Positions 1 to 64,000 of a DNA stretch of 64,000 nt are shown piece after piece (within the stretch, counting starts at the first letter, position 1; the number at the start of each line of letters is the position of its first letter). This stretch comes from Dehalogenimonas sp. W (GTDB lineage Bacteria; Chloroflexota; Dehalococcoidia; Dehalococcoidales; Dehalococcoidaceae), in NCBI RefSeq assembly GCF_037094495.1, contig NZ_CP146612.1, positions 992,001 through 1,056,000 on the forward strand, read 5' to 3'. The position numbers were made by a program, and so were the translations under genes. The notes under the pieces were generated by a model that had not been told where the DNA came from, did no database searches, and worked only from the letters and a program-made list of their open reading frames with translations.

Positions 1-608
1 ATCTCGTGGTCATCCACGATATTAGCCAGGTGGTAGGTGGGAAAGCCGTCGCTCTTGAGTAATACAAAGTCATCCAGCAGGGAGTTGTCAAAGGTGACTT
101 CGCCCCGAATCAGGTCGTTAAAGGTGGTGTTGCCGGACAACGGCACCTTGAATCTAACTACGGATTTAAGGCCTTCACCGGTAATAGTCTCCCGATCCCG
201 ACAGTGGCGGTCATAACCGGGTGGCAGCTTGGCGGCGGTTTGGGCGGCTCGCAACTCTTCCAACCGTTCGGAGGAACAGATGCAGCGGTAGGCGAAGCCG
301 TCGGCGATGAGTTTTTCAGCCGCCGCCTGGTATTTTCCCAGCCGTTCGGACTGAAAATAGGGCCCGTAATCCCCGCCCTTTATCGGGCCTTCGTCCCAGT
401 TCAGACCCAGCCAGCGCAGACCGTCAAGGATGGCGTCCACTGCGCCTTCAACGTATCTGGTGCGGTCGGTGTCCTCAATCCGAACCAGGAAACTGCCGCC
501 GTGATGCCGGGCGAACAGCCAGTTAAATAAGGCGGCGCGGATGTTGCCGACATGCGGGTAGCCAGTGGGTGAGGGTGCGTAACGCACCCTGATTTGCTTG
601 TTCATCAT
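1..608 (-). CDS. gltX: Glutamyl-tRNA synthetase, N-terminal part
   Basis: Charges tRNA-Glu (possibly also tRNA-Gln) with glutamate in the cytoplasm. The minus-strand frame reads from an ATG at 608 (a second in-frame ATG is at 605) and is open to the window edge, so only about 200 N-terminal residues are visible. The class I synthetase signature APSPTGYPHVGN stands at residues 11-22, the HVGN being the HIGH-type ATP motif. RIEDTDRTR follows, as expected for GluRS/GlnRS. The KMSKS region and anticodon-binding domain lie outside the window. Transcribed away from the RDD gene side, about 60 bases downstream of it, so it may be cotranscribed with the genes that follow upstream on this strand. Confidence 0.95.
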   Translation of the reverse strand, partial: MMNKQIRVRYAPSPTGYPHVGNIRAALFNWLFARHHGGSFLVRIEDTDRTRYVEGAVDAILDGLRWLGLNWDEGPIKGGDYGPYFQSERLGKYQAAAEKLIADGFAYRCICSSERLEELRAAQTAAKLPPGYDRHCRDRETITGEGLKSVVRFKVPLSGNTTFNDLIRGEVTFDNSLLDDFVLLKSDGFPTYHLANIVDDHE

Positions 609-671
609 ACCTCTGGTGTGAATAATACCGGTCTTTTTTATCGTCCTGTTCCGGGTCAGGAACGGCGGGAA

Positions 672-1187
672 TCAGGCACCCGCCGGCGGTGCGGCTCTCT
701 CAGTTTCCGGCAGCCGGGGCACCTTGACGACATAAGTCTCCGCTATTTTATCATGCCAGCCCTGGCGGCGTTCATCAAAGGCGATCCACAACAGACCGAA
801 GAAAAGCGGCAAGGTGGAAACTATTGTACCCAGCAACCGGGTGATGCCGTGTCCGGTGTCTACGTCGGTACCGTCGGTGCGGATTAACTTGATGCCGGCA
901 GTAATCATGCCCAGCGTCTGGCCGCGCCAGGCCCACAAGGCCACGAAATATACACCGCTGAGCATTGCGGACACCGGATTGGCGATGGCCACAAAGGGAA
1001 TGGCTAGCAACGGCACATCAATGAAACCGCTCAGGTCAAAGAAATTACCGAAACCGAACCAGTGAAACGGAGTCAGGAACGAGGCAACGGCGCCCAGAAC
1101 CGACAGGTCAATAATGAAAGCCCCGAATCTTCGCCAGAATCCGGCGAATTCCAGAGCCAGCGGTGCTTTGTTCTTCTCAGAAATCAA
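672..1187 (-). CDS. RDD family membrane protein
   Basis: A 171-residue integral membrane protein of the RDD family (small membrane proteins, some linked to ion transport; function here unknown). An early GFWRRFGAFIIDL segment (about residues 16-28) is the typical RDD entry, with the conserved Arg and the Asp in the first membrane helix. Further hydrophobic stretches lie near residues 25-40, 75-90 and 120-140. ALWAWRGQTLGMITAGIKLI matches the second conserved RDD block. It sits about 60 bases downstream of the pseudouridine synthase gene in the same direction, probably the same transcription unit. The family call is from motif pattern; the substrate cannot be judged. Confidence 0.8.
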   Translation of the reverse strand: MISEKNKAPLALEFAGFWRRFGAFIIDLSVLGAVASFLTPFHWFGFGNFFDLSGFIDVPLLAIPFVAIANPVSAMLSGVYFVALWAWRGQTLGMITAGIKLIRTDGTDVDTGHGITRLLGTIVSTLPLFFGLLWIAFDERRQGWHDKIAETYVVKVPRLPETERAAPPAGA

Positions 1188-1249
1188 TCAGGACTCCCGC
1201 GGATGCTCGGATAACCGGGGCATATTATACAACGAAGGCGGAGCCGGAG

Positions 1250-2143
1250 CTAGGTCAAGCCGGACAGGGGCACGGCCAGATCAGCGGGCAGGTCCGAGGA
1301 AAAGGTCATTGCCGCCCCGGTTACCGGGTGCCGGAAGGCGAGACGGTGAGCGTGCAGGAACTGCCGGGGGAATCTTTCTGACTTCACACCATAAGTTGTG
1401 TCGCCCACCACCGGATAGCCGATGGCCGCCAGATGGACGCGAATCTGGTGTGTTCGGCCGGTAAATATACGGATTTCCAACAGTGTGTGGCCTTTGAACC
1501 GCTGCACAACCTTAAACTGGCTGCGGGCTTCCCGGCCGTTTTCGGTCACTGCCATCTTCTTCCGGTTGACCTGAGCCCGGCCGATGGACGCTTCAATAAT
1601 CCCTTCGGCCGGTTCTACGTTGCCTTTGACCAGCGCCAGATAAACCTTGGTCACCTCCCGGAGTTTGAACTGCTCTGAAAGAGCCGCCTGAATCTGCCTT
1701 GAGCGGGCCACTACCATCAAACCGGAAGTATCTTTGTCCAATCGGTGGACAATGCCCGGCCGTTCCCCACCGGCTTCAACCAGTTCAGGGAATCTGGCCA
1801 GGAGGGCATTCAGGAGCGTCCCTGAGGTGTGGCCGGGTGCGGGATGGGTGGTTAGCCCGGCGGGTTTGTTAATCACCGCCAGGTTGGCATCTTCATAGAC
1901 AACCTCAACATGGATGTTTTCTGCCATCGCTTCAATCGGCAGCGGTGGAGGAATCTCCAGTGAGATGAGGTCGCCGGATTTCAACGGATGAGACGGCTTC
2001 ACCGGTGACCCATTGACTGTTATCCGGCCTTCCCTGATCAATTCCTGAATATGGGCTCGCGACAGGTCCGGTACCTTACCGACGAGGTATTTATCCAGAC
2101 GAGCCCCGTCGGCATCGGCGGTTAGTTTCTGTGATTCAGTCAT
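1250..2143 (-). CDS. RluA-family 23S rRNA pseudouridine synthase (RluD-like)
   Basis: Isomerises specific uridines in rRNA (RluD-type enzymes act on 23S rRNA). The 297-residue protein has an N-terminal S4 RNA-binding domain (about residues 10-75: RLDKYLVGKVPDLSRAHIQ) and a catalytic domain with HRLDKDTSG, whose Asp is the family's nucleophile. FTGRTHQIRVHLA is the second diagnostic block. Its start codon overlaps the end of lspA by 8 bases, and the RluD-LspA pairing is common in bacteria. The exact target uridine cannot be read from sequence. Confidence 0.92.
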   Translation of the reverse strand: MTESQKLTADADGARLDKYLVGKVPDLSRAHIQELIREGRITVNGSPVKPSHPLKSGDLISLEIPPPLPIEAMAENIHVEVVYEDANLAVINKPAGLTTHPAPGHTSGTLLNALLARFPELVEAGGERPGIVHRLDKDTSGLMVVARSRQIQAALSEQFKLREVTKVYLALVKGNVEPAEGIIEASIGRAQVNRKKMAVTENGREARSQFKVVQRFKGHTLLEIRIFTGRTHQIRVHLAAIGYPVVGDTTYGVKSERFPRQFLHAHRLAFRHPVTGAAMTFSSDLPADLAVPLSGLT

Positions 2144-2600
2144 CTCGATTGTCCGTATGATTTTCTGACCGGAGGTAAAGGACGGCCAGAGCGGTCATGC
2201 CGACCACCAGTGCCGAATCAGCAATATTGAAATTCGGCCAGATTCCGGCGCTCAGGAAATCGGTGACATAGCCGTAATAGATACGATCAATCAGGTTGCC
2301 CATAATGCCGCCGGCGATCAGCCCCAGCGTCAGACGGCCCCAAAGGCTGTTCAGAAAAGCGATACGGCGGGAGATAATCAGCCAGACAATTACAGCGAAA
2401 GCCGCGATACCGATGGTTATCAGCAACGGACGGGCGTCCTGAAAGATGCCGAAGGCCGCGCCGGTATTATGAACATAGACCAGCCGAAAAAAACCCTCAG
2501 CAGGGATACTCTCTCCCAGTGTCATGCCGCTGCGCACCAGGTGTTTGGTCAACTGGTCAACAGTCAGGACCGCGGTGAAGGCCGCATAGGGCAGCATCAT
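2136..2600 (-). CDS. lspA: Lipoprotein signal peptidase (signal peptidase II)
   Basis: Membrane aspartyl protease that cuts the signal peptide of prolipoproteins; the lipoproteins at 50.8-52.5 and 60.4 kb are likely clients. A start at the ATG ending at 2600 gives 154 residues, the normal family length; the open frame continues upstream to 2711 but would overlap the DksA-like gene. The catalytic Asp pair is visible in GNLIDR and FNIADS. Four hydrophobic segments fit the known four-helix topology. The gene begins 8 bases after the DksA-like stop and overlaps the pseudouridine synthase gene, so the three form one operon. Confidence 0.93.
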   Translation of the reverse strand: MMLPYAAFTAVLTVDQLTKHLVRSGMTLGESIPAEGFFRLVYVHNTGAAFGIFQDARPLLITIGIAAFAVIVWLIISRRIAFLNSLWGRLTLGLIAGGIMGNLIDRIYYGYVTDFLSAGIWPNFNIADSALVVGMTALAVLYLRSENHTDNRDD

Positions 2601-2608
2601 CCGGTGCC

Positions 2609-2980
2609 CTATGCCGGCCGGGTCTGCTTGGATTTGCAGGCCATGCATTGCTTGGCGTAGGGCAAAGCGACCAGGCGCGCCGGGTCTATGGACTCGCCGC
2701 ATTTTTCGCATTTGCCGAAAGTGCCTTTTTCCAGCTTCTGCAGGGCACTTTCAACCTCGGCCATCTGGTCCAGTACACGTTTTTCCAGCGCCAGACGGTT
2801 TTCCAGGTCGGCGGTTTCGGTAGCTTCTTCCTCTCGTTTGCCGAAAGGTGAACCCTCACGCCGGTCCTCCTGAGGTGCCGACGCTTTGAGCGATTCAAAT
2901 TGCTCCTTCAACCGCGCCAGGTCTGTCTTCAGGCGGTCGTTTAATTCTTGATAGAGGGCTGTCTCTTTTTTGGTTGTCAT
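2609..2980 (-). CDS. DksA/TraR-type zinc-finger protein
   Basis: A 123-residue member of the DksA/TraR superfamily, whose members bind in the RNA polymerase secondary channel or are of unknown role. Residues 1-85 are charged and helical, likely a coiled coil. The C4 zinc finger uses C91, C94, C112 and C115. First gene of the operon with lspA and the pseudouridine synthase. The acidic DxxDA tip of true DksA is not obvious in the coiled coil, so it may be closer to the Bacillus YocK/YteA type proteins than to DksA itself. Confidence 0.85.
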   Translation of the reverse strand: MTTKKETALYQELNDRLKTDLARLKEQFESLKASAPQEDRREGSPFGKREEEATETADLENRLALEKRVLDQMAEVESALQKLEKGTFGKCEKCGESIDPARLVALPYAKQCMACKSKQTRPA

Positions 2981-3289
2981 TGTAAGTCCTCTCGGCTTAT
3001 TTTAATATGACTGGGTATAATCGGGTAGTTCAGGGTAATCGGGAAGTGATGCTGCCGGCTGGAGAGTGGAGTTTTAGCGCCGGTAAGGCACTGCGGCGAC
3101 TGCGCCGCATAAAAATGCGGACGGAAAACCGGAGAAATACTTCAGACTGTCTGTGGCGGCACAGCCCGGTCGGTTCATTAATAACATCTTAGCCCTAGTG
3201 TAGAACAAAACCCGGCTTAAGGCAACAAACAAAATCACACCCTCCGGCTTGTGATATACTGTAGCATCATTTATAAACGGTGAATACCT
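2981..3289. other. Intergenic region between divergent DksA-like and argF genes
   Basis: No convincing gene. It should hold the promoters of both flanking genes. A TATACT box at 3255-3260 precedes argF at a suitable distance, but I see no good -35 in front of it. A GCGGCG/CGCCGC stem-forming stretch lies around 3090-3110. Confidence 0.4.
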
Positions 3290-4225
3290 ATGAGATCTAA
3301 AGACCTGCTTTCAATTTCTGATTTGGAAAGTCATGAGATACGCCTATTGCTGGCCGACGCAACGGCACTGAAGGCCGAACCGCGGCAAAATACGCTGGCG
3401 GGCAAGACGCTGGCACTGGTGTTTGAAAAGCCGTCGCTTCGGACCCGGGTCAGTTTTGAACTGGCTATAAAGCAACTCGGAGGGGAGGCCATCTACCTTT
3501 CGCCGGCTGAGGTTGGCCTGGGCAAGCGGGAAAGCGTGGCCGATGTTGCCCGGGTACTGTCCCGTTTTGTGGATGCCCTGGCGGTACGCACCTTCAGCCA
3601 GGGAACCCTGGAAGAACTGGCCCAGTGGGCTCGCGTCCCGGTAATTAACGCGCTGTCCGATACGGAACATCCCTGTCAGGCACTGGCTGATCTGCTGACG
3701 ATATTTGAGCATAAAGGCGAGTTTCCCGGACTGAAGCTGGCCTATGTGGGCGATGGCAATAACGTGGCGGTCAGTCTGGCGCTGGCGGCGGCCTCGGTCG
3801 GACTGAATTGCACTGTTGCCACTCCCAAAGGCTATGAGATGCCGGCGGCGGCGGTCAGGCAGGCACGGGCGCTGGCGGCAACCAATAGATGCGTTTTCAA
3901 TGCCGTTAATGACCCCGCTGAAGCCGTAAAAGGCGCTGATGCCGTCTATACCGATGTCTGGATCAGCATGGGACAGGAAGCCGAGAATGAAATTCGGCTA
4001 AAAGCCTTTGCCGGTTATCAGGTGGATGAAGCGCTGGTAAGTCAGGCCAAGCCGGATGCGCTCATTATGCATCCGCTGCCGGCGCACTATGGCCAGGAAG
4101 TGGCGGAAGGTTTGCTGGATCGGCCGCAATCGGTGGTATTTGATCAGGCCGAAAACCGGCTGCATGTTCAGAAAGCCCTGTTAGCGGATATGCTGGGCGG
4201 GTTGCTGATGTCCTGGGCGGCTTAA
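3290..4225 (+). CDS. argF: Ornithine carbamoyltransferase-type enzyme
   Basis: Expected to make citrulline from ornithine and carbamoyl phosphate in arginine synthesis. The 311-residue protein has the carbamoyl-phosphate motif SLRTR (residues 49-53), HPCQ (127-130) and DVWISMG (222-228), the last pointing to OTCase rather than aspartate carbamoyltransferase. Odd point: the C-terminal signature reads HPLPAHYG (261-268), whereas ornithine enzymes normally have HCLP with a substrate-contacting Cys; HPLP is the aspartate-enzyme form. It stands alone with no other arg gene nearby. The family is certain, the exact substrate less so. Confidence 0.88.
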   Translation: MRSKDLLSISDLESHEIRLLLADATALKAEPRQNTLAGKTLALVFEKPSLRTRVSFELAIKQLGGEAIYLSPAEVGLGKRESVADVARVLSRFVDALAVRTFSQGTLEELAQWARVPVINALSDTEHPCQALADLLTIFEHKGEFPGLKLAYVGDGNNVAVSLALAAASVGLNCTVATPKGYEMPAAAVRQARALAATNRCVFNAVNDPAEAVKGADAVYTDVWISMGQEAENEIRLKAFAGYQVDEALVSQAKPDALIMHPLPAHYGQEVAEGLLDRPQSVVFDQAENRLHVQKALLADMLGGLLMSWAA

Positions 4226-4399
4226 CCGGCAACAACCCGCAGGGCCGGTAGGCAGGTATGGTACAATTGAAGTAGTGAACAGGGCCGGATTTCACCGGTT
4301 AATCCTTGGAATTTCACAATATGAAAGGGCTGGAAGCGGGCCTGGTGACGCCGAAAAATTTCCGGTTCAACGCCCGATTTTACATATATTTAACTTATT

Positions 4400-5719
4400 A
4401 TGAATAATATACCGACCGTGGCCATCGTCGGCCGGCAGAATGTAGGTAAGTCTACACTGCTGAACCGGCTGACCGGCAAGCGACAGGCCATCACCGAAGA
4501 CCTGCCCGGCACTACTCGTGACCGGCTGCACGTTCCCATGAATTATGCCGGCCGGGATTTCGTACTGGTTGATACCGGCGGCATGGTGCGCGGCGAAGAT
4601 GGTGATTTCATTACCCATGCCGTCAATGACCAGGTAAGATTGGCGATGAAGGAAGCTTCGTTGATCCTTTTCCTGACTGAAGCCAAGACCGGTTTGACGC
4701 CTCAGGATGAGGAAGTGGCCGATGAAGTACGCCGCAGCGGCAAACCGGTGATCATGGTGGTCAACAAGGTAGACAATACCCGGTTAACCCACCACGCTGC
4801 GGAATTTCATGCCCTGGGATTGGGTGAACCGATGCCCATTTCAGCCTACCACGGACGCGGTGCCGAAGACTTGCTGGACCTGGTCGTGGAAATGCTGCCG
4901 CCGGAGGAAAAAGCCCCTAATGAACCTGACCGATTGCAAATTGCCATCGCCGGCCGGGCTAATGTGGGTAAATCATCGCTGTTGAATGCATTTATCGGGG
5001 AAGAACGAGCCATTGTTTCCGCTGTGCCCGGCACTACCCGGGACGCGATTGATACACCTATTGACTTTGAAGCCGGGGGTGTGGTACTTATAGATACTGC
5101 TGGCATCAGGCGGCGCGGCAAGATTGAACGGGGTATTGAAGAATACAGCGTCATCCGTTCGTTACATGCCATTGACCGGGCCGACGTGGTTCTCATCGTC
5201 CTTGATGCCGGTGAGCCGGCGACCGCCCAGGACACTCACATCGCCGGCTATGCCAGGGATAAGTGCCGCGGTCTGATTCTGGTAATTAACAAGTCTGATC
5301 TGCTGAAAGAAGTGGATATGGCTAATTTTGATAGAAATATGGCGTCCCGCTTCAAGTTTATTCCCTATGCCCGTCGTCTCTATGTTTCTGCATTGACAGG
5401 GGAAGGGCTTGAGGGGGTGATTCCCGCAGCTTTTGAAGTGCAGCAGGAGCGCAAAAGGCGCATACCTACCCCTGAGCTTAACAGCCTGATTCGCCATGCC
5501 CTGGCCCGACATTCGCCGCCCAGCGCTCACGGCCGGGTGCTGAAGGTGCTTTATGCTACTCAGGTAGGAGTCTGCCCGCCGGAGATTGTATTTTTTGTTA
5601 ATGACCCGGCTCTGGTTCATTTTTCCTTTGAACGCTTTCTGGAGAACCGGTTGCGGGAAACCTACGGTTTTGCCGGGACGCCGATTAAACTGACCTTTAA
5701 GGGCAGAGGTGAAAAATAA
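4400..5719 (+). CDS. der: Ribosome biogenesis GTPase Der (EngA)
   Basis: Essential tandem GTPase acting in 50S subunit assembly. Two G domains are visible: the first P-loop GRQNVGKS is at residues 11-18 with DTGG and NKVD following, the second P-loop GRANVGKS near residue 187 with DTAG and NKSD. A C-terminal KH-like domain completes the usual 439-residue architecture. The preceding 4226-4399 gap contains a possible TACAAT box at 4262-4267. The last base of its stop codon is the first base of the plsY start codon, so translation is probably coupled. Confidence 0.97.
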   Translation: MNNIPTVAIVGRQNVGKSTLLNRLTGKRQAITEDLPGTTRDRLHVPMNYAGRDFVLVDTGGMVRGEDGDFITHAVNDQVRLAMKEASLILFLTEAKTGLTPQDEEVADEVRRSGKPVIMVVNKVDNTRLTHHAAEFHALGLGEPMPISAYHGRGAEDLLDLVVEMLPPEEKAPNEPDRLQIAIAGRANVGKSSLLNAFIGEERAIVSAVPGTTRDAIDTPIDFEAGGVVLIDTAGIRRRGKIERGIEEYSVIRSLHAIDRADVVLIVLDAGEPATAQDTHIAGYARDKCRGLILVINKSDLLKEVDMANFDRNMASRFKFIPYARRLYVSALTGEGLEGVIPAAFEVQQERKRRIPTPELNSLIRHALARHSPPSAHGRVLKVLYATQVGVCPPEIVFFVNDPALVHFSFERFLENRLRETYGFAGTPIKLTFKGRGEK

Positions 5720-6369
5720 TGTTCGCGACTGAGTTTTTAGTCGTTCTGATAGCTTCCTATCTTATCGGCAGCATTCCGATCGGGTATCTGATTGCCCGGC
5801 GCAAGGCAAAGATTGATATCACCACTCACGGCAGCGGCCGCACCGGGGCGACTAACGTCCTCAGAACACTGGGGCGCAAAATGGCGGCTTTGGTCGCCTT
5901 CATGGACATGCTCAAGGGTGTGGCGGCGGTGTGTTTGGCGGGGGTGGTCATCGGCCATGAGTTTGTCCTCATCGGTGACTATCATATGGGGCTGCTGATG
6001 GTGCAGGTTATGGCGGCGCTGGCCGCGGTAGCCGGTCATATCTTCCCGGTCTTTAATCGTTTCAAGGGCGGGCGTGGTGTGGCGACCTTCTTCGGTGGGT
6101 TCATTGCTTTATATCCGCTGGCGGCGATATTTGGCGGCGAGATCTTTATCATCAGTATCGGGCTGACCGGCTTTGCGTCGCTGGGCAGTATTGCCGGGGT
6201 AACCGGGGCGTACGCCATCATGATTCCGCTGTCGCTGATGAGCGGGCTGCCGGTAGAGTACCTTATATATTCGCTGGTTGGTGCCGTGGTTATCATCATC
6301 ATGCACCGTGATAATATTCAGCGTTTAATCGCCGGGAAAGAACGAAAAATTTCTGAAAAGGCGCGTTAA
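5719..6369 (+). CDS. plsY: Glycerol-3-phosphate acyltransferase PlsY
   Basis: Membrane enzyme that acylates glycerol-3-phosphate from acyl-phosphate, the first step of phospholipid synthesis. Its 216 residues hold about five hydrophobic segments with the PlsY signatures GSIPIGYLIAR, GSGRTGATNVLRTLG and FNRFKGGRGVATFFG. Start overlaps the der stop by one base; gpsA, which supplies glycerol-3-phosphate, follows 39 bases later, so substrate supply and use are encoded together. Confidence 0.95.
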   Translation: MFATEFLVVLIASYLIGSIPIGYLIARRKAKIDITTHGSGRTGATNVLRTLGRKMAALVAFMDMLKGVAAVCLAGVVIGHEFVLIGDYHMGLLMVQVMAALAAVAGHIFPVFNRFKGGRGVATFFGGFIALYPLAAIFGGEIFIISIGLTGFASLGSIAGVTGAYAIMIPLSLMSGLPVEYLIYSLVGAVVIIIMHRDNIQRLIAGKERKISEKAR

Positions 6370-6408
6370 GCGATTGGATCCGGCCAACCTTAACAAGGCG
6401 GTTCTTCA

Positions 6409-7476
6409 ATGCCTAAAATAGCCGTTATCGGCGCAACAACCTGGGGTATAACGCTGGCCTCTGTATTGTCCCGCAAAGAGGCTGGAATCCGTATTTTGGC
6501 CCGGACGGAAGAAGAAGCATCCCGCGTCCGGCAGAGTATTTTCAAGGCCTCCAAACTACCGGAAAGCTTCGTGTTACCTTATGGCATCAGGGTTACTGCG
6601 GATGTTGAAGAGGCGACCCACAATACCGACGCTGTTATCCTGGCGGTGCCGTCGCAGTCCATGCGGGCTAATTTAGAAACGGTGTCGCCGTTTTTCAGCA
6701 AGCGGACGCTCATTATATCGGCCGCTAAAGGGTTGGAAATTGCCAGCGGCAAGCGCATGACTCAGGTCATCAAAGATGAAACCCGTAAAGAACATCACGC
6801 CAATATCTGTGTCCTCTCCGGCCCTAATCTGGCCTGGGAGATACTGGCCGGAAAACCGGCTGTGGCCGTGGTGGCTGCCGAGAACGAATCCCGTGCCCGC
6901 CGGGGCGTCAAGCTGATCAACGCGCCTGATTTCTGCGCCTTCACCAATACCGACGTGATCGGCGTGGAACTGGGCGGCGCGCTTAAAAATATCATTGCCC
7001 TGGGAGCCGGCGTCGTGGACGGGTTAGGCTACGGCGATAACACCAAAGCGGCGCTGATGACACGCGGACTGACTGAAATTACCGCCCTGGGCACGGCTTT
7101 GGGCGCCAATCCGCTGACCTTATCCGGACTGGCGGGTCAGGGTGACCTGATTGCGACCTGTTCCAGTAAGCTGTCCCGCAATCATCAGGTTGGGGAGCGC
7201 CTGACCCGGGGAGAAGCCCTCAAAGACATTGAAGCCACCATGAGCGGGGTGGCCGAAGGTGTGGCTACCACACTGGTGGCCTGGAATCTGGCCCAGAAAC
7301 TGGGCATTGAGATGCCGATTACCGAAAGGCTCTACCGGGTGCTGTATCAGGGTGAAGATGTCCGGGCGGCGGTCAAAGACCTGATGGCAGCCGTAGCCGG
7401 CCATGAACTGGCCGGGCGTAAATGGAATTTGTTTAACTTATTTCGCCGGCGCAAGAAGCCGGAGATAACCTTTTAG
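6409..7476 (+). CDS. gpsA: Glycerol-3-phosphate dehydrogenase (NAD(P)+)
   Basis: Reduces dihydroxyacetone phosphate to glycerol-3-phosphate for phospholipid synthesis. The N-terminal nucleotide fold starts KIAVIGATTWGITLA, a variant of the usual GxGxxG loop (GATTWG). SAAKGLE, LSGPNLAWEI and LKNIIALGAGVVDGLG with the catalytic Lys are all present. The C-terminal 20 residues are basic (RRRKKPE) and extend slightly beyond the usual family end. Part of the der-plsY-gpsA unit; the following cluster has its own promoter. Confidence 0.95.
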   Translation: MPKIAVIGATTWGITLASVLSRKEAGIRILARTEEEASRVRQSIFKASKLPESFVLPYGIRVTADVEEATHNTDAVILAVPSQSMRANLETVSPFFSKRTLIISAAKGLEIASGKRMTQVIKDETRKEHHANICVLSGPNLAWEILAGKPAVAVVAAENESRARRGVKLINAPDFCAFTNTDVIGVELGGALKNIIALGAGVVDGLGYGDNTKAALMTRGLTEITALGTALGANPLTLSGLAGQGDLIATCSSKLSRNHQVGERLTRGEALKDIEATMSGVAEGVATTLVAWNLAQKLGIEMPITERLYRVLYQGEDVRAAVKDLMAAVAGHELAGRKWNLFNLFRRRKKPEITF

Positions 7477-7533
7477 GGCGCAGGGAGTCGTCTCTAAGAG
7501 GGGCTGCGTGATGTTAAAACAGCGGTTTTTAAT

Positions 7534-7562
7534 TTGACATGACCGGCTTTGAACCCTATTAT
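7534..7562 (+). promoter_or_regulatory. Sigma-70-type promoter of the methyltransferase/cyclase/UbiA cluster
   Basis: TTGACA at 7534-7539, a 17-base spacer and TATTAT at 7557-7562. It predicts a start of transcription near 7569 and a leader of about 110 bases before the first gene. It separates the downstream cluster from gpsA as a distinct unit. Confidence 0.75.
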
Positions 7563-7678
7563 TTAGTACTATTCATAACATTTCAAAGACAGTTATAAGG
7601 TAATGCCAATCACGCCCGATTATACCCGATGGGTATATGGCGGCGTTTGTTTTGAGAATTAAGGGCGAAGGAGAGTTC

Positions 7679-8443
7679 ATGGAGACAATCGCGCCGGTAC
7701 AAGACCCGGGTCTGGAATCCGAAGAAGCCAGAAAACGTAAGAAATACATGGTGGACCTGTTTGTGGTTCAGGCCAAAAACTATGACTTTCACGATGATAT
7801 TTACGGTTTTTACGCTCACCGTTTGTGGGTGAGGACCATGGTCAAAATCATAGAGAAGTTTATGAAGGGCAAAAAGCGGGCCGATATGCTGGATATGGGT
7901 TGCGGCACCGGGTTTGTGACCTTTAATGTGGCCCGTAAACTCCCCAGCATTGATATTGAATCATTTGACCTGTCCCCCGATATGATTGCCGTTGCCAAGG
8001 AACGCTATGAAAAGGGTTTCAAAGGCCGCAAAATCAAGTTCTGGGTGGCGGACGCTGAGATTCCGTTCGGGGTCAACAAATACGATATCGTCACCACGTC
8101 CTTCGCTTTCCGCAACTTTGCCAATAAGAACCTGGCGACCAAAAATGTATTCAATGCCCTTAAACCCGGCGGTATTTTCATTATTCAGGACCTGACCAAA
8201 CCGGAAAAACACCCGATGAAGGGCCTCTACGCTTTTTACATGAAATATATCCTGCCGATTATCGCCCGGATTCTCGGGACTGAGAAATCAGCCGCGGGCT
8301 GGCTCAAGAAGAGCACCGATTTTATGCCGAAAAATGCGCAGCTTCAGAAAATCCTGGAGGATGCCGGCATGGTCAACTGCTATTATAAAAGCCTGTCCGG
8401 CGGTATTGCCTGTATCGTCGTCGGCTACAAGCCGGAGGCTTAG
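7679..8443 (+). CDS. SAM-dependent methyltransferase, UbiE/MenG-like, copy 1
   Basis: A 254-residue class I methyltransferase. I chose the ATG at 7679 because GAAGGAG lies just before it; an in-frame codon at 7637 has no such site. The SAM-binding motif I is LDMGCGTGFVTF, with the acidic loop ESFDLSPDM and the post-motif LKPGGIFIIQDLTKPEK, which resembles UbiE/COQ5 proteins. It shares long identical stretches with the next gene (SFAFRNFANKNLA, NVFNALKPGGIFIIQD), so the two are a tandem duplication. First gene of the cluster; the substrate is unknown, but its neighbours suggest a prenylated ring compound. Confidence 0.85.
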   Translation: METIAPVQDPGLESEEARKRKKYMVDLFVVQAKNYDFHDDIYGFYAHRLWVRTMVKIIEKFMKGKKRADMLDMGCGTGFVTFNVARKLPSIDIESFDLSPDMIAVAKERYEKGFKGRKIKFWVADAEIPFGVNKYDIVTTSFAFRNFANKNLATKNVFNALKPGGIFIIQDLTKPEKHPMKGLYAFYMKYILPIIARILGTEKSAAGWLKKSTDFMPKNAQLQKILEDAGMVNCYYKSLSGGIACIVVGYKPEA

Positions 8444-8444
8444 C

Positions 8445-9218
8445 ATGGGGGAAGGGACGATAGCAGCGGGGCAGCACCTTCAAGACCCGGGTTTTGAGTC
8501 TGAAGCAGCCAAAAAGCGCAAAGCGTATATGCTGGAGCTTTTCGGCTATCAGGCCCCCAAGTATGATCTTCATGACGATATCATCGGTATGGGTATTCAT
8601 CGCCGGTGGGTCAAGGATGTCCTCAAGGTTATCGGTCATTATAAAAAAGACAAAACAGAACTGAAGATGCTGGATCTGGCCTGCGGCACCGGCTTCGTCA
8701 CCTTCAATACCACGCGCAATTTTCCGGAATTAAAGATTGATGCCTTTGACCTGGTGCCGGAAATGGTTGAGGTGGCGAAAAAACGTTACGACAAGGCCTT
8801 TAAGGGTAGGGACATTAATTTCTGGGTGGGCGATTCTGAAGTGCCTTACGGTGAGAATAAGTATGACATCATCACCACCTGTTTTGCCTTCCGTAATTTT
8901 GCCAATAAGAACCTGGCCGCACAGAATGTGTTCAAGGCGCTTAAGCCCGGCGGTATCTTTATCATTCAGGATATGACCAAGCCGGAAAAACAACCTTTGC
9001 GCGGTTTATATCTCTTTGCTCTGAAATACCTGTTGCCGGTCATCGGCACGATTCTGGGGACAGCCAAGGGGTCGCCGCGCTATCTTTATCATTCGGTGAT
9101 GTTGTTGCCGAAAAACACCGACATCGCCAAAATACTGACTGATAACGGTTTTACCGATGTATGGCACAAATACCAAAGCGGCGGTATGGGGACCGTTGTG
9201 GCGGGCTATAAGAAATGA
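8445..9218 (+). CDS. SAM-dependent methyltransferase, UbiE/MenG-like, copy 2
   Basis: A 257-residue paralogue of the preceding gene. The ATG at 8445, one base after the previous stop, aligns with the paralogue's N terminus (QDPGFESEAAKKRKAYM against QDPGLESEEARKRKKYM). Motif I is LDLACGTGFVTF; CFAFRNFANKNLA and LKPGGIFIIQDMTKPEK match copy 1 nearly word for word. Its stop overlaps the start of the cyclase gene (ATGA), so translation is coupled. Two related methyltransferases in a row suggest two methylations of one scaffold or of two intermediates; this is inference. Confidence 0.85.
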   Translation: MGEGTIAAGQHLQDPGFESEAAKKRKAYMLELFGYQAPKYDLHDDIIGMGIHRRWVKDVLKVIGHYKKDKTELKMLDLACGTGFVTFNTTRNFPELKIDAFDLVPEMVEVAKKRYDKAFKGRDINFWVGDSEVPYGENKYDIITTCFAFRNFANKNLAAQNVFKALKPGGIFIIQDMTKPEKQPLRGLYLFALKYLLPVIGTILGTAKGSPRYLYHSVMLLPKNTDIAKILTDNGFTDVWHKYQSGGMGTVVAGYKK

Positions 9219-10321
9219 AGAGGGACATGGCAGAATTACAGACCTTTAAATATGACATCGGCGGCGGACGCTTCCGTTCCATCTACCTGGGTCGCGACAT
9301 TCTGGACCAACTGGCCGATTGCGCGGGTGGTCTGGGCGCCGATAAGTTTTTCATCATTACCGATGACAACGTGGCCGGTGCTTTTCTGGAACCCGTCAAG
9401 GCGGAACTGTCGAAAGTAGCCGAAACCCATGCCCTGATATTTCCCGCCGGTGAACAATCCAAGACCCTGACCACGCTGGAAGAGCTGGGTGCCAAGGTGC
9501 TTGACGCCCGCGCCACCAAGTCCAGTGTGATTGTCTGTCTGGGCGGCGGCGTGGTGGGCAATCTCGGCGGTCTGCTTTCCGCCCTGCTGTTCCGGGGTAT
9601 CCGCTTTTTCCATATTCCCACCACCATGGTGGCCCAGATTGATTCGGCCATCGGGCAGAAGCAGGCGGTTAATTACAAAAGGGGCAAGAATCTCTTCGGG
9701 CAGTATTACCCGCCGGAATTCGTGTTTATTGACTTCGGTTTTCTGCGAAAACTGCCGGAGCGACAGATTAAAGCCGGGCTGGCTGAATCGGTTAAGCACG
9801 GTTTGTGTCAGGAAGAAACCTTTTTTGAATACATCAATCAGAGAGCGCCGGAGTTTTCCTGGGATGATATTGAGTATATCTCGGCCCACACTATTGAACT
9901 GAAACTGGAACTGCTGGTTATTGATCCGTATGAGGGCAAGCTGGATCCGCAATTGGAACTGGGCCATACCATCGGTCATGCGCTGGAGATCAGGAAAAAC
10001 GGCCAACTGCTGCACGGTGAATCCATCGCCATCGGCATGACAGTTGAATCCCGTATTTCGGTGGCTCAGGGTTTCATGGAACCGGAACTGGCCGAACGTA
10101 TAGAAGCTATTTTCCAGAAAATTGGTCTGCCGACCCGTATTCCGGCCGACATTTCCATTGATCAGATTTTGGAGACGCTCACCTTTGATAATAAGCGGCG
10201 TACCGCCATTAATGACTTTTTCCTCCTTGAAAAATTCGGTAGCTTCCACAAGGAGAACGGCAAGATTTCCTGCAAAGTTCCGGAGCCGCTGCTGAGACAG
10301 GTTCTTGAGCGCTGCTACTAG
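9215..10321 (+). CDS. Sugar-phosphate cyclase (AroB superfamily), not a typical dehydroquinate synthase
   Basis: An NAD- and metal-dependent cyclase of the 3-dehydroquinate synthase superfamily, 368 residues from the ATG at 9215 (a second ATG at 9227 follows GAGGG closely). It has the glycine-rich GGGVVGN (110-116), D143, K149, E191, K230, H251, H255 and H267, i.e. the core metal and phosphate-elimination residues. It differs from AroB where substrate is read: GGGVVGD becomes GGGVVGN, GGKTAVN becomes GQKQAVN, and the AroB Arg and Asn before LGHT are D244 and E248. As I recall the family, an Asn in the glycine loop, KQAVN and LExGHT are features of 2-deoxy-scyllo-inosose-synthase-type cyclases. 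So aroB is doubtful here. It sits between methyltransferases and a prenyltransferase. Confidence 0.8.
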   Translation: MKRDMAELQTFKYDIGGGRFRSIYLGRDILDQLADCAGGLGADKFFIITDDNVAGAFLEPVKAELSKVAETHALIFPAGEQSKTLTTLEELGAKVLDARATKSSVIVCLGGGVVGNLGGLLSALLFRGIRFFHIPTTMVAQIDSAIGQKQAVNYKRGKNLFGQYYPPEFVFIDFGFLRKLPERQIKAGLAESVKHGLCQEETFFEYINQRAPEFSWDDIEYISAHTIELKLELLVIDPYEGKLDPQLELGHTIGHALEIRKNGQLLHGESIAIGMTVESRISVAQGFMEPELAERIEAIFQKIGLPTRIPADISIDQILETLTFDNKRRTAINDFFLLEKFGSFHKENGKISCKVPEPLLRQVLERCY

Positions 10322-11231
10322 CCCGGTTGCGGTACCCTTTAATTACTGGGTACAGGCTGCCCGACTGAAATTTCTGCCGCAAGGCGTTCTGCCGGTCATT
10401 ATCGGCGGCGCGGCGGCCGTGTCGCAAGAGGTTTTTAACCCCGGTTATTTCGTGCTGGCTTTTATCGCGGCAGCCGCGGTGCAAGTCGGTCTGACCATGT
10501 TTAACGATACACTGGATTTCCAGTACGGCACCGACCGTTCAACCCCCGGGGCCAAGAACCCCTTTTCCGGTGGCTCCGGTGTGTTGACCACCGGCCGTAT
10601 TCAGCCGCGACAGGCGATGCAGGTAATCATCGGGCTATATATACTGGCTCTGGTCATCGGTATTTACTTCGCCTTTGTCGTCGGCATCGCCAGCCTGGGT
10701 ATTGCGGCGATTGGGGCGGCTATCTCCATTGTTTATTCGGCTCGGCCATTTCGGCTGGCTTATCGAGGCCTGGGGGAGCTGGCTATGCTGATCGGCTACG
10801 GCCCGGTGATAACCGGCTGGGCTTATTATATCCACGCAGGGGTGTTGACCAGTGATATCCTGTTGATTGGGCTGATTCCGGGCTTGAGCATGTGGACGAT
10901 GATTCTGATTAATGAAATACCGGACTATGCTGAAGACCGGCAGGCGGGTAAGAAAAACCTGACCTACCGGCTGGGGCCGGCCGGGGCTAAAAATCTTTTT
11001 ATCGGGTCACTGGCCGGGATTTATATTTTTATTGCCTGGTTATTGATAATCGGCGTCTTGCCCGGAGCTGCCGGGCTGGTTTTCGGCGGTCTGCCGCTGG
11101 CTTTTGCCGCCGCCCGCGCCGCCCATCTTCATTATTCCAATCCGCTTAAAGTAGCCGCGGCCAACAAATATATGGTTCTGGTCTATTTTGTTACCAATAC
11201 GGCGGTGGCCGCAGGATTATTAATAGGATGA
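10305..11231 (+). CDS. UbiA-type prenyltransferase (MenA-like)
   Basis: Membrane enzyme that transfers a polyprenyl group from its diphosphate to a ring acceptor. The two Asp-rich motifs are intact: NDTLDFQYGTD (67-77) and NEIPDYAEDR (203-212), which bind Mg-diphosphate. Eight or nine hydrophobic segments fit the UbiA fold, and SARPFRLAYRGLGELAML resembles MenA. The likely start is a TTG at 10305, overlapping the cyclase gene by 17 bases. The acceptor is unknown: no menaquinone genes are visible around it, only a cyclase and methyltransferases. Confidence 0.88.
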   Translation: MSAATSPVAVPFNYWVQAARLKFLPQGVLPVIIGGAAAVSQEVFNPGYFVLAFIAAAAVQVGLTMFNDTLDFQYGTDRSTPGAKNPFSGGSGVLTTGRIQPRQAMQVIIGLYILALVIGIYFAFVVGIASLGIAAIGAAISIVYSARPFRLAYRGLGELAMLIGYGPVITGWAYYIHAGVLTSDILLIGLIPGLSMWTMILINEIPDYAEDRQAGKKNLTYRLGPAGAKNLFIGSLAGIYIFIAWLLIIGVLPGAAGLVFGGLPLAFAAARAAHLHYSNPLKVAAANKYMVLVYFVTNTAVAAGLLIG

Positions 11232-11242
11232 GAGGTTGAGCC

Positions 11243-11845
11243 ATGGTAGAACCTAAATTTTTTGAGACGATTGCTCCGGCATATGACTTTCTGACCAGGT
11301 TGTTCATGGGCGGGACTTATGAAAGCATGCGTAAACGGATGCTTAACGAAGATACCTCCCATATGGATATTCTGGACCTGTGCTGCGGCACCGGTTATAT
11401 CTGTAACACGATTGAAGCCAGACGGATAGTTGGCTTGGATCAATCCGACGCTATGCTGGCGCGTAACGCCAAGGTGAAGCGGGAAAACAAAACGCTCATC
11501 AAAGGCAATGCCTACCAAATGGATTTCAAGCCGGAAGAATTTGACCGGGTCTACAATTCCAGTGCCTCTCATGAGTTTAAACTTTTTTCGCGTCTGATTC
11601 AGAAGAGCTACGAGATACTCAAGCCGGGCGGCAAGTTAATCATTTTTGATATTTACCAGCCGAAAAACCCGATTCTTTCCTTTTTCATGAATACCTTTGT
11701 CCGTTATGTGGTTGAGCGCGGCATTATGTTTGTGCATACCAAGGATGAATGGCGTAAAATGCTTCAGGATGCCGGTTTTATAATTGAAGAGCTGGACGTG
11801 GTTCGGGGATTGTATATATTCGCCCGGGTCAGGAAGCCGGAATAA
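11243..11845 (+). CDS. SAM-dependent methyltransferase, third of the cluster
   Basis: A 200-residue class I methyltransferase, shorter than and clearly different from the two upstream paralogues. Motif I is LDLCCGTGYI and is followed by VGLDQSDAML; LKPGGKLIIFDIYQPK is the post-motif. The N terminus FFETIAPAYDFLTRLFMGGTYE resembles UbiE-like proteins. It starts 11 bases after the prenyltransferase stop and ends the five-gene unit. A substrate related to the prenylated product is inferred from position. Confidence 0.85.
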   Translation: MVEPKFFETIAPAYDFLTRLFMGGTYESMRKRMLNEDTSHMDILDLCCGTGYICNTIEARRIVGLDQSDAMLARNAKVKRENKTLIKGNAYQMDFKPEEFDRVYNSSASHEFKLFSRLIQKSYEILKPGGKLIIFDIYQPKNPILSFFMNTFVRYVVERGIMFVHTKDEWRKMLQDAGFIIEELDVVRGLYIFARVRKPE

Positions 11846-11852
11846 GGAGTAA

Positions 11853-11883
11853 TTGTTAATTACCACGATAAAAGTGGTATAAT
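11853..11883 (+). promoter_or_regulatory. Promoter with an inverted repeat in its spacer
   Basis: TTGTTA at 11853-11858 and a perfect TATAAT at 11878-11883, spacer 19. A perfect inverted repeat TACCAC-N7-GTGGTA (11861-11879) fills the spacer and touches the -10 box, as an operator would. It precedes the 108-residue hypothetical gene. Confidence 0.6.
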
Positions 11884-11918
11884 ACCGCTTCAGAGAAAAA
11901 GGAGGGAACTATCAAATT

Positions 11919-12245
11919 ATGGGATTGACACTGGGTGAAGCCATCAGGCACATTGTCAACAAAAACTATGCGATAGTGTCCGCCGACCTCTTTGATGAGT
12001 GTCTGGGACGCAAGTATGAGGGAACTGCCAATGTGCCGGCCAAAGAAAAAACGACCTGGCCGATGAAAATTGAAGAAAAGCTCAAGGAAGTACACCAGGT
12101 GAAGTTGGGCGAGGGCGAGTTCAAATGGACCCGTCAGGATATTGGCTCCGATACCTACCTTGACGTCAAACTCTGGCTGGAGGATGAACTGGGCTTGCCG
12201 CATAAGGAAGTTGACCGCGGTTTCAAGCTGGGTGTAAGCAATTAG
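11919..12245 (+). CDS. Conserved-looking hypothetical protein, 108 residues
   Basis: I do not recognise this family. The protein is soluble, charged, with no Cys and no signal peptide. An AAAGGAGGG ribosome site about 20 bases upstream, a full promoter and a downstream terminator show it is a real single-gene unit. The first third (GLTLGEAIRHIVNKNYAIVSADLFDECLG) is probably helical, and the C-terminal half contains several Trp-anchored short strands and a KLWLEDELGL helix. Confidence 0.7.
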   Translation: MGLTLGEAIRHIVNKNYAIVSADLFDECLGRKYEGTANVPAKEKTTWPMKIEEKLKEVHQVKLGEGEFKWTRQDIGSDTYLDVKLWLEDELGLPHKEVDRGFKLGVSN

Positions 12246-12267
12246 ACCAGCTTATTCAGGTTAATTG

Positions 12268-12300
12268 ACCGGCCGCCATGAGGCGGCTGGTTTTATTTTA
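12268..12300 (+). terminator. Intrinsic terminator
   Basis: A GC-rich stem (ACCGGCCGCC / GGCGGCTGGT) with an ATGA loop, followed by TTTTATTTTA. It ends the 108-residue gene. Confidence 0.85.
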
Positions 12301-12310
12301 AGCCGTGGTG

Positions 12311-12339
12311 TTGACACTCGCCACTGCCCTGCCTAGAAT
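12311..12339 (+). promoter_or_regulatory. Sigma-70-type promoter of the YqeY gene
   Basis: TTGACA at 12311-12316, spacer 17, TAGAAT at 12334-12339; the start codon follows 30 bases later with GAGGAAG as ribosome site. Confidence 0.8.
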
Positions 12340-12369
12340 CTGTTAGTAATTAAATGAGGAAGTAATGAT

Positions 12370-12816
12370 ATGAGCCTTAAATTAAGTCTGGCAACGGAAC
12401 TGAAAGATGCCCTGCGTGCCGGGGAGAAATGTAAGCTTAACACCCTGCGGTTGATCATGTCCGCTATCAATTATGCGGAGATTGAGCAGCAGAAGGAATT
12501 GGATGATGCCGCAGTTCATGTGGTTATCAGCAAAATGGCCAAGCAGCGTCGGGAGAGCATTGAGGCTTTTCAGTCCGGCAATCGGCCGGATCTGGTGGCT
12601 CTGGAGCAGGCGGAACTGGATATTCTGGAAAACTACCTGCCGAAGCAGCTCAGCCGCGAAGAAATAACTGTTGAAGCCAAAAAAGTCATCGCTGAAACCG
12701 GCGCTGCCGGGCCGCGGGATATGGGCAAGGTGATGGGGAAACTGACCCCGATGTTGCGGGGCAAAGCCGATGGGAAAGAAGTGGCGGCGGTGGTGACGGA
12801 GTTGCTGAAGCAGTAG
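12370..12816 (+). CDS. GatB/YqeY domain protein
   Basis: A 148-residue stand-alone YqeY protein, related to the tail domain of the GatB amidotransferase subunit that contacts tRNA. Two helical blocks are visible: KLSLATELKDALRAGEKCKL at the start, then IEQQKELDDAAVHVVISKMAKQRRESIEAF, ENYLPKQLSREEI and the C-terminal GPRDMGKVMGKLTPMLRGKADG, which is diagnostic. It has its own promoter. Precise role unknown in the family. Confidence 0.9.
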   Translation: MSLKLSLATELKDALRAGEKCKLNTLRLIMSAINYAEIEQQKELDDAAVHVVISKMAKQRRESIEAFQSGNRPDLVALEQAELDILENYLPKQLSREEITVEAKKVIAETGAAGPRDMGKVMGKLTPMLRGKADGKEVAAVVTELLKQ

Positions 12817-12861
12817 CCGGTAAGGTTTTTCGGGTTATTGTATTCGCCAGGCGTGCAACGG

Positions 12862-13338
12862 TTAGGCGTCAAACACACTGTCGTGAGGATGCTTGCGTGA
12901 AGCCTGCAAGGACTTGATTTCTGACTTTATCAATTTATCTAAAATCTCCTGCAAGGATGTTTGTTCCTCCGGGGTCAGGGCACAAAAAATAGAAACGAAA
13001 CAATCGGTCATTAAAACCGGGTCAAATGCGTGTTTACCAGCCTCTGTTATTCTTACCAGATGTTTACGGGTGCCGGGAACAACACTGGTGCTGACAAGCC
13101 CCTTGTCTTTCAACCTGCCGACCAGACGAATGATGGTGCTTCGTTCTTTGAGAGTCATAACCATCAAATCTTCAATCAGGTAATCCCTGCCATCGTATAT
13201 TGTGTGCAACAGAGCCCCTTGCTCCGGCGGCATGGACTTAACATGGGCCATCTCTCTGATCAATATCCGGTCCATCAAAGTTTTTGACTGAGCCAACAGG
13301 CAACCCAGTTCAATTTCTTGTTTGAAGTAATGGTTCAA
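12862..13338 (-). CDS. MarR-family transcriptional regulator, divergent from rdhA
   Basis: A winged-helix regulator of 158 residues. I chose the TTG at 13338: AAGGGAG lies eight bases before it and a TATAAT box (13372-13377, minus strand) lies upstream, whereas an in-frame codon at 13383 would place the -10 box inside the gene. The region SMPPEQGALLHTIYD / LIEDLMVMTLKERSTIIRLVGRLKDKGLV is the MarR helix-turn-helix, and VPGTRKHLVRITEAG is the wing. It is divergent from the reductive dehalogenase gene with 147 bases between them, an arrangement known for MarR-type rdh repressors in Dehalococcoides. It probably controls rdhA and itself. Confidence 0.85.
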   Translation of the reverse strand: MNHYFKQEIELGCLLAQSKTLMDRILIREMAHVKSMPPEQGALLHTIYDGRDYLIEDLMVMTLKERSTIIRLVGRLKDKGLVSTSVVPGTRKHLVRITEAGKHAFDPVLMTDCFVSIFCALTPEEQTSLQEILDKLIKSEIKSLQASRKHPHDSVFDA

Positions 13339-13371
13339 TTGATTACTCCCTTGTATTCTCCGTGCTGTTTG

Positions 13372-13434
13372 ATTATACACCAATAAAAAATACGCATAAA
13401 GTACTAATTCTAAAGTACGATGACAAAATATAAT
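13372..13434. promoter_or_regulatory. Divergent marR/rdhA promoter region with repeated operator-like words
   Basis: On the minus strand TATAAT (13372-13377) serves marR. On the plus strand TATAAT at 13429-13434 serves rdhA, without a clear -35. Between them TAAAGTAC occurs twice as a direct repeat (13397-13404 and 13411-13418), and the same bases form the inverted pair GTACT-N8-AGTAC (13401-13418). The position suits a MarR-type operator. Confidence 0.55.
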
Positions 13435-13485
13435 GATGAGGTGTATTATTACATGTAAGAATAAATTACCTTAAGGAGAAAGAAA

Positions 13486-14895
13486 ATGACAGTCAGGTTC
13501 CACTCAACAATTTCCCGCCGTGATTTTATGAAAGGACTCGGGTTGACCGGCGCCGGGTTAGGTGTTGCGGCGGCTGCAACTCCCGGTTTTCATGACCTGG
13601 ACGAGTTAGTCGGTTCGTATGAACAAAAGCGTGATTGGTGGATCAGGGAACGGGATTATGAGGACATTACTACTGAAGTAGATTGGGATGTTTATCAGGC
13701 ATATGACCCTAAAACTCACCCCGCAGTGCCGGTCTCGGATGCAGTCAGGGCGGCTACTCAGGCACGGGTGGCCAAAGACAAGTCCGAGGGACTTGCAGGG
13801 AGGCTGCCCGGTTATGATCGGCGCGGCATGGCATGGTACTCCGCCTCAGGTCAATTTAACTTCAGCGTGCCGTGGACCGGTTCCAACAGTTACTGGAAAC
13901 CTTCAGAAGGTGATAATGCTGTTCCGTATAATGAAAGTTCCGATTATAACCTTCAGGTGTTGAGGGCTGCCTTTCATTCATTCGGCACACCGGCGGTCGG
14001 GGTGATTGAATTGAACGAACACATGAAGCGCTTGTTCAATAAAGGACTGTGCGTGTGGGAAGATATTGATGAACCGTTCCAGGATGAACAGAAACTGTAC
14101 CATATACCCAACAAATGCAAATGGCTCGTGGTTTGGGAGAGTCAGATGACTCAAAGTCAGGGCACGTTTGGGTATTCCAAAAACCCTGATACTCTCAGCG
14201 GCTACGGTTCATCTGTGCCTTTGGGCAGAATGGATATGCAGGGTTATGACTGGGCCGGATCGGTATGGAACCGCGCCACTTCTTTTATCAAGGGACTGGG
14301 ATACTATGCTCTCAGGCCTGGTGGTATGATGCCATCGCAAAATACTGCTTATGGCGTTTTTGCTGGCCTTTCCGAGCAAGGGCGGCCTCACTATCGCATG
14401 AGCCCCGGTTGGGGGCTTTGCAGCCGCTACGCTGATTCGGCGATTACTGATATGCCTTTAGCCCCGACCAAACCGATTGATTTTGGCGGTCACCGCTTTT
14501 GTAATACCTGCAAACGTTGTGGTGAGGTCTGCCCGAGTCAGTCAATTGACATGTCCGATGAGCCCAGTTGGGATACGGTAGTGCCCCGTAATAATCCTGG
14601 TATCAAGGCCTTCTGGATGAACTGGGATACCTGTTCCGGTTTCGGCGCTCCGGTGAACTGCGGAATTTGTCAACCGACCTGCCCCTTTAACCATCCGTCC
14701 GAGGCCATTATTCATCCGGTTGTCAGGGCTGTCGCCGGCAATACCGGTATTTTTAACGGTTTCTTTGCCACAATGGATAGAACCTTTGGATACGGAAAAG
14801 TGCGTTCTGAGGATGAAATGGAAGCCTGGTGGACCCGAGACCTTTCAACATTCAAGGGCGATACCATCAATGGTGCCGGTAAATTTAACTGGTAG
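13486..14895 (+). CDS. rdhA: Reductive dehalogenase catalytic subunit without RdhB partner
   Basis: Cobamide- and Fe-S-dependent terminal reductase of organohalide respiration, exported to the outer face of the membrane by the Tat system. The twin-arginine signal SRRDFMKGLGL is at residues 10-20. Cluster 1 is C339-x2-C342-x2-C345-x3-C349-P; cluster 2 is C383-x8-C392-x2-C395-x3-C399-P. The 469-residue length suits full-length RdhA of this group. A good AAGGAG site precedes the ATG. No rdhB follows: a strong terminator comes at once, so membrane anchoring would need another protein. The divergent MarR gene is the likely regulator. The halogenated substrate cannot be predicted. Confidence 0.95.
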   Translation: MTVRFHSTISRRDFMKGLGLTGAGLGVAAAATPGFHDLDELVGSYEQKRDWWIRERDYEDITTEVDWDVYQAYDPKTHPAVPVSDAVRAATQARVAKDKSEGLAGRLPGYDRRGMAWYSASGQFNFSVPWTGSNSYWKPSEGDNAVPYNESSDYNLQVLRAAFHSFGTPAVGVIELNEHMKRLFNKGLCVWEDIDEPFQDEQKLYHIPNKCKWLVVWESQMTQSQGTFGYSKNPDTLSGYGSSVPLGRMDMQGYDWAGSVWNRATSFIKGLGYYALRPGGMMPSQNTAYGVFAGLSEQGRPHYRMSPGWGLCSRYADSAITDMPLAPTKPIDFGGHRFCNTCKRCGEVCPSQSIDMSDEPSWDTVVPRNNPGIKAFWMNWDTCSGFGAPVNCGICQPTCPFNHPSEAIIHPVVRAVAGNTGIFNGFFATMDRTFGYGKVRSEDEMEAWWTRDLSTFKGDTINGAGKFNW

Positions 14896-14927
14896 TGTTA
14901 CCGTATCACGGCTGTTTATAAGAATAG

Positions 14928-14964
14928 AAGGGGGATGGCTCAAAGCCATCCCCCTTCGGGTTTT
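14928..14964 (+). terminator. Terminator after rdhA
   Basis: A perfect 13-bp stem AAGGGGGATGGCT / AGCCATCCCCCTT with a CAA loop, then CGGGTTTT. It ends only six bases before the end of the convergent radical SAM gene. Confidence 0.9.
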
Positions 14965-14970
14965 CCAGTG

Positions 14971-16500
14971 CTACATCTCCACCACGCCCCACGGCAATGC
15001 CTCATTATCATCATAACGCCGGTGGGCGTAATCTTCGGTTGACAACCCTTGCTGTTTCATCGCCCGCCGCCAGCCGGCCAGAGACATCCGGTCCATTGTC
15101 TCTATTACTGCTGCCAGGCGTTCGTCACCGCGGGACAGGGCGGCCTGAACCAGCCCCCAATCCACGTTGTCCGGTTTGACCTTGACGCCCCGGGGCGCCA
15201 GACTCCGGCTCAGCATCTCAAACCGCCGATTGATATCGGCAGCAGCGGCCATCGGTTGCCGTTCAAATGAAGTTTGAGGTTTGGGGACAAAGGCGGAAAC
15301 ATTCAGGGACAGGAGTAACCGGTATTTGTCTGCCTCAGCTTTACAGCGGAGTACCAGCGCCGCCAGATCAGCTGCGTCTTCATCCTTTTCTTCAGGCAGG
15401 CCGACCATGGCGTAGAGGGTCAGCTGCCGGATACCGGCGGCGCCGATTTTGCCGACCGCCTCAGCCACATCATCGTCGGAAAACCCTTTGCCGATGGCGC
15501 GGCGCATGTGGTCGCTTCCGGCTTCCGGGGCAATGGTCAGGCTTTTTACGCCGCCTTTTACCAGTTCGGTAATCACCTCAGTGGAAATCGGTTTGACTCT
15601 CATGGAACCCATTGACAGGCTGAAGCCCATTTCCCGTAAACATCGCAGCAGCTCCAATATCTGCGGATGTTCACTCACCACCGGGCCGACCAGCGCCACC
15701 CGGTTGCGGTACTTCAGGTTTTTTGCGGCTTCACTGAGCAACACCTCAACTGAACGCCAGCGGAAGGGGCAAAAAGCCCCGGCCACCAGACAGAAGCGGC
15801 AGGCAAAACGGCACCCCCGCTGAACTTCCAGCAGGTACATGTCGCCGAATTCAGTATCATCGGTAAATACCTGGGTGCTGACCGGGAAGCTGTCCATATC
15901 GGCCGTATAGAGCCTCTTGACCGCGTGTTTGCTGTGCCCCGGCACATATATGCCGGGCAGAGTTGCCAGTTGGGCCAGAAGTTGGTGACGCGGGGTGGTG
16001 CCACCGGTTTTTAGGGTATCCAGCAATCCCGGTAGTATCGCTTCCGCCTCACCAATGCAGACGGCATCAAAAAAGGCCGCAGTCGGGGCGGGATTGGCGG
16101 TCAGGGTGGCACCGCCGCCGATGATCAGGGGGTGGGATTCGTCCCGGTCACGGGCGTAAACCGGCAGACCGGCGGCGCGTAAAATCCGGGGAATATTAAA
16201 ATAGTCCAGTTCCCAGGATACCGAAAAAGCCAGAACGCTGAAATCGGTTAACGGGCGGCGGCTTTCAACCGACAGAGCCCCGCTGGTTGACAGTTCCTGC
16301 TCATCCCAGAAGACGCGCTCGGCCAGAAAATCCTCGCGGTTGTTAAACCACTTATAGAGGGCATGTATGCCCAGGTTAGACATGCCGAGACGGTAATTGT
16401 TCGGAAAGACGATCGCCGCCGGCACTTGGCCGCCCCAATCTTTCAGGACAGCGCCGGACTCGGCTTCAAAACGGTCTTTGAGCGCCCTATTCCAGACCAT
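14971..16500 (-). CDS. Radical SAM protein with B12-binding-like N-terminal domain
   Basis: A 509-residue radical SAM enzyme. The cluster motif is C230-x3-C234-x2-C237 (RGCRFACRFC). The first 170 residues (VFPNNYRLGMSNLGIHALYKW, IIGGGATLTANP, IGEAE) resemble the cobalamin-binding-like domain of the group of B12-binding radical SAM proteins that are often followed by a TIGR03936-like protein. IAPEAGSDHMRRAIGKG is a further radical SAM block. Reaction unknown. It converges on rdhA; its start overlaps the end of the NYN gene by 14 bases, so those two are cotranscribed. Confidence 0.85.
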   Translation of the reverse strand: MVWNRALKDRFEAESGAVLKDWGGQVPAAIVFPNNYRLGMSNLGIHALYKWFNNREDFLAERVFWDEQELSTSGALSVESRRPLTDFSVLAFSVSWELDYFNIPRILRAAGLPVYARDRDESHPLIIGGGATLTANPAPTAAFFDAVCIGEAEAILPGLLDTLKTGGTTPRHQLLAQLATLPGIYVPGHSKHAVKRLYTADMDSFPVSTQVFTDDTEFGDMYLLEVQRGCRFACRFCLVAGAFCPFRWRSVEVLLSEAAKNLKYRNRVALVGPVVSEHPQILELLRCLREMGFSLSMGSMRVKPISTEVITELVKGGVKSLTIAPEAGSDHMRRAIGKGFSDDDVAEAVGKIGAAGIRQLTLYAMVGLPEEKDEDAADLAALVLRCKAEADKYRLLLSLNVSAFVPKPQTSFERQPMAAAADINRRFEMLSRSLAPRGVKVKPDNVDWGLVQAALSRGDERLAAVIETMDRMSLAGWRRAMKQQGLSTEDYAHRRYDDNEALPWGVVEM

Positions 16501-17233
16501 CGGGGTTGCCCCGCTGGGGTAGCGGCGGAAAAGGCGGTGGTTGATTGGGAGTTGGAGATGACGGTGTTTGAGCCGGGGTAGTCGTTCCGTTGCCGTTCAC
16601 CGCTGGCGTACTTTGAGTGTTATCGTCTTTATTCACCGGGCGTTGCTGCGGCCGTGGCCGACGGGCCCGGCGGGAGCGTTGCGGACCCGGTGTTTTCCAG
16701 GTACCCCGGAGCATGTTACCATCAATGACGTGAACCACGTCGGCTACTTTCCGCAACGGTACGGAGGTGCGCTCTTCACCGAAAAGTGCGACTTCAACGT
16801 GTTTGCCGTAATCCTTGATTGCCTGCAGGGCGCCGACGAAGTCGGAATCTCCGGCCACCAGAATGCCGGTGTTGTAATTGTTCTTGAAGCAGTGGGTCAG
16901 CATGTCGGTGGCCAGCATCACGTCCACCCCTTTTTCAAAGGGCGGCGTATTGGGCCAGCCGCTTGTATAGACCAGCCTGCCTAATCTTAATTCGGTATAG
17001 GGCATCGCTTCAACACCGTCAAAGAAAACCCGCTGGTCCTTGTAGCGCTCCGGCTCCTCCCGCTGGCCGACTTCCACGTTGTAGTAATAAATGCGCACCA
17101 ACCGGCGTTTGCCGACCAGTTTGGCGCAGAACTGGGCCAGGTCAATATCCGAACGATGAAAATGGGCTTTTAGTGAATGATACATATTGGACCCGTCAAT
17201 GAAAATCATGACGCGATCATCTTGGTCGGTCAA
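16487..17233 (-). CDS. NYN-domain (LabA/PIN-like) protein with proline-rich tail
   Basis: A probable RNase-type or regulatory protein of the NYN family. A TTG start at 17233 is supported by a perfect AGGAGG seven bases upstream; the frame stays open further up but would run into the divergent gene. This gives 248 residues. The NYN acidic residues appear in FIDGSNMYHSL, GVDVMLATDML and VAGDSDFVGAL. After about residue 180 the protein is basic, then rich in Thr, Pro, Gln and Asn and looks disordered. It is the upstream partner of the radical SAM gene. Confidence 0.85.
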   Translation of the reverse strand: MTDQDDRVMIFIDGSNMYHSLKAHFHRSDIDLAQFCAKLVGKRRLVRIYYYNVEVGQREEPERYKDQRVFFDGVEAMPYTELRLGRLVYTSGWPNTPPFEKGVDVMLATDMLTHCFKNNYNTGILVAGDSDFVGALQAIKDYGKHVEVALFGEERTSVPLRKVADVVHVIDGNMLRGTWKTPGPQRSRRARRPRPQQRPVNKDDNTQSTPAVNGNGTTTPAQTPSSPTPNQPPPFPPLPQRGNPDGLE

Positions 17234-17260
17234 GGAAATACCTCCTGTGTCAATATGTTC

Positions 17261-17329
17261 ATTATAAGCCGTCAGGAAAGGAATTACTAACGCCCGTCCA
17301 TTGACACGATGACAGACGGATTGTATTAA
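17261..17329. promoter_or_regulatory. Divergent promoters between NYN and zinc-ribbon genes
   Basis: Plus strand: TTGACA at 17301-17306, spacer 17, TATTAA at 17324-17329, serving the zinc-ribbon/rnhA pair with a leader of roughly 20 bases. Minus strand: TATAAT (17261-17266) serves the NYN gene with only a weak -35 (TAGTAA, 17 bases upstream). Confidence 0.7.
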
Positions 17330-17356
17330 GCGGTCTTGAAACCGTACAATATACCC

Positions 17357-18049
17357 ATGAGCGTTCCCAGGTTGCTGTCCCAACTGCAGGAAACCGACAT
17401 TGCCCTTGCTGAACGGCGTCAGCAGGCGGCAGCGTTTAAGGCTGAATTGGCGGCCGACCCGCTGGCCGTGGAGCGTGCCGCCATCGCAGCTAAAAAGGAC
17501 GACCTGGAAAAACTGCGTCATGATCTGCGGGAGATAGCGGCGGAAGTTGATGACTTTTCGGCCCGTATCAAGCACCACGAGGATCAGCTCTACAGCGGGC
17601 GGGTCACCAGTCCCAAGGAACTATCGGCGCTGCAGAAGGACATAGATCTGTTAAAAAGCCATCGGGCACCCGGTGAGGAACAGGAACTTAGCCTGATGGA
17701 AACCATTGAAGAAACTGAAAAGGCCATTGATGACGCCGAAATCGCTTTACAGCGGCATAAAGAAGCCCTGTCGCGCCGCCGTGTTGAATTATCCGCCGGA
17801 CTGACCAAACTTGAGGCGGAGTTAGCCGGGTTGGAAAAACATCGCCAGGAATTGTCGGCGGAATTATCCCCGGCGGTCAATACTCAGTATGATCTGCTGA
17901 AGAAGCAAAAAGGCCGGGCGGTGGCCCGTCTGGAGCAGGGCGTTTGCCGGGGTTGCGGTATTGCTGTGACCACCTCCTGGATGCATCGCGCCCGCGCCGG
18001 CGAAGTAGTCGGCTGCCCATCATGTGGCCGTATTTTATTTTTGGAGTAA
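17357..18049 (+). CDS. Coiled-coil protein with C-terminal C4 zinc ribbon
   Basis: A 230-residue protein of the zinc-ribbon family that includes chlamydial CT398. Residues 5-170 form a long charged helical hairpin; the end carries CRGCG and CPSCG, a four-Cys zinc ribbon. The ATG at 17357 was chosen since the promoter lies just upstream; no clear Shine-Dalgarno is seen. It is followed five bases later by rnhA, a pairing seen in many bacteria. Function is not firmly known. Confidence 0.85.
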   Translation: MSVPRLLSQLQETDIALAERRQQAAAFKAELAADPLAVERAAIAAKKDDLEKLRHDLREIAAEVDDFSARIKHHEDQLYSGRVTSPKELSALQKDIDLLKSHRAPGEEQELSLMETIEETEKAIDDAEIALQRHKEALSRRRVELSAGLTKLEAELAGLEKHRQELSAELSPAVNTQYDLLKKQKGRAVARLEQGVCRGCGIAVTTSWMHRARAGEVVGCPSCGRILFLE

Positions 18050-18054
18050 TTCAT

Positions 18055-18462
18055 TTGACGCAACTTATTGCCAACTCCGACGGCGCCAGCCGCGGCAATC
18101 CCGGCGCAGCCGCGCTGGGGGTTATTATAAAAAATCCAGCCGGCGAGATAGTCCTGGAAGTCAGCCGTTGTCTGGGACGCCTGACTAATAATCAGGCCGA
18201 ATACGCGGCGGTTATCGTAGCGTTGGAAGAAGCGCATAAACTGGGGGCCGATGAACTCCTGCTTAAAGCTGACTCAGAACTGGTAGTTAAGCAGCTTAGC
18301 GGTCAGTACCGGGTAAAAAATGCCGGTCTGGCACCTTTATATGCCAAAGTTAAGGCTCTGGAAGTCAAATTCAAAAGCGTAAAATACCGCTATGTTCCCC
18401 GTGAGCACAACCGCGAAGCCGATGCCCTGGCCAACCGGGCGCTGGACGGCAAAATTAACTGA
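18055..18462 (+). CDS. rnhA: Ribonuclease HI family protein
   Basis: Cleaves RNA in RNA-DNA hybrids. Starts at the TTG at 18055, with GGAG eight bases upstream, giving 135 residues. The DEDD catalytic set is visible: Asp in NSDGASRGNPG, Glu in NQAEYAAV, Asp in LKADSELVVKQL and Asp in HNREADALAN. The short form lacks the basic handle of E. coli RNase HI, resembling archaeal and actinobacterial types. Cotranscribed with the zinc-ribbon gene. Confidence 0.92.
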   Translation: MTQLIANSDGASRGNPGAAALGVIIKNPAGEIVLEVSRCLGRLTNNQAEYAAVIVALEEAHKLGADELLLKADSELVVKQLSGQYRVKNAGLAPLYAKVKALEVKFKSVKYRYVPREHNREADALANRALDGKIN

Positions 18463-18501
18463 TTTCACCCCTTGACTATGATGTTAACCGTTTGGCGTAG
18501 T

Positions 18502-19149
18502 TCAACTTTCCTCGGTTAATCTGACGTAAATGGCATCGCCGATCTCCCGGTCGGTGGCGAACTGGCTGTTGCCGGCCTGAAATACATAAGACGGGAAGGT
18601 CTGGATAAGTTTAACCGGTGCACCGGGCAGTATGCCCATGGCCATCAGCTTTTGCAGCTTACCGGCCTCCGGCGCGTACAAGTAGGCCACCTTCCCCTTT
18701 TGCCCGGGTTTCAGTTCCGACAGCGGCGAAACCAGTTTGTGCGGTTTGGTGGAAGCCTGTTCACAGCATTTACCGGGTGGAATCGGTTTATTGTGCGGAC
18801 AAACCTTGGGGTGTCCCAGCAGAACGCAGATGTTTTCGTCCAGCCCCTTGTCCAGTAGATGTTCAAATTTACAGGCCTTGTCATGCATCACCCGGTCACG
18901 CGTCCCCAGAACGTCATAAAGCAGTCTTTCCGCCAGACGGTGACGCCTGACTACGCTGCGCGCTTCCGGAAGACCTTTTTCGGTCAGCGACAGGCTGCCG
19001 TCACCGGCGCTGACGACCAACCCGTGTTCAATCAGCTGGGCCAGTGTCTGCCGACCGCGGAATTCGTCAGCACCGATACTGGTCTTTTCTTCCAGGGTCT
19101 TTATCCAGAGCGCTTCCAGTATTTCTTCGCCATGCTCATCAATATTCAC
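18502..19149 (-). CDS. DtxR/MntR-type metal regulator fused to an FeoA domain
   Basis: A 215-residue metal-sensing repressor. The N-terminal winged helix (about 1-60) and dimerisation/metal domain follow DtxR (RHRLAERLLYDVLG, HPKVCPHNKPIP). From about residue 140 an FeoA/SH3-like domain follows (LSELKPGQKGKVAYLY ... LMAMGILPGAPVKLIQTFPS). The helix-turn-helix stretch IGADEFRGRQTLAQLIEHGL is shorter than usual. It is the last gene of the fur-feoB operon and overlaps the small Cys-rich gene by 4 bases. A role in iron-dependent control of uptake is inferred; a FeoA-like role for FeoB through its C-terminal domain is also possible. Confidence 0.85.
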   Translation of the reverse strand: MNIDEHGEEILEALWIKTLEEKTSIGADEFRGRQTLAQLIEHGLVVSAGDGSLSLTEKGLPEARSVVRRHRLAERLLYDVLGTRDRVMHDKACKFEHLLDKGLDENICVLLGHPKVCPHNKPIPPGKCCEQASTKPHKLVSPLSELKPGQKGKVAYLYAPEAGKLQKLMAMGILPGAPVKLIQTFPSYVFQAGNSQFATDREIGDAIYVRLTEES

Positions 19150-19340
19150 GGTTTTCTCCTCAGTTTCCTTATCGTTGAAATCAGCCGGGACTCAGCCGGT
19201 GTTTCATAGGCGCAGTTAGGACAGCGTACCAGCCGGCAATTTTTACCAACCGGACAGGAACCGCAAAAAGCAGTTCCGGCGGCGGCGTCAAATTCGTGGC
19301 CGCAGTAGGGGCACTTCATGGTTTCATTGTTTGTGGTCAC
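19146..19340 (-). CDS. Small Cys-rich zinc-ribbon-like protein in the feo operon
   Basis: A 64-residue protein with eight Cys: CPYCGHEF, FCGSCPVGKNC and RCPNCAYE. Start is a GTG overlapping the feoB stop (GTGA); a second in-frame ATG lies seven codons in. It overlaps the DtxR-FeoA gene at its 3' end. The position between feoB and a FeoA domain protein suggests a small helper of the ferrous iron transporter, as FeoC is elsewhere, but it lacks a recognisable FeoC fold. Confidence 0.8.
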   Translation of the reverse strand: MTTNNETMKCPYCGHEFDAAAGTAFCGSCPVGKNCRLVRCPNCAYETPAESRLISTIRKLRRKP

Positions 19341-21325
19341 AGATTAACCCCCAGCAATTTTAAAGTCCGGTCAAGCACCAGGCCGACCAGGAAGGCGAAG
19401 GGGAAGATAAATCCGGCGATAGCCAGGGCTGTTTTCCAGCCACGCTCCTTAATCATGACCATGAATTGGGCGATACAGGGTACGAAGAGCGTCATCACCA
19501 CCGCTGAAACCAGCAGCCCGTTACCAAACAGAATACCTTCGGTGGCCAGGTCATACAATCCGGCAGCGCCGAAGTCACGGCGGAAAAAGCCGATAATAAA
19601 GGCCACCGCCGCCTCAGCCGGGATGCCGACGAATTCAATGACTGGTTTGAGTGCGTTGATCAGTATATCCAGCAGTCCGACCGCGTCGCCGGCCCACAAT
19701 ACCACGCTGGCCAGCAGGAAGAAGGGTATGACTTCCATTAAATACCATTCCAGCCGGGCATAGGTCTTGGTCAGCACGTTGGCTAAACGCGGCAGGCGCA
19801 ACGGGGGGATTTCCATGTAAAAACTGGCGCGTTCTCCGGAAATCAAACGGGAAGCCAGGTAGCCAACCAGCAGGAAAACCAGCAGCACCACTCCCAGCCA
19901 GGTTAGAATCATGCCGGTTGAGACCGACAAGATACCGAAGATAACACCCAGCTGAGCAGAGCAGGGAATCGCCAGTGCCAGCAGCAGGGTGGTGATGACG
20001 CGCTCTCGTTTGGTCTCCTGGGTTCGGGTGACGATGGTGGCCATGGTGTCGCAGCCCAGCCCCAGGACGATGGGGATCACCGCGCGGCCGTTCAAGCCGA
20101 TGAACTTGAATAACCGGTCTACCAGCATGGCCAACCGGGGCAGGTAACCGGAATCCTCAATTATGGAAAAGATGATAAAGAAGGTGCTTACAATCGGCAG
20201 GATTATACCGATGGCATAAGTGAGGCCCAGGGTGATGACGCCGTAATCGCCGATAAACAAGTCGGCGATAATTTTTACCGGAATCAGATTGCCTAAAACA
20301 TCCTGAAGCCAGGGGTTGATATACTGGCCGAAAACGACTTCCTCCAGCCAGCCGACCAGCGTGCCGGCACCGAAGACGCCGACGAAGAAATACATCACCA
20401 TCAGCACCGCTGCCAGGATGAGACTCCCGGACAGGGGGTGCATCATGGCGCGGGACAGCTTTTCCCGGAAAGGCGGCTTGTCGTCCGCCCGCTGGGTCAT
20501 GACCTTTCGGACCATTTGCTGGGCTGCCCGCTGCTGGCTGACCGCCAACAGATACGCCGGGGTCTGGTTTATTGAGGCACGGACTTCGCTGATGATTTTC
20601 TCAATGGCTTTGATATCAGCTCCGTCATCAGTGAGTAATTGAAGTATCTGGGTATCGTCCCGAAGCAACAGCAAGGCGATGGCGCGGGGCGACAATTTGC
20701 GGACCGCCGGTTGATTTTTAACCAACGGCAGGAGCGCAGCCACGGCCTGTTCAATAGTGTTATCGTAAAATACCGGCAGATTCAGGCAGACCGGCTGGTA
20801 GTTAAGGACAGCCTGCTTCAGTTCATTGATGCCGCGGCCCAGATTAGCCGCGGTTTTCTGCACCGGCACTCCAAGTTCAATGGACAGCAGGTCGGTATCA
20901 ATATCAATTCCCAGGGCTTGCGTCTCGTCCATCATGTTCAGCACCAGGATTACCGGGAGCCCCGCTTCAATCAGCTGGTAGGTGATGGGCAGCATCCGCT
21001 CCAGGTTTTTGGCATCCACCACATGAAGCACCACATCCGGTTTCTCCTGTAACAGGATTGCCCGGGCGACCCTTTCCTCCTCGGTGATGGAATGCAGGGA
21101 GTACATGCCGGGGGTATCAACGACTTCCACGTGATGGCCGTTAAAACTGGTCCGACCGCGAAAGACATCCACCGTAGTTCCGGGGTAATTGGAAATGACT
21201 ACCCGGCGACCCGTCAGACTGTGAAAGACAGAACTTTTTCCGACATTGGGGCTGCCTACCAGGGCGACCTTAAGGGTGCCGGCGGCAGCCGCTGGTTCAG
21301 ATGATGGATTGTGGCAAGTGGACAT
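19337..21325 (-). CDS. feoB: Ferrous iron transporter FeoB
   Basis: Main Fe(II) uptake permease, inner membrane. The 662-residue protein has a cytosolic G domain at the N terminus (P-loop GSPNVGKSS, DTPGMYSL, NMMDE), a helical spacer and a transmembrane half with two gate repeats (GLGCDTMATIVTRT and FFRRDFGAAGLYDL). It starts three bases after the fur stop. Supplies iron for the many Fe-S proteins of organohalide respiration. Confidence 0.96.
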   Translation of the reverse strand: MSTCHNPSSEPAAAAGTLKVALVGSPNVGKSSVFHSLTGRRVVISNYPGTTVDVFRGRTSFNGHHVEVVDTPGMYSLHSITEEERVARAILLQEKPDVVLHVVDAKNLERMLPITYQLIEAGLPVILVLNMMDETQALGIDIDTDLLSIELGVPVQKTAANLGRGINELKQAVLNYQPVCLNLPVFYDNTIEQAVAALLPLVKNQPAVRKLSPRAIALLLLRDDTQILQLLTDDGADIKAIEKIISEVRASINQTPAYLLAVSQQRAAQQMVRKVMTQRADDKPPFREKLSRAMMHPLSGSLILAAVLMVMYFFVGVFGAGTLVGWLEEVVFGQYINPWLQDVLGNLIPVKIIADLFIGDYGVITLGLTYAIGIILPIVSTFFIIFSIIEDSGYLPRLAMLVDRLFKFIGLNGRAVIPIVLGLGCDTMATIVTRTQETKRERVITTLLLALAIPCSAQLGVIFGILSVSTGMILTWLGVVLLVFLLVGYLASRLISGERASFYMEIPPLRLPRLANVLTKTYARLEWYLMEVIPFFLLASVVLWAGDAVGLLDILINALKPVIEFVGIPAEAAVAFIIGFFRRDFGAAGLYDLATEGILFGNGLLVSAVVMTLFVPCIAQFMVMIKERGWKTALAIAGFIFPFAFLVGLVLDRTLKLLGVNL

Positions 21326-21328
21326 GGA

Positions 21329-21736
21329 TTATGCTTTCTGCCGGCACTCCGGGCAGAGCCCGGAGAGGTTTATTTCGCAATTTTTGATCTCAAAGCCGTT
21401 TGCCGCGGGGATACGGGCAGTGATTATATCGGCGACCGGCAGGCTGAACTCAATAACCTTGCCGCATCCGGAGCAAATCAGGTGATGGTGCTCATCCCGG
21501 CGGGAAATCTCGTAGTGGTGATGGTTCTCGTCCAGGTGGCGCTCCTCTATCAGCCCGTTTTCCTTGAATTTTTGCAGTACCCGATAAACGGTTGACAGCG
21601 ACAGCCGGGGCAATTGCTTTCTGGCGCGCTGATGAATTTCGTCGGCATCAAGATGCCCGCCGCCCCGACGGATGATCTCCAGGATTACCGCCCGTTGTCC
21701 GGTACTTTTCAGTTCGGTGTTACCCAGCGGGGTCAT
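21329..21736 (-). CDS. fur: Fur-family transcriptional regulator
   Basis: Metal-dependent repressor at the head of the feo operon. The ATG at 21736 has GGAGG five bases before it. The winged helix runs to about residue 85 (STGQRAVILEII, LSLSTVYRVLQKFKENGLI), followed by the metal-site stretch NHHHYEISRRDEHHHLICSGCG; a second CxxC (CPEC) closes the protein, giving the structural zinc site. It could equally be a Zur or PerR by sequence, but the operon with feoB and a Fur-box-like site argue for iron. Confidence 0.92.
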   Translation of the reverse strand: MTPLGNTELKSTGQRAVILEIIRRGGGHLDADEIHQRARKQLPRLSLSTVYRVLQKFKENGLIEERHLDENHHHYEISRRDEHHHLICSGCGKVIEFSLPVADIITARIPAANGFEIKNCEINLSGLCPECRQKA

Positions 21737-21765
21737 ACTGCCTCCATGTCTTCGGGAATTGAAAA

Positions 21766-21817
21766 GCAAATGCTAATCATTTGCAATAAGTATATCAGCA
21801 GCATCCCGCGGGGTCAA
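21766..21817 (-). promoter_or_regulatory. fur-feoB promoter with Fur-box-like palindrome
   Basis: On the minus strand TTGACC (21812-21817), spacer 17, TATACT (21789-21794). Just downstream lies a perfect inverted repeat GCAAATG-N5-CATTTGC (21766-21784), 19 bp like a Fur box, covering the expected transcription start. Autoregulation by Fur is the simplest reading. Confidence 0.75.
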
Positions 21818-21958
21818 ATGCCGTCTGGGATTTAAAAGAGAACCATGGCAAAAACAGCCGAAGCTTTGGTTCAGCAGTATGTTTTACGCGCTACTAATCG
21901 GCCGGACTGGCATCTTCGTGGCTGCCACTCCTTGTGCTCGGGACTGAACGGTGGGCAG

Positions 21959-22693
21959 CTAAATACCGCCGCCTTCATCAAACTCACCGTCTTCAAACTC
22001 CCGTTCAATCTCCCGGCGTTTTTCCTTGAGGTCGTCAACCGGTGCAATGATGCCGCCCAATTCTTCCAGTGCCGCGCAGCGTTTCTCAATCTTGGCCTGT
22101 TCGGCCATGATATAGCGTACGGCCTCGGCTACCGGGTCCGGCAGTCTGCCGTGTTCAAGGTCCGTGACCGTTTGGGGTTTGTGCTCATCCACCACTCGTC
22201 CCGGGATGCCGACCACCGTCGCCCCCGCCGGTACGTTTTTTACCACCACCGACCCGGCGCCGACGCGGGCGCCTTCGCCGATGAGAATATTGCCCAGGAC
22301 CGTGGCGTTGGAGCCGACCACCACATTATTGCCGATAGTGGGGTGCCGCTTGCCTTTGGAGAGTGAAGTGCCGCCCAGCACCACGCCCTTATACAGGAGG
22401 ACATCGTCGCCGATTTCGGCCGTTTCACCGATAACCACGCCCATGCCGTGGTCAATAAAAAAACGGCGGCCAATGGTGGCGCCGGGGTGAATCTCAATTC
22501 CGGTCAGAAAGCGGGCGATATGAGACAACAGACGCCCCAGGAAATGCCATCTGACCTTCCAGAACCAGTGACTGAGCCGGTAGCCCCACAATGCATGGAG
22601 ACCGGGATAGGTAAAGATAACCTCCCAGAAGCCCCGGGCGGCCGGGTCTTTGGCATAGACGTTGCGGATATCTTCCCGTATGGTATTAAACAT
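21959..22693 (-). CDS. cysE: Serine O-acetyltransferase
   Basis: Makes O-acetylserine for cysteine synthesis. The 244-residue protein has a helical N-terminal domain ([17 protein letters not shown] ... [13 protein letters not shown]) and a left-handed beta-helix of hexapeptide repeats with [18 protein letters not shown], the serine acetyltransferase signature. The last 60 residues are acidic and extend beyond the usual core. The 222 bases between it and the fur start hold the Fur promoter and otherwise nothing I recognise. Confidence 0.95.
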
Positions 22694-22735
22694 GGTTTTA
22701 TTCTGGTTATTATACGCCTGACGCAGCCGGATTTA

Positions 22736-23080
22736 CTATGACGCCGCGTCGTTCTCCGGCCCGACCGATTCATCCAGCCATTTCAGGTATTCCCCGCTGC
22801 CGCCGATTACCGGCAGTGCGATAATCTCCGGAGTCTGGTAGGAATGAACTTCCTTGACCGTTTCAATCAGGTCAGCCAGCAAAGCTGAAGTGCTCTTGAC
22901 GATGAGCAGGTTTTCGGTCTCGTCGGTCACCTGTTCCTGCCATCGGAAAATGGAACTGACGCCGTTGATGATATTGACACAGGCGGCTTTGCGCTGTTCC
23001 AGCAGAACCCGGGCAATCAGCCGGGCTTCTTCCGTATCGGCGGCGGTGATGAACACCACGACGTGCCGGCAATTATCCAT
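22736..23080 (-). CDS. cutA: CutA1-type divalent cation tolerance protein
   Basis: Small trimeric PII-like protein. An ATG at 23080 with GGGAGGG before it gives 114 residues, the family size. Signatures are VFITAADTEEARLIARVLLEQRKAACVNI at the start and EVHSYQTPEIIALPV near the end. It lies between nadA and cysE on the same strand. Cation tolerance is the historical role; the real function of most CutA1 proteins is uncertain. Confidence 0.93.
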   Translation of the reverse strand: MDNCRHVVVFITAADTEEARLIARVLLEQRKAACVNIINGVSSIFRWQEQVTDETENLLIVKSTSALLADLIETVKEVHSYQTPEIIALPVIGGSGEYLKWLDESVGPENDAAS

Positions 23081-23114
23081 AATGGCCCTCCCTGGGTTCG
23101 GACCGGAGGCGATG

Positions 23115-24029
23115 TCAGGCTTTGATCGCCAGCATCCGCTCAATGGTGAGTCTTGCTCGGTCCGCTATTTCTTCCGTCACGGATACTGCGTGACTTTCTG
23201 TTTCCAAAGCGGTCAGTATCTTATCCAGAGTGATGAGTTTCATGTTGGGGCAGACGGCCTGCTCCGAAACCGGGTAAAAGCGCTTGCCTGGGTTTTCCTT
23301 GCGGAGCCGGTGAATAATGCCCATTTCGGTGCCGACGATAAGTTCGCTGATTTCCGGGCGTTGGGCAAAGCGGATCATGCCGCCGGTGGAGAGTACCTCA
23401 TCAGCTACCGCGGTTACCTCCGGACGGCATTCCGGATGGACAACCGCCGGGGCGTTCGGGTGCTCGGACTTGAGTTCCAGGATATGTTCCGGCAGTATCC
23501 GGGCGTGGGTGGGGCAGTAACCGGGCCAAAAATGGATATGCTTGCCGGTTTGCTGTTGCACATAGTATCCCAGATACTGATCCGGCACGAAGATAATCTC
23601 GTCGTCCGGCAGGCTGCTGACGACTTTGACGGCGTTGGCGGAGGTGCAGCAGATGTCGCTTTCCGCCTTGACTTCGGCGGTGGAATTGACATAACAAACA
23701 ACCGGACGGCCCGGCAACTCGTCTTTCATACGGCGCAATCCGGCCGCGTCAATCATATCGGCCATGGGGCAGCCGGCGTGGCTGTCCGGTAGTATTACCT
23801 TACTGCCGGGGGCGATGATGGCGGCCGTTTCCGCCATGAAATGAACTCCGCAGAATACGATGAGTTTGGCGCCGGTGGCGGCTGCTTTCTGCGCCAGTTC
23901 CAGGGAGTCGCCGACAAAATCGCCGATGTCCTGGACTTCGCCCAACTGGTAGTTGTGCACCAGAATGACGGCATTTTTTTCTTTTTTCAGCGCGTTGATT
24001 CGGGCGGTAATGTCAGTATTATTCTGCAT
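23115..24029 (-). CDS. nadA: Quinolinate synthase
   Basis: [4Fe-4S] enzyme condensing iminoaspartate with dihydroxyacetone phosphate in NAD synthesis. The ATG at 24029, after AAAGGA, gives 304 residues. Three cluster Cys are seen at residues 87 (SHAGCPMAD), 172 (PGYCPTHA) and 260 (AVCPNMK), with the spacing known for the Thermotoga-type enzyme. It overlaps the fdhD end by 11 bases and is cotranscribed with it. nadB and nadC are not in the window. Confidence 0.95.
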   Translation of the reverse strand: MQNNTDITARINALKKEKNAVILVHNYQLGEVQDIGDFVGDSLELAQKAAATGAKLIVFCGVHFMAETAAIIAPGSKVILPDSHAGCPMADMIDAAGLRRMKDELPGRPVVCYVNSTAEVKAESDICCTSANAVKVVSSLPDDEIIFVPDQYLGYYVQQQTGKHIHFWPGYCPTHARILPEHILELKSEHPNAPAVVHPECRPEVTAVADEVLSTGGMIRFAQRPEISELIVGTEMGIIHRLRKENPGKRFYPVSEQAVCPNMKLITLDKILTALETESHAVSVTEEIADRARLTIERMLAIKA

Positions 24030-24798
24030 AATCAATCCTTTCCGGATGTGCATACACATTCATCCGGTGCCCGCGGACAAAACCGATGAGCGTGATGCCC
24101 AGCTTTTCCGCCAGTTTGACGCCGGAATCGGTCGGGGCACTGCGGGAAACCAGTACCGGCATACGCCGTCGGGCGGTTTTCAACAGTATTTCAGATGATA
24201 TCCGGCCGCTGACCAGTAACATCTTATCGCCGGTGGCGATGTTATCCAGCAGACAGCGGCCGAAAACCTTATCCACGGCGTTGTGCCGCCCGATGTCTTC
24301 GGAGAACAGTTCAATTGTATCACCGCAGGCCAGCGCCGCGGCATGGACGCCGCCGGTGGATTTGAAGATTTCACTTTGCTCCTGAAACGCCCGCATCAGG
24401 CGGTATATCTGTCCGGGCCGGACGGTGAGCGATGATTCCACCGGTGGGCTGGCGACGTCGGCGGCGGAATAAAAGGTCGCGCCGCGGCCGCAACCGGAAG
24501 AGATGAAGCGCTTCCAGATTCGTCCGGCTTCGCCCCGGTCCCGGGCAATGACCCGTGCGATCCCGCGGGTCTCATCAAGGGTCAGCGACAGGATATCCCC
24601 GGCGTTTTCTATCAGGCCTTCGGCGGCCAGAAATCCCGCGGCGAGATAACGTTCTTCCGCAGGGGAACACAGCATGGTGACCAGTTCCGTATCGTTGAAA
24701 AAAATAGTCAGGGCCGCTTCCCGCACCACCTCATCCTCCAGCGATTCGGGTGAGTTTTCGTTGATTCGGGTGATTGACAGCGACACGGTGTTTTCCAT
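24019..24798 (-). CDS. fdhD: Formate dehydrogenase accessory sulfurtransferase FdhD
   Basis: Passes sulfur to the molybdenum/tungsten cofactor of formate dehydrogenase-type enzymes; in Dehalococcoidia such an enzyme is part of the respiratory complex. The 259-residue protein has FdhD signatures LCSPAEERYLAAGFLAAEGLI, GGVHAAALACGD, SEDIGRHNAVDKVFG and LVSGRISSEIL. The loop normally holding a CxxC has only one Cys (SSGCGRGATF). It follows the methyltransferase gene with a 3-base gap. Confidence 0.92.
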   Translation of the reverse strand: MENTVSLSITRINENSPESLEDEVVREAALTIFFNDTELVTMLCSPAEERYLAAGFLAAEGLIENAGDILSLTLDETRGIARVIARDRGEAGRIWKRFISSGCGRGATFYSAADVASPPVESSLTVRPGQIYRLMRAFQEQSEIFKSTGGVHAAALACGDTIELFSEDIGRHNAVDKVFGRCLLDNIATGDKMLLVSGRISSEILLKTARRRMPVLVSRSAPTDSGVKLAEKLGITLIGFVRGHRMNVYAHPERIDYAE

Positions 24799-24801
24799 GG
24801 A

Positions 24802-25473
24802 TCAGCGGTCCTTGTCGGCGGAGATGATTTGAAACATGCCCCCGAGGGGCGTTTTCTTTTCCTGCAGATTCAAACCGGCCGCCGCCACTTCAGCCGCCAG
24901 TTCGCCCCGCATCATCTTATAGGCGATGTCATGTTCAAACACGCGGACAAAGGCGCCGATGGTCTGACGGGCCGGGAAATAACGGGGCAGGTGGTAATCC
25001 AGCGTCAGGAATTTACCTCCGGGTTTGAGTACCCGCAATACCTCTTTTAAAGCGGCTGCCCGGATATCCTTCGGAATTTCGTGCAGCCCGTAAGAGCAGA
25101 TGACGTGGTTAAAGGAATTGTCGCTGAAAGGCAGGCTGTCCACGCTGGCGAGCTGAAAGCTGACCCAGGAAGCCACGACCTTCTTCCTGGCCACCGCCAG
25201 CATATCCGGGGATAGGTCCACACCGGTAACGTGGCCCTGATCCACTTCAGGGGCGATGATGGCCGTGGTGGAGCCGGTGCCGCAACAGATATCCAGCACC
25301 CGGTCGGAAGATTTAATCCCGGCCATATTGACGAAATTCTGCCGGAAACGTTTTTCGCCGCCGAAGGGCAGGAAAGAGATGGTGACCACCCGGTCATAGA
25401 GCCGGGACCAGCGCCGCCAGAAAGATACGCTGTAATATTCAGGAGTTTTTACGGGTGAAGTTGTTTCTGCCAT
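24802..25473 (-). CDS. SAM-dependent methyltransferase
   Basis: A 223-residue class I methyltransferase; the ATG at 25473 has GGAG six bases upstream. Motif I is LDICCGTGSTT followed by VTGVDLSPDMLAVAR, and LKPGGKFLTLDYHLPR is the post-motif. The N terminus FWRRWSRLYDRVV is UbiE-like. It heads the operon with fdhD and nadA and is divergent from the rRNA promoter. Substrate unknown; it is a fourth UbiE-like methyltransferase in the window. Confidence 0.85.
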   Translation of the reverse strand: MAETTSPVKTPEYYSVSFWRRWSRLYDRVVTISFLPFGGEKRFRQNFVNMAGIKSSDRVLDICCGTGSTTAIIAPEVDQGHVTGVDLSPDMLAVARKKVVASWVSFQLASVDSLPFSDNSFNHVICSYGLHEIPKDIRAAALKEVLRVLKPGGKFLTLDYHLPRYFPARQTIGAFVRVFEHDIAYKMMRGELAAEVAAAGLNLQEKKTPLGGMFQIISADKDR

Positions 25474-25624
25474 GTACGCTCCATCATTTTTGTTATATAA
25501 GGAAGATAATGGCATTATAGATATCCCAAGCCGGGTAAGGCAAGCCCCGCCGAGACCGGGCGGCGGATTTTAGATTTTGCTAAAAAAAAGTCGCAGAAGA
25601 GTTGCGCTAAAGCTGACTGTACCC

Positions 25625-25654
25625 TTGACATGGTTTGGTGGGCTATGCTATTAT
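25625..25654 (+). promoter_or_regulatory. rRNA promoter
   Basis: TTGACA at 25625-25630, spacer 18, TATTAT at 25649-25654. It would give a leader of about 165 bases before the 23S gene. Confidence 0.8.
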
Positions 25655-25725
25655 TCTCTTCGCGTTTGAAAATATGATGATAAACAACAGAGCAACATAG
25701 AGCGCAGGAAACGGTGTTAACCAAG

Positions 25726-25762
25726 ACGGCTTGGTGATAAACACCAGGCCGTTTCTTATTTA
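25726..25762 (+). terminator. Terminator-like hairpin in the 23S leader
   Basis: An 11-bp stem ACGGCTTGGTG / CACCAGGCCGT (one G-T pair) with an ATAAA loop, then TTTCTTATTTA. It lies between the rRNA promoter and the 23S processing stem, so it could act as an attenuator or be a remnant terminator. Confidence 0.55.
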
Positions 25763-25825
25763 TAATGAACCTTTAAAACTGAATATCGCCAACAAAGAAT
25801 AGTAAGGTTATCTCAAATCTGAAGC

Positions 25826-28781
<2,956 letters not shown>

Positions 28782-28852
28782 CTTCAGAGTTGAGATAACT
28801 GAATTATTTGAAGGCGATATTTAGAAGGTTCACATTAACATTGTTAAAGAGT

Positions 28853-28973
28853 CTTCTGGTGATTAGAGCGATGTGGCACCACCCGTTCCCATCCCGAACA
28901 CGGCCGTGAAACGCATCAGCGCAGACGATACTGAGGGGGCGACCCCTTGTGGAAAATATGCCATTGCCAGGAG
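28853..28973 (+). rRNA. 5S ribosomal RNA
   Basis: About 120 bases, starting at the stem strand TCTTCTGGT and ending GCCAGGAGA, with the conserved CACCCGTTCCCATCCCGAAC loop. It follows 23S by about 70 bases. TTTTTATATTTT immediately after the closing stem may help terminate. Confidence 0.95.
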
Positions 28974-28992
28974 ACTTTTTATATTTTACTCG

Positions 28993-29020
28993 CAGCCTTG
29001 TCTTTAGACAGGGCTGTTGG
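28993..29020 (+). terminator. Possible second terminator after 5S
   Basis: Stem CAGCCTTGTC / GACAGGGCTG with a TTTA loop, followed by TTGGTATTT; the U-tract is weak. Confidence 0.45.
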
Positions 29021-29102
29021 TATTTCCGCGGCAATTACGGCCGATATTGGTGTCAACGCGCGGGTCAACTGTGATAGAGTAATAACGGAGGCTGAGTATA
29101 TT

Positions 29103-30119
29103 ATGATTGTGGAAATGAAAACCGGTGCCCCCGGGTTTGAGGTGGATGCCGTGGTGGATAAAGCTAAGTTGCTGGGATTGAACGTTCAGCTTAACCTGGG
29201 TACCGATAAGGTAGTGGTAGCCCTGTTGGGGAGCAACACCGGTTTTATCGACACCGACCAGTTTGCCGTACTGCCGGGGGTGGAAAGCGTCACCCGGATA
29301 ATGAAGCCGTATAAGCTGGCTTCCCGGGAATTCCGGAAGCAGAATTCTGTGGTGACTATTAACGACGTTCAGGTCGGCGGTCAACAGCTTGTGGTGATGG
29401 CCGGCCCGTGCGCGGTGGAAAGTGAAGCGCAATTGACCGAAGCAGCCGGTGTGGTTAAAGATGCCGGAGCGGTTATCCTCCGCGGCGGTGCCTTTAAGCC
29501 CCGCACCTCACCTTTTAGTTTTCAGGGGTTGAAGCAAGCCGGTTTGGAATTGCTGGACAAGACGCGGCAGAATTTCGGTCTGCCGGTTATTACTGAAGTT
29601 GTGGACGCACAAGATGCCGAGATGATGGCTGATTACGTGGATATTTTTCAGGTTGGCTCCCGGAATATGCAGAACTATTCACTGTTGACCTGCCTGGGCA
29701 AAATCCGGCGGCCGGTGGTGCTGAAACGCGGTTTCGCCTGCACCATCACTGAGTGGCTGACCGCGGCGGACTACCTGCTGTCTGAAGGTAATGAACAGGT
29801 AATCCTGTGTGAGCGGGGCATCAGGACCTTTGAGGATTCTACCCGCTTTTCACTGGATATATCTTCCATCCCGGTGATTAAAAAATACTCTCACTTACCG
29901 CTGGTGGTGGATCCCAGTCATGCGGCCGGGCATTATTCACTGGTGCCGGCACTGGCCAAGGCCGCGATCGCTGCCGGAGCCGACGGCCTTTTGATTGAAA
30001 TGCATCCCGACCCGCGCAAAGCGCTGGTGGACGGTATTCAGTCATTGTCGCCGTCAGATTTCCGGCAGCTGATGGCTGATCTAAAACCCATTGCCGCTGC
30101 CGTGGGTCGCACGTTGTAA
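29103..30119 (+). CDS. aroF: 3-deoxy-7-phosphoheptulonate (DAHP) synthase with N-terminal regulatory domain
   Basis: First enzyme of the shikimate pathway. The ATG at 29103 has GGAGG eleven bases upstream; the frame is open back into the 5S region but that part is not coding. The 338-residue protein has a ferredoxin-like/ACT-like domain (1-85) and the KDO8P-synthase-type barrel (VVMAGPCAVES, LRGGAFKPRTSPFSFQG, QVGSRNMQNYSLL, DPSHAAGH), the same layout as the Thermotoga enzyme, which is feedback-controlled through this domain. No other aro gene is adjacent. Confidence 0.94.
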   Translation: MIVEMKTGAPGFEVDAVVDKAKLLGLNVQLNLGTDKVVVALLGSNTGFIDTDQFAVLPGVESVTRIMKPYKLASREFRKQNSVVTINDVQVGGQQLVVMAGPCAVESEAQLTEAAGVVKDAGAVILRGGAFKPRTSPFSFQGLKQAGLELLDKTRQNFGLPVITEVVDAQDAEMMADYVDIFQVGSRNMQNYSLLTCLGKIRRPVVLKRGFACTITEWLTAADYLLSEGNEQVILCERGIRTFEDSTRFSLDISSIPVIKKYSHLPLVVDPSHAAGHYSLVPALAKAAIAAGADGLLIEMHPDPRKALVDGIQSLSPSDFRQLMADLKPIAAAVGRTL

Positions 30120-30138
30120 GAACTACTGGATAATAAAA

Positions 30139-30170
30139 AAAGAGGGGCTGTAATGCCCCTCTTTGTATTT
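30139..30170. terminator. Bidirectional terminator between DAHP synthase and guaB3
   Basis: AAAGAGGGGC / GCCCCTCTTT with a TGTAAT loop, TTTGTATTT on the plus side and an A-rich run on the other, so it works for both converging genes. Confidence 0.85.
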
Positions 30171-30185
30171 GTCAGGGAAATGTAA

Positions 30186-31328
30186 TTAGACGCTGTTGGA
30201 AAGCTGGTAGCTTTTGCCTTCGGTGGTGATGGCCGGAGCGATAACCATTTCGGCTTTCTGCATCTCACGGATGTCGGCAGCCCCGCAGACGCCCATAACG
30301 GTTTTCAAGGCTCCGACAAAGTTCTGGCTGCCGTCTACCATAGAAGTGGGGCCGAACAATATCTGTTCCAGTGAACTGGTGGTCCCAACCTTGATACGGG
30401 TGCCCCGGGGCAGGGAGGGGTGCGGGTGGCTCATACCCCAATGGTAACCGTGGCCAGGGGCTTCCTGAGATTTGGCGATGATGGAACCAAACATGGCGGC
30501 ATCAGCACCGGCGGCGATAGCCTTGCAGAAATCACCGCCTTTTTTGAAGCCGCCGTCAGTGATAATGGTGACATAACGGCCGGTTTCAGCTAGATAGGTT
30601 TCCCGGGCGGCGGCGCAATCCATGGTGGCGGTTATCTGCGGCACGCCCAGCCCTAATACCTCCCGTGAGGTACAGGCGGCGCCGGGGCCGACACCGACAA
30701 AAATACCGGCGACACCTTCGCGCATCAATTCCAGTGAAGCGGAATAGCTGACGGCATTCCCGACAACCACCGGGATTTTCAGGCTGGAACATAATTCGGA
30801 AAAAATCAGCCCGCGATAGCTTTTGGATACATGCCGGGCCGTGGTAACAGTGGAAGCAATCACCAGTATATCCGCTCCGGCCTCGGCAATGACCGGGGCC
30901 AGCCGCTTGGCGTTGGCCGGCATGATAGCCACGGCAGCAGTCCCGCCGGCGGCTTTGATGGCCTTGACACGCTCGGCAATGAGGTCGTCTTTAATCGGCT
31001 CGGTGTAGATTTTCTGTAATAGGGCGGTTACTTCAGATTGGGGCGTCTCGGCGATTTGGGCCAGGACGGCTTCAGCGTCATGATAACGGGCTTGAATGCC
31101 CTCGCCGTGCAGTACGGCCAGGCCGCCGAACTGAGACATTTTTATCGCCATGTTGACGTCGGTTACGGCGTCCATGGCTGCGGCGATTACCGGGATTTGG
31201 AACTCAATATCGGCGATTTTGAACCCGACATCTGTTTGCTCCGGGTTGATGGTCATGTCTCCCGGGACGATGGCGACTTCATCAAATCCGTAGGAACGGC
31301 GAAGTTCTTTGAATTGGGGATGGGTCAT
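30186..31328 (-). CDS. GuaB3-type IMP dehydrogenase family protein
   Basis: A 380-residue member of the IMPDH/GMP reductase superfamily without CBS domains. The ATG at 31328 has AAGGAGG before it. The catalytic Cys lies in GVGPGAACTSREVLGLG, and IAAAMDAVTDVNMAI and ITDGGFKKGGDFCKAIAAGAD are the IMP- and phosphate-binding stretches. It matches the actinobacterial/cyanobacterial GuaB3 layout; GuaB3 proteins have been reported to act as GMP reductases, so it may recycle GMP rather than make XMP. Confidence 0.88.
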   Translation of the reverse strand: MTHPQFKELRRSYGFDEVAIVPGDMTINPEQTDVGFKIADIEFQIPVIAAAMDAVTDVNMAIKMSQFGGLAVLHGEGIQARYHDAEAVLAQIAETPQSEVTALLQKIYTEPIKDDLIAERVKAIKAAGGTAAVAIMPANAKRLAPVIAEAGADILVIASTVTTARHVSKSYRGLIFSELCSSLKIPVVVGNAVSYSASLELMREGVAGIFVGVGPGAACTSREVLGLGVPQITATMDCAAARETYLAETGRYVTIITDGGFKKGGDFCKAIAAGADAAMFGSIIAKSQEAPGHGYHWGMSHPHPSLPRGTRIKVGTTSSLEQILFGPTSMVDGSQNFVGALKTVMGVCGAADIREMQKAEMVIAPAITTEGKSYQLSNSV

Positions 31329-31352
31329 AGAGGCCTCCTTGTTTAAGGAGCA

Positions 31353-31382
31353 ATTATAGCAACAAGGCCCTTTTATGGTCAA
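31353..31382 (-). promoter_or_regulatory. guaB3 promoter
   Basis: Minus strand TTGACC (31377-31382), spacer 18, TATAAT (31353-31358), 25 bases before the start codon. Confidence 0.75.
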
Positions 31383-31397
31383 GCAAAAACGGGTTTT

Positions 31398-33224
31398 TTA
31401 CTCCGGTCGGTCTGCTGCCGGCGCCAGCCGCGGCAGTTCAATGATGAACGAGGCACCCCCGCCGGATTGGTTTTCCGCTCTGATAGCCCCGCCGTGCTGC
31501 TTGATAACGCCGTGGCTGATGGACAACCCCAGACCGGTCCCCTGGTCAACTTCCTTGGTGGTGAAGAAGGGATCAAACAACCGGTCCAGGTTCTCCGGCG
31601 CGATGCCCGGTCCGTCGTCAGTAATGACTATTCGTACCCAGTCATTCTTCTTGTCGTAACTGGTCGTGATGGTCAGGGTTCCCCGCTGATGAGCCTTGAG
31701 CATGAAAAATTCGGCGTTAATGACGATATTCAGGAAAACCTGTTGCAATTGGAAGGCATCGGCGGTTATTTCCGGCAGGTCAGGATCCAGATGGGGGATG
31801 ACCTCAATATTGTTCAGTTTGGTGTCATAAGCCCGCAGCGCCAGCACCCGCTGGATGACTTCGTTGACGTTAAGCAGTTCTTTCACCGGGTTGTGGCGGC
31901 GGGCAAAGACCAGCAGGTTCTTGATAATCTCTGCCGACCGGCGGGCTTCCGAATGAATTATCTCCACATCTTTGCGGATATTGTCTGGCAGGGCGGATTC
32001 CAGCAGCAATTCGGAAAAGCCCAGAATGCCGGTCAGCGGATTATTGATTTCATGTGCGACCCCGGCCGCCAGTTCGCCGACTGAAGCCAGCCGGTTGGTG
32101 ACCATCAGTTGTTCCTGCATGCGGCGGCGTTCGGTAACGTCCTGAGTGATGTGGACGCTGGCGATAACCTCGCCGTCAGGGCCGAACATCGGGTAGGTGG
32201 AAACCATCGTATAGGTACCTTTTTCGGCGTTGTGGATTTCCACTTCTGCTGCCTGGCCGGTTTCCAGTGTCTTTCGGTGCGGACAGGAATGAACCGGTTC
32301 CGAGGTGCCGTGGCTGACTTCATAGCAGGTTTTGCCGATAAGTTCGCCCGGCGTCATCTTCATGGCCTGGGCGAAGGCCTGATTTACTCTCAGAATCCGG
32401 TAATTCTTATCCTGAATGGACACCGGGGTAGTGATGGCATCAAAAGTCGCCCGCCACTGTTCCGCCGCCTGGAGCAGCCGGGACTCCATTGTTTTGCGCT
32501 CGGTGATATCCCGTACTACGGAAAGGTACAGGGTGCGGCCGTCCTGCGTAACCGTCTGAGAACTTATTTCCACTGGAACCCGGCGGCCATCTTTGGTGAC
32601 ATGAATCCGCTCAAAAACCACATGTCCGTCATGGCGCAATTTCTGCTTAACGACCTCGGCGTCAGTTAATTCATTCGGGTCGTCCAGTACCTTGGGGCTG
32701 AGCAGCAGAAATTCCTCGCGGGTATAACCCATCAGTTTGCAGGCACCGTCGTTGACTTCAACAAACCCGCCGCGGCCGTCATCGCCGATTTCATGAAAAT
32801 AAATGGCGTCGCTGATACTGTTAAACAGCAGGCGGTACTTTTCCTCTGACCGGCGGATTTCCTCTTCCGCCTGGTGTCGTCGGGTGATATCGGAGATAAC
32901 GCCGAGGACACTGTGGGTTCGGGCGTCATACTCCGCTTCGGAATGGATCACCGCTATCTTCTGGTCACACGGGCGGCGGATTTTGAATTCAACATTGTAA
33001 GGTTTTTCCCCCGATATCAGTTCCGATAATGCCTGGTCCAGTATCGGACGAAACTCCGGCAACGGAATTCGTTGAATATCGGTCATCGTCAGCGGGGCAT
33101 CCGGGGACAGTCCGTAGATGCGGCGGGCATTGGCGGAAACCTCAAACCGTTTTTCGTCCAGCCGCAATTCCCAGAAGCCGAAGCCGGCAATCTGTTCCGC
33201 GCGTCTAAAAAATTCCTGTTTCAT
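31398..33224 (-). CDS. Cytosolic PAS-domain sensor histidine kinase
   Basis: A 608-residue two-component kinase with no transmembrane segment or signal. Three PAS domains are seen (about 1-115, 125-245, 255-368; each ends in a SDITRR/RDITER/QDVTER type junction). The H-box is LASVGELAAGVAHEINNPL, followed by the ATPase with NIVINAEFF, DDGPGIAPENLDRLF and GTGLGLSISHGVIKQHGG. The third PAS holds SHGTSEPVHSCPHRKTLETG, whose Cys/His could bind a redox ligand. No response regulator gene is adjacent, so its partner is elsewhere. Cytosolic PAS kinases are common near rdh genes in this class. Confidence 0.92.
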   Translation of the reverse strand: MKQEFFRRAEQIAGFGFWELRLDEKRFEVSANARRIYGLSPDAPLTMTDIQRIPLPEFRPILDQALSELISGEKPYNVEFKIRRPCDQKIAVIHSEAEYDARTHSVLGVISDITRRHQAEEEIRRSEEKYRLLFNSISDAIYFHEIGDDGRGGFVEVNDGACKLMGYTREEFLLLSPKVLDDPNELTDAEVVKQKLRHDGHVVFERIHVTKDGRRVPVEISSQTVTQDGRTLYLSVVRDITERKTMESRLLQAAEQWRATFDAITTPVSIQDKNYRILRVNQAFAQAMKMTPGELIGKTCYEVSHGTSEPVHSCPHRKTLETGQAAEVEIHNAEKGTYTMVSTYPMFGPDGEVIASVHITQDVTERRRMQEQLMVTNRLASVGELAAGVAHEINNPLTGILGFSELLLESALPDNIRKDVEIIHSEARRSAEIIKNLLVFARRHNPVKELLNVNEVIQRVLALRAYDTKLNNIEVIPHLDPDLPEITADAFQLQQVFLNIVINAEFFMLKAHQRGTLTITTSYDKKNDWVRIVITDDGPGIAPENLDRLFDPFFTTKEVDQGTGLGLSISHGVIKQHGGAIRAENQSGGGASFIIELPRLAPAADRPE

Positions 33225-33288
33225 TTCTTGATGCTTATTCAGCGGCCGATAAAATTGGTAAGATAATGGACTTTTGAGACTGATTTGT

Positions 33289-33322
33289 CAAAAAAGCGGG
33301 TGCTCCATCGGGGCACCCGCTT
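33289..33322 (-). terminator. Terminator after the glutamate-synthase-like gene
   Basis: Stem AAGCGGGTGC / GCACCCGCTT read on the minus strand, followed by TTTTGACA. It separates the gene from the downstream histidine kinase. Confidence 0.85.
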
Positions 33323-33342
33323 CAAATCGGCCTTGCTGGGAA

Positions 33343-34935
33343 TCAGCCGTCCAGGATATCCAGCGCTTCCTGCCGGTAGGCTTCCATGACGTAAGGGATG
33401 CCGGAAACCTTGGCGCATTCTTCAGTCAGTGACATCAATTCGCGGCGGGAAATCGCCGGCAAATTGAAACAGCGGGCGCCGGCCATCAGTTGCTGCAGGC
33501 CGACCCGCAGTTTTTCGGCGTAACTATAGATACCGATGGCGCCCAGCGGGATGTTCTTGATTTCATTAGCCCCGACCAGTTCCTTGACGTCTTCGTAGTG
33601 GACGAAGATTTCTTCTACCGATGCCCCGAACTGGCCGACGGTGCGCGGCAATTTGCCCTCAGCCAGCCAGCCGGTGATATTTTTACCCACCATGCCGGGA
33701 ATCATCAGGGCGCGGCCCATGCAGACGGCTTTGGTGAACGGTGCGCCCAGGGCAAGCGCCTTAAAGACGCCGTCTTCACTGGAAAAGCCGCCGGCAAAAG
33801 CCAGATCCGGCACCCGCTCGCCTTTATCCGCCAGGCGTTGGGCAAACTCCCGGGCGGCGGCGTGGAGGTAGACGCTGGGAACGCCCCACTCTTCCATCAT
33901 GCGCCACGGGCTCATGCCGGTGCCGCCGGGCGCGCCGTCAATGGTAATCAGGTCAATTTTGGCTTTGGCCCCCCATTTGATGGCCATGGCCAGTTCCCGC
34001 AGAGAATAGGCGCCGGTCTTGAGCGTAATGCGGGTGAAGCCGATCTTACGTAATCGTTCCACTTCGGCCATGAAGCTCTCTTCACTGATGAAGCCCAGGC
34101 GGCTGTGGCGTTCAAATTCCTTGAGCGAGCCGTCCTTGAACGCATCAACATTAACGTGGTCGGACGGGTCGGGGGTCACGATATAGCCGCGGCGCTGCAG
34201 TTCCCGGGCGCGTTCCAGACTGCTAACCTTGATTTCGCCGCCGATGCACTTGGCGCCCTGACCCCATTTGAGTTCAATTGTATTTAAACCGTGCTTGCTG
34301 TGAACATACTCCGCCACGCCCAGCCGGGTATCTTCCACGTTCATCTGGACTAGAATTTCCCCCATATCGCGGTGGTAACGTTTATAGGTTTCAATGCGGC
34401 GGTCCATGTCCGGGGATTTGGATACCTTGCCGTTGCCGTCAAGTTCCAGTTGCGGGTCTATCCCGCAGACATTTTCGCCGCAGACCAGGGTCACCCCGGT
34501 GATGGCGGCCCCAATGGCAAAGTGCTCCCAGTATTTACGGGCGATTTCCGTAGAGCCCAGCGCTCCGGTAAACACCGGCACGCGCATTTTAACCTTTTCG
34601 TCCCAGCCATATTCGGTGGAGGTGTCAACCCCCGGGAAAGTGGCGGTATCCGGCGTGGCGACCACGCCGTCAGGCAGGCCGCGGCCGCCAAAGGCATAAC
34701 CCTGGATATTAAAGTGGGAATAGTCAACGGGATAATCCTTGTCGGCCCCGGCGGTAACGCTGCCGAACGGGCCGGGATAAATCAGCTCCCGGCCGCGGAA
34801 GGTGGATTTGAAGACCTCGCAGTTGCCGGTGCAGTCATCGGTGCAGCGGGAGCACAACCCGCTCATGGGGACAACGTTTTTGGAACGGTTGGTGGTCTGG
34901 GTGGCGTCATTGCCGTTGGGGCGCTGTAGATTCAT
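33343..34935 (-). CDS. FMN-binding glutamate-synthase-like protein with N-terminal Cys cluster
   Basis: A 530-residue protein with the GltB-type FMN barrel (ELKWGQGAKCIGGEIK, TIDGAPGGTGMSPWRMMEEWG, GGFSSEDGVFKALALGA). The ATG at 34935 follows AAAGGAG. The N terminus has C28-x2-C31-x3-C35-x3-C39, which could hold an Fe-S cluster or zinc, and CGENVCG lies further on. No glutaminase domain is present, so it resembles the archaeal-type stand-alone synthase domain; the true reaction is not established. A strong promoter and a perfect palindrome precede it. Confidence 0.85.
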   Translation of the reverse strand: MNLQRPNGNDATQTTNRSKNVVPMSGLCSRCTDDCTGNCEVFKSTFRGRELIYPGPFGSVTAGADKDYPVDYSHFNIQGYAFGGRGLPDGVVATPDTATFPGVDTSTEYGWDEKVKMRVPVFTGALGSTEIARKYWEHFAIGAAITGVTLVCGENVCGIDPQLELDGNGKVSKSPDMDRRIETYKRYHRDMGEILVQMNVEDTRLGVAEYVHSKHGLNTIELKWGQGAKCIGGEIKVSSLERARELQRRGYIVTPDPSDHVNVDAFKDGSLKEFERHSRLGFISEESFMAEVERLRKIGFTRITLKTGAYSLRELAMAIKWGAKAKIDLITIDGAPGGTGMSPWRMMEEWGVPSVYLHAAAREFAQRLADKGERVPDLAFAGGFSSEDGVFKALALGAPFTKAVCMGRALMIPGMVGKNITGWLAEGKLPRTVGQFGASVEEIFVHYEDVKELVGANEIKNIPLGAIGIYSYAEKLRVGLQQLMAGARCFNLPAISRRELMSLTEECAKVSGIPYVMEAYRQEALDILDG

Positions 34936-34960
34936 AATTAAATCTCCTTTTTTAATGCCC

Positions 34961-35025
34961 ATATACGGCAATATACTGCCGTATATTACGGGCCTATTAT
35001 TACCACCATATTACATGCTTGTCAA
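34961..35025 (-). promoter_or_regulatory. Promoter and 26-bp palindromic operator
   Basis: TTGACA on the minus strand (35020-35025), then TAATAA 17 bases on (34997-35002). Downstream of it a perfect inverted repeat ATATACGGCA-N6-TGCCGTATAT (34961-34986) lies just after the expected start of transcription. It resembles a dimeric repressor site. The rest of 35026-35145 shows nothing recognisable. Confidence 0.7.
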
Positions 35026-35145
35026 ACGCCGGATATGAAAAGGCGATGTCTAAAAGCGGGGTGGTCAGGCAGGAGTTGGGAGTGGTTGTTAAACGGCAAG
35101 AAAGACCAAATATTGTCAATAAAGACACCGCAAAAGAACAGCGGG

Positions 35146-35505
35146 CTATTCGGCGATGAACTTGATGGACAGGGAGTTTACGCAGTGGCGAGTGTCCTTG
35201 GGGGTAAAGTGTTCACCGGTAAAAACATGGCCCAGATGGCCGCCGCAGGCGGCACAGATTATCTCAGTCCGCCGACCATCGGCGTCAGGCACTCTGGTAA
35301 CCCGTCCCGGAATCTCTTGATCAAAACTAGGCCAGCCGCAGCCGGAGTGGAACTTGCTGCCGGATTGATACAGCGGGGTGTTACAACGACGGCAGACGTA
35401 GGTTCCCGGCGCGGTGGTGTTTTCATATTCGCCGGTGAACGGGGGCTCGGTGCCTTTACGCAGAATGACTTCTTCTTCCGCAGACGTCAGTTTATTGAAT
35501 TCCAC
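35146..35505 (-). CDS. msrB: Peptide-methionine (R)-S-oxide reductase
   Basis: Repairs oxidised methionine, cytosolic. The 119-residue protein has the two zinc CxxC pairs (CRRC, CAAC), [15 protein letters not shown]-like block ([15 protein letters not shown]) and the catalytic Cys in [10 protein letters not shown]. It is divergent from the PatB-type gene with a short shared promoter region. Confidence 0.96.
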
Positions 35506-35524
35506 GTTTTCACCTCCCTCGTTC

Positions 35525-35539
35525 TATAATGACATTATA
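35525..35539. promoter_or_regulatory. Palindromic shared -10 element between msrB and the PatB-type gene
   Basis: TATAAT-GAC-ATTATA reads TATAAT on both strands, so one 15-bp palindrome could supply the -10 box for both divergent genes. No strong -35 is seen for either. Confidence 0.5.
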
Positions 35540-35575
35540 AACTCTTTTTCAGGCAACACGACAACAGGAGTAAGT

Positions 35576-36781
35576 ATGGTGCATTATGACTTTGACCGGC
35601 CGATTCTCCGGACCGGTACCGATTCCGTCAAATGGGACCTCCGCAAGGAAGTTTTCGGCCGGGCGGATGTGATTCCCATGTGGGTGGCCGACATGGATTT
35701 TGCGGTGGCCGAACCGATAACCGAGGCCCTGCGCCGCCGTACGGAACACCCGGTGTACGGCTATACCCGCGTGCCCAATACCTTGCTCAAGGCGATAATC
35801 GCCCGGTTGAAGCGTAAATATAGCTGGAAGGTGCAGCCGGAGTGGCTGGTCTTTACGCCCGGCGTGATTCCGGCTATTGCCGCGGCGGTCCGCGCCTATA
35901 CTCACCCCGGAGATGCCGTGGTCATGGCCGACCCCGTCTACCACCCTTTCTGGTCGGTGGTTCCGGACGCCGGCTGCCGGATCAGCGCCAGCCCGCTTAA
36001 ACTGACTGACGGCCGGTATGAGATGGACTTTGACGACCTGCGGCAGCGGTTCAAGGCGGGGGACAATCCCTTTCGGCCGGGCCCGCCGGCCAGAGCCATG
36101 ATTCTGTGTAATCCCCATAACCCGGTGGGGCGGGAGTGGAGCCGCCCGGAGCTGATTGAGGCCGGACGGATTGCCATTGACGCCGGGGCGGTGGTTATTT
36201 CTGACGAAATCCATTGTGAACTGCTTTTTGACGGGGTGCAGCATACCCCGTTTGCCGCTATTTCCGAGGAGTTTGCCCGGAATTCGCTGGTCTGCCTGTC
36301 GGCCACCAAGACCTTTAACCTGGCGGGGTTGGCGGCCTCGGTGATTGTCATTCCCGACGTCCGGCTGCGGACGGAATTTCAGCGCGCCCGCGGCAGTCTG
36401 ATGCCGCAGCCCGATGTGATGGCGCTGGCGGCTCTGGAAGCTGCTTATAACTATGGGGATGAATGGTTGGCACAGCTTTCAGCATATCTGCAAGGGAATC
36501 TGGATTACTTGATGAATTTCGCGGCGCAGCGCATCCCGCGCCTCAAAGTCATTAGACCGGAAGGCACTTATTTAGTCTGGCTGGATTGCCGGGCATTGGG
36601 ATTAGATAAACAGCAGTTGCGGGATTTCTTTATCACTCAAGCCGGTGTCGGTCTGGATGACGGCAACGCCTTCGGCCCGGGCGGGGCGGGCTTTCAGCGG
36701 ATGAATATCGCCTGTACCCGGGCTACGCTGGTTGAGGCGCTGGAACGGATTGAACTGGCGGTAAACCAACTGGACTGGTAA
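35576..36781 (+). CDS. PatB/MalY-type PLP-dependent C-S lyase or aminotransferase
   Basis: A 401-residue fold-type I PLP enzyme. The ATG at 35576 has CAGGAG upstream; the open frame before it lies inside msrB. Signatures are IPMWVADMDFAVAEPI, GYTRVPNTL, LCNPHNPVGREWS, SDEIHCELLFDG and the PLP lysine in SATKTFNLAGLAAS. This is the cystathionine beta-lyase PatB/MalY group, which cleaves cystathionine or cysteine C-S bonds. Substrate not certain. Confidence 0.92.
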   Translation: MVHYDFDRPILRTGTDSVKWDLRKEVFGRADVIPMWVADMDFAVAEPITEALRRRTEHPVYGYTRVPNTLLKAIIARLKRKYSWKVQPEWLVFTPGVIPAIAAAVRAYTHPGDAVVMADPVYHPFWSVVPDAGCRISASPLKLTDGRYEMDFDDLRQRFKAGDNPFRPGPPARAMILCNPHNPVGREWSRPELIEAGRIAIDAGAVVISDEIHCELLFDGVQHTPFAAISEEFARNSLVCLSATKTFNLAGLAASVIVIPDVRLRTEFQRARGSLMPQPDVMALAALEAAYNYGDEWLAQLSAYLQGNLDYLMNFAAQRIPRLKVIRPEGTYLVWLDCRALGLDKQQLRDFFITQAGVGLDDGNAFGPGGAGFQRMNIACTRATLVEALERIELAVNQLDW

Positions 36782-36868
36782 TAGGGGCACCCCTCAGCCG
36801 GCCGGTGGATTCAGCTTGAGCGAACCGTTTTCTACCGCGCCTACGGCGCGGCGCGCCAGCGCCAGGTT

Positions 36869-36988
36869 TCAGCCCTTATCCTGGGCGCACCAGATCTCGC
36901 ATTCCTCGGCGGTGGCTTTGTCAGTGTAGGTCAGGCCGCAACGGCCGCAGGCGTAATAGACTCGGCCGTCGTGCTGGTATTCTGTCAT
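36869..36988 (-). CDS. Very small four-Cys protein, 39 residues
   Basis: Start ATG at 36988 with a perfect AGGAGG six bases upstream; stop TGA at 36869-36871. The protein has C14-x2-C17 and C30-x3-C34, enough for one metal site, and reads MTEYQHDGRVYYACGRCG at its start, a rubredoxin-knuckle-like pattern. Similar tiny CxxC...CxxxC proteins are widespread but unnamed. Function unknown. Confidence 0.75.
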   Translation of the reverse strand: MTEYQHDGRVYYACGRCGLTYTDKATAEECEIWCAQDKG

Positions 36989-37015
36989 TTATGCCTCCTT
37001 CCGGTGTAAATAAAA

Positions 37016-37948
37016 TCAGATAATTACGTTCAGCGCCCCCGGCACCAGCGACAACCGGAAGGCCCCTTCGCCGATAATCTCGCCGTCGGCCTGGAGCAGC
37101 AACCGTTCCGTGGAAGACAGGGTGATGACCGCGGCCCGTTCCACGCTCACCTTGGGGTGGGTGATGTGGGTGCCCCGGTAGACCCGGGGGAAGGCCTGAA
37201 TCAGCTCCACCTTCCCGATATCGCCGATGGTCAGCACGTCAAAGAGCTGATCGCCCAGCTCGGCGTCGGGAGCTACTTTCATGCCCCCGCCGAAGTAACT
37301 GCCGTTGGCGATGATTATGGACAACACCCGGTGGATATTTTCCTGGCGTTCATCGCATTTTATTTTGACCGGGCGATTTTTGTAACCGAAAAGGGTAGCA
37401 CCGACGCTTAAAATATACGACACCGGCCCCCGCAGCAAGCGTGATATCTTCGCCTTGGCGGAGGTGGTTTCGGCATCAAAGCCGACCCCGGCAGCGTTGA
37501 TAAAATAACGGCTTTTCGCCTCGCCGTTTTCCTTCCATTCAATAAGGCCGGCGTCCACCTTGAGCCGCTGGCGGCTGAGCAGGTGATGGCAGGCCCGGTC
37601 GGGATTACGGGGAATACCCAGCGAGCGGACAAAGTCAGAACCGGTGCCGGTATTGATGACCCCCAGATCCACCGGCATCAGCGGTTTAATCGGCAGTGCC
37701 GCCGTCAGCAGGCCGTTGATCACTTCGTTGATGGTGCCGTCGCCGCCCACGGCGACTACGTTTTGAAACCGCGCCTCCGCCGCCTCTTTAGCCAGTGCGA
37801 TGGCGTGCCCCGGAGCCTCGGTGAAGATGAATTCGTAATTGATACCCAGTTCGTCCAGCTGACGCTTGATATGCGGCCAGCGCCGGGCAGTGGTGCCGGA
37901 ACCGGCAGCCGGGTTGATGATCAATTTGGTCTTGAGGCTGTTGGGCAT
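37016..37948 (-). CDS. Diacylglycerol kinase family lipid kinase
   Basis: A 310-residue cytosolic/peripheral kinase of the DagK/YegS/sphingosine-kinase family. Signatures are KLIINPAAGSGTTARR, VAVGGDGTINEVINGL and NTGTGSDFVRSLGIP, the ATP-binding and catalytic loops. The C-terminal beta-sandwich (IIANGSYFGGGMKVAPDAELGD) is complete. It may phosphorylate diacylglycerol in lipid recycling. It follows the 39-residue gene's start region closely but is transcribed before it on this strand. Confidence 0.9.
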   Translation of the reverse strand: MPNSLKTKLIINPAAGSGTTARRWPHIKRQLDELGINYEFIFTEAPGHAIALAKEAAEARFQNVVAVGGDGTINEVINGLLTAALPIKPLMPVDLGVINTGTGSDFVRSLGIPRNPDRACHHLLSRQRLKVDAGLIEWKENGEAKSRYFINAAGVGFDAETTSAKAKISRLLRGPVSYILSVGATLFGYKNRPVKIKCDERQENIHRVLSIIIANGSYFGGGMKVAPDAELGDQLFDVLTIGDIGKVELIQAFPRVYRGTHITHPKVSVERAAVITLSSTERLLLQADGEIIGEGAFRLSLVPGALNVII

Positions 37949-38096
37949 GGCCGTGCTCCTATAAACTCAAAGCGCCCAATTCTATCACATAAACCGGACG
38001 GCGAATATTTAACCTGTCCTTTCGGCCGGTATAAAAACCAGCCTGGCGGCCGTGGTCGCCGGAGTGAATCCAGTGTATTATCAGGCTTGACACTAA

Positions 38097-38124
38097 TGCG
38101 ATGAAGAGTATAGTATTTCGTAAA
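38097..38124 (+). promoter_or_regulatory. Promoter of the HIT-ABC operon
   Basis: TTGACA at 38097-38102, spacer 16, TATAGT at 38119-38124; start codon 26 bases on. The rest of 37949-38149 shows nothing else. Confidence 0.75.
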
Positions 38125-38149
38125 ATAGCGAAATAATGGCAGGCAGACT

Positions 38150-38626
38150 ATGGAACAATTGTGGGCGCCCTGGCGGGCGAAGTTATTTGAAAATTATCAA
38201 GGCGACGGTTGTATTTTCTGCGATCTGCCGGCCGGCGGGGATGATGCCAAAAACCTGATTCTGTACCGGGGTGAAACGGCCTTCGTCATTATGAACGCTT
38301 ATCCCTACGCTGCCGGGCACCTTATGGTGGTGCCCCTCCGGCATGTTGACCGGCTGGCGGCGCTGACCGCAGCAGAACGTCAGGAAATTATGGAACTGGT
38401 CACTCGGTGCGAGACGGTACTCACCGCAGCCATGAAACCGGAAGGCTTAAATGTCGGTTTTAACCTGGGTAAGGCGGCCGGTGCCGGCGTGGACGCCCAT
38501 CTGCACTGCCATATCGTACCGCGCTGGGTCGGTGATACCAACTTCATGCCGGTTATCGGCCAAACCAGGGTCATCAACGAATCACTGGAAGCCACTTATA
38601 ACAAATTGAAGGAGCAATTATCATGA
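38150..38626 (+). CDS. HIT-family nucleotide hydrolase
   Basis: A 158-residue Fhit/GalT-like protein, probably hydrolysing diadenosine polyphosphates or AMP esters. The histidine triad is HLHCHIVPRW. An N-terminal CIFCDL and the downstream NAYPYAAGHLMVVPLRHV are typical of the AP4A phosphorylase-like subgroup. First gene of a four-gene unit; overlaps the next start by 4 bases (ATGA). Confidence 0.93.
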   Translation: MEQLWAPWRAKLFENYQGDGCIFCDLPAGGDDAKNLILYRGETAFVIMNAYPYAAGHLMVVPLRHVDRLAALTAAERQEIMELVTRCETVLTAAMKPEGLNVGFNLGKAAGAGVDAHLHCHIVPRWVGDTNFMPVIGQTRVINESLEATYNKLKEQLS

Positions 38627-38874
38627 GCGAAGCTGATCTGGCGCTGATTAAGGACCTGTTGCCGCTACTGATACCGATCATCATCATTGAACTGGTGCTG
38701 GTGGTGGTGGCCTTGCTGGACCTGTCCAAGCGACAAAAGGTCAAGGGTGAAAGCAAGGTGGTATGGGTGCTGATAATCATCTTCCTGAACCTGATTGGTC
38801 CCATCATCTATCTGGTCTGGGGCCGCCACGGTGAGAATGAGGAGGGCCCGTATGACTCCGGCTATAAAAACTGA
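38623..38874 (+). CDS. PLD nuclease N-terminal (PLDc_N) domain membrane protein
   Basis: An 83-residue protein with two membrane helices (about 11-32 and 46-66) ending WVLIIIFLNLIGPIIYLVWGR, the PLDc_N pattern. In such ABC operons these small proteins are common helpers of unknown role. Overlaps HIT at the start and the ABC gene by 23 bases. Confidence 0.85.
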   Translation: MSEADLALIKDLLPLLIPIIIIELVLVVVALLDLSKRQKVKGESKVVWVLIIIFLNLIGPIIYLVWGRHGENEEGPYDSGYKN

Positions 38875-39787
38875 AGGGCTGTCCAAACATTTCGGCAGCA
38901 TTGCCGCGGTTGATAATCTTGACTTGGAAGTGCCGGAGCGGGCGGTTTTCGGTTTTCTGGGCCCCAACGGCGCCGGCAAGACCACCACGGTCAAAATGCT
39001 GACCGGCCTGTCCCGGCCGACGGCCGGCCGCGCCTTTATCTGCGGTGAGGAAGTGTTCCAGAGTTCAGTTGCCGTCCGCCGTAACTTCGGCTTCCTGCCC
39101 GATGTCCCGGCTTTCTATGACTGGATGACCGGCACTGAATATCTGTATTTCGCCGGTGAACTGTACGGCATGGACTATCGGGAATTGAAAAAACGCGCCG
39201 CTGAACTGCTGGACGTGGTGGAACTGCAAAAAGCCGGCAACCGCAAGGTCGGCGGTTATTCCCGCGGTATGAAACAGCGGCTTGGTATCGCTCAGGCGAT
39301 GCTTAATCACCCCAAAGTGTTGTTTCTGGATGAACCGACCAGCGCCCTGGACCCCATCGGCCGGCGCGATGTACTGGATCTGATCAGTCGGCTTAAGGAA
39401 GAGGCTACCGTCTTCATGTCCACCCACATTCTGTCTGATGTGGAACGGGTCTGTGACTCGGTCGCTATTATCAATAACGGCAAGCTGGTGGTCACTTCTA
39501 CCGTTGAAGAATTGCGGACCAAATACGCCCGCTCGGTTTTTGAAATGGAGTTTGCCGAGGACTTTGCGCCGTTTATGGTATCGCTGGAAAAGCAGCCGTG
39601 GTTCGTCAAAGCCGAACGGGTGGTCAGCAACGGTGCCCCGACCGCCCGCGTCACCACCGATGACGTGGCCGTCGCCCGCCGTGAACTGCCGCGGCTGATC
39701 GCCGCCAGCGGTCTGACACTGCTGCGGTATGAGCTGACCCAGCCCAGTCTGGAAGATATCTTCGTTGAGGTGGTCAAAGCATCATGA
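38852..39787 (+). CDS. ABC transporter ATP-binding protein
   Basis: A 311-residue ABC-2 type ATPase. The ATG at 38852 follows GAGGAGGG. Walker A is GPNGAGKTT, the signature YSRGMKQRLGIAQAML, Walker B VLFLDEPTSALDP and the H-loop STHILSD. A C-terminal domain of about 90 residues follows the core as in multidrug/lipid exporters of this type. Works with the permease encoded next. Confidence 0.94.
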   Translation: MTPAIKTEGLSKHFGSIAAVDNLDLEVPERAVFGFLGPNGAGKTTTVKMLTGLSRPTAGRAFICGEEVFQSSVAVRRNFGFLPDVPAFYDWMTGTEYLYFAGELYGMDYRELKKRAAELLDVVELQKAGNRKVGGYSRGMKQRLGIAQAMLNHPKVLFLDEPTSALDPIGRRDVLDLISRLKEEATVFMSTHILSDVERVCDSVAIINNGKLVVTSTVEELRTKYARSVFEMEFAEDFAPFMVSLEKQPWFVKAERVVSNGAPTARVTTDDVAVARRELPRLIAASGLTLLRYELTQPSLEDIFVEVVKAS

Positions 39788-40545
39788 ACGGCTTTAAGAC
39801 GCTCCTGTCCAAGGAATGGCGGGAACAATTCCGCACTTTCCGGCTGTTAATCGTCTCCGGTATCTTTCTATTCTTCGGTCTGCTGACGCCGGTGATGATT
39901 AAGTATCTCCCGGAGATAATCAAACTGGCCGGGGAAGACCTGGGCACTATTGAACTACCGCCGCCGACCGCGCTTCAGGCACTGACGGAGTATTCGGCCA
40001 CGGCGCTTCAGATGGGGCTGCTGGTGGCTGTTCTGGTGACTATGGGTGCTATCGCCGCTGAGCGCCGCAGCGGCACCGCGGCCATGACTTTGTCCAAACC
40101 CGTCGGTACCGGCGCTTTCGTTACCGCTAAAATGCTGGCCATCAGCTTCAGCTTTATCATCGGTCTGGTGCTCGGCGGCATCGGGGCCTACGGCTACACC
40201 TGGCTGCTGATTGAGGAGGGTAATCTCGGCGGCTTTATCGGCCAGACTGCCTTGCTTGCCGTCTATCTTATGTTCTGTATCAACGTGACCCTGATTTTCT
40301 CTGCTGTGTTCAAAAATTCCCTGGCCGCCGGTGGCGCAGCTATCGCGGTTTTACTGGCCGGAGCCGGCCTGGGTGCCGTGCCCTGGGTCGGCCGGGTCAT
40401 GCCCGGCTCATTGACCAGCTGGGGCAACCATCTGGCGGCCGGTGAGTCCGGCGGTGCTGAATGGCTGGCGCTGGCGGTAACGGTGGTGCTGATAATCGGC
40501 GGTACCTGGCTGGCCGCGTGGATTCTGAAAGGGAAAGAGATTTAA
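39784..40545 (+). CDS. ABC-2 type transporter permease
   Basis: A 253-residue membrane protein with about six helices; the first is at residues 20-40, after the cytosolic KTLLSKEWREQFRTFRLL start typical of ABC-2 permeases. A periplasmic loop (YLPEIIKLAGEDLGTIELPPPT) follows. Its start overlaps the ATPase stop by 4 bases. Substrate unknown. Confidence 0.9.
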   Translation: MNGFKTLLSKEWREQFRTFRLLIVSGIFLFFGLLTPVMIKYLPEIIKLAGEDLGTIELPPPTALQALTEYSATALQMGLLVAVLVTMGAIAAERRSGTAAMTLSKPVGTGAFVTAKMLAISFSFIIGLVLGGIGAYGYTWLLIEEGNLGGFIGQTALLAVYLMFCINVTLIFSAVFKNSLAAGGAAIAVLLAGAGLGAVPWVGRVMPGSLTSWGNHLAAGESGGAEWLALAVTVVLIIGGTWLAAWILKGKEI

Positions 40546-40574
40546 CCAGGTCTCAAAAAGGCAGATAACGAAAA

Positions 40575-40618
40575 GCAGAACCGTTCATCTTTGAGATGAA
40601 CGGTTCTGCATTTTTTTT
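40575..40618. terminator. Strong bidirectional terminator
   Basis: A perfect 15-bp stem GCAGAACCGTTCATC / GATGAACGGTTCTGC with a TTTGA loop, T8 on the plus side and TTTTCGTTATC after the stem on the minus side. It separates the ABC operon from the convergent nuclease gene. Confidence 0.95.
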
Positions 40619-42014
40619 ACAGTTCAAAACTCTGCCGGTACTCCGGTGTGCTGACCTCCCAGCCGGTGCGTCGGCGCAACTCCCCGGCAACAGCGGTGGC
40701 GGCTTCCTCTTCCCCGTGGGTTATAAAAATACGCCGCGGCGCCTCGAGTATTTGCGATGCCCAGTTCAAAAGCTCGGTGCGTCCGGCGTGGGCCGACAGG
40801 CCGTGCAGTTGCTCAACCTTCGCCCTTACCTCATACTCATGGCCCAAAATGCGCACCGGATCAGCCCCGTTGACAATCACCCGCCCCAAGGTTCCGCGGG
40901 CCTGGTAGCCGACGAACAGGATGGTGTTTTCACTCCGGGAGATATTATTAACCAGGTGGTGCTTAATGCGCCCGCCGTTGGCCATGCCGGAACCGGCGAT
41001 GATGATGCTGGAGCCCTTTTCTTTGGCGATGGCGCGGGAATCGGCCGCGGAGCCGGTCAACGTGAGGCCGGGAAATTCAAATGGAGACCCCTTCTTGAAG
41101 CCTTCAATATCCCCGCCCCAGAGTTCCGGATGCCGGGAAAAAATCTCAGTCAGCCTGATAGCCATCGGGCTGTCCACAAAAACCGGGAGCTGAGGGATGC
41201 TCCCGTCCTTAAACATTGTTTTCAGGAAATACAGCAGTTCCTGGGTGCGTTCCAGGGCAAAGGCGGGAATCACGATGTTGCCGCCGCGTTCGGCGGTTTC
41301 CTTGATGACCGCACCCAGTCTGGCTTTGACGTCCTCGGCCGGCGGGTGTTCCCGGTCGCCGTAGGTGGATTCCATCACCAGATAGTCCAGTTTGGTCGGC
41401 GCGTCCGGCGCGTCCTGAAGCAGCCGGTCAGGCCGGCCGATATCCCCGGAAAAACAGATGGTGCGCGCCTCGCCGCCGGACTCAAATTCCAGGTACACCA
41501 TGGCCGACCCCATGACGTGTCCCGCATTGAACAGGGTGGCAGAGATGCCGTCCAGTTTCAGCTTTTTATTGCGTTCCAGCGGCCGGAACAGCGGCACGCA
41601 GGCCTGGGCATCCTCAACTGTATAGAGCGGTTCTTCGGGAAAAGGCGTCTTGCCGCGGCGGCCTTCACGGGTATGGCGGCGTTTCTTGTTGTCGGCGTCT
41701 TCTTCCTGGATGCGGGCAGAATCCAGCAACATTACCTCCGCCATTTCTAGGGTGGCGTCGGTGGCATACACCGGGCCTTTGAAGCCGTCGTGCACCAATT
41801 TGGGCAGCAGGCCGCAATGGTCAATATGAGCATGGGTCAGGAAGACGGCATCAATCAGTGATGGTTCCAGCGGTGACGGATTCCAGTTACGGGACTGAAA
41901 ATCACGTTCCTGGTACATACCGCAATCCACCAGCAGCTGGGTATTGGTGTCTTCAAAGAGATAGCGGGAGCCGGTCACGTTGCCGGCGGCGCCGAGGAAA
42001 GTAAGTTTAGGCAT
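40617..42014 (-). CDS. Metallo-beta-lactamase / beta-CASP RNase-type protein
   Basis: A 465-residue two-metal hydrolase of the CPSF/RNase J-like family, probably processing or degrading RNA. The ATG at 42014 gives the family N terminus PKLTFLGAAGNVTGS; the frame upstream is AT-rich and lacks a start signal. Motifs: THAHIDHCG, the beta-CASP block VIPAFALERTQELLYFL, SGMANGGRIKHHL and HGLSAHAGRTELL. No clear ribosome site. It follows ftsK on the same strand with 55 bases between. Confidence 0.92.
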   Translation of the reverse strand: MPKLTFLGAAGNVTGSRYLFEDTNTQLLVDCGMYQERDFQSRNWNPSPLEPSLIDAVFLTHAHIDHCGLLPKLVHDGFKGPVYATDATLEMAEVMLLDSARIQEEDADNKKRRHTREGRRGKTPFPEEPLYTVEDAQACVPLFRPLERNKKLKLDGISATLFNAGHVMGSAMVYLEFESGGEARTICFSGDIGRPDRLLQDAPDAPTKLDYLVMESTYGDREHPPAEDVKARLGAVIKETAERGGNIVIPAFALERTQELLYFLKTMFKDGSIPQLPVFVDSPMAIRLTEIFSRHPELWGGDIEGFKKGSPFEFPGLTLTGSAADSRAIAKEKGSSIIIAGSGMANGGRIKHHLVNNISRSENTILFVGYQARGTLGRVIVNGADPVRILGHEYEVRAKVEQLHGLSAHAGRTELLNWASQILEAPRRIFITHGEEEAATAVAGELRRRTGWEVSTPEYRQSFEL

Positions 42015-42069
42015 AAATATAAGATAGCCTAAAACCGAGGTTAGCACAAATCAAGCCGGGGCGGGGATG

Positions 42070-44499
42070 TTAGTAATCGTCCTCCGGCACTTCCGCCCCG
42101 CCGTCATCCAGCTCATCTTCCAGCGCTTCCCGCACTTCATCAGCCAGTCGGGCGGCCCGGGGGTAGCCGATATGCAACTTGCGTTGCAGGAAGGAGGCGG
42201 ACACGGTGCCGGTTTGCCGCGCCAAGTTCATGGCGGTATCAAAAAGAGAGTCCCGGCTGTGCACGGTATCCACCGCCCCGCCGGGCAGCGTCGCCGCCGG
42301 AATATCTTCAATCTTGAGAATGGGTGCCTGCGGCTCCGGATTCTGACCGTTCCAGAAATACACCAGCCGTTCGCTTTCCAGGTCGGACACAAAGCAGCCC
42401 TGGAGGCGTTTGGGTTTGGCGGCGTCGGTCGGCAGGTACAGCATATCGCCGCGGCCCAGCAGTTTCTCGGCCCCCACCGAATCCAGAATGGTGCGGGAGT
42501 CCACCTGCGAGGTGACGGCAAAGCTGATGCGGGTGGGGAAGTTGGCTTTGATCAAGCCGGTAATAACATCCACCGAAGGCCGCTGCGTGGCCACCACCAG
42601 GTGGATGCCCACGGCACGGGCCATCTGCGCCAGCCGGCACAGCAGGTGTTCCACATCATCCAGACCGGCCATCATCAGGTCAGCCAGTTCGTCTATCACC
42701 AGCACCAGATATGGCATCTTCTCTTCGCCGGCCTTTTTATTATAAGCGTCAATATTGCGGGCGGCCACGTTAGCCATCTGCTTGTAGCGCCGGTCCATCT
42801 CGCCGGCCAGCCACTTGAGCGCCCCGATAGCTTTATCAACGTCCACGATAACCGGCGCCGCCAGGTGGGGCATGGAATTATAGGGCGTCAGTTCCACCCG
42901 TTTGGGGTCAATCATAATGAATTTGACCTCGCTGGGCGTGTTGTTCATCAGGATGCCGCAGATGATGGCGTTCAGGCACACCGTCTTGCCGGAACCGGTG
43001 GAACCGGCAATAAGCAGATGCGGCATTTTCGCCAGGTCGCCCACCACGGCTTCGCCGCCGGCGCCCTTGCCCAGCGCCACCGCCAGCGGTGCCTTGGTTT
43101 TAAGTTTTTGGAAAGCGGTGGTTTCCATCACCGTGCGCATGGACACGCTGCCCAGCAGGGTATTGGGCACTTCAATACCCACCAGTGATTTGCCCGGAAT
43201 CGGTGCTTCAATGCGGATAGCCGGTGCCGCCAGCGCCAGCGCCAGGTCATTGGCCAGTGAGGAAATGCGGTCCACCTTGACGCGGGTGCGCCCGGTTTCC
43301 ACCTGACGGGTGATGGTGTTGCCGTCCTTGTCCTTTTCTTTGATTTCCTTAATGCGGCGGTCCCAGCCCGGTTCCACGCCGAACTGGGTGACCGTCGGCC
43401 CGGCGTTGATCTGCACCACTGTGCCTTCCACGCCGTAGCTGCCCAGGGCATCTTCTATCATGCGGGCGCGCTGCTGGTTGTCAGCCTCGCCGTATTCAAT
43501 CTCCGGGGTATAATCCAGAATATCCATCGGCGGCAGCCGCCAGCCGTCCGTCGCCAGCAGGGAGGCGGTTTCGCCGTATTTGCGCCAGACGTCCTGCGCC
43601 ACCTGCTTCAGGTCACGCACTTCCTCTTCTTTGTCTTCCGGTTCTTTTTTATCGGCTGCCTGACCGGCTTCGGCCGCATTAGCTTTAGCGCCTTCGCCCT
43701 TTGCCGGGGTCGTAACATCGCTCTCCACGAAAATAGAGGACGGTATCGCCGTGGCTTCCGGCGGTTGAGGCGGTTTGGTTCCCGGCGGATGTGGTCGGGC
43801 AGTTGTCATTGACGGCCGGAATTGCCCCTGACGGTGCGGCAGGCTGTGTGATGGCGGGTAAGTGCGGAAGGCGCTGCCTTCGGTCTGCGGCGCTTCTTTG
43901 GGCACCCGGAACGGCCGGGACACGGCATTACCCAGCCCCTTGATGGCCGCCCAGGCCACGGCGGGCACCAGCAAGACAAAGGCCGCCAGCACCAGCCCGA
44001 TAACCCGTCCCCAGCCGCCGGCACCGGTATCGGAGCCGATAATCGCCAGGCCGAAGCTGCCCCCGGCACCACCCAGTGCCAGCAGTCCCCAGCCGGCCAG
44101 CAGGAGAACCAGCGCCCCCAGCCAGCGATACCAGTAGATGAAAGTCGTCTTGCGGGCAAAGGCCGCCACTGCCTCACGTTTGAAAATGGCGATGGCGATG
44201 ATGATACCCAGAATTACCAGCAGCAGACCCCAGCCGAAAACGGCGGCGGTGCCGGAGAATAGTTGATTCAGGAAGGTTTCCACCGGTGCGCGCTGCCAGA
44301 TAACCAGCGCCGCCAGGGCTACAATCAGCAACGCCCAGCCGAACCACGAACCGGCGCCGTTCTTGCCGCCGGCCGGCTTATACGGCCGCGCCGCCCGGGC
44401 GGTTTTGACCGTCTTTACCGGTTTGCGCACGGCCGGTTTGGCCTTGACCGCCTTGGTTTTGGCAGTCGGTTTAGCTTTATCGTTCTTCTTAATTGACAT
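42070..44499 (-). CDS. ftsK: FtsK/SpoIIIE DNA translocase
   Basis: Septum-located DNA pump for chromosome segregation. The 809-residue protein has a basic, Lys/Ala-rich N terminus, about four membrane helices (residues 50-190), a Pro- and Glu-rich linker, and the RecA-like motor with Walker A GSTGSGKTVCLN and YLVLVIDELADLMM as Walker B. The C terminus (SASFLQRKLHIGYPRAARLADEV) is the DNA-reading winged-helix gamma domain. The long N-terminal stretch of KAKP repeats is unusually basic. Confidence 0.96.
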   Translation of the reverse strand: MSIKKNDKAKPTAKTKAVKAKPAVRKPVKTVKTARAARPYKPAGGKNGAGSWFGWALLIVALAALVIWQRAPVETFLNQLFSGTAAVFGWGLLLVILGIIIAIAIFKREAVAAFARKTTFIYWYRWLGALVLLLAGWGLLALGGAGGSFGLAIIGSDTGAGGWGRVIGLVLAAFVLLVPAVAWAAIKGLGNAVSRPFRVPKEAPQTEGSAFRTYPPSHSLPHRQGQFRPSMTTARPHPPGTKPPQPPEATAIPSSIFVESDVTTPAKGEGAKANAAEAGQAADKKEPEDKEEEVRDLKQVAQDVWRKYGETASLLATDGWRLPPMDILDYTPEIEYGEADNQQRARMIEDALGSYGVEGTVVQINAGPTVTQFGVEPGWDRRIKEIKEKDKDGNTITRQVETGRTRVKVDRISSLANDLALALAAPAIRIEAPIPGKSLVGIEVPNTLLGSVSMRTVMETTAFQKLKTKAPLAVALGKGAGGEAVVGDLAKMPHLLIAGSTGSGKTVCLNAIICGILMNNTPSEVKFIMIDPKRVELTPYNSMPHLAAPVIVDVDKAIGALKWLAGEMDRRYKQMANVAARNIDAYNKKAGEEKMPYLVLVIDELADLMMAGLDDVEHLLCRLAQMARAVGIHLVVATQRPSVDVITGLIKANFPTRISFAVTSQVDSRTILDSVGAEKLLGRGDMLYLPTDAAKPKRLQGCFVSDLESERLVYFWNGQNPEPQAPILKIEDIPAATLPGGAVDTVHSRDSLFDTAMNLARQTGTVSASFLQRKLHIGYPRAARLADEVREALEDELDDGGAEVPEDDY

Positions 44500-44559
44500 A
44501 AACGCCTAGAGTTTATCAGCCGGAGCCGAGATTGTAAAGAGTTATTACACCAGCCATTC

Positions 44560-44890
44560 TACCACCAGCCCGGATTCCGGTTTGAAGCGCCGAAGCAGTT
44601 CCGGCCCCCAACGTCTTTCCCAAGGCGCACCCGCGCCTGTGGCAATCCTGCAAGAATAGCCTGACCTATCCGATACTCGTAACTGTAAACTGTAAAGCTG
44701 AAAGCTGATAGCCCGCCAGCGATATTAGGATTTGCCAGTCGCCCCCGCCGCGTCATTGCGAGCCGCAGCGAAGCAATCTCGGTCCCTGTTTTGGTCATTT
44801 AATATTTGAATTTAGATATTGTTTAGGATTTAGAAATTTAAGATTAGGATTTTTCAGCTGACTGCCGATGGCTAACACCTGCCTGAACAC
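44560..44890. repeat. Intergenic mosaic of short repeats
   Basis: No gene. It contains one copy of the CGTCATTGCGAG ... GAAGCAATCTCGG palindromic unit (about 44750-44785), the AT-rich word series TTTAATATTTGAATTT / GGATTTAGAAATT (about 44798-44850) and the GCTGAAAGCTGATAGC words. These same families recur in most gaps up to 62.5 kb and are absent from the first 44 kb. Confidence 0.8.
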
Positions 44891-44892
44891 AA

Positions 44893-44924
44893 AGAAGCCC
44901 GCCGGCATTTGCCGGCGGGCTTCT
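44893..44924. terminator. Strong hairpin with no obvious gene before it
   Basis: A perfect 14-bp stem AGAAGCCCGCCGGC / GCCGGCGGGCTTCT with an ATTT loop. It resembles a terminator but has only TCTC after it, and the region upstream has no gene on the plus strand. Confidence 0.55.
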
Positions 44925-44964
44925 CTCAACTCTATTTCAGGGGCCCACGTTTCTGGGTTACTTG

Positions 44965-46100
<1,136 letters not shown>

Positions 46101-46112
46101 GATTCCATTACA

Positions 46113-46180
46113 GTTGCTGTCTACTGTAAACTGCTTACTGTAAACCGTAACCCAAATAGCTGACAGCTGAAGGCCAAAAG
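46113..46180. repeat. Short repeat words after the IS element
   Basis: TCTACTGTAAACTG, TTACTGTAAACCG and AGCTGACAGCTGAAGG words, members of the intergenic repeat families described elsewhere. No gene. Confidence 0.7.
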
Positions 46181-46645
46181 CTAACCCCCCTTCGCCCGGA
46201 TCACCATCGTCGGAATATCGCTGATTTTGACCACCCGGTCGGCGATACTCCCCAGCGCCCAGCGCTTGATGCCGGAGAAGCCGTGAGTGGACATAGCAAT
46301 GATATTAGCCTTAACCTCATGCGCCGCCTTAACGATCTCCTCGGCCACATCGCCGACCGCCACCATGGTAGTAACCTTGATACCCTTGGCTTTCAGCGGG
46401 GCGGCTGTTTGGTTCAGGTAAGCCATCGCCTCAGCCTTAACCTCTTCCAGTTCATGTTCTTCCAGCGGCACCTGGGCGCGGCGGTCCCGGGTCAGCGCGT
46501 TGTAAGTCAGTCCGGAGACCACTTCCAGCAGCGTGACTTCGGATTCCGTTTCCGGGGCCATCTTGACCATAATGTCTTCCACGTTGGTCAACACGGTTTC
46601 CGCCAGCTTGGAGCCATCCAGGGGGACTAAGATTCGTTCGTACAT
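46181..46645 (-). CDS. Universal stress protein (UspA domain)
   Basis: A 154-residue UspA-type protein, MYERILVPLDGSKLAETVLTN at the start. The ATP-binding signature is STHGFSGIKRWALGSIADRVV, matching G-2x-G-9x-GS. It starts 10 bases after the end of the symporter gene and closes that operon. Typically a cytosolic stress or energy-state sensor. Confidence 0.94.
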   Translation of the reverse strand: MYERILVPLDGSKLAETVLTNVEDIMVKMAPETESEVTLLEVVSGLTYNALTRDRRAQVPLEEHELEEVKAEAMAYLNQTAAPLKAKGIKVTTMVAVGDVAEEIVKAAHEVKANIIAMSTHGFSGIKRWALGSIADRVVKISDIPTMVIRAKGG

Positions 46646-46655
46646 CGCGCCCTCC

Positions 46656-48575
46656 TTATACCTTGGATTCTAGCATGTCTTTTTTCTTTGTCAACAGAGA
46701 CACCACCACCAGTGTCAGGAAGGCCAGCGGTACGGAGATGATGGCCGGCTGGCTGATGGGCATCGGCGCATCGGCGGCCGGCAGTTTATAGACCTGGGTG
46801 AACACGTCCGGCGACAGCAGAATCATCGTCAGTGAGCCGACCAGACCGACAATGATGGAGGCAATCACGCCCTGAGCGGTTACCCGGTTCCAGAACAGAA
46901 TCATGATAATCGCCGGCAGGTTGGCTGAGGCCGCAATGGTAAAGGCCCAGCCCACCAGGAACGATACATTCATATGCTGGAAGGCCAGCCCCAGTCCCAT
47001 GGCCAGTATACCGACAAAGATGGCGGTGGCCCGCCCGACCAGTACCATAGCGTTATCCGACATCTTGACTTTAAGCGTCTTGTGGGCCAGGTCAATGGCC
47101 ACCGCACCGGAGGCCGCCACGATCAGGCCGCTGACCGTGCCCAGAATCGTTGCAAAGGCGATGGCGGAGATAATGGCAAAGATGCCGATACCGAAAGCTC
47201 GCGCCAGCAACGGCGCCGACATATTTTCGTTGGTGAGGTCAATGACCCCGCTGGTCATCGCCCCCAGGCCCAGGAAGAAGGTCAGCAGGTAAAACAGGCC
47301 GATAGCCCCCACCGCCACAATGGTGGATTTACGGGCAAAGGCCGGGCTGGGCACGGTGTAATACCGGATGAGGATATGCGGCAGCGCCGCGGTGCCCAGG
47401 AACAGCGACAGCATCAGCGACACAAAGTTCACCCGGTCGGCGGTGCTGGCGCCCTTGGCCGGGTCAATCTTGAATTTCTGTCCCGGTACCAAAATATCGG
47501 CGCCCTGAGTGGGTACCTGGTAATAGACGGTGGCGGTCGCCTCGCCGTCCTGAATCTTTTGGCTGCCCCAGCGGATGACTTCGCTGTCCTTAATGACACC
47601 GAAGAAGGAGAAAAGGTTCACCGGCCCGGTCTCGGCATTAACCTGACCTTCAATCTCACTCAGGTGACCCACCGGGAAGAACAGGCCTTCCTCCTTGGGC
47701 GCGCCGTTGTACATGTCGGTCCCCGTCGGGGAGGTCACAATAGACTGCGCCTGGGTCAGCACGCCGTCGGCGGCTTCCAGTTTCCAGTAGTTAACCAGGC
47801 CGTTGTGTTCCGCCTTAACAAAGGTGCGGTTGTTGACGGTGAATTCTTCCAGCAGGGTAAAGGAGTTGTCGGCCACGGCCAGACTGCCCGGCGTGGTATT
47901 GGTCAGTTCCAGCGTCTGCAGGTTGTTCAGCGGGCTGTCCGGGTCGCCGGGGGCGGTGGAGAAACCGTTGACCAGCAGCAGCACCGTCAGGATCAGGGAA
48001 AACAGCACCAGCAGTCCGCCCTTGATGAACTGCACCCAGGTGGTGGAAGCCATGCCGGCGGTGGCGACGATGAGAATAACGATACTGCCGACAATCAGCA
48101 CACCGGCCTCAAAAGGCAGGCCCAAAAGCGGCGTAATCAGCGCCCCGGCGCCCACCATCTGAGGAATCAGGTAGAACAGGGACACCACCAGGGTGGACAC
48201 CGCGGCGGCGAAAACCACACCGCGGGACTTGAATTTGGCATCAATGGCCGAGGCAAAGGTGTACTTACCCATGCGCTTGAGCGGCTCGGCCACCACAAAG
48301 AGGGCCACCATCCAACCGGCCAAAAAGCCGATGGAATAGAGGAAGCCGTCAAAACCGTACAGGGCAATCATGCCGGCGATGCCGAGGAAGGAGGCGGCGG
48401 AGAGATAATCGCCCGCAAAGGCAATGCCGTTGACCGACCAGTGGATATTGCCGCCGGCGGCAAAGTAGCCGGAGGCTGATTTGGCGCGCTGGGCAAACCA
48501 ATAGGAGATACCCAGCACCGCTAGGACAAACATGATAAAGATAATGACTGCCAAAGGTTCGGCGGAGTAATTCAT
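46656..48575 (-). CDS. Sodium/solute symporter, acetate permease (ActP)-like
   Basis: A 639-residue membrane symporter of the SSS family; about 13 helices. FAAGGNIHWSVNGIAFAGDYLSAASFLGIAG is the family signature of ActP-type carriers. A non-membrane insertion of about 150 residues (roughly 210-370) between two helices is longer than in E. coli ActP. The start overlaps the DUF485 stop by one base (TAATG), and the ActP-DUF485 pair is standard. Acetate, the usual carbon source of this group, is the likely substrate. Confidence 0.9.
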   Translation of the reverse strand: MNYSAEPLAVIIFIMFVLAVLGISYWFAQRAKSASGYFAAGGNIHWSVNGIAFAGDYLSAASFLGIAGMIALYGFDGFLYSIGFLAGWMVALFVVAEPLKRMGKYTFASAIDAKFKSRGVVFAAAVSTLVVSLFYLIPQMVGAGALITPLLGLPFEAGVLIVGSIVILIVATAGMASTTWVQFIKGGLLVLFSLILTVLLLVNGFSTAPGDPDSPLNNLQTLELTNTTPGSLAVADNSFTLLEEFTVNNRTFVKAEHNGLVNYWKLEAADGVLTQAQSIVTSPTGTDMYNGAPKEEGLFFPVGHLSEIEGQVNAETGPVNLFSFFGVIKDSEVIRWGSQKIQDGEATATVYYQVPTQGADILVPGQKFKIDPAKGASTADRVNFVSLMLSLFLGTAALPHILIRYYTVPSPAFARKSTIVAVGAIGLFYLLTFFLGLGAMTSGVIDLTNENMSAPLLARAFGIGIFAIISAIAFATILGTVSGLIVAASGAVAIDLAHKTLKVKMSDNAMVLVGRATAIFVGILAMGLGLAFQHMNVSFLVGWAFTIAASANLPAIIMILFWNRVTAQGVIASIIVGLVGSLTMILLSPDVFTQVYKLPAADAPMPISQPAIISVPLAFLTLVVVSLLTKKKDMLESKV

Positions 48576-48868
48576 TAAACCTTATCCTCCCGTTCGTGAG
48601 TCACCGGGTCGTCATGTTTTTCCTTATTGGAACAAAGCTTGTTGTAGACGACGGCCAGGACAATTGCCAGGATGATGATGAAGAAGCCATAGACGATGGA
48701 AATGTTCAGGTCACCGACATCGGTGGCCATGAACGACGGGCTGATGACGCTCATCAGTACAAAGCCCATGTAGATGGGGGTGAAAATGGCAAACATAATC
48801 AGCCCCAGTTTGGACTTGTACGACCCGGATTTTTCCACCTTCCAATCCGTTGAAGGTCCGTGGTTCAT
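48575..48868 (-). CDS. DUF485-type small membrane protein
   Basis: A 97-residue protein with two membrane helices (about 25-43 and 58-78), the usual partner (YjcH-like) of ActP. Sequence around SKLGLIMFAIFTPIYMGFVLM fits. AAGGAGG precedes its ATG at a distance of about 8. First gene of the DUF485-actP-uspA unit. Confidence 0.85.
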   Translation of the reverse strand: MNHGPSTDWKVEKSGSYKSKLGLIMFAIFTPIYMGFVLMSVISPSFMATDVGDLNISIVYGFFIIILAIVLAVVYNKLCSNKEKHDDPVTHEREDKV

Positions 48869-49477
48869 AAAAAAACGCCTCCTTGAAGAAAAGAAATTTT
48901 TGGTAGCGTGAATACTGGTGCGGGGGTAATATGATTTATTATGGTTTTGTGTTTAGTCTTACTGGCTCCTGATAACCGGGCCGGGCATGTCCCGACCAAC
49001 GCCCCTCTTCCCCTCACTACCTCCGGTTATTTGTGTGTTATTTCGGTCCTTATAATTTTGGTATTTGATATTAGGATTTCCCGGCAGGGTCTACTGCCAA
49101 CTTCTACCGTCATTGCGAGGCTCTGAAGCAATCTCGGTGCCCCATAGCTGAAAGCTGATTGCTGACGGCTGAAAACTCGCTCTCCCCCAGTCATTGCGAA
49201 AGCGCGTAAGCGCTTGTGGCAATCTAAAACCCACTTCCATTCTGTCATCCTCGGCGAACGCCGGGGATCCACTCCCCATTATTGTAAACGGTCTACTGTC
49301 TACTGATTACTATCAATCTCGCCGTAGGGGCGAGTCATGCCTCGCCCGCCCCGTCATTGCGAGGCTCTGCCGAAGCAATCCCGGTTCCCTTATTGAAATA
49401 TTGGAAATTGGTAGTATTTGTAGTATTGGTAGTATTTACCCGGTACTCATAACTGTCTACTGTAAACTGAAAACTCT
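48869..49477. repeat. Intergenic region with repeat mosaic
   Basis: After about 49030 almost all is repeat: TCATTGCGAG units near 49110, 49190 and 49352, a TCATCCTCGGCGAACGCCGGGGATCC unit-like palindrome near 49245, a GGGGCGAGTCATGCCTCGCC palindrome (about 49327-49346), the GTAGTATTTGTAGTATTGG words near 49410 and TACTGTCTACTG words. 48869-49030 should hold the promoter of the DUF485 operon. No gene seen. Confidence 0.8.
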
Positions 49478-49918
49478 TTACTCTTTCCCCACCCGTATCA
49501 TCATCACCGGAATCCGGGAATGCCGCACCACCCGCTCCGCCACACTGCCGATGAGCCAGTTAGCCGGCCAGCTACGGCCGTGAGTGGACATGGCAATGAT
49601 GTCCACATTTAACTCTTCCGCCATCTTGATGATGGTGTTGGCCGGGGAGCCTTCGCGCAGGTGGGCAGACACCTTGAAACCGGCGGCCTTCATCTCTTTG
49701 GTAATCTTATCCATATAGGTAACGGCCTTCTGGCTCTGCTCCGCCACGGTTACCGCGGCAATAGCTGGATCTTCAAAAGCGAACTCCTGGGCCGGATTGG
49801 CCGCAATATTCAGCAGGGCAATCTCGGCGGCTTCGGAATAAGCCAGCGCCTTGACGTGGGGCAGTACTCCTTCGGCAGTCTTAGAACCATCAAGGGGTAC
49901 CAGTATCTTCTTGTACAT
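49478..49918 (-). CDS. Universal stress protein, variant nucleotide motif
   Basis: A 146-residue UspA-type protein, MYKKILVPLDGSKTAEGVLPH at the start. In the nucleotide motif STHGRSWPANWLIGSVAERVV the second Gly of G-2x-G-9x-GS is replaced by Trp, so ATP binding may be altered. A single-gene unit flanked on the downstream side by repeats. Confidence 0.92.
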   Translation of the reverse strand: MYKKILVPLDGSKTAEGVLPHVKALAYSEAAEIALLNIAANPAQEFAFEDPAIAAVTVAEQSQKAVTYMDKITKEMKAAGFKVSAHLREGSPANTIIKMAEELNVDIIAMSTHGRSWPANWLIGSVAERVVRHSRIPVMMIRVGKE

Positions 49919-50077
49919 CCGGATTGGTGTCCTTTACGTTTGATATTTCGTCCGACCTCGGCCAAAACCTGACGTGGAGCGTGACCTGAGTCCTAATCCT
50001 TTGGAAAACCACGGTATCATACAATAATCAGGGCCCCCGGTGCCAATTACATCTTGTGCTGTCAGTCCCCGGCACAA

Positions 50078-50106
50078 TTGACATAAAACCATCTTTGCGA
50101 TACAGT
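50078..50106 (+). promoter_or_regulatory. rnpB promoter
   Basis: TTGACA at 50078-50083, spacer 17, TACAGT at 50101-50106, which puts the start of transcription at the first base of the RNase P RNA. Confidence 0.8.
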
Positions 50107-50112
50107 TAGCCC

Positions 50113-50481
50113 GCCAAGCAGAGCGGGCAGCCGCCGCGGCATTTATTTGCCGGGGAGGAAAGTCCGAGCTCCACAGGACAGGGCGCCGGGTAACCCCCGG
50201 GAGGGGCGACCCTATGGAAAGTGCAACAGAAACATACCGCCAGCGGCCCCGCAAGGGGTGCGGGCAAGGGTGAAATGGCGAGTTAAGAGCTCACCGGCGT
50301 ACGGGAGACCGTCCGGCCGTGAAAACCCCGCCTGGAGCAAGGCCAAATAGGGGAACATATGGCGTGTGTCCGCGCTGTTCCCGGGTTGGCCGCACGAGCC
50401 TGCCGGTAACGTCAGGCCTAGATAGATGGCTGCCGCCCTTCTTCGGAATGGTACAGAACTCGGCTTATAGCTCTGCTTGGC
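50113..50481 (+). ncRNA. rnpB: RNase P RNA, bacterial class A
   Basis: Catalytic RNA that matures tRNA 5' ends. Landmarks: P1 strands GCCAAGCAGAG and CTCTGCTTGGC at the two ends, GAGGAAAGTCCGAGCTCC (P4-side core), ACAGAAACATACCGCC, AGGGTGAAATGGCGAG and ACAGAACTCGGCTTATAG near the 3' end. About 369 bases. It is followed directly by repeat units rather than by a clear terminator. Confidence 0.95.
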
Positions 50482-50770
50482 AATCCCCCCTCGCCCGCCC
50501 CTTTTCTGTCATTACCCGCGAAAGCGGGTAATCCACGTCCCTGGTTACTGTCTACTGTCTACTGTCAACTGCCAACTGCAAACTAAACAGCTGACTGCTG
50601 ACAGCTCTCTCCCCATCGTCATTGCGAGGCCGCCCTGGCGGCCGTGGCAATCTAAAAACCCGCTTCCATTCTGTCATCCTACGCGAAAGCGTGGGATCCA
50701 CGTCCCCGGTTACTCATTACTGTTCACTGGCTACTGTAAACTAAATAGGCTGTAAGCTGACTGCCGCCGC
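50482..50770. repeat. Repeat mosaic after rnpB
   Basis: Holds ATTACCCGCGAAAGCGGGTAAT (about 50513), a TCATTGCGAGG ... GGCCGTGGCAATC unit (about 50620) and TCATCCTACGCGAAAGCGT ... GATCCACG (about 50683), with TACTGTCTACTG and GCTGACTGC words between. No gene. Confidence 0.8.
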
Positions 50771-52549
50771 CTATTTCCTTGTAAAGCCATGACAATTAGC
50801 GCAGTCGTATCCCTTTTCTTCGGAATGCAACTGGTGCATACGGTAGTAGCTCAGGTTTTCGCCGGACTTGTCCGCGTGACACTGGGTACACACAACGTCA
50901 GTGGAATCCTTCAACACATAACCCAGAGCCTTAAGGTCAATCCTGGCCGTACTTTCATGGCAGGCGCCACACAGCAGGGCTTCCTCTTTCGGGGCCACTT
51001 CATGGTTCAGCATCAAGTATTCATCGGCGATGATCCATTCCACCAATTCAGAGGCGCTGTAACCCATATTGACCAACCCGGCAATAGCGGCCGCATTGCC
51101 GTCGCCCGTCTTAAAGAACACACTGGTATCCAGAGCGATCAACTGGCCCAGATTCGGGGCGTACGGTTGCTCTGAAGTCTTGTATTTGAAAGCGTACAGC
51201 TTGCTGGCCGGGTCGTTGAGCGCCCCCAGCGGTCGACTGATGGATATGTGGCAGGTCAGTGGATTTTCAACGACCTGATCGTACATATTATACATATAGC
51301 TGTTTTTGTTCCAGAAAAGGTAAACCGGTGTAACGTCGTTGGCCAGATGGAGTTCCGGTTCATATTTGGTGCCGGTATATTCATTCTCCAGCCAGGTCCG
51401 GTGTGTCTCCGTCGCCTCGGAAGCGGCGGTATCGTCGGCATTCTTGCCGTAAATCGGTATATGGCAGGTCTGGCAGGCTACTTTATCAACATGGTTGTTG
51501 ACCCCCTGGACTTTGTGGCCGGTTGAAGTCAGTTTATCTTCGTGGCAATCGGTACATTGCGGCACTATCAGAGAATCACTTACTCTCAGGTCGCTGCCCC
51601 GGCCCGGCGCCCGGTGATCATTGAAAATATGGCAGTCCACGCACTCCAGGTTGGCCCCGTTGGTCGCCATGTGGACGTCAAAATTAACATCGCCGGTAAC
51701 GGCATGAGCCAGTGACAGGTCGCCGCGTTTCAGGGAATCACCCCCGCCGCCCTTGGCATGGCACTGGAGGCAATTCGCTTTCACCGGGCGGTGAACGGTC
51801 TGAGCGGCTTCGTCCATGGTTATCGTCATTTTTGCCGTATCCGGCTGGAAAATACCGTTCACTTCCACCCGTTTGTAGGCCTGCTGGTGACAGATCAGGC
51901 AGTCAATGTTCTCCAGTTGTTCCTGGGTTTGTTCCGCCGTCGGCTCCAGTCCCAGACCTACATGGCAATTCCCGCAGGTTTCCCAGTTGCCCAGAATGTT
52001 AATGCAGAAGGTGTTGAACGCCCCGGCGATCTTACCTTGCAGTGCCGGCCCGATCGTGGTTCCCTGGGCAGTGCCCAGGCTGATTCCGGCCCACTGATAA
52101 TGGACGGATTCATGCATGTCTTTGGCTTCTTCAATGTGGCAGGACAGGCAGGTGTCCACTCCCTGCCAGGAAATGTATTCGTGCGGATTATCACTCAGCA
52201 CGGATTGCAGATTAGTCACCAGTGTGCCCCCGTTTTCCAGGTTGAGCGTCACCGCGGTGCCGCGGGGCAGGTGGTTCAAAGGCTGAGTGGTGATTCCCAA
52301 TTGGGAAGAGTGGACATCGTTAATCTGGGTATGGCAGTAACAGAGGTATTCAGCAGTCTCATAGGACAGAGATTCGCCGGCTTCGTTTAGAATGGTAATA
52401 GTGTTGCCGTTAATCTCTTCAAGGGTTCCGGTAACCTGGGCCGGCAGCGGTTCGGGTTCCGGTTCGGTGGTACATCCGGCCGCAAAGGCTGCCGTCAGCA
52501 TCAACAGGAAGAAGAAAGCTATCAGATATATCTGTTTCGTTCGGCTCAT
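50771..52549 (-). CDS. Decaheme c-type cytochrome lipoprotein
   Basis: A 592-residue exported multiheme cytochrome. The N terminus is a lipoprotein signal (LMLTAAFAAGC, lipidated Cys near residue 26). Ten CxxCH heme motifs are seen: CLSCH, CGNCH, CLICH, CLQCH, CVDCH, CTDCH, CQTCH, CGACH, CTQCH and CANCH; a further CYCH (one residue between the Cys) near residue 87 is odd. Many extra His could be distal ligands. It resembles octaheme/decaheme electron-transfer cytochromes; a periplasmic electron-transfer role is likely, the partner unknown. No cytochrome maturation genes are in the window. Flanked on both sides by repeat mosaics. Confidence 0.9.
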   Translation of the reverse strand: MSRTKQIYLIAFFFLLMLTAAFAAGCTTEPEPEPLPAQVTGTLEEINGNTITILNEAGESLSYETAEYLCYCHTQINDVHSSQLGITTQPLNHLPRGTAVTLNLENGGTLVTNLQSVLSDNPHEYISWQGVDTCLSCHIEEAKDMHESVHYQWAGISLGTAQGTTIGPALQGKIAGAFNTFCINILGNWETCGNCHVGLGLEPTAEQTQEQLENIDCLICHQQAYKRVEVNGIFQPDTAKMTITMDEAAQTVHRPVKANCLQCHAKGGGGDSLKRGDLSLAHAVTGDVNFDVHMATNGANLECVDCHIFNDHRAPGRGSDLRVSDSLIVPQCTDCHEDKLTSTGHKVQGVNNHVDKVACQTCHIPIYGKNADDTAASEATETHRTWLENEYTGTKYEPELHLANDVTPVYLFWNKNSYMYNMYDQVVENPLTCHISISRPLGALNDPASKLYAFKYKTSEQPYAPNLGQLIALDTSVFFKTGDGNAAAIAGLVNMGYSASELVEWIIADEYLMLNHEVAPKEEALLCGACHESTARIDLKALGYVLKDSTDVVCTQCHADKSGENLSYYRMHQLHSEEKGYDCANCHGFTRK

Positions 52550-53224
52550 TTGATGTGACTCCGGAATGCCCCACCCAGACTATCCCTGCTTCATCGAGCG
52601 GTATTATATCTTTAGACCTATATACAGTCAAATAAAAGTCCCTTCCGGTTCAATATATCGCCACTGTCGGCCATCCCGGTCCCCCCTATTTTGTTGTCTT
52701 TGCGAGGCCGCCCTGGCGGCCGTGGCAATCTAAAACCCACTTCCATTCTGTCATTACCCGCGAAAGCGGGTAATCCACGTCCCCGGTTTCTCATTACTGT
52801 TCACTGGCTACTGTAAACTAAATAGGCTGAAAGCTGACTGCTGACAGCTTCACCTCATCGTCATTGCGAGGCTTTGCCGAAGCAATCCCGGTTCCCCGTT
52901 TTGGTCCTTTAATATTTGAATTTTGATATTGTTTTGGATTTAGAAATTAGAGCTTAGATATTCGCAGCTAAAAGCTGATTGCTGATGGCTGAAAGCTCAC
53001 CATCGTTAAGATTTATGACTCCGTTAACCCGTTATTTACTCCCTGGTTATCATACTCTTACTAAAACTAAGCATGTTGGCGGATACCCAAATTAACATTC
53101 TGTTATTATAATGATAGTAAGTTGAAATATAGAATAGAGAAGGAGGGGATGAAGCAATAGAATATAGCTTTGTTTCAACTGACAAATACCAACAACATTC
53201 GTATTTTAAGAAAGAGAGGGTAAT
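52550..53224. repeat. Repeat mosaic and rdhA2 upstream region
   Basis: 52650-53010 is repeat: a TTTGCGAGGCCGCC ... GGCCGTGGCAATC unit near 52700, ATTACCCGCGAAAGCGGGTAAT near 52752, TCATTGCGAGGC ... GAAGCAATCCCGG near 52861, and the AT-rich TTTAATATTTGAATTT series near 52908. 53040-53224 is unique; TATAAT at 53107-53112 is a possible -10 for rdhA without a clear -35. Confidence 0.7.
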
Positions 53225-54628
53225 ATGGGTAAATTCCATCACACGGTAAGCCGCCGTGATTTCATGAAAGGGCTCGGTCTGTCGGCCGCCGGACTCGGCG
53301 CCGCCACAGTCGCTAATCCCGGCTTCCATGACCTGGACGAAGTCACGGCCTCCGCCGGCGGCGAACTTAAGCGCGCCTGGTGGGTCAAGGAAAATGATTT
53401 TGGCAATCCGGCCACCTTGGAAATCGACTGGAGTCTGGTTAAAAGACCGGACCGCTCCAAGATCTCCACTTTCCCTTATCGCAACAGCACTCATCCCACT
53501 GCCGTTTACAACAAGGAACATTTTGCTGAGTTACAGAAATCAGTCATTCAGCACGCCGCCCCGGATTGGGAAGCTGACAGTATTCAGGACTTGGCCATGA
53601 GCGGCGCCACTCTGGCGCTCCGCTTCTACAACTACTACACCCCCGCCGGCAAAACCATGTTCATGGGCTATCAAAACTCCCCGACCCCGGCTGACCGCAA
53701 CATGGCGCGCTGGGAAGGCAGCCCTGAAGAGAATATCCGCCTGCTCCGTCACGCTTCCCGCTTCTTCGGTGCTTCCAGCCTGAGCGTTACTTTACTTGAT
53801 GAAGACACCAAGAAACTGATCTTTGAAAAAGAATCCAATGGTAAGGCTTATGTCTTCCGTGATGTCGCCGATGTTGAAGAAACGGCGACGGAATACATCA
53901 TTCCCAACCGATTCAAATACATGATTACCTGGACCCACCTCCAGGCCACCGAGTTGACCCTGCGCGAGCCTTCCACCCTTGGTCAAAGCGCCAGCAATAT
54001 GGCCTACAGCCGCTTACCTTTCATCTCCGTTCAGATGCAGGAATTCATTCGCGGCCTGGGTTACCACGGCATCAACGCCTGGAGCGGCGAGATGGCGTCA
54101 TCCAATCCCTTCGGTGTGCTGTCCGGCGCCGGTGAACACGGCCGCTTTGGTTTTGCGGTCATCACCCCGGAACTGGGTTCTATGGTACGCGGTATGTGCC
54201 GCATGCTGACCGACCTGCCCCTGGAGCCCACCAAGCCGATTGACGCCGGTATATCCCGGTTCTGTCTGACCTGTGCCACCTGCGCCAAATTCTGTGCCTT
54301 CGGCGCGCTGTCGCTGGAAGATCCTTCCTGGGAATCCCTGAAGGAAGCCGATACCGGCGTGCCTTACAGCCCGGACGGGTTCAAGGGCTGGCGTCTTAAC
54401 ACCGTTAAATGCGCTAACTGTACCGCCTGTCAGGCCTTCTGCCCGTTCAACTCGTCGGGCCGCTCCAGCTTCATTCACGAGTTCGTAGCCGGTACTTCTT
54501 CCATCACCCCGATCTTCAACGGCTTCTTTGCCAACATGGAAGAAGCCATGCACTACGGCAACAAAGATCCGCGGACCTGGTGGGAGAATGAAGAGTACCT
54601 GTACGGCATCAATCCCAAATTCATCTAA
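53225..54628 (+). CDS. rdhA: Reductive dehalogenase catalytic subunit with RdhB partner
   Basis: Tat-exported cobamide/Fe-S reductase of organohalide respiration, 467 residues. The signal SRRDFMKGLGL is identical to that of the 13.5-kb gene. Cluster 1 is C347-x2-C350-x2-C353-x3-C357, followed by Ala instead of the usual Pro; cluster 2 is a regular C396-x2-C399-x2-C402-x3-C406-P. AGAGAGGG precedes the ATG. rdhB follows after 32 bases, so this is a complete rdhAB operon. No regulator gene is adjacent. Substrate cannot be read from sequence. Confidence 0.96.
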   Translation: MGKFHHTVSRRDFMKGLGLSAAGLGAATVANPGFHDLDEVTASAGGELKRAWWVKENDFGNPATLEIDWSLVKRPDRSKISTFPYRNSTHPTAVYNKEHFAELQKSVIQHAAPDWEADSIQDLAMSGATLALRFYNYYTPAGKTMFMGYQNSPTPADRNMARWEGSPEENIRLLRHASRFFGASSLSVTLLDEDTKKLIFEKESNGKAYVFRDVADVEETATEYIIPNRFKYMITWTHLQATELTLREPSTLGQSASNMAYSRLPFISVQMQEFIRGLGYHGINAWSGEMASSNPFGVLSGAGEHGRFGFAVITPELGSMVRGMCRMLTDLPLEPTKPIDAGISRFCLTCATCAKFCAFGALSLEDPSWESLKEADTGVPYSPDGFKGWRLNTVKCANCTACQAFCPFNSSGRSSFIHEFVAGTSSITPIFNGFFANMEEAMHYGNKDPRTWWENEEYLYGINPKFI

Positions 54629-54660
54629 ACTGATAATTTACTTTTGAAAGGAGCTAAAAT

Positions 54661-54942
54661 ATGGAACTAACACCTCTGTGGATAGTAATTACCGCCGTAA
54701 TCGTTCTCGGCCTGGTTCAGCTTTTCGGCTGGATCAAAAAGAATGATGCCAAACCGGCCTGGTGGGTCTGGGGACTGGGCGCCATCGGTCTGCTGCTGGT
54801 ACTGATGGCCATCCAGCACTATGTCGGTACTATGGCTGAAATGTACCCCACCGCCGCCGTAATGGGTGCCGCCCTCTTCATCGTTCCCGGAGTCATCCTC
54901 CTGGGTCTCTTTGGCTGGCGTCTCTCGGCCTCAAAGTCGTAA
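54661..54942 (+). CDS. rdhB: Reductive dehalogenase membrane anchor
   Basis: A 93-residue hydrophobic protein with three predicted membrane helices (about 5-24, 33-52, 66-87), the usual RdhB layout. The PAWWVWGLGAIGLLLVLMAIQHY stretch with Trp residues and the conserved Glu of WEMY-type loops (here AEMYPTAA) fit. AAAGGAG precedes the ATG. It would hold RdhA on the outer face of the membrane. Confidence 0.92.
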   Translation: MELTPLWIVITAVIVLGLVQLFGWIKKNDAKPAWWVWGLGAIGLLLVLMAIQHYVGTMAEMYPTAAVMGAALFIVPGVILLGLFGWRLSASKS

Positions 54943-54965
54943 GACACAGAAAAACGTTGTATCCG

Positions 54966-55004
54966 AAAAGGGGAGGCGCACCGCGCCTCCCCTTTTCCTT
55001 TTCT
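54966..55004 (+). terminator. Terminator after rdhAB
   Basis: A perfect 14-bp stem AAAAGGGGAGGCGC / GCGCCTCCCCTTTT with an ACC loop, then CCTTTTC. Confidence 0.9.
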
Positions 55005-55042
55005 GCCGTGCGGCCGTGGCATTTCCGTAGCAACTGTCTTGG

Positions 55043-55974
<932 letters not shown>

Positions 55975-56155
55975 GAGATTTCCTCCTGTCTCTCCCTTCC
56001 TTGCGTATACGGGCTGAGAATCCTCGCCCCGACAACTGTTCGGGATCTGGAGAGGTATTTCGGCGCGGCGACCCATGCTACGAACGGTCTTTAAGACCAA
56101 GGGGCGAACGGCCTGCCGCGCTTCACTTAATGATAGCACTGTCTCAAGATACAAG
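55975..56155 (-). ncRNA. Putative bridge RNA of the decayed IS110 copy
   Basis: Same non-coding block as in the intact copy, including CAACTGTTCGGG, the GGTCTTTAAGACC hairpin and GCGCGGC / GCCGCGC pairing arms. It could still be transcribed and supply a guide in trans. Confidence 0.5.
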
Positions 56156-56197
56156 GGGCGAGGCATGCCTCGCCCGCCTGGTAATAAGGCTGAAACC

Positions 56198-56711
56198 TGA
56201 TTGCTGATGGCTGACAGCTCGCTCCCCTCCGTCATTGCGAGCCTGCGCCGAAGCAATCTCGGTTCCCTTATTCAAATATTGGAAATTGGTAGTATTTGTA
56301 GTATTGGTAGTATTTCCCGTTACTGTCTACTGTAAACTAAAAAAAAGCTGACAGCTGATTGCTGATGGCTGACAGCTCGCTCGCCCCTCCGTCATTGCGA
56401 GCCTGCGCCGAAGCAATCTCGGTTCCCTTATTCAAATATTGGAAATTGGTAGTATTTGTAGTATTGGTAGTATTTCCCGTTACTGTCTACTGTAAACTAA
56501 AAAGCTGACAGCTGATTGCTGATGGCTGACAGCTCGCTCCCCTCCGTCATTGCGAGCCTGCGCCGAAGCAATCTCGGTTCCCTTATTCAAATATTGGAAA
56601 TTGGTAGTATTTGTAGTATTGGTAGTATTTCCCGTTACTGTCTACTGTAAACTAAAAAGCTGACAGCTGATTGCTGATGGCTGACAGCTCGCTCCCCTCC
56701 GTCATTGCGAG
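56198..56711. repeat. 155-160 bp tandem repeat, about 3.3 copies
   Basis: The unit starting GTCATTGCGAGCCTGCGCCG occurs at 56231, 56391 and 56546 (periods 160, 155); at 56701 a fourth copy begins and diverges after 11 bases. Each unit contains the TCATTGCGAG palindrome, the TAGTATT words, TACTGTCTACTGTAAACT and the GCTGATTGCTGATGGCTGAC words. Differences between copies are very few: copy 1 has four extra A in an A run. It looks like a recent duplication. Confidence 0.95.
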
Positions 56712-57184
56712 GCCGCCCTGGCGGCCGTGGCAATCTAAAACCCACTTCCGCTCTGTCATCCTACGCGAAAGCGTAGGATCCACGTCCCCGGTTACTGTTT
56801 ACTGAAAACTAAAAAGGCTGAAAGCTGACTGCTGATGGCTGATAGCTTGCCAAGTTTGTTATTTGATGCTTAGAGCTTGGGATTTCCCGCCCAGCGGGCC
56901 TGTCATCCTACGCGAAAGCGTGGGATCCACGTTCCTGGTTACTGATAACTGCCGATTGTCAACTGTAAACTGTAAACTGCCACCTTTAGTGCTTGGGATT
57001 TGGAATTCCCTGCCCAGCGGGCCTGTCGTCCTCGGCGAAAACCGGGAATCCAAAAAAGCTGATAACTGACTGCTGATGGCTAATAGCTCGTCAGGTTTTG
57101 ATCCTTTAATATTTGAAATTTGATATTGTTTTGAATTTAGAAATTAGGGATTAGATATTCCCGGCTAAAAGCCGGGCCTCCCCC
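56712..57184. repeat. Repeat mosaic continued
   Basis: GGCCGTGGCAATC unit near 56725, TCATCCTACGCGAAAGCG units near 56757 and 56902, a shorter palindromic relative near 57030, GCTTGGGATTTGGAATTCCC words near 56993 and the AT-rich TTTAATATTTGAAATTTG series near 57107. No gene seen. Confidence 0.75.
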
Positions 57185-57262
57185 TGTCCACCCTTGCCAT
57201 AACGTGTTGATATTAAAAGAATGCGAGATAATCAGATGGCAATAGGGCATTAGGGGTGGACA
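57185..57262. other. Imperfect long inverted repeat of unknown role
   Basis: TGTCCACCCTTGCCAT (57185-57200) pairs with ATGGCAA ... GGGTGGACA (57236-57262) with a bulge in the right arm. The intervening 35 bases are AT-rich. It could be an RNA hairpin or a remnant of a small mobile element; unlike the flanking repeats it occurs once. Confidence 0.4.
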
Positions 57263-57340
57263 TCAGTCCACTAAATCCTTGAGAATCCCCCGGAACGACA
57301 TTGCACCGCCATCAATAGCACCGGTTATAATACCCCCCAT

Positions 57341-57568
57341 ATGACTCACCCGCATCTTCACGAATTTGTCCTCCACTGCGCTGAGCGTGCCGGACATGAA
57401 TGGCTGGATCTCTACGACGAAATGTGCCGTACCGCCGCGCGCCGTAAATATCGCGGCCTGGGCTACGCGGAACTCCGGGCCATGGGCTTGCCGCTTGATT
57501 TAAACGGTCTGGATATCACCGCCGCCCTGGTGGACGAGGTCCTCAATAAACCCGCCGACGCCGGCTAG
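57341..57568 (+). CDS. Small hypothetical protein, 75 residues
   Basis: Not recognised. The sequence has a His-rich start (THPHLHEFVLHCAERAGHEWLDLYDEM) and then a basic helix (RTAARRKYRGLGYAELRAMG). TTGCAC (57301-57306) and TATAAT (57326-57331) form a plausible promoter whose start would fall only a few bases before the ATG, so the message may be nearly leaderless. GC-rich coding-like codon use separates it from the repeats around it. Confidence 0.55.
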   Translation: MTHPHLHEFVLHCAERAGHEWLDLYDEMCRTAARRKYRGLGYAELRAMGLPLDLNGLDITAALVDEVLNKPADAG

Positions 57569-57698
57569 CGTCCTTATTCCCTCGTCCCTGCAACCCGCAA
57601 CGAAGCAATCTCGGTTCCTAAAGGAGTCTGTCATCCTACGCGAAAGCGTGGGATCCACGTCCTCATTACTGAAAACCACAAACCGGGCGTTTTGGTAG
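57569..57698. repeat. Short repeat stretch
   Basis: Contains GAAGCAATCTCGG and a TCATCCTACGCGAAAGCG ... GATCCACG palindrome near 57630. No gene. Confidence 0.7.
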
Positions 57699-57728
57699 TT
57701 GACATAGCACTCCCCCTGGTGTTAAATA
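57699..57728 (+). promoter_or_regulatory. Promoter of the DUF4258/DUF2283 pair
   Basis: TTGACA at 57699-57704 with TAAATA at 57723-57728 (spacer 18), about 30 bases before the first gene. Confidence 0.6.
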
Positions 57729-57756
57729 ATCGTGTGAAAGGGACTACTACACAGCT

Positions 57757-57978
57757 TTGACTCCCGATAAACTCCCTCATTACTCCCTTCATGCTATTGA
57801 ACGTATGATGGAAAGGCACATCACCAAAGCTGAAGTTGAGTTTGTTCTGAACAATCCGGAGGAAACCCGTTCAGACCCAAAGGGCAACATTATCCAGGTA
57901 GCTTTCCCCGGCGGCAGGCGGATAAAAATCGTGGTTTCCAGGGACAGTAGTAACTTCATCATCACCGCCGCCGATTAA
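57757..57978 (+). CDS. DUF4258-type small protein (RelE/BrnT-like fold)
   Basis: A 73-residue protein with YSLHAIERMMERHITKAEVEFVLNNPEE and a closing IKIVVSRDSSNFIITAA, the DUF4258 pattern, a family often toxin-like. The likely start is a TTG at 57757. It precedes a DUF2283 gene by 9 bases, a pairing seen in many bacteria and possibly a toxin-antitoxin-like pair. Mode of action unknown. Confidence 0.75.
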   Translation: MTPDKLPHYSLHAIERMMERHITKAEVEFVLNNPEETRSDPKGNIIQVAFPGGRRIKIVVSRDSSNFIITAAD

Positions 57979-57987
57979 GGAGACAAC

Positions 57988-58221
57988 ATGTTGATTCAAT
58001 ACGATAAAGAAGCCGACGCCATATATATCAAATTCAAGCAGGGCAAGTATGCCTACGGCAAGGAATTAGATGATCTGCGCCGTGTGGATTATGACTCCAA
58101 AGACCGGCCTATCGGTGTTGAGCTGTTATGCGTCAGCCGTGGTATTGATACCATGGACCTCCCCCGACGCCCTGAGATTGATGAATTACTCGCACAACAA
58201 TGTTTCAAGGTGCTGGTTTAA
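57988..58221 (+). CDS. DUF2283-type small protein
   Basis: A 77-residue protein, LIQYDKEADAIYIKFKQGKYAYGKELDDLRRVDYD, the DUF2283 pattern (YDxEADALYI). AAGGAG precedes the ATG. Second gene of the pair with DUF4258; may serve as partner or antitoxin. It ends where repeat sequence starts again. Confidence 0.85.
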   Translation: MLIQYDKEADAIYIKFKQGKYAYGKELDDLRRVDYDSKDRPIGVELLCVSRGIDTMDLPRRPEIDELLAQQCFKVLV

Positions 58222-58464
58222 ACATCCGCCGAAGCAATCCCGGTACTCTTATTCAAATATTGGAAATTTGTAGTATTGGTAGTATTGCCCGTTACTGCCT
58301 ACTGCCGACTGTCAACTGTCAACTGTAAACTGCCATTTTTAGTGCTTGGGATTTGGAATTCCCTGCCCAGCGGGCCTGTCATCCTACGCAAAAGCGTGGG
58401 ATCCACGTTCCTGGTTACTGAAAACTGTCAACTGTTCACTGTAAACTAAAAAGCTGCCCGCTCG
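58222..58464. repeat. Repeat mosaic
   Basis: GAAGCAATCCCGG half-unit, TTTGTAGTATTGGTAGTATT words, ACTGTCAACTGTAAACTG words, GCTTGGGATTTGGAATTCCC and a TCATCCTACGCAAAAGCG ... GATCCACG palindrome near 58378. No gene. Confidence 0.75.
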
Positions 58465-58773
58465 TCAGGCTACACTCACTGACGATCTTGTACCGGCGAA
58501 GGCCATCATCGGCAAAGAACCGGGTTCCACGGTCAAACAGCGGAATTCATCGGGGGATAACCTGATCAGATGACCATTGACTAAAAATTCTATCCAGGTT
58601 ATCGGTCGGTTAACATCATCAGGGTTGAGAACCACAGGGATTACCCTGGTAATCTCAAACTCGTTGTCCATCACCAGCCCGATGCGGTTACACCATTTAT
58701 GAAAGGACGGGCTGCCCTTGATTCCGTTAACCTTGTAAGTCTGACCTGGGCGTAAGCTGGTTAAATCAATCAT
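58465..58773 (-). CDS. FeoA-like (SH3-fold) protein
   Basis: A 102-residue cytosolic protein. The order LTSLRPGQTYKVNGIKGS, a helix HKWCNRIGLVMDNEFEITRVIP and a closing FLVNGHLIRLSPDEFRCLTVE follows the FeoA domain pattern, with a longer loop between the last strands than usual. It is not beside feoB but in the repeat-rich region. Role in iron transport or regulation is only inferred. AAAGGGG lies before the ATG at a long distance. Confidence 0.6.
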   Translation of the reverse strand: MIDLTSLRPGQTYKVNGIKGSPSFHKWCNRIGLVMDNEFEITRVIPVVLNPDDVNRPITWIEFLVNGHLIRLSPDEFRCLTVEPGSLPMMAFAGTRSSVSVA

Positions 58774-59005
58774 GCTCGTCCATCCCCTTTCTTTTTTAGT
58801 GTCCGTTATTGATGGTACAACACGCCCATTGTGAAATCATATTCGTAGTCTTACCTATTTTTCAGGATAATCAACCCCTAAATCAAACCGCCCGAACCAC
58901 TGATTACTGAAAATGGACCGTTGCCTGCTTACGGCTGACAGCTACTGAACTGTTTACTGTCTACTGTGGACTATCTAATGGCAGATTTAGTGCTTGGGAT
59001 TTGGA
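58774..59005. other. Intergenic region
   Basis: Mostly unique sequence up to about 58900, then repeat words (TGACAGCTACTG, TTTACTGTCTACTG, TTAGTGCTTGGGATTTGG). The last word is cut by the IS110 element: other copies continue AATTCCC. No gene. Confidence 0.6.
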
Positions 59006-59027
59006 ATTTCCGTAGCAACTGTCTTGG

Positions 59028-60380
<1,353 letters not shown>

Positions 60381-61307
60381 ATGTTTAAAAGAATCAGCTA
60401 TCTCATGTTGGTGATTGCGTTCGTTTCCATGCTGGTGCTTGCGGCGTGTTCCCAGGACTCTGCTGATGTTAACAATCCCCCACCCACCACTCCGGCCATC
60501 ACGGATGCTGACAAAGAAGGCATCGTTTATATCTATGAACTGGAAAAGTTAGCCAGGGATGTCTACCAGCACTTCTACACCACCTGGGGATCGCCTGTCC
60601 TGAATGTTATCAGCGGCAGTGAGCAATCCCACATGGATATCATGAAAGAACTCATGGATAAATATAACCTGGCTAATCCGGCTGCCGGCAAAGGTAGTGG
60701 TGAGTTCAGCACCAGTGACCTGCAACAAATGTACAACGCCCTCATCCTGAGCGGTTCAGCCTCAGAGATTGATGCCCTGCTTACCGCAGCTGAGATTGAG
60801 GAATTGGACATCATAGACATCGCGGAAGTCGTGGCTAAAATAGATAAATTTGATATCGTCTCCGCCTTCAATAAATTAACCGAAGGCTCCGAGAATCATT
60901 TAGGGATATTTACCGCCAAATTAAAAGAACTGGGCGTGGAATACCAGCCGCAGCACATCTCTCAACAGGAGTTTGACCGGATTATTGCCACGGTGACCAC
61001 CCCCACCGCTACCAGTACCCCTGTGATTGCCACCTTCAGTGAACTGGCGCTGAAAGGTAAATTATCCTATAACGGTAACTGCTTTAACTGCCACGGCAAC
61101 TCTTTATCTACCGGGCCTTCCAGTGTTGCCATTTTAGCGTCATACCAGAACGCCCAAGGCCTGCTGGCGCGGATTTCCACTATGCCGACAAGAGGCCAGC
61201 AGGATGAATGGGAAGTAATATCCTATCTGCTCCTGGAACATAATTGGGTTTCCGGCGATGCGGTATTTAATAAAGACACCCTGTCTCAGATATTATTAAC
61301 GCGGTGA
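60381..61307 (+). CDS. DUF2202 ferritin-like lipoprotein with a C-terminal heme-c motif
   Basis: A 308-residue exported lipoprotein (LVLAAC, lipidated Cys near 23). Residues 45-200 match DUF2202: IYELEKLARDVYQHFY, GSEQSHMDIMKELMDKY and FNKLTEGSENHLGIF, whose Glu/His residues could form a ferritin-like metal site. After a Thr/Pro-rich linker (ATVTTPTATSTPVIATF) a domain with one CFNCHG heme motif follows and resembles a small cytochrome c. The combination suggests a redox protein outside the membrane. GGGGAGG precedes the ATG. Confidence 0.8.
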   Translation: MFKRISYLMLVIAFVSMLVLAACSQDSADVNNPPPTTPAITDADKEGIVYIYELEKLARDVYQHFYTTWGSPVLNVISGSEQSHMDIMKELMDKYNLANPAAGKGSGEFSTSDLQQMYNALILSGSASEIDALLTAAEIEELDIIDIAEVVAKIDKFDIVSAFNKLTEGSENHLGIFTAKLKELGVEYQPQHISQQEFDRIIATVTTPTATSTPVIATFSELALKGKLSYNGNCFNCHGNSLSTGPSSVAILASYQNAQGLLARISTMPTRGQQDEWEVISYLLLEHNWVSGDAVFNKDTLSQILLTR

Positions 61308-61553
61308 TCAAAGTGCGCGCTGACTGCTGACTGCCCACCCATCCGTCTTTGCGAGGCCGCCGCGGCGGCCGTGGCAATCTCGGTCCCTCAGGGGTTTGTC
61401 ATCCTACGCGAAAGCGTGGGATCCACGTTCCTGGTTACTGTCTACTGTAAACTGTTCACTGTAAACTAAACCGCTGACTGTTGACAACTCGTCACATTTA
61501 GAAATTAGAGCTTAGATATTCGCAGCTGAAGGCTGACAGCTACTGAAAACTAA
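61308..61553. repeat. Repeat mosaic
   Basis: TTTGCGAGGCCGCCG ... GGCCGTGGCAATCTCGG near 61345, TCATCCTACGCGAAAGCG ... GATCCACG near 61399, TACTGTCTACTG and AGAAATTAGAGCTTAG words. No gene. Confidence 0.75.
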
Positions 61554-61778
61554 TCACAACAATTTCAGTAATTCAGCTTGAGAAAGTTCAGTATCTCTCA
61601 TGATCTTTTTCATCAAACCGCGGCCAATGGTTTCGCCTTTGTGAACCGGCACCACCGTCGCCCTGCCGTCCGTATGAGCCAGATACACATGACTACCGCG
61701 TTGTCTTAGTATTGAAAAACCGGCCTTTGATAGCGCCTTAATCAGCCGTTCCCCGGTCAATGCCGGAATTCTGCTCAT
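61554..61778 (-). CDS. hicA: HicA-family toxin (mRNA interferase)
   Basis: A 74-residue double-stranded-RNA-binding-fold toxin. The pattern LTGERLIKALSKAGFSILRQRGSHVYLAH with the key His in GSHVYL, followed by VVPVHKGETIGRGLMKKIM, is that of HicA. Start overlaps the hicB stop by 4 bases. Normally cleaves mRNA when not held by HicB. Confidence 0.93.
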   Translation of the reverse strand: MSRIPALTGERLIKALSKAGFSILRQRGSHVYLAHTDGRATVVPVHKGETIGRGLMKKIMRDTELSQAELLKLL

Positions 61779-61981
61779 ACCGCTATTTTCTGAACACCAA
61801 TGAATTGAAGCCCTTCCCCAAGATCATCTTCAGTTTCAAGGCATAACAACACGGCTTCCTTGATCCGGATCATTAATTTGTCCAGTGTCTTGGCCTGGGT
61901 ATGGCAGCCGTGGAGTTGCGGAACACTGCCTACAAAATACCCGTCTTCATCCTTTTCAATTACAACAGTGAATTCTTTCAT
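61775..61981 (-). CDS. hicB: HicB-family antitoxin
   Basis: A 68-residue partial-RNaseH-fold antitoxin, KEFTVVIEKDEDGYFVGSVPQLHGCHTQAKTLDKLMIRIKEA, the HicB pattern. It lacks the C-terminal DNA-binding extension seen in longer HicB proteins, so transcriptional autoregulation is uncertain. Upstream gene of the pair, an arrangement (antitoxin first) seen in many hicBA loci. Confidence 0.93.
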   Translation of the reverse strand: MKEFTVVIEKDEDGYFVGSVPQLHGCHTQAKTLDKLMIRIKEAVLLCLETEDDLGEGLQFIGVQKIAV

Positions 61982-62519
61982 TCTAGAGTCCTTATTTCAC
62001 CCGGCCGCCGAGGCCATGGCAGGAGGAAAATATGTTGTTTATAGCTGTATACGATTCCAATATCCAGTATAAATCCGTATTGCCTAAATATCAACCGAAA
62101 TCTGACTCGGCGGCAGCCGGGGATCTAAAAAGCTGAAAGCTGACTGCTGACGGCTGACGGCTGACAGCCCCCCCCCTCGTCTTTGCGAGGCTCCGCCGAA
62201 GCAATCCCGGTACTCTTATTTAAATATTGGAAATTTGTAGTATTGGTAGTATTTGCCTCGCCCGCCGGGTAACTAGGCTGATAGCTGAAGGCTGATGGCT
62301 AATAGCTCGTCAGGTGTTGGTCATTGTGATTTTGGTATTTGAAATTGTTTTGGATTTAGAAATTAGAGATTAGATATTCCCGGCCAAAAGTTTCACCCAC
62401 CCCGTCTTCGCGAGGCTCCGCCGAAGCAATCCCGGTACTCTTATTTAAATATTGGAAATTTGTAGTATTGGTAGTATTGGTAGTATTGGTAGTATTGGTA
62501 GTATTTGCCATTCCGGCTC
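61982..62519. repeat. Repeat mosaic with a 9-bp microsatellite
   Basis: TTTGCGAGGCTCCGCCGAAG units near 62180 and 62403, TTAAATATTGGAAATTTG words, TGCCTCGCCCGCC near 62255, the AT-rich TTTAGAAATTAGAGATTAG series near 62356. At 62462-62505 GTAGTATTG is repeated five times in tandem (the last ends T). No gene seen; the first 100 bases are unique. Confidence 0.8.
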
Positions 62520-62578
62520 TTGACACTTCCCCGTTTCCGTTGTATTGTATTAGAACATAGTTCTAGTACCATGGTACT
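62520..62578 (+). promoter_or_regulatory. Pilin promoter with two adjoining palindromes
   Basis: TTGACA at 62520-62525, spacer 17, TATTGT at 62543-62548. Directly at and after the expected start lie TAGAAC-N3-GTTCTA (62551-62565) and AGTACCATGGTACT (62565-62578), two perfect palindromes sharing one base. They may be operators or form a hairpin in the leader of about 170 bases. Confidence 0.6.
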
Positions 62579-62725
62579 GTGGTGTCAGAAATGTGAACCA
62601 ATAGGGTCGTACTAAGATACTATTGACTATACTCAAACAGTAACACTATAATCATTTGTACTCTCTGGAAACAAAATATAAACATGGGAGTAAAGTCTGA
62701 GGACTGAAAGGTGGTGACAAACAGA

Positions 62726-63088
62726 ATGAAGTTCCTAGAAAATCTAAAAATGAAAAAACTCCGCAAGGGCCAGAAAGGCTTCACCCTTATTGAGCTTTTG
62801 GTGGTCATTGCCATCCTGGGCGTCATCGCCGCCGTGGCCGTGCCGAATATCATCAGCTTTATTGGGAGTGGTGAGACTGAGGCTGCCGCTGCTGAATTGC
62901 ACAATGTAACAGTCGCAGTTACAGCGGCGTTAGTTGCAGGTGATGGCACTATTATCGGCTATTCTAACGTTGTAATTCCTGCAAAAACTACACCTGCCAA
63001 CGACCCTGGCACCTATCTATTAAGCACTACTCAGTGGAAGTATACAATCGGTACTACCGGTACGATTGCTCAAGGTGCCAAAGCTTAA
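62726..63088 (+). CDS. Type IV pilin-like protein
   Basis: A 120-residue prepilin from the ATG at 62726 (a GTG at 62711 is the alternative; GGTGG lies between). The class III signal is KGQKG-FTLIELLVVIAILGVIAAVAVPN: cleavage after Gly, Phe +1 and Glu +5, then the hydrophobic helix. The short pilin head is rich in Ala, Thr and Val and has no Cys pair, so it is a small or minor pilin. No pilus assembly genes are in view. A terminator follows. Confidence 0.9.
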   Translation: MKFLENLKMKKLRKGQKGFTLIELLVVIAILGVIAAVAVPNIISFIGSGETEAAAAELHNVTVAVTAALVAGDGTIIGYSNVVIPAKTTPANDPGTYLLSTTQWKYTIGTTGTIAQGAKA

Positions 63089-63113
63089 AGAATTTTTGTT
63101 CGTTCAAGCTCTA

Positions 63114-63148
63114 ATACTGAGCCTCCCTTGGGAGGCTCAGTATTTTTG
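63114..63148 (+). terminator. Terminator after the pilin gene
   Basis: ATACTGAGCCTCCC / GGGAGGCTCAGTAT with a tight TT centre, then TTTTGAA. Confidence 0.85.
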
Positions 63149-63183
63149 AATAAACACCAGTTAACCTTTAAGCTGACAGCATT

Positions 63184-64000
63184 GTGAAATCGATTTATTA
63201 TTTTTACGGTGGCCTGATGGTCCTAGTTGGGCTTTTTCTAGCCGCTCATTTTGCGGTTGTCGCTTCGCCGACGACTCCGTTCTTTGATGAAAAATACTAC
63301 ATAGTAGATGCCCGCCATATTATCGCAGGTGACGGCACCGACCGGATAGAACACCCACCCCTCGGTAAACTGATTATCAGCTCCGGCATCTTGATATTCG
63401 GTGATAATCCCTTCGGCTGGCGTATCATGCCGGTGCTGTTCGGTGCTGCCTCCATTGTCCTGCTGTATCTCATCTGCCGTCGCTTGAATCTGGGTGGGCG
63501 GGCGGCTTTCTTTGTCACCTTCCTATTTGCGCTGGAAAACCTGAGCTTTGTTCAGTCCGGTATCGCCATGCTGGACGTTTTCAGCGTTACCTTTATGCTG
63601 GCTTCTTTCTATCTCTATTTGCGGGGTAACTGGCTGTCCAGCGGTGTATTTATCGGGCTGGCCGGGCTGGCCGGGCTGGCCAAGCTAACCGGTTTCCTGG
63701 CTTTACCCATCATCGCCTTGCACTGGCTGCTTACCAACCGCCGAAAGGTTCGCCGTTTCGCCCTTTCCCTGGCCGCCGCCCCGGCGGCCTATCTGGCCGT
63801 TCTGCCGCTATTGGACTGGGTCATCTGGGGCAAGTTCATCAATCCGGTTACTGAAACCAAAACCATGCTGGACGTGTTAAGTGCTTCCACCTTCGCTAAT
63901 CTGCCGTCGGAGATGCTCAGCCGTCCCTGGGAGTGGCTGACGCAGATTGAACTTATCACCTATTGGCCGGAGCCGCACTATCTGGCCATGCTCAGTCCCA
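63184..64000 (+). CDS. PMT-family glycosyltransferase, N-terminal part
   Basis: A membrane glycosyltransferase of the dolichyl/polyprenyl-phosphate-mannose-protein mannosyltransferase family. The frame starts at a GTG at 63184 and runs off the window; 272 residues are visible. After the first helix comes FFDEKYYIVDARHII with the catalytic-type Asp-Glu, then EHPPLGKLIIS, the hallmark HPPLGK loop, and several further helices. A 9-base GCCGGGCTG word occurs three times in row near 63660. It lies 96 bases after the pilin gene and beyond a terminator. Confidence 0.85.
   Translation, partial: MKSIYYFYGGLMVLVGLFLAAHFAVVASPTTPFFDEKYYIVDARHIIAGDGTDRIEHPPLGKLIISSGILIFGDNPFGWRIMPVLFGAASIVLLYLICRRLNLGGRAAFFVTFLFALENLSFVQSGIAMLDVFSVTFMLASFYLYLRGNWLSSGVFIGLAGLAGLAKLTGFLALPIIALHWLLTNRRKVRRFALSLAAAPAAYLAVLPLLDWVIWGKFINPVTETKTMLDVLSASTFANLPSEMLSRPWEWLTQIELITYWPEPHYLAMLSP

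Follow-up and report, generated by a model that had tools for sequence, protein, structure and literature searches.

What does a five-gene operon that couples a sugar-phosphate cyclase to a prenyltransferase and three methyltransferases make in bacteria that are described as having no quinones? The operon is carried by the Dehalococcoidaceae, bacteria that breathe chlorinated pollutants. Dehalococcoides mccartyi is described as without quinones, none having been detected in its membranes (PMC10772276), and similar descriptions exist for Dehalococcoides as quinone-less (PMC6005880) and for Dehalogenimonas as not making quinones (PMC5736913). Reductive dehalogenases are considered ill-suited to ordinary quinone potentials (PMC2930330), subunits of a complex I-like enzyme are expressed in D. 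mccartyi proteomes (PMC11238625), and Dehalococcoides and Dehalogenimonas were both listed in a survey as lacking secondary-metabolite clusters (PMC5270213). A 2026 survey of quinone pathways noted that lineages without known pathways, including Chloroflexota, may hide undiscovered quinones (PMC13386864). The interest of the operon lies in the contrast between the reported absence of quinones in these organisms and their expression of a complex I-like enzyme, whose quinone partner would be missing if Dehalococcoides is indeed quinone-free. Ubiquinone-8 was reportedly found in Dehalococcoides by White et al. in 2005.

The window, meaning the whole 64,000-nucleotide stretch of Dehalogenimonas sp. 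W that was analysed (contig NZ_CP146612.1, positions 992,001 to 1,056,000), contains the operon at 7679-11845, preceded by a promoter:

7534..7562, forward strand: promoter TTGACA-N17-TATTAT (TTGACA at 7534-7539, TATTAT at 7557-7562)
7679..8443, forward strand: gene A, UbiE/MenG-like SAM methyltransferase (PF01209, 151 bits; TIGR01934, 160.0)
8445..9218, forward strand: gene B, second UbiE-like methyltransferase (PF01209, 129 bits; TIGR01934, 144.6)
9227..10321 (start at 9215 possible), forward strand: gene C, AroB-superfamily sugar-phosphate cyclase on the DOI-synthase side (PF01761/PF24621)
10305..11231, forward strand: gene D, prenyltransferase of the UbiA superfamily, MenA/UBIAD1 type, starting at a TTG codon (PF01040, 100.6 bits)
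11243..11845, forward strand: gene E, short SAM methyltransferase of class I with weak resemblance to UbiE (PF08241/PF01209)

The first-pass annotation had described a promoter followed by five tightly packed, partly overlapping genes. All of the open reading frames were recovered at the positions it gave, and the gene families that it named were matched by Pfam/NCBIfam profile searches. Genes A and B are separated by 1 base and D and E by 11 bases, C and D overlap by 17 bases, and the B/C junction is ATGA if C starts at 9215. In 11 of 12 orthologous loci the promoter hexamers, or one-base variants of them, precede the operon at 17 bp spacing, although the intervening and surrounding sequence has diverged. 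None of 300 within-sequence shuffles matched the window's promoter score; the L044 copy taken singly is not significant (0.09). Because hexamers and spacing recur despite diverged surroundings, sequence comparison indicates that the promoter is real and beyond chance.

Compared across the Dehalococcoidia and Chloroflexota, as the first-pass annotation had envisaged, the same five genes stand in the same order in 12 loci, namely all 11 Dehalococcoidaceae genomes examined (this one and 10 others) and a termite-gut Chloroflexi MAG rich in reductive dehalogenases; gene E is found in 12/12. The operon cyclase was not found in the other sampled members of the class or phylum, and the Dehalococcoidia genomes lacking the operon number more than 200. 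Scanning 84,980 species genomes with two short peptide patterns, which more distant copies may escape, gave one further operon (L044) among the matches listed, the other listed matches being cyclases at 31-39% identity without the operon neighbours. A wider cyclase relative in another Chloroflexota genome (L141, 262 bits) has neither UbiA nor UbiE beside it. Between the window and its nearest relative, dN/dS of genes A-D is 0.03-0.12, with dS close to saturation, which indicates purifying selection on these genes. In a compact genome with housekeeping genes on either side, five genes of unrelated function could share a transcript for historical reasons. However, the flanks differ in a second genus, and the five genes keep their order across genera and in the deeper MAG though the flanks are replaced; moreover, all five fit a single type of pathway. 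We therefore regard unrelated functions as very improbable.

Which ring would the cyclase make? One proposal is that gene C encodes a second dehydroquinate synthase (DHQS), which would provide the prenyltransferase with additional dehydroquinate or with an aromatic precursor. In sequence and in fold alike, the best single match of the cyclase in the PDB is a DHQS, and its nearest NCBIfam model is the aroB equivalog TIGR01357, but the score of 277.1 bits falls below the cut-off of 305 and annotated DOI synthases score similarly (247-263). The DHQS residues Arg264 and Asn268 (A. nidulans numbering) are replaced by Asp240 and Glu244 in 12 of 12 operon cyclases; the Arg/Asn pair is retained in 97 of 97 AroB-like relatives. 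Glutamate at the Asn268 position and a DNKR motif are present in the operon cyclases and in all four DOI synthases compared (BtrC and three from plasmids, of which two are so annotated and one was assigned by best match). In the tree, the operon cyclases form a clade with the DOI synthases and L141 (support 100/99.9; 100/99 in a second tree; 96/97.6 without the active-site columns) and fall outside a 40-row AroB group (group support 100/99), while with the active-site blocks removed a tree constraining them with Dehalococcoidia AroB was not rejected at 0.05 (p-AU 0.067). The AlphaFold model (pLDDT 90.5) gave Z 42 against DOI synthase and 47 against DHQS; since the fold does not discriminate the two, it was counted as evidence for neither. 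A separate canonical AroB is encoded in an aro operon elsewhere in the genome. An ordinary AroB, which would have refuted the first-pass annotation, was rejected by active site, tree and the separate aro operon, and a second DHQS is the least probable of the alternatives considered.

The nearest functional relative of the operon cyclase is BtrC, the DOI synthase of 2-deoxystreptamine antibiotics (PDB 2d2x/2gru), at ~32% identity. The two have in common the Asn268-to-Glu replacement, DNKR and the motif KQAVN..GKNL.G.YYPP. They differ at the Arg264 position, which is Asp in the operon cyclase and Gly/Ala in DOI synthase, and after the catalytic Lys190, where His replaces the Asn of DOI synthase; unlike the antibiotic setting, the operon holds no aminotransferase or glycosyltransferase. 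Among the substrates put forward earlier, the sequence favours glucose-6-phosphate and disfavours DAHP, making the former the most likely predicted substrate of gene C. In favour of a hexose-phosphate route, the genome contains a PGI/PMI-type isomerase; against it, the classical PGI family is absent.

Gene D is the only PF01040 gene in the genome (100.6 bits against a cut-off of 34.2), and its two Asp-rich motifs, NDTLD and DYAED, keep their Asp positions in the alignment. Its best NCBIfam models are those of MenA, all under cut-off (best 128.1 against 264; TIGR00751 80.9 against 102.15), its only PDB match is UBIAD1 (8djk), and TIGR01474, the 4-hydroxybenzoate prenyltransferase UbiA, gave no match at E 0.001. 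One polyprenyl synthase is encoded in the genome. Genes A and B are paralogues with 58% identity. Against TIGR01934 (cut-off 158.35), A scores barely above (160.0), and B (144.6) and E (69.6) score below; A lies below every UbiE/MenG equivalog cut-off.

These prenyltransferase and methyltransferase families are common to the late steps of menaquinone synthesis (MenA and MenG/UbiE). D, A, B and E might accordingly turn imported 1,4-dihydroxy-2-naphthoate, or the demethylmenaquinone of neighbours, into menaquinone-like lipids, with the cyclase serving elsewhere; MenA and UbiE are the top-scoring families, and in other Chloroflexi the late steps alone have been interpreted as menaquinone capability (PMC5736913). 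However, the MenA and UbiE/MenG equivalog cut-offs are missed, and the operon adds a cyclase and two methyltransferases, giving three where menaquinone requires one methyl. The cyclase is retained in all 12 loci, and its 17-base overlap with the UbiA gene recurs in the second genus, at the Dehalococcoides-like locus L041. Nor does the genome appear to make the naphthoquinone ring: the best match to MenD (TIGR00173) is 74.5 bits against a cut-off of 244.2, and PF02621, of the MqnA/MqnD route, was not found in it. A menaquinone pathway using the UbiA- and UbiE-like proteins, the outcome on which the first-pass annotation would have foundered, was rejected for want of MenD and MqnA, and we consider the import scheme improbable.

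The ebo operon is the nearest known cluster of a cyclase with a UbiA protein: as here, an AroB-superfamily cyclase (EboD) adjoins a UbiA-superfamily prenyltransferase (EboC), and the predicted product is an isoprenoid-cyclitol compound (PMC5133447). We compared the two using a real ebo locus (L154) as control. Its EboD passes NF004852 (576 bits) and pairs with EEVS in the tree, whereas the operon cyclase reaches 170 bits against a cut-off of 333 and groups with DOI synthase. The EboC model NF035940 matched neither gene D nor anything else in the genome at E 0.001, and in place of EboB, E and F the present operon has three methyltransferases. An ebo operon was rejected on the models and the tree. 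Precedent for prenylating a sugar-phosphate-cyclase ring also comes from the BE-40644 cluster of Actinoplanes (EEVS and a UbiA-like protein), although this uses sedoheptulose-7-phosphate via EEVS and makes an actinobacterial secondary metabolite, rather than being a lineage-wide operon (PMC5133447).

As proposed for ebo, the product could be a prenylated cyclitol that is neither aromatic nor redox-active, whether a lipid or a secondary metabolite, the cyclase making a cyclitol, UbiA prenylating it and the methyltransferases capping hydroxyls. BE-40644 and ebo are settings of this sort in which a cyclase is paired with UbiA (PMC5133447), the operon has no aromatizing or redox gene, and quinones went undetected in Dehalococcoides (PMC10772276). 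But D is of MenA/UBIAD1 type, and A and B are nearest to the ring C-methylating UbiE/MenG, which favours an aromatic, quinol-type acceptor; nor is the operon an ebo operon. We judge a cyclitol product unlikely.

From the enzyme classes, catalytic motifs, loss of DHQS residues, grouping with DOI synthase and strict conservation as a unit, we infer a substrate, step order, aromatization, redox role and product. On balance, we lean towards a dedicated route that starts from hexose phosphate, bypasses chorismate and ends in a membrane lipid with a prenylated, multiply methylated carbocycle, most likely quinol-like. Cyclase C would oxidize a sugar phosphate, most likely glucose-6-phosphate, eliminate phosphate and cyclize the product to a ketocyclitol akin to 2-deoxy-scyllo-inosose. 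Such a ketocyclitol would have a nucleophilic carbon beside the ketone and could lose water to become a polyhydroxybenzene; there is chemical precedent in the conversion of DOI to catechol (PMC6170601) and of inosose to 1,2,3,4-tetrahydroxybenzene (PMC11467972). The ring would receive a polyprenyl chain from MenA-like D and up to three methyl groups from A, B and E. The gene set agrees with the prenylated, methylated ring lipid first suggested, quinone-like or cyclitol-like and made without chorismate; as none of the five genes encodes a dehydratase, dehydrogenase or hydroxylase, the pathway has a gap at the aromatic step.

A bolder and more doubtful reading is that an isoprenoid quinone is made after all in these organohalide respirers, which are reportedly quinone-free; its ring would derive directly from glucose-6-phosphate via a DOI-type cyclase instead of from chorismate, and the quinone would serve the complex I-like enzyme. 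The gene count would fit a trimethylated prenyl benzoquinone, which calls for a single ring-forming enzyme, a single prenyltransferase and three methyltransferases. Ubiquinone likewise carries three such groups, two O-methyls and one C-methyl.

Looking forward, an operon present in every examined Dehalococcoidaceae genome and bringing together components for a prenylated ring lipid gives direct evidence, open to testing, of an unseen membrane compound. If the lipid exists, it could be an electron carrier that is missing from the membrane, or else a lipid of a new type. If its ring comes from hexose phosphate, a quinone-like lipid would be reached without the shikimate pathway, which would bear on the bioremediation of chlorinated solvents.

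The five packed genes and the promoter proposed by the first-pass annotation were borne out by the sequence and by family profile searches:

7534-7562, promoter TTGACA-N17-TATTAT
7679-8443, plus strand, gene A, UbiE-like SAM methyltransferase
8445-9218, plus strand, gene B, UbiE-like SAM methyltransferase
9227-10321, plus strand, gene C, sugar-phosphate cyclase
10305-11231, plus strand, gene D, MenA-like UbiA prenyltransferase
11243-11845, plus strand, gene E, short SAM methyltransferase, weakly UbiE-like

The window sits on one 1.77 Mb contig (completeness 99.75%), and it also carries the following:

11919-12245, plus strand, 108 amino acid protein of no family, kept downstream of the operon within the genus, with no copy found next to the operon in the family's other genus
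12862-13383, minus strand, MarR-like regulator, divergent from the next gene
13486-14895, plus strand, reductive dehalogenase gene adjoining the operon (TIGR02486, 210 bits)
50771-52549, minus strand, multiheme cytochrome c with about ten CxxCH heme motifs (PF11783); its nearest family is octaheme tetrathionate reductase (TIGR04315, 283 bits against a cut-off of 375)
53225-54628, plus strand, reductive dehalogenase gene near the cytochrome gene (TIGR02486, 274 bits)
59028-60155, minus strand, transposase-like ORF resembling the IS110 type by sequence

Dehalococcoides, a relative of this lineage, is described as lacking cytochromes. The dehalogenase adjoining the operon and the related genomes are consistent with Dehalogenimonas as the source.

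The cyclase is other than an ordinary dehydroquinate synthase (DHQS), judging from its active-site changes, its placement in trees and a separate, canonical AroB at position 1113834 of the genome, within aroA-aroK-aroE-aroD-aroB-DAHP synthase (gene names read from the sequences). A second DAHP synthase lies outside this aro operon (window 28947-30119, plus strand; PRK08673, 463 bits). In an alignment of 121 cyclases (A. nidulans DHQS numbering), the operon cyclases retain the metal ligands Glu187, His247 and His263 and the catalytic residues Lys145, Lys190, Lys226, Asn155 and Arg123, with Arg264 replaced by Asp and Asn268 by Glu. Arg264 is the residue that we take to bind the DAHP carboxylate in A. 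nidulans DHQS. Arg and Asn are kept at these positions in 97 of 97 other AroB-like sequences; the 2-deoxy-scyllo-inosose (DOI) synthase BtrC and three plasmid DOI synthases have Gly/Ala and Glu, and share a DNKR motif with the operon cyclases.

Two maximum-likelihood trees placed the operon cyclases in a clade with the DOI synthases and one further Chloroflexota cyclase, L141 (support 100/99.9 and 100/99). Support was 96/97.6 once three motif-bearing sequence blocks were removed, and a tree constrained to join the operon cyclases with Dehalococcoidia AroB was then not rejected (p-AU 0.067). Elsewhere in the Chloroflexota, a different family has a single, isolated relative of the DOI synthases (locus L142, 8329-9495, minus strand, genome G253) with Glu/Gln at the two positions and an SDR-like gene in its neighbourhood; it may represent a further cyclase specificity.

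Pairing of a cyclase with UbiA was noted earlier for the ebo operon and BE-40644 (PMC5133447). As a control we used a Chloroflexota ebo locus (L154: cyclase, TatD-like, TIM barrel, UbiA and phosphodiesterase), whose cyclase passed NF004852 at 576 bits and paired with EEVS (support 98/96, both long-branched). In contrast, the operon cyclase fails this model (170 bits) and does not pair with EEVS.

Gene D encodes the sole UbiA-superfamily protein of the genome, which has one polyprenyl diphosphate synthase. Protein D scores best with MenA models, though under the threshold of each one; it has no match to models for UbiA, EboC or archaeal lipids, and the only PDB match was UBIAD1. Methyltransferases A and B are 58% identical, with A barely over the UbiE/MenG subfamily cut-off and B under it, while E is a short, more distant relative; all three carry class I SAM motifs (LDMGCGTG, LDLACGTG and LDLCCGTG, read from sequence).

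In the proposed pathway, C would convert a sugar phosphate to a ketocyclitol, D would attach a prenyl group to the carbon adjoining the ketone or to an aromatized ring, and A, B and E would methylate. DOI synthase uses glucose-6-phosphate (PMC6170601), a plausible substrate here too because, despite the failure to find a classical PGI in the genome, a PGI/PMI-type isomerase domain is present. Dehydration to an aromatic ring presents little chemical difficulty, as in the conversion of DOI to catechol (hydrogen iodide, mild acid; PMC6170601) and of inosose to 1,2,3,4-tetrahydroxybenzene in acid (PMC11467972). Plain loss of two waters from DOI would give a three-oxygen ring, so the four-oxygen ubiquinone ring would need one extra oxygen, a step for which no gene is in view.

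The cyclase is present in all 11 Dehalococcoidaceae genomes examined, eight of the window's genus and three of a second whose gene content fits Dehalococcoides. When 245 genomes from the class and 400 from the phylum were sampled, none outside the family had an orthologue; the other matches listed are AroB of about 30-39% identity. Using tblastn on 13-14 kb around each copy, the gene order A-B-C-D-E was found conserved, on the same strand, in 10 of 10 other family genomes. The promoter is conserved upstream of orthologous operons, C and D also overlap by 17 bases in the second genus, where different genes flank the operon, and A-D are under purifying selection. The same five genes occur in a Chloroflexi MAG (L044, WRFJ01000003.1; tblastn identities of 66, 54, 65, 55 and 56% for A to E), which we read from its record, naming only a Chloroflexi bacterium, as of termite gut origin. 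With the whole operon and nine reductive dehalogenases over cut-off, it is a candidate organohalide-respirer outside the two known genera. The operon thus accompanies the organohalide-respiring lineage; as this is one lineage, the association is no evidence that dehalogenation needs the operon.

According to published descriptions, D. mccartyi has neither quinones nor the genes for them (PMC10772276, PMC6005880), and Dehalogenimonas does not produce quinones (PMC5736913). In one survey, Dehalococcoides VS and Dehalogenimonas lykanthroporepellens appear among the species that have no secondary-metabolite clusters (PMC5270213). Our literature search found no description of this operon. D. mccartyi has a complex I-like enzyme, partly detected (PMC11238625).

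Taken together, the operon is real, conserved and beyond what known annotation explains. Of the earlier proposal, a chorismate-independent prenylated ring lipid, possibly a quinone, stands as the best reading of its product. Because ordinary quinone potentials have been argued to be unsuited to reductive dehalogenases (PMC2930330), the putative lipid is as likely to act beside the dehalogenase chain, in complex I function, protection or membrane structure, as within it.

Follow-up and report, generated by a model that had tools for sequence, protein, structure and literature searches.

A gene of Dehalogenimonas sp. W that routine annotation would mislabel as aroB is the third of five genes in an operon that otherwise encodes a prenyltransferase and three methyltransferases, and this raises the question of what the encoded cyclase makes and what the operon is for. 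The window analysed, meaning the whole stretch of 64,000 nucleotides under study, corresponds to positions 992001-1056000 of the complete 1.77-Mb genome, and the coordinates given below are window positions unless another locus is named.

The operon and its neighbouring signals

The operon, which the earlier note on this DNA passes over, tells more than the cyclase does by itself. It is arranged in the order MT1-MT2-CYC-UbiA-MT3 and is flanked by two candidate signals:

7534..7562, forward strand: promoter-like site TTGACA-17-TATTAT upstream of the operon; 11/12 consensus bases, a consensus match only
7679..8443, forward strand: MT1, UbiE/Coq5-like SAM methyltransferase, 254 aa; ATG at 7679 with GGAGAG upstream
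8445..9218, forward strand: MT2, UbiE-like SAM methyltransferase, 257 aa; paralogue of MT1 (58% identity)
9215..10321, forward strand: CYC, predicted sugar phosphate cyclase of the branch related to 2-deoxy-scyllo-inosose synthase (DOIS), 368 aa; ATG start, one open frame, overlaps MT2 by 4 bases
10305..11231, forward strand: UbiA-superfamily prenyltransferase, MenA/UBIAD1-like, 308 aa; overlaps CYC by 17 bases
11243..11845, forward strand: MT3, SAM methyltransferase, 200 aa; about 24% identical to MT1 and MT2
12267..12292, forward strand: terminator-like hairpin with T tail downstream of the operon; 11-pair stem, 8 GC

The start of MT2 was set at 8445 in place of a longer mechanical ORF start at 8334. 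Once the gene boundaries are taken from the sequence, neighbouring genes of the operon either overlap or are separated by no more than about 11 bases. Promoter-like sites of the kind listed were found 12 times in the region versus 6.2 expected, and the number of terminator-like sites was near the shuffled expectation. An antisense ORF (9236-10249) lies opposite the cyclase frame, and a small ORF of roughly 100 codons (about 11920-12246), similar in several genomes of the genus, is located between MT3 and yqeY, ahead of the hairpin.

Among solved structures, MT1 has its best relative in 4obw, a benzoquinol methylase of the Coq5 type (E 2.6e-21), and the UbiA protein in UBIAD1. Both Asp-rich motifs of the UbiA protein, NDTLDFQYGTD and NEIPDYAED, are intact and invariant in 6/6 aligned sequences. 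UbiA enzymes normally prenylate aromatic acceptors; a dehydratase able to aromatise an inosose was not found among the operon genes.

Separation of the cyclase from dehydroquinate synthase

Diagnostic residues were compared in a 44-sequence alignment of the cyclase, the aroB product of the same genome, dehydroquinate synthases (DHQS) from the PDB and DOIS from the PDB, in which 18 rows were DHQS and 14 were orthologues 65–100% identical to the query cyclase. An earlier note on this DNA had claimed that the metal and core residues of the family remain and that the residues reading the substrate are changed, and the alignment bears out both points. E191, H251, H267, K149 and K230 occupy the conserved core positions and are invariant in 14/14 orthologues. 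The fold and the NAD and metal residues are common to the cyclase and AroB. The substrate Arg and Asn of AroB ahead of GHT (R..LNxGHT), found in 18/18 DHQS rows, are replaced by Asp244 and Glu248 in 14/14 orthologues. The glycine loop reads GVVGN, with N116 where DHQS has Asp, and the Lys loop reads KQAVN versus K[TV]AVN elsewhere, both invariant in the 14 orthologues. N116, Q150 and E248 in fact differ from all 18 DHQS rows. Because the named residues are invariant in 14 orthologues, they are not attributable to sequencing error or chance.

The cyclase scored 277.1 bits against the AroB equivalog model TIGR01357, below the curated cut-off of 305, and a canonical aroB located elsewhere in the same genome scored 375.4 bits. 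The latter stands in a DAHP synthase-aroB-aroD-aroE run, recognised from translations, and its product is 31% identical to the cyclase. The organism therefore does not depend on the cyclase gene as its only aroB candidate. In a maximum likelihood phylogeny of sugar phosphate cyclases, the 14 orthologues and DOIS were split from DHQS, aminoDHQS, EEVS and EboD with a support of 100/99, placing the cyclase outside the DHQS clade. With long branches removed, the split between cyclase plus DOIS and DHQS was supported at 100/100, and a single clade of cyclase and DHQS was rejected by the AU test (p 0.00024). The earlier note's claim that aroB is the wrong label for this gene is thus well supported by the cut-off, the tree, the AU test and the separate canonical aroB in its shikimate run, and neither of the two outcomes that the note named as refuting it was observed.

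Relation to 2-deoxy-scyllo-inosose synthase

DOIS builds the ring of aminoglycoside antibiotics from glucose phosphate. The references used for this enzyme were BtrC (PDB 2D2X/2GRU) and three proteins of the DOIS type encoded on plasmids, two of which, from Sodalis and Streptomyces, are annotated as DOIS. The earlier note had named features of the DOIS type, and direct comparison with these four proteins in the alignment confirmed them: N116 of the GN loop, Q150 of KQAVN, E248 and D325-N326-K327-R328 (DNKR) are common to the cyclase and the DOIS rows. Furthermore, Y164-Y165 (YYPP) are also present in BtrC, and E248 corresponds to the position of BtrC E243. The cyclase nevertheless differs from DOIS in having Gly147 and His195 (14/14 orthologues) at positions where Ser and Asn are constant in the four DOIS rows, and in having Asp244, unlike DOIS at that position.

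The trees give the same picture of a joint branch with DOIS on which the cyclase nonetheless forms a separate clade beside the DOIS group. A cyclase from an NRPS region of Clostridia is 39% identical to the cyclase and shares most of the DOIS residue set. Grouping of DOIS and this Clostridia sequence to the exclusion of the cyclase received moderate support only (90/83, long branches removed), and a clade of the cyclase and the four DOIS without the Clostridia sequence was not rejected by the AU test (p 0.10). Compared with 4P53, the cyclase has other residues at many of the alignment positions considered, including 116, 150, 248 and 252, and 4P53 was placed on the opposite side of the 100/99 split. 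In a Clostridia MAG, a cyclase with the DOIS signature lies directly downstream of long NRPS genes (L049, 7914-9053), a locus that possibly specifies an inosose-containing peptide.

An AlphaFold model of the cyclase (pLDDT 84, pTM 0.86) matches the DHQS and DOIS folds over nearly its full length, with 354 residues matched to DOIS 2gru at Z 36.5 and an rmsd of 2.8. The structure comparison cannot tell DOIS and DHQS apart, as every member of the sugar phosphate cyclase family matches the model (Z 31–41). Loops 150-159 and 241-245 of the model, which hold some of the positions of interest, are of low confidence.

The cyclase is accordingly described here as a predicted NAD- and metal-dependent enzyme of the DOIS-related branch, forming a clade of its own beside DOIS. 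Its product is likely, though not certain given this separate clade and residues Gly147 and His195, to be of the inosose type.

Conservation and distribution of the operon

Orthologues of the cyclase (65–100% identity) were found in 14/61 genomes searched, its own included, while the remaining genomes gave either no match or matches no higher than about 35% identity. The five genes occur in the same order in eight genomes of the genus, in three genomes of a second genus of Dehalococcoidaceae, presumably Dehalococcoides, and in one further genome (G022). Contigs of two more (G035 and G059) end within the operon, with the gene order agreeing as far as they reach. The operon is found in Dehalococcoidaceae and three near relatives, three families in all, and its conservation partly reflects descent because the compared genomes are related. 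Genes of the operon overlap or lie close together in most orthologue-bearing genomes; the UbiA-MT3 gap is larger in some genomes of the genus, reaching about 500 bases. The upstream block rluD-lspA-argF-der-plsY-gpsA is common to only some of the operon genomes, and gpsA, der and argF are not kept as neighbours in several of them.

At a threshold of E 1e-80, only Dehalococcoidaceae and one distant match (G068, 283 bits) passed in a sample of 400 genomes of the phylum, and the operon was not found elsewhere in this sample. The match in G068 lacks Glu248, and its surroundings hold no other gene of the operon. This Chloroflexota cyclase (L061, 9329-10495, reverse strand) sits on a long branch and carries Asn in the glycine loop and KQALN, has the Glu248 context replaced by KQYGHT, and counts an SDR-like ORF among its neighbours. 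In a sample of 398 Bacillota genomes, the eleven next matches inspected besides the query Clostridia genome all carry the R..N signature of DHQS, and the loci of roughly 4 kb surrounding these eleven contain none of the other operon genes. Viral contigs scanned for cyclase relatives yielded none. In a scan of a contig collection, the reach of which is limited by its use of two short patterns, the cyclase relatives in named records were from Dehalococcoidales or Chloroflexi MAGs. No mention of a D. mccartyi version of the operon was found in the mostly open literature consulted, and an earlier mention is possible.

Proposed pathway and alternative explanations

On balance, the product of the five-gene operon is probably a membrane lipid derived from a cyclitol and carrying methyl groups and a polyprenyl chain, in which case the cyclase, being related to DOIS and not a DHQS, would close a hexose phosphate to an inosose-type ring. 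Glucose 6-phosphate would be the first choice of substrate and heptulose phosphate the second. An inosose-type carbocyclic ketone would be formed by the oxidation, phosphate elimination, re-reduction and aldol closure usual for the family. Judging from the neighbouring genes, the ring or a derivative of it would receive a polyprenyl chain from the UbiA-type prenyltransferase, and the three UbiE-like methyltransferases could carry out up to three methylations of the ring lipid. Also in favour of this reading are the single UbiA-family match of the genome, which is that of the operon, its single polyprenyl synthase match and the lack of recognisable DHNA supply genes described below. Against it stand the usual preference of UbiA enzymes for aromatic acceptors and the reported lack of quinones in Dehalococcoides membranes (PMC10772276). 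The substrate, the order of steps, the product and a role in organohalide respiration are what we infer from the enzyme family and the gene neighbourhood.

The cyclase could alternatively be a true 2-deoxy-scyllo-inosose synthase that supplies a soluble cyclitol such as an osmolyte, a cofactor or a glycoside precursor, with the UbiA protein and the methyltransferases acting elsewhere, for example on salvaged quinone precursors. The residue set common to the cyclase and DOIS is consistent with this, as is the clade with the four DOIS that the AU test did not reject. We nonetheless regard it as unlikely since the five-gene order, with overlapping starts and stops, is kept across three families, which favours one pathway. 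DOIS pathways moreover contain aminotransferases and glycosyltransferases, neither of which was found in its aminoglycoside kind among the operon genes, where a prenyltransferase and methyltransferases are present instead.

Salvage of menaquinone from imported DHNA is a rather improbable explanation, in which the UbiA and UbiE-like genes would act as MenA and MenG and the cyclase would supply an unrelated metabolite. In its favour, the UbiA protein has its best family matches among MenA-like models and UBIAD1 as its best solved relative, and MT1 and MT2 resemble UbiE/Coq5. A search of the genome for DHNA and futalosine route genes, comprising MenD and PF02621 (MqnA/D family), gave no match to PF02621 and no convincing MenD, the best score being 74.5 versus 244.2 bits, so that DHNA supply genes are not recognisable. 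The UbiA protein falls, however, below the cut-off of every MenA model, with 80.9 versus 102.15 for TIGR00751 and 128.1 versus 264 for PRK06080.1-3. Three methyltransferases also exceed the need of one C-methylation, and the cyclase is left unexplained. Finally, Dehalococcoides is described as respiring without quinones, none having been detected in its membranes, and its respiration is insensitive to HQNO (PMC10772276). In other Dehalococcoidia, UbiA-like domains were observed in ORFs of about 510–520 aa (L096, 997-2538, and similar ORFs in L095-L108), with an N-terminal extension ahead of the prenyltransferase domain in the L096 ORF.

A sugar phosphate cyclase and a UbiA-family prenyltransferase also share one conserved operon in the ebo system (EboD and EboC), for which an isoprenoid-cyclitol hybrid product has been proposed (PMC5133447). 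By the same logic, the cyclase could form a C7 cyclitol resembling valiolone from sedoheptulose 7-phosphate, the reaction put forward for EboD, and the operon would be a diverged ebo-like system. This is very unlikely given that the cyclase belongs to another branch, away from EEVS and EboD in the tree, and scored 169.9 against the EboD model NF004852 versus a cut-off of 333, whereas the EboD of a Chloroflexota ebo operon scored 579.4. The operon UbiA likewise gave no match to the EboC model NF035940, nor was there one at 1e-3 in the Dehalococcoidaceae genomes listed. EboA/B/E/F are absent from the cyclase operon, which has three methyltransferases instead. The two models rule out membership of the cyclase and the UbiA protein in ebo. 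An ebo-type operon of another Chloroflexota genome (EboF, C, E, B and D-like; L082, 4452-10203, reverse strand) served as outgroup. BE-40644 provides a precedent for the proposed lipid route in that a cyclitol ring made by an EEVS is prenylated by a UbiA-superfamily enzyme (PMC5133447), although that cyclase is of the EEVS type, the ring is C7 and the product is an actinobacterial secondary metabolite, unlike the case of the cyclase operon.

A second, diverged dehydroquinate synthase, for which the identical fold and the Pfam DHQ_synthase match could be cited, is ruled out for practical purposes as an AroB paralogue by the sub-cut-off score, the residues, the tree with its AU test and the separate canonical aroB.

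Association with reductive dehalogenases and possible redox role

Two reductive dehalogenase genes with Tat signals are located in the window, at 13486-14895 and 53225-54628 (210 and 274 bits against TIGR02486), the former next to a divergent MarR-like gene and downstream of the operon at a distance of about 1.6 kb. The window also carries two genes for RNA-guided transposases of the IS110 family, at 45141-46100 and 59028-60155. The genome as a whole has 33 matches to the reductive dehalogenase family. Between 9 and 51 matches were found in 13/14 operon genomes, the exception being G035 (87% complete) with none, and 0–5 in 16 genomes without the operon; as these counts include matches below the cut-off and the genomes are related, the tie is an association and not proof.

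A quinone pocket with no known ligand is predicted in OmeB, a subunit of the respiratory complex (PMC10772276). Ubiquinone-8 in Dehalococcoides was the subject of a 2005 report, as cited in PMC10772276. A survey counts Chloroflexota among the many lineages in which none of the known quinone pathways is present and raises the possibility that other quinones await discovery (PMC13386864). Since catechol can be obtained from DOI by chemical conversion (PMC6170601), an aromatic ring could, on chemical grounds, conceivably be reached from an inosose; an enzyme for such a route was not identified here. A redox function of the operon lipid is speculative. Specifically, it is doubtful, if conceivable, that organohalide-respiring Dehalococcoidales possess a quinone-like redox lipid with a ring drawn from sugar phosphate via the inosose-type cyclase and not from chorismate, which after prenylation and methylation by the operon could fill the OmeB site.

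Dehalococcoides and Dehalogenimonas, which are central to the clean-up of chlorinated solvents, are described as organisms whose respiration does not involve quinones. In these supposedly quinone-free organohalide respirers, a lineage-restricted operon pairs prenyltransferase and methyltransferase genes of the quinone type with a cyclase that is likely of the inosose type. Beside the survey's suggestion of quinones yet to be discovered (PMC13386864) and the predicted OmeB pocket (PMC10772276), the operon represents a concrete five-gene candidate.
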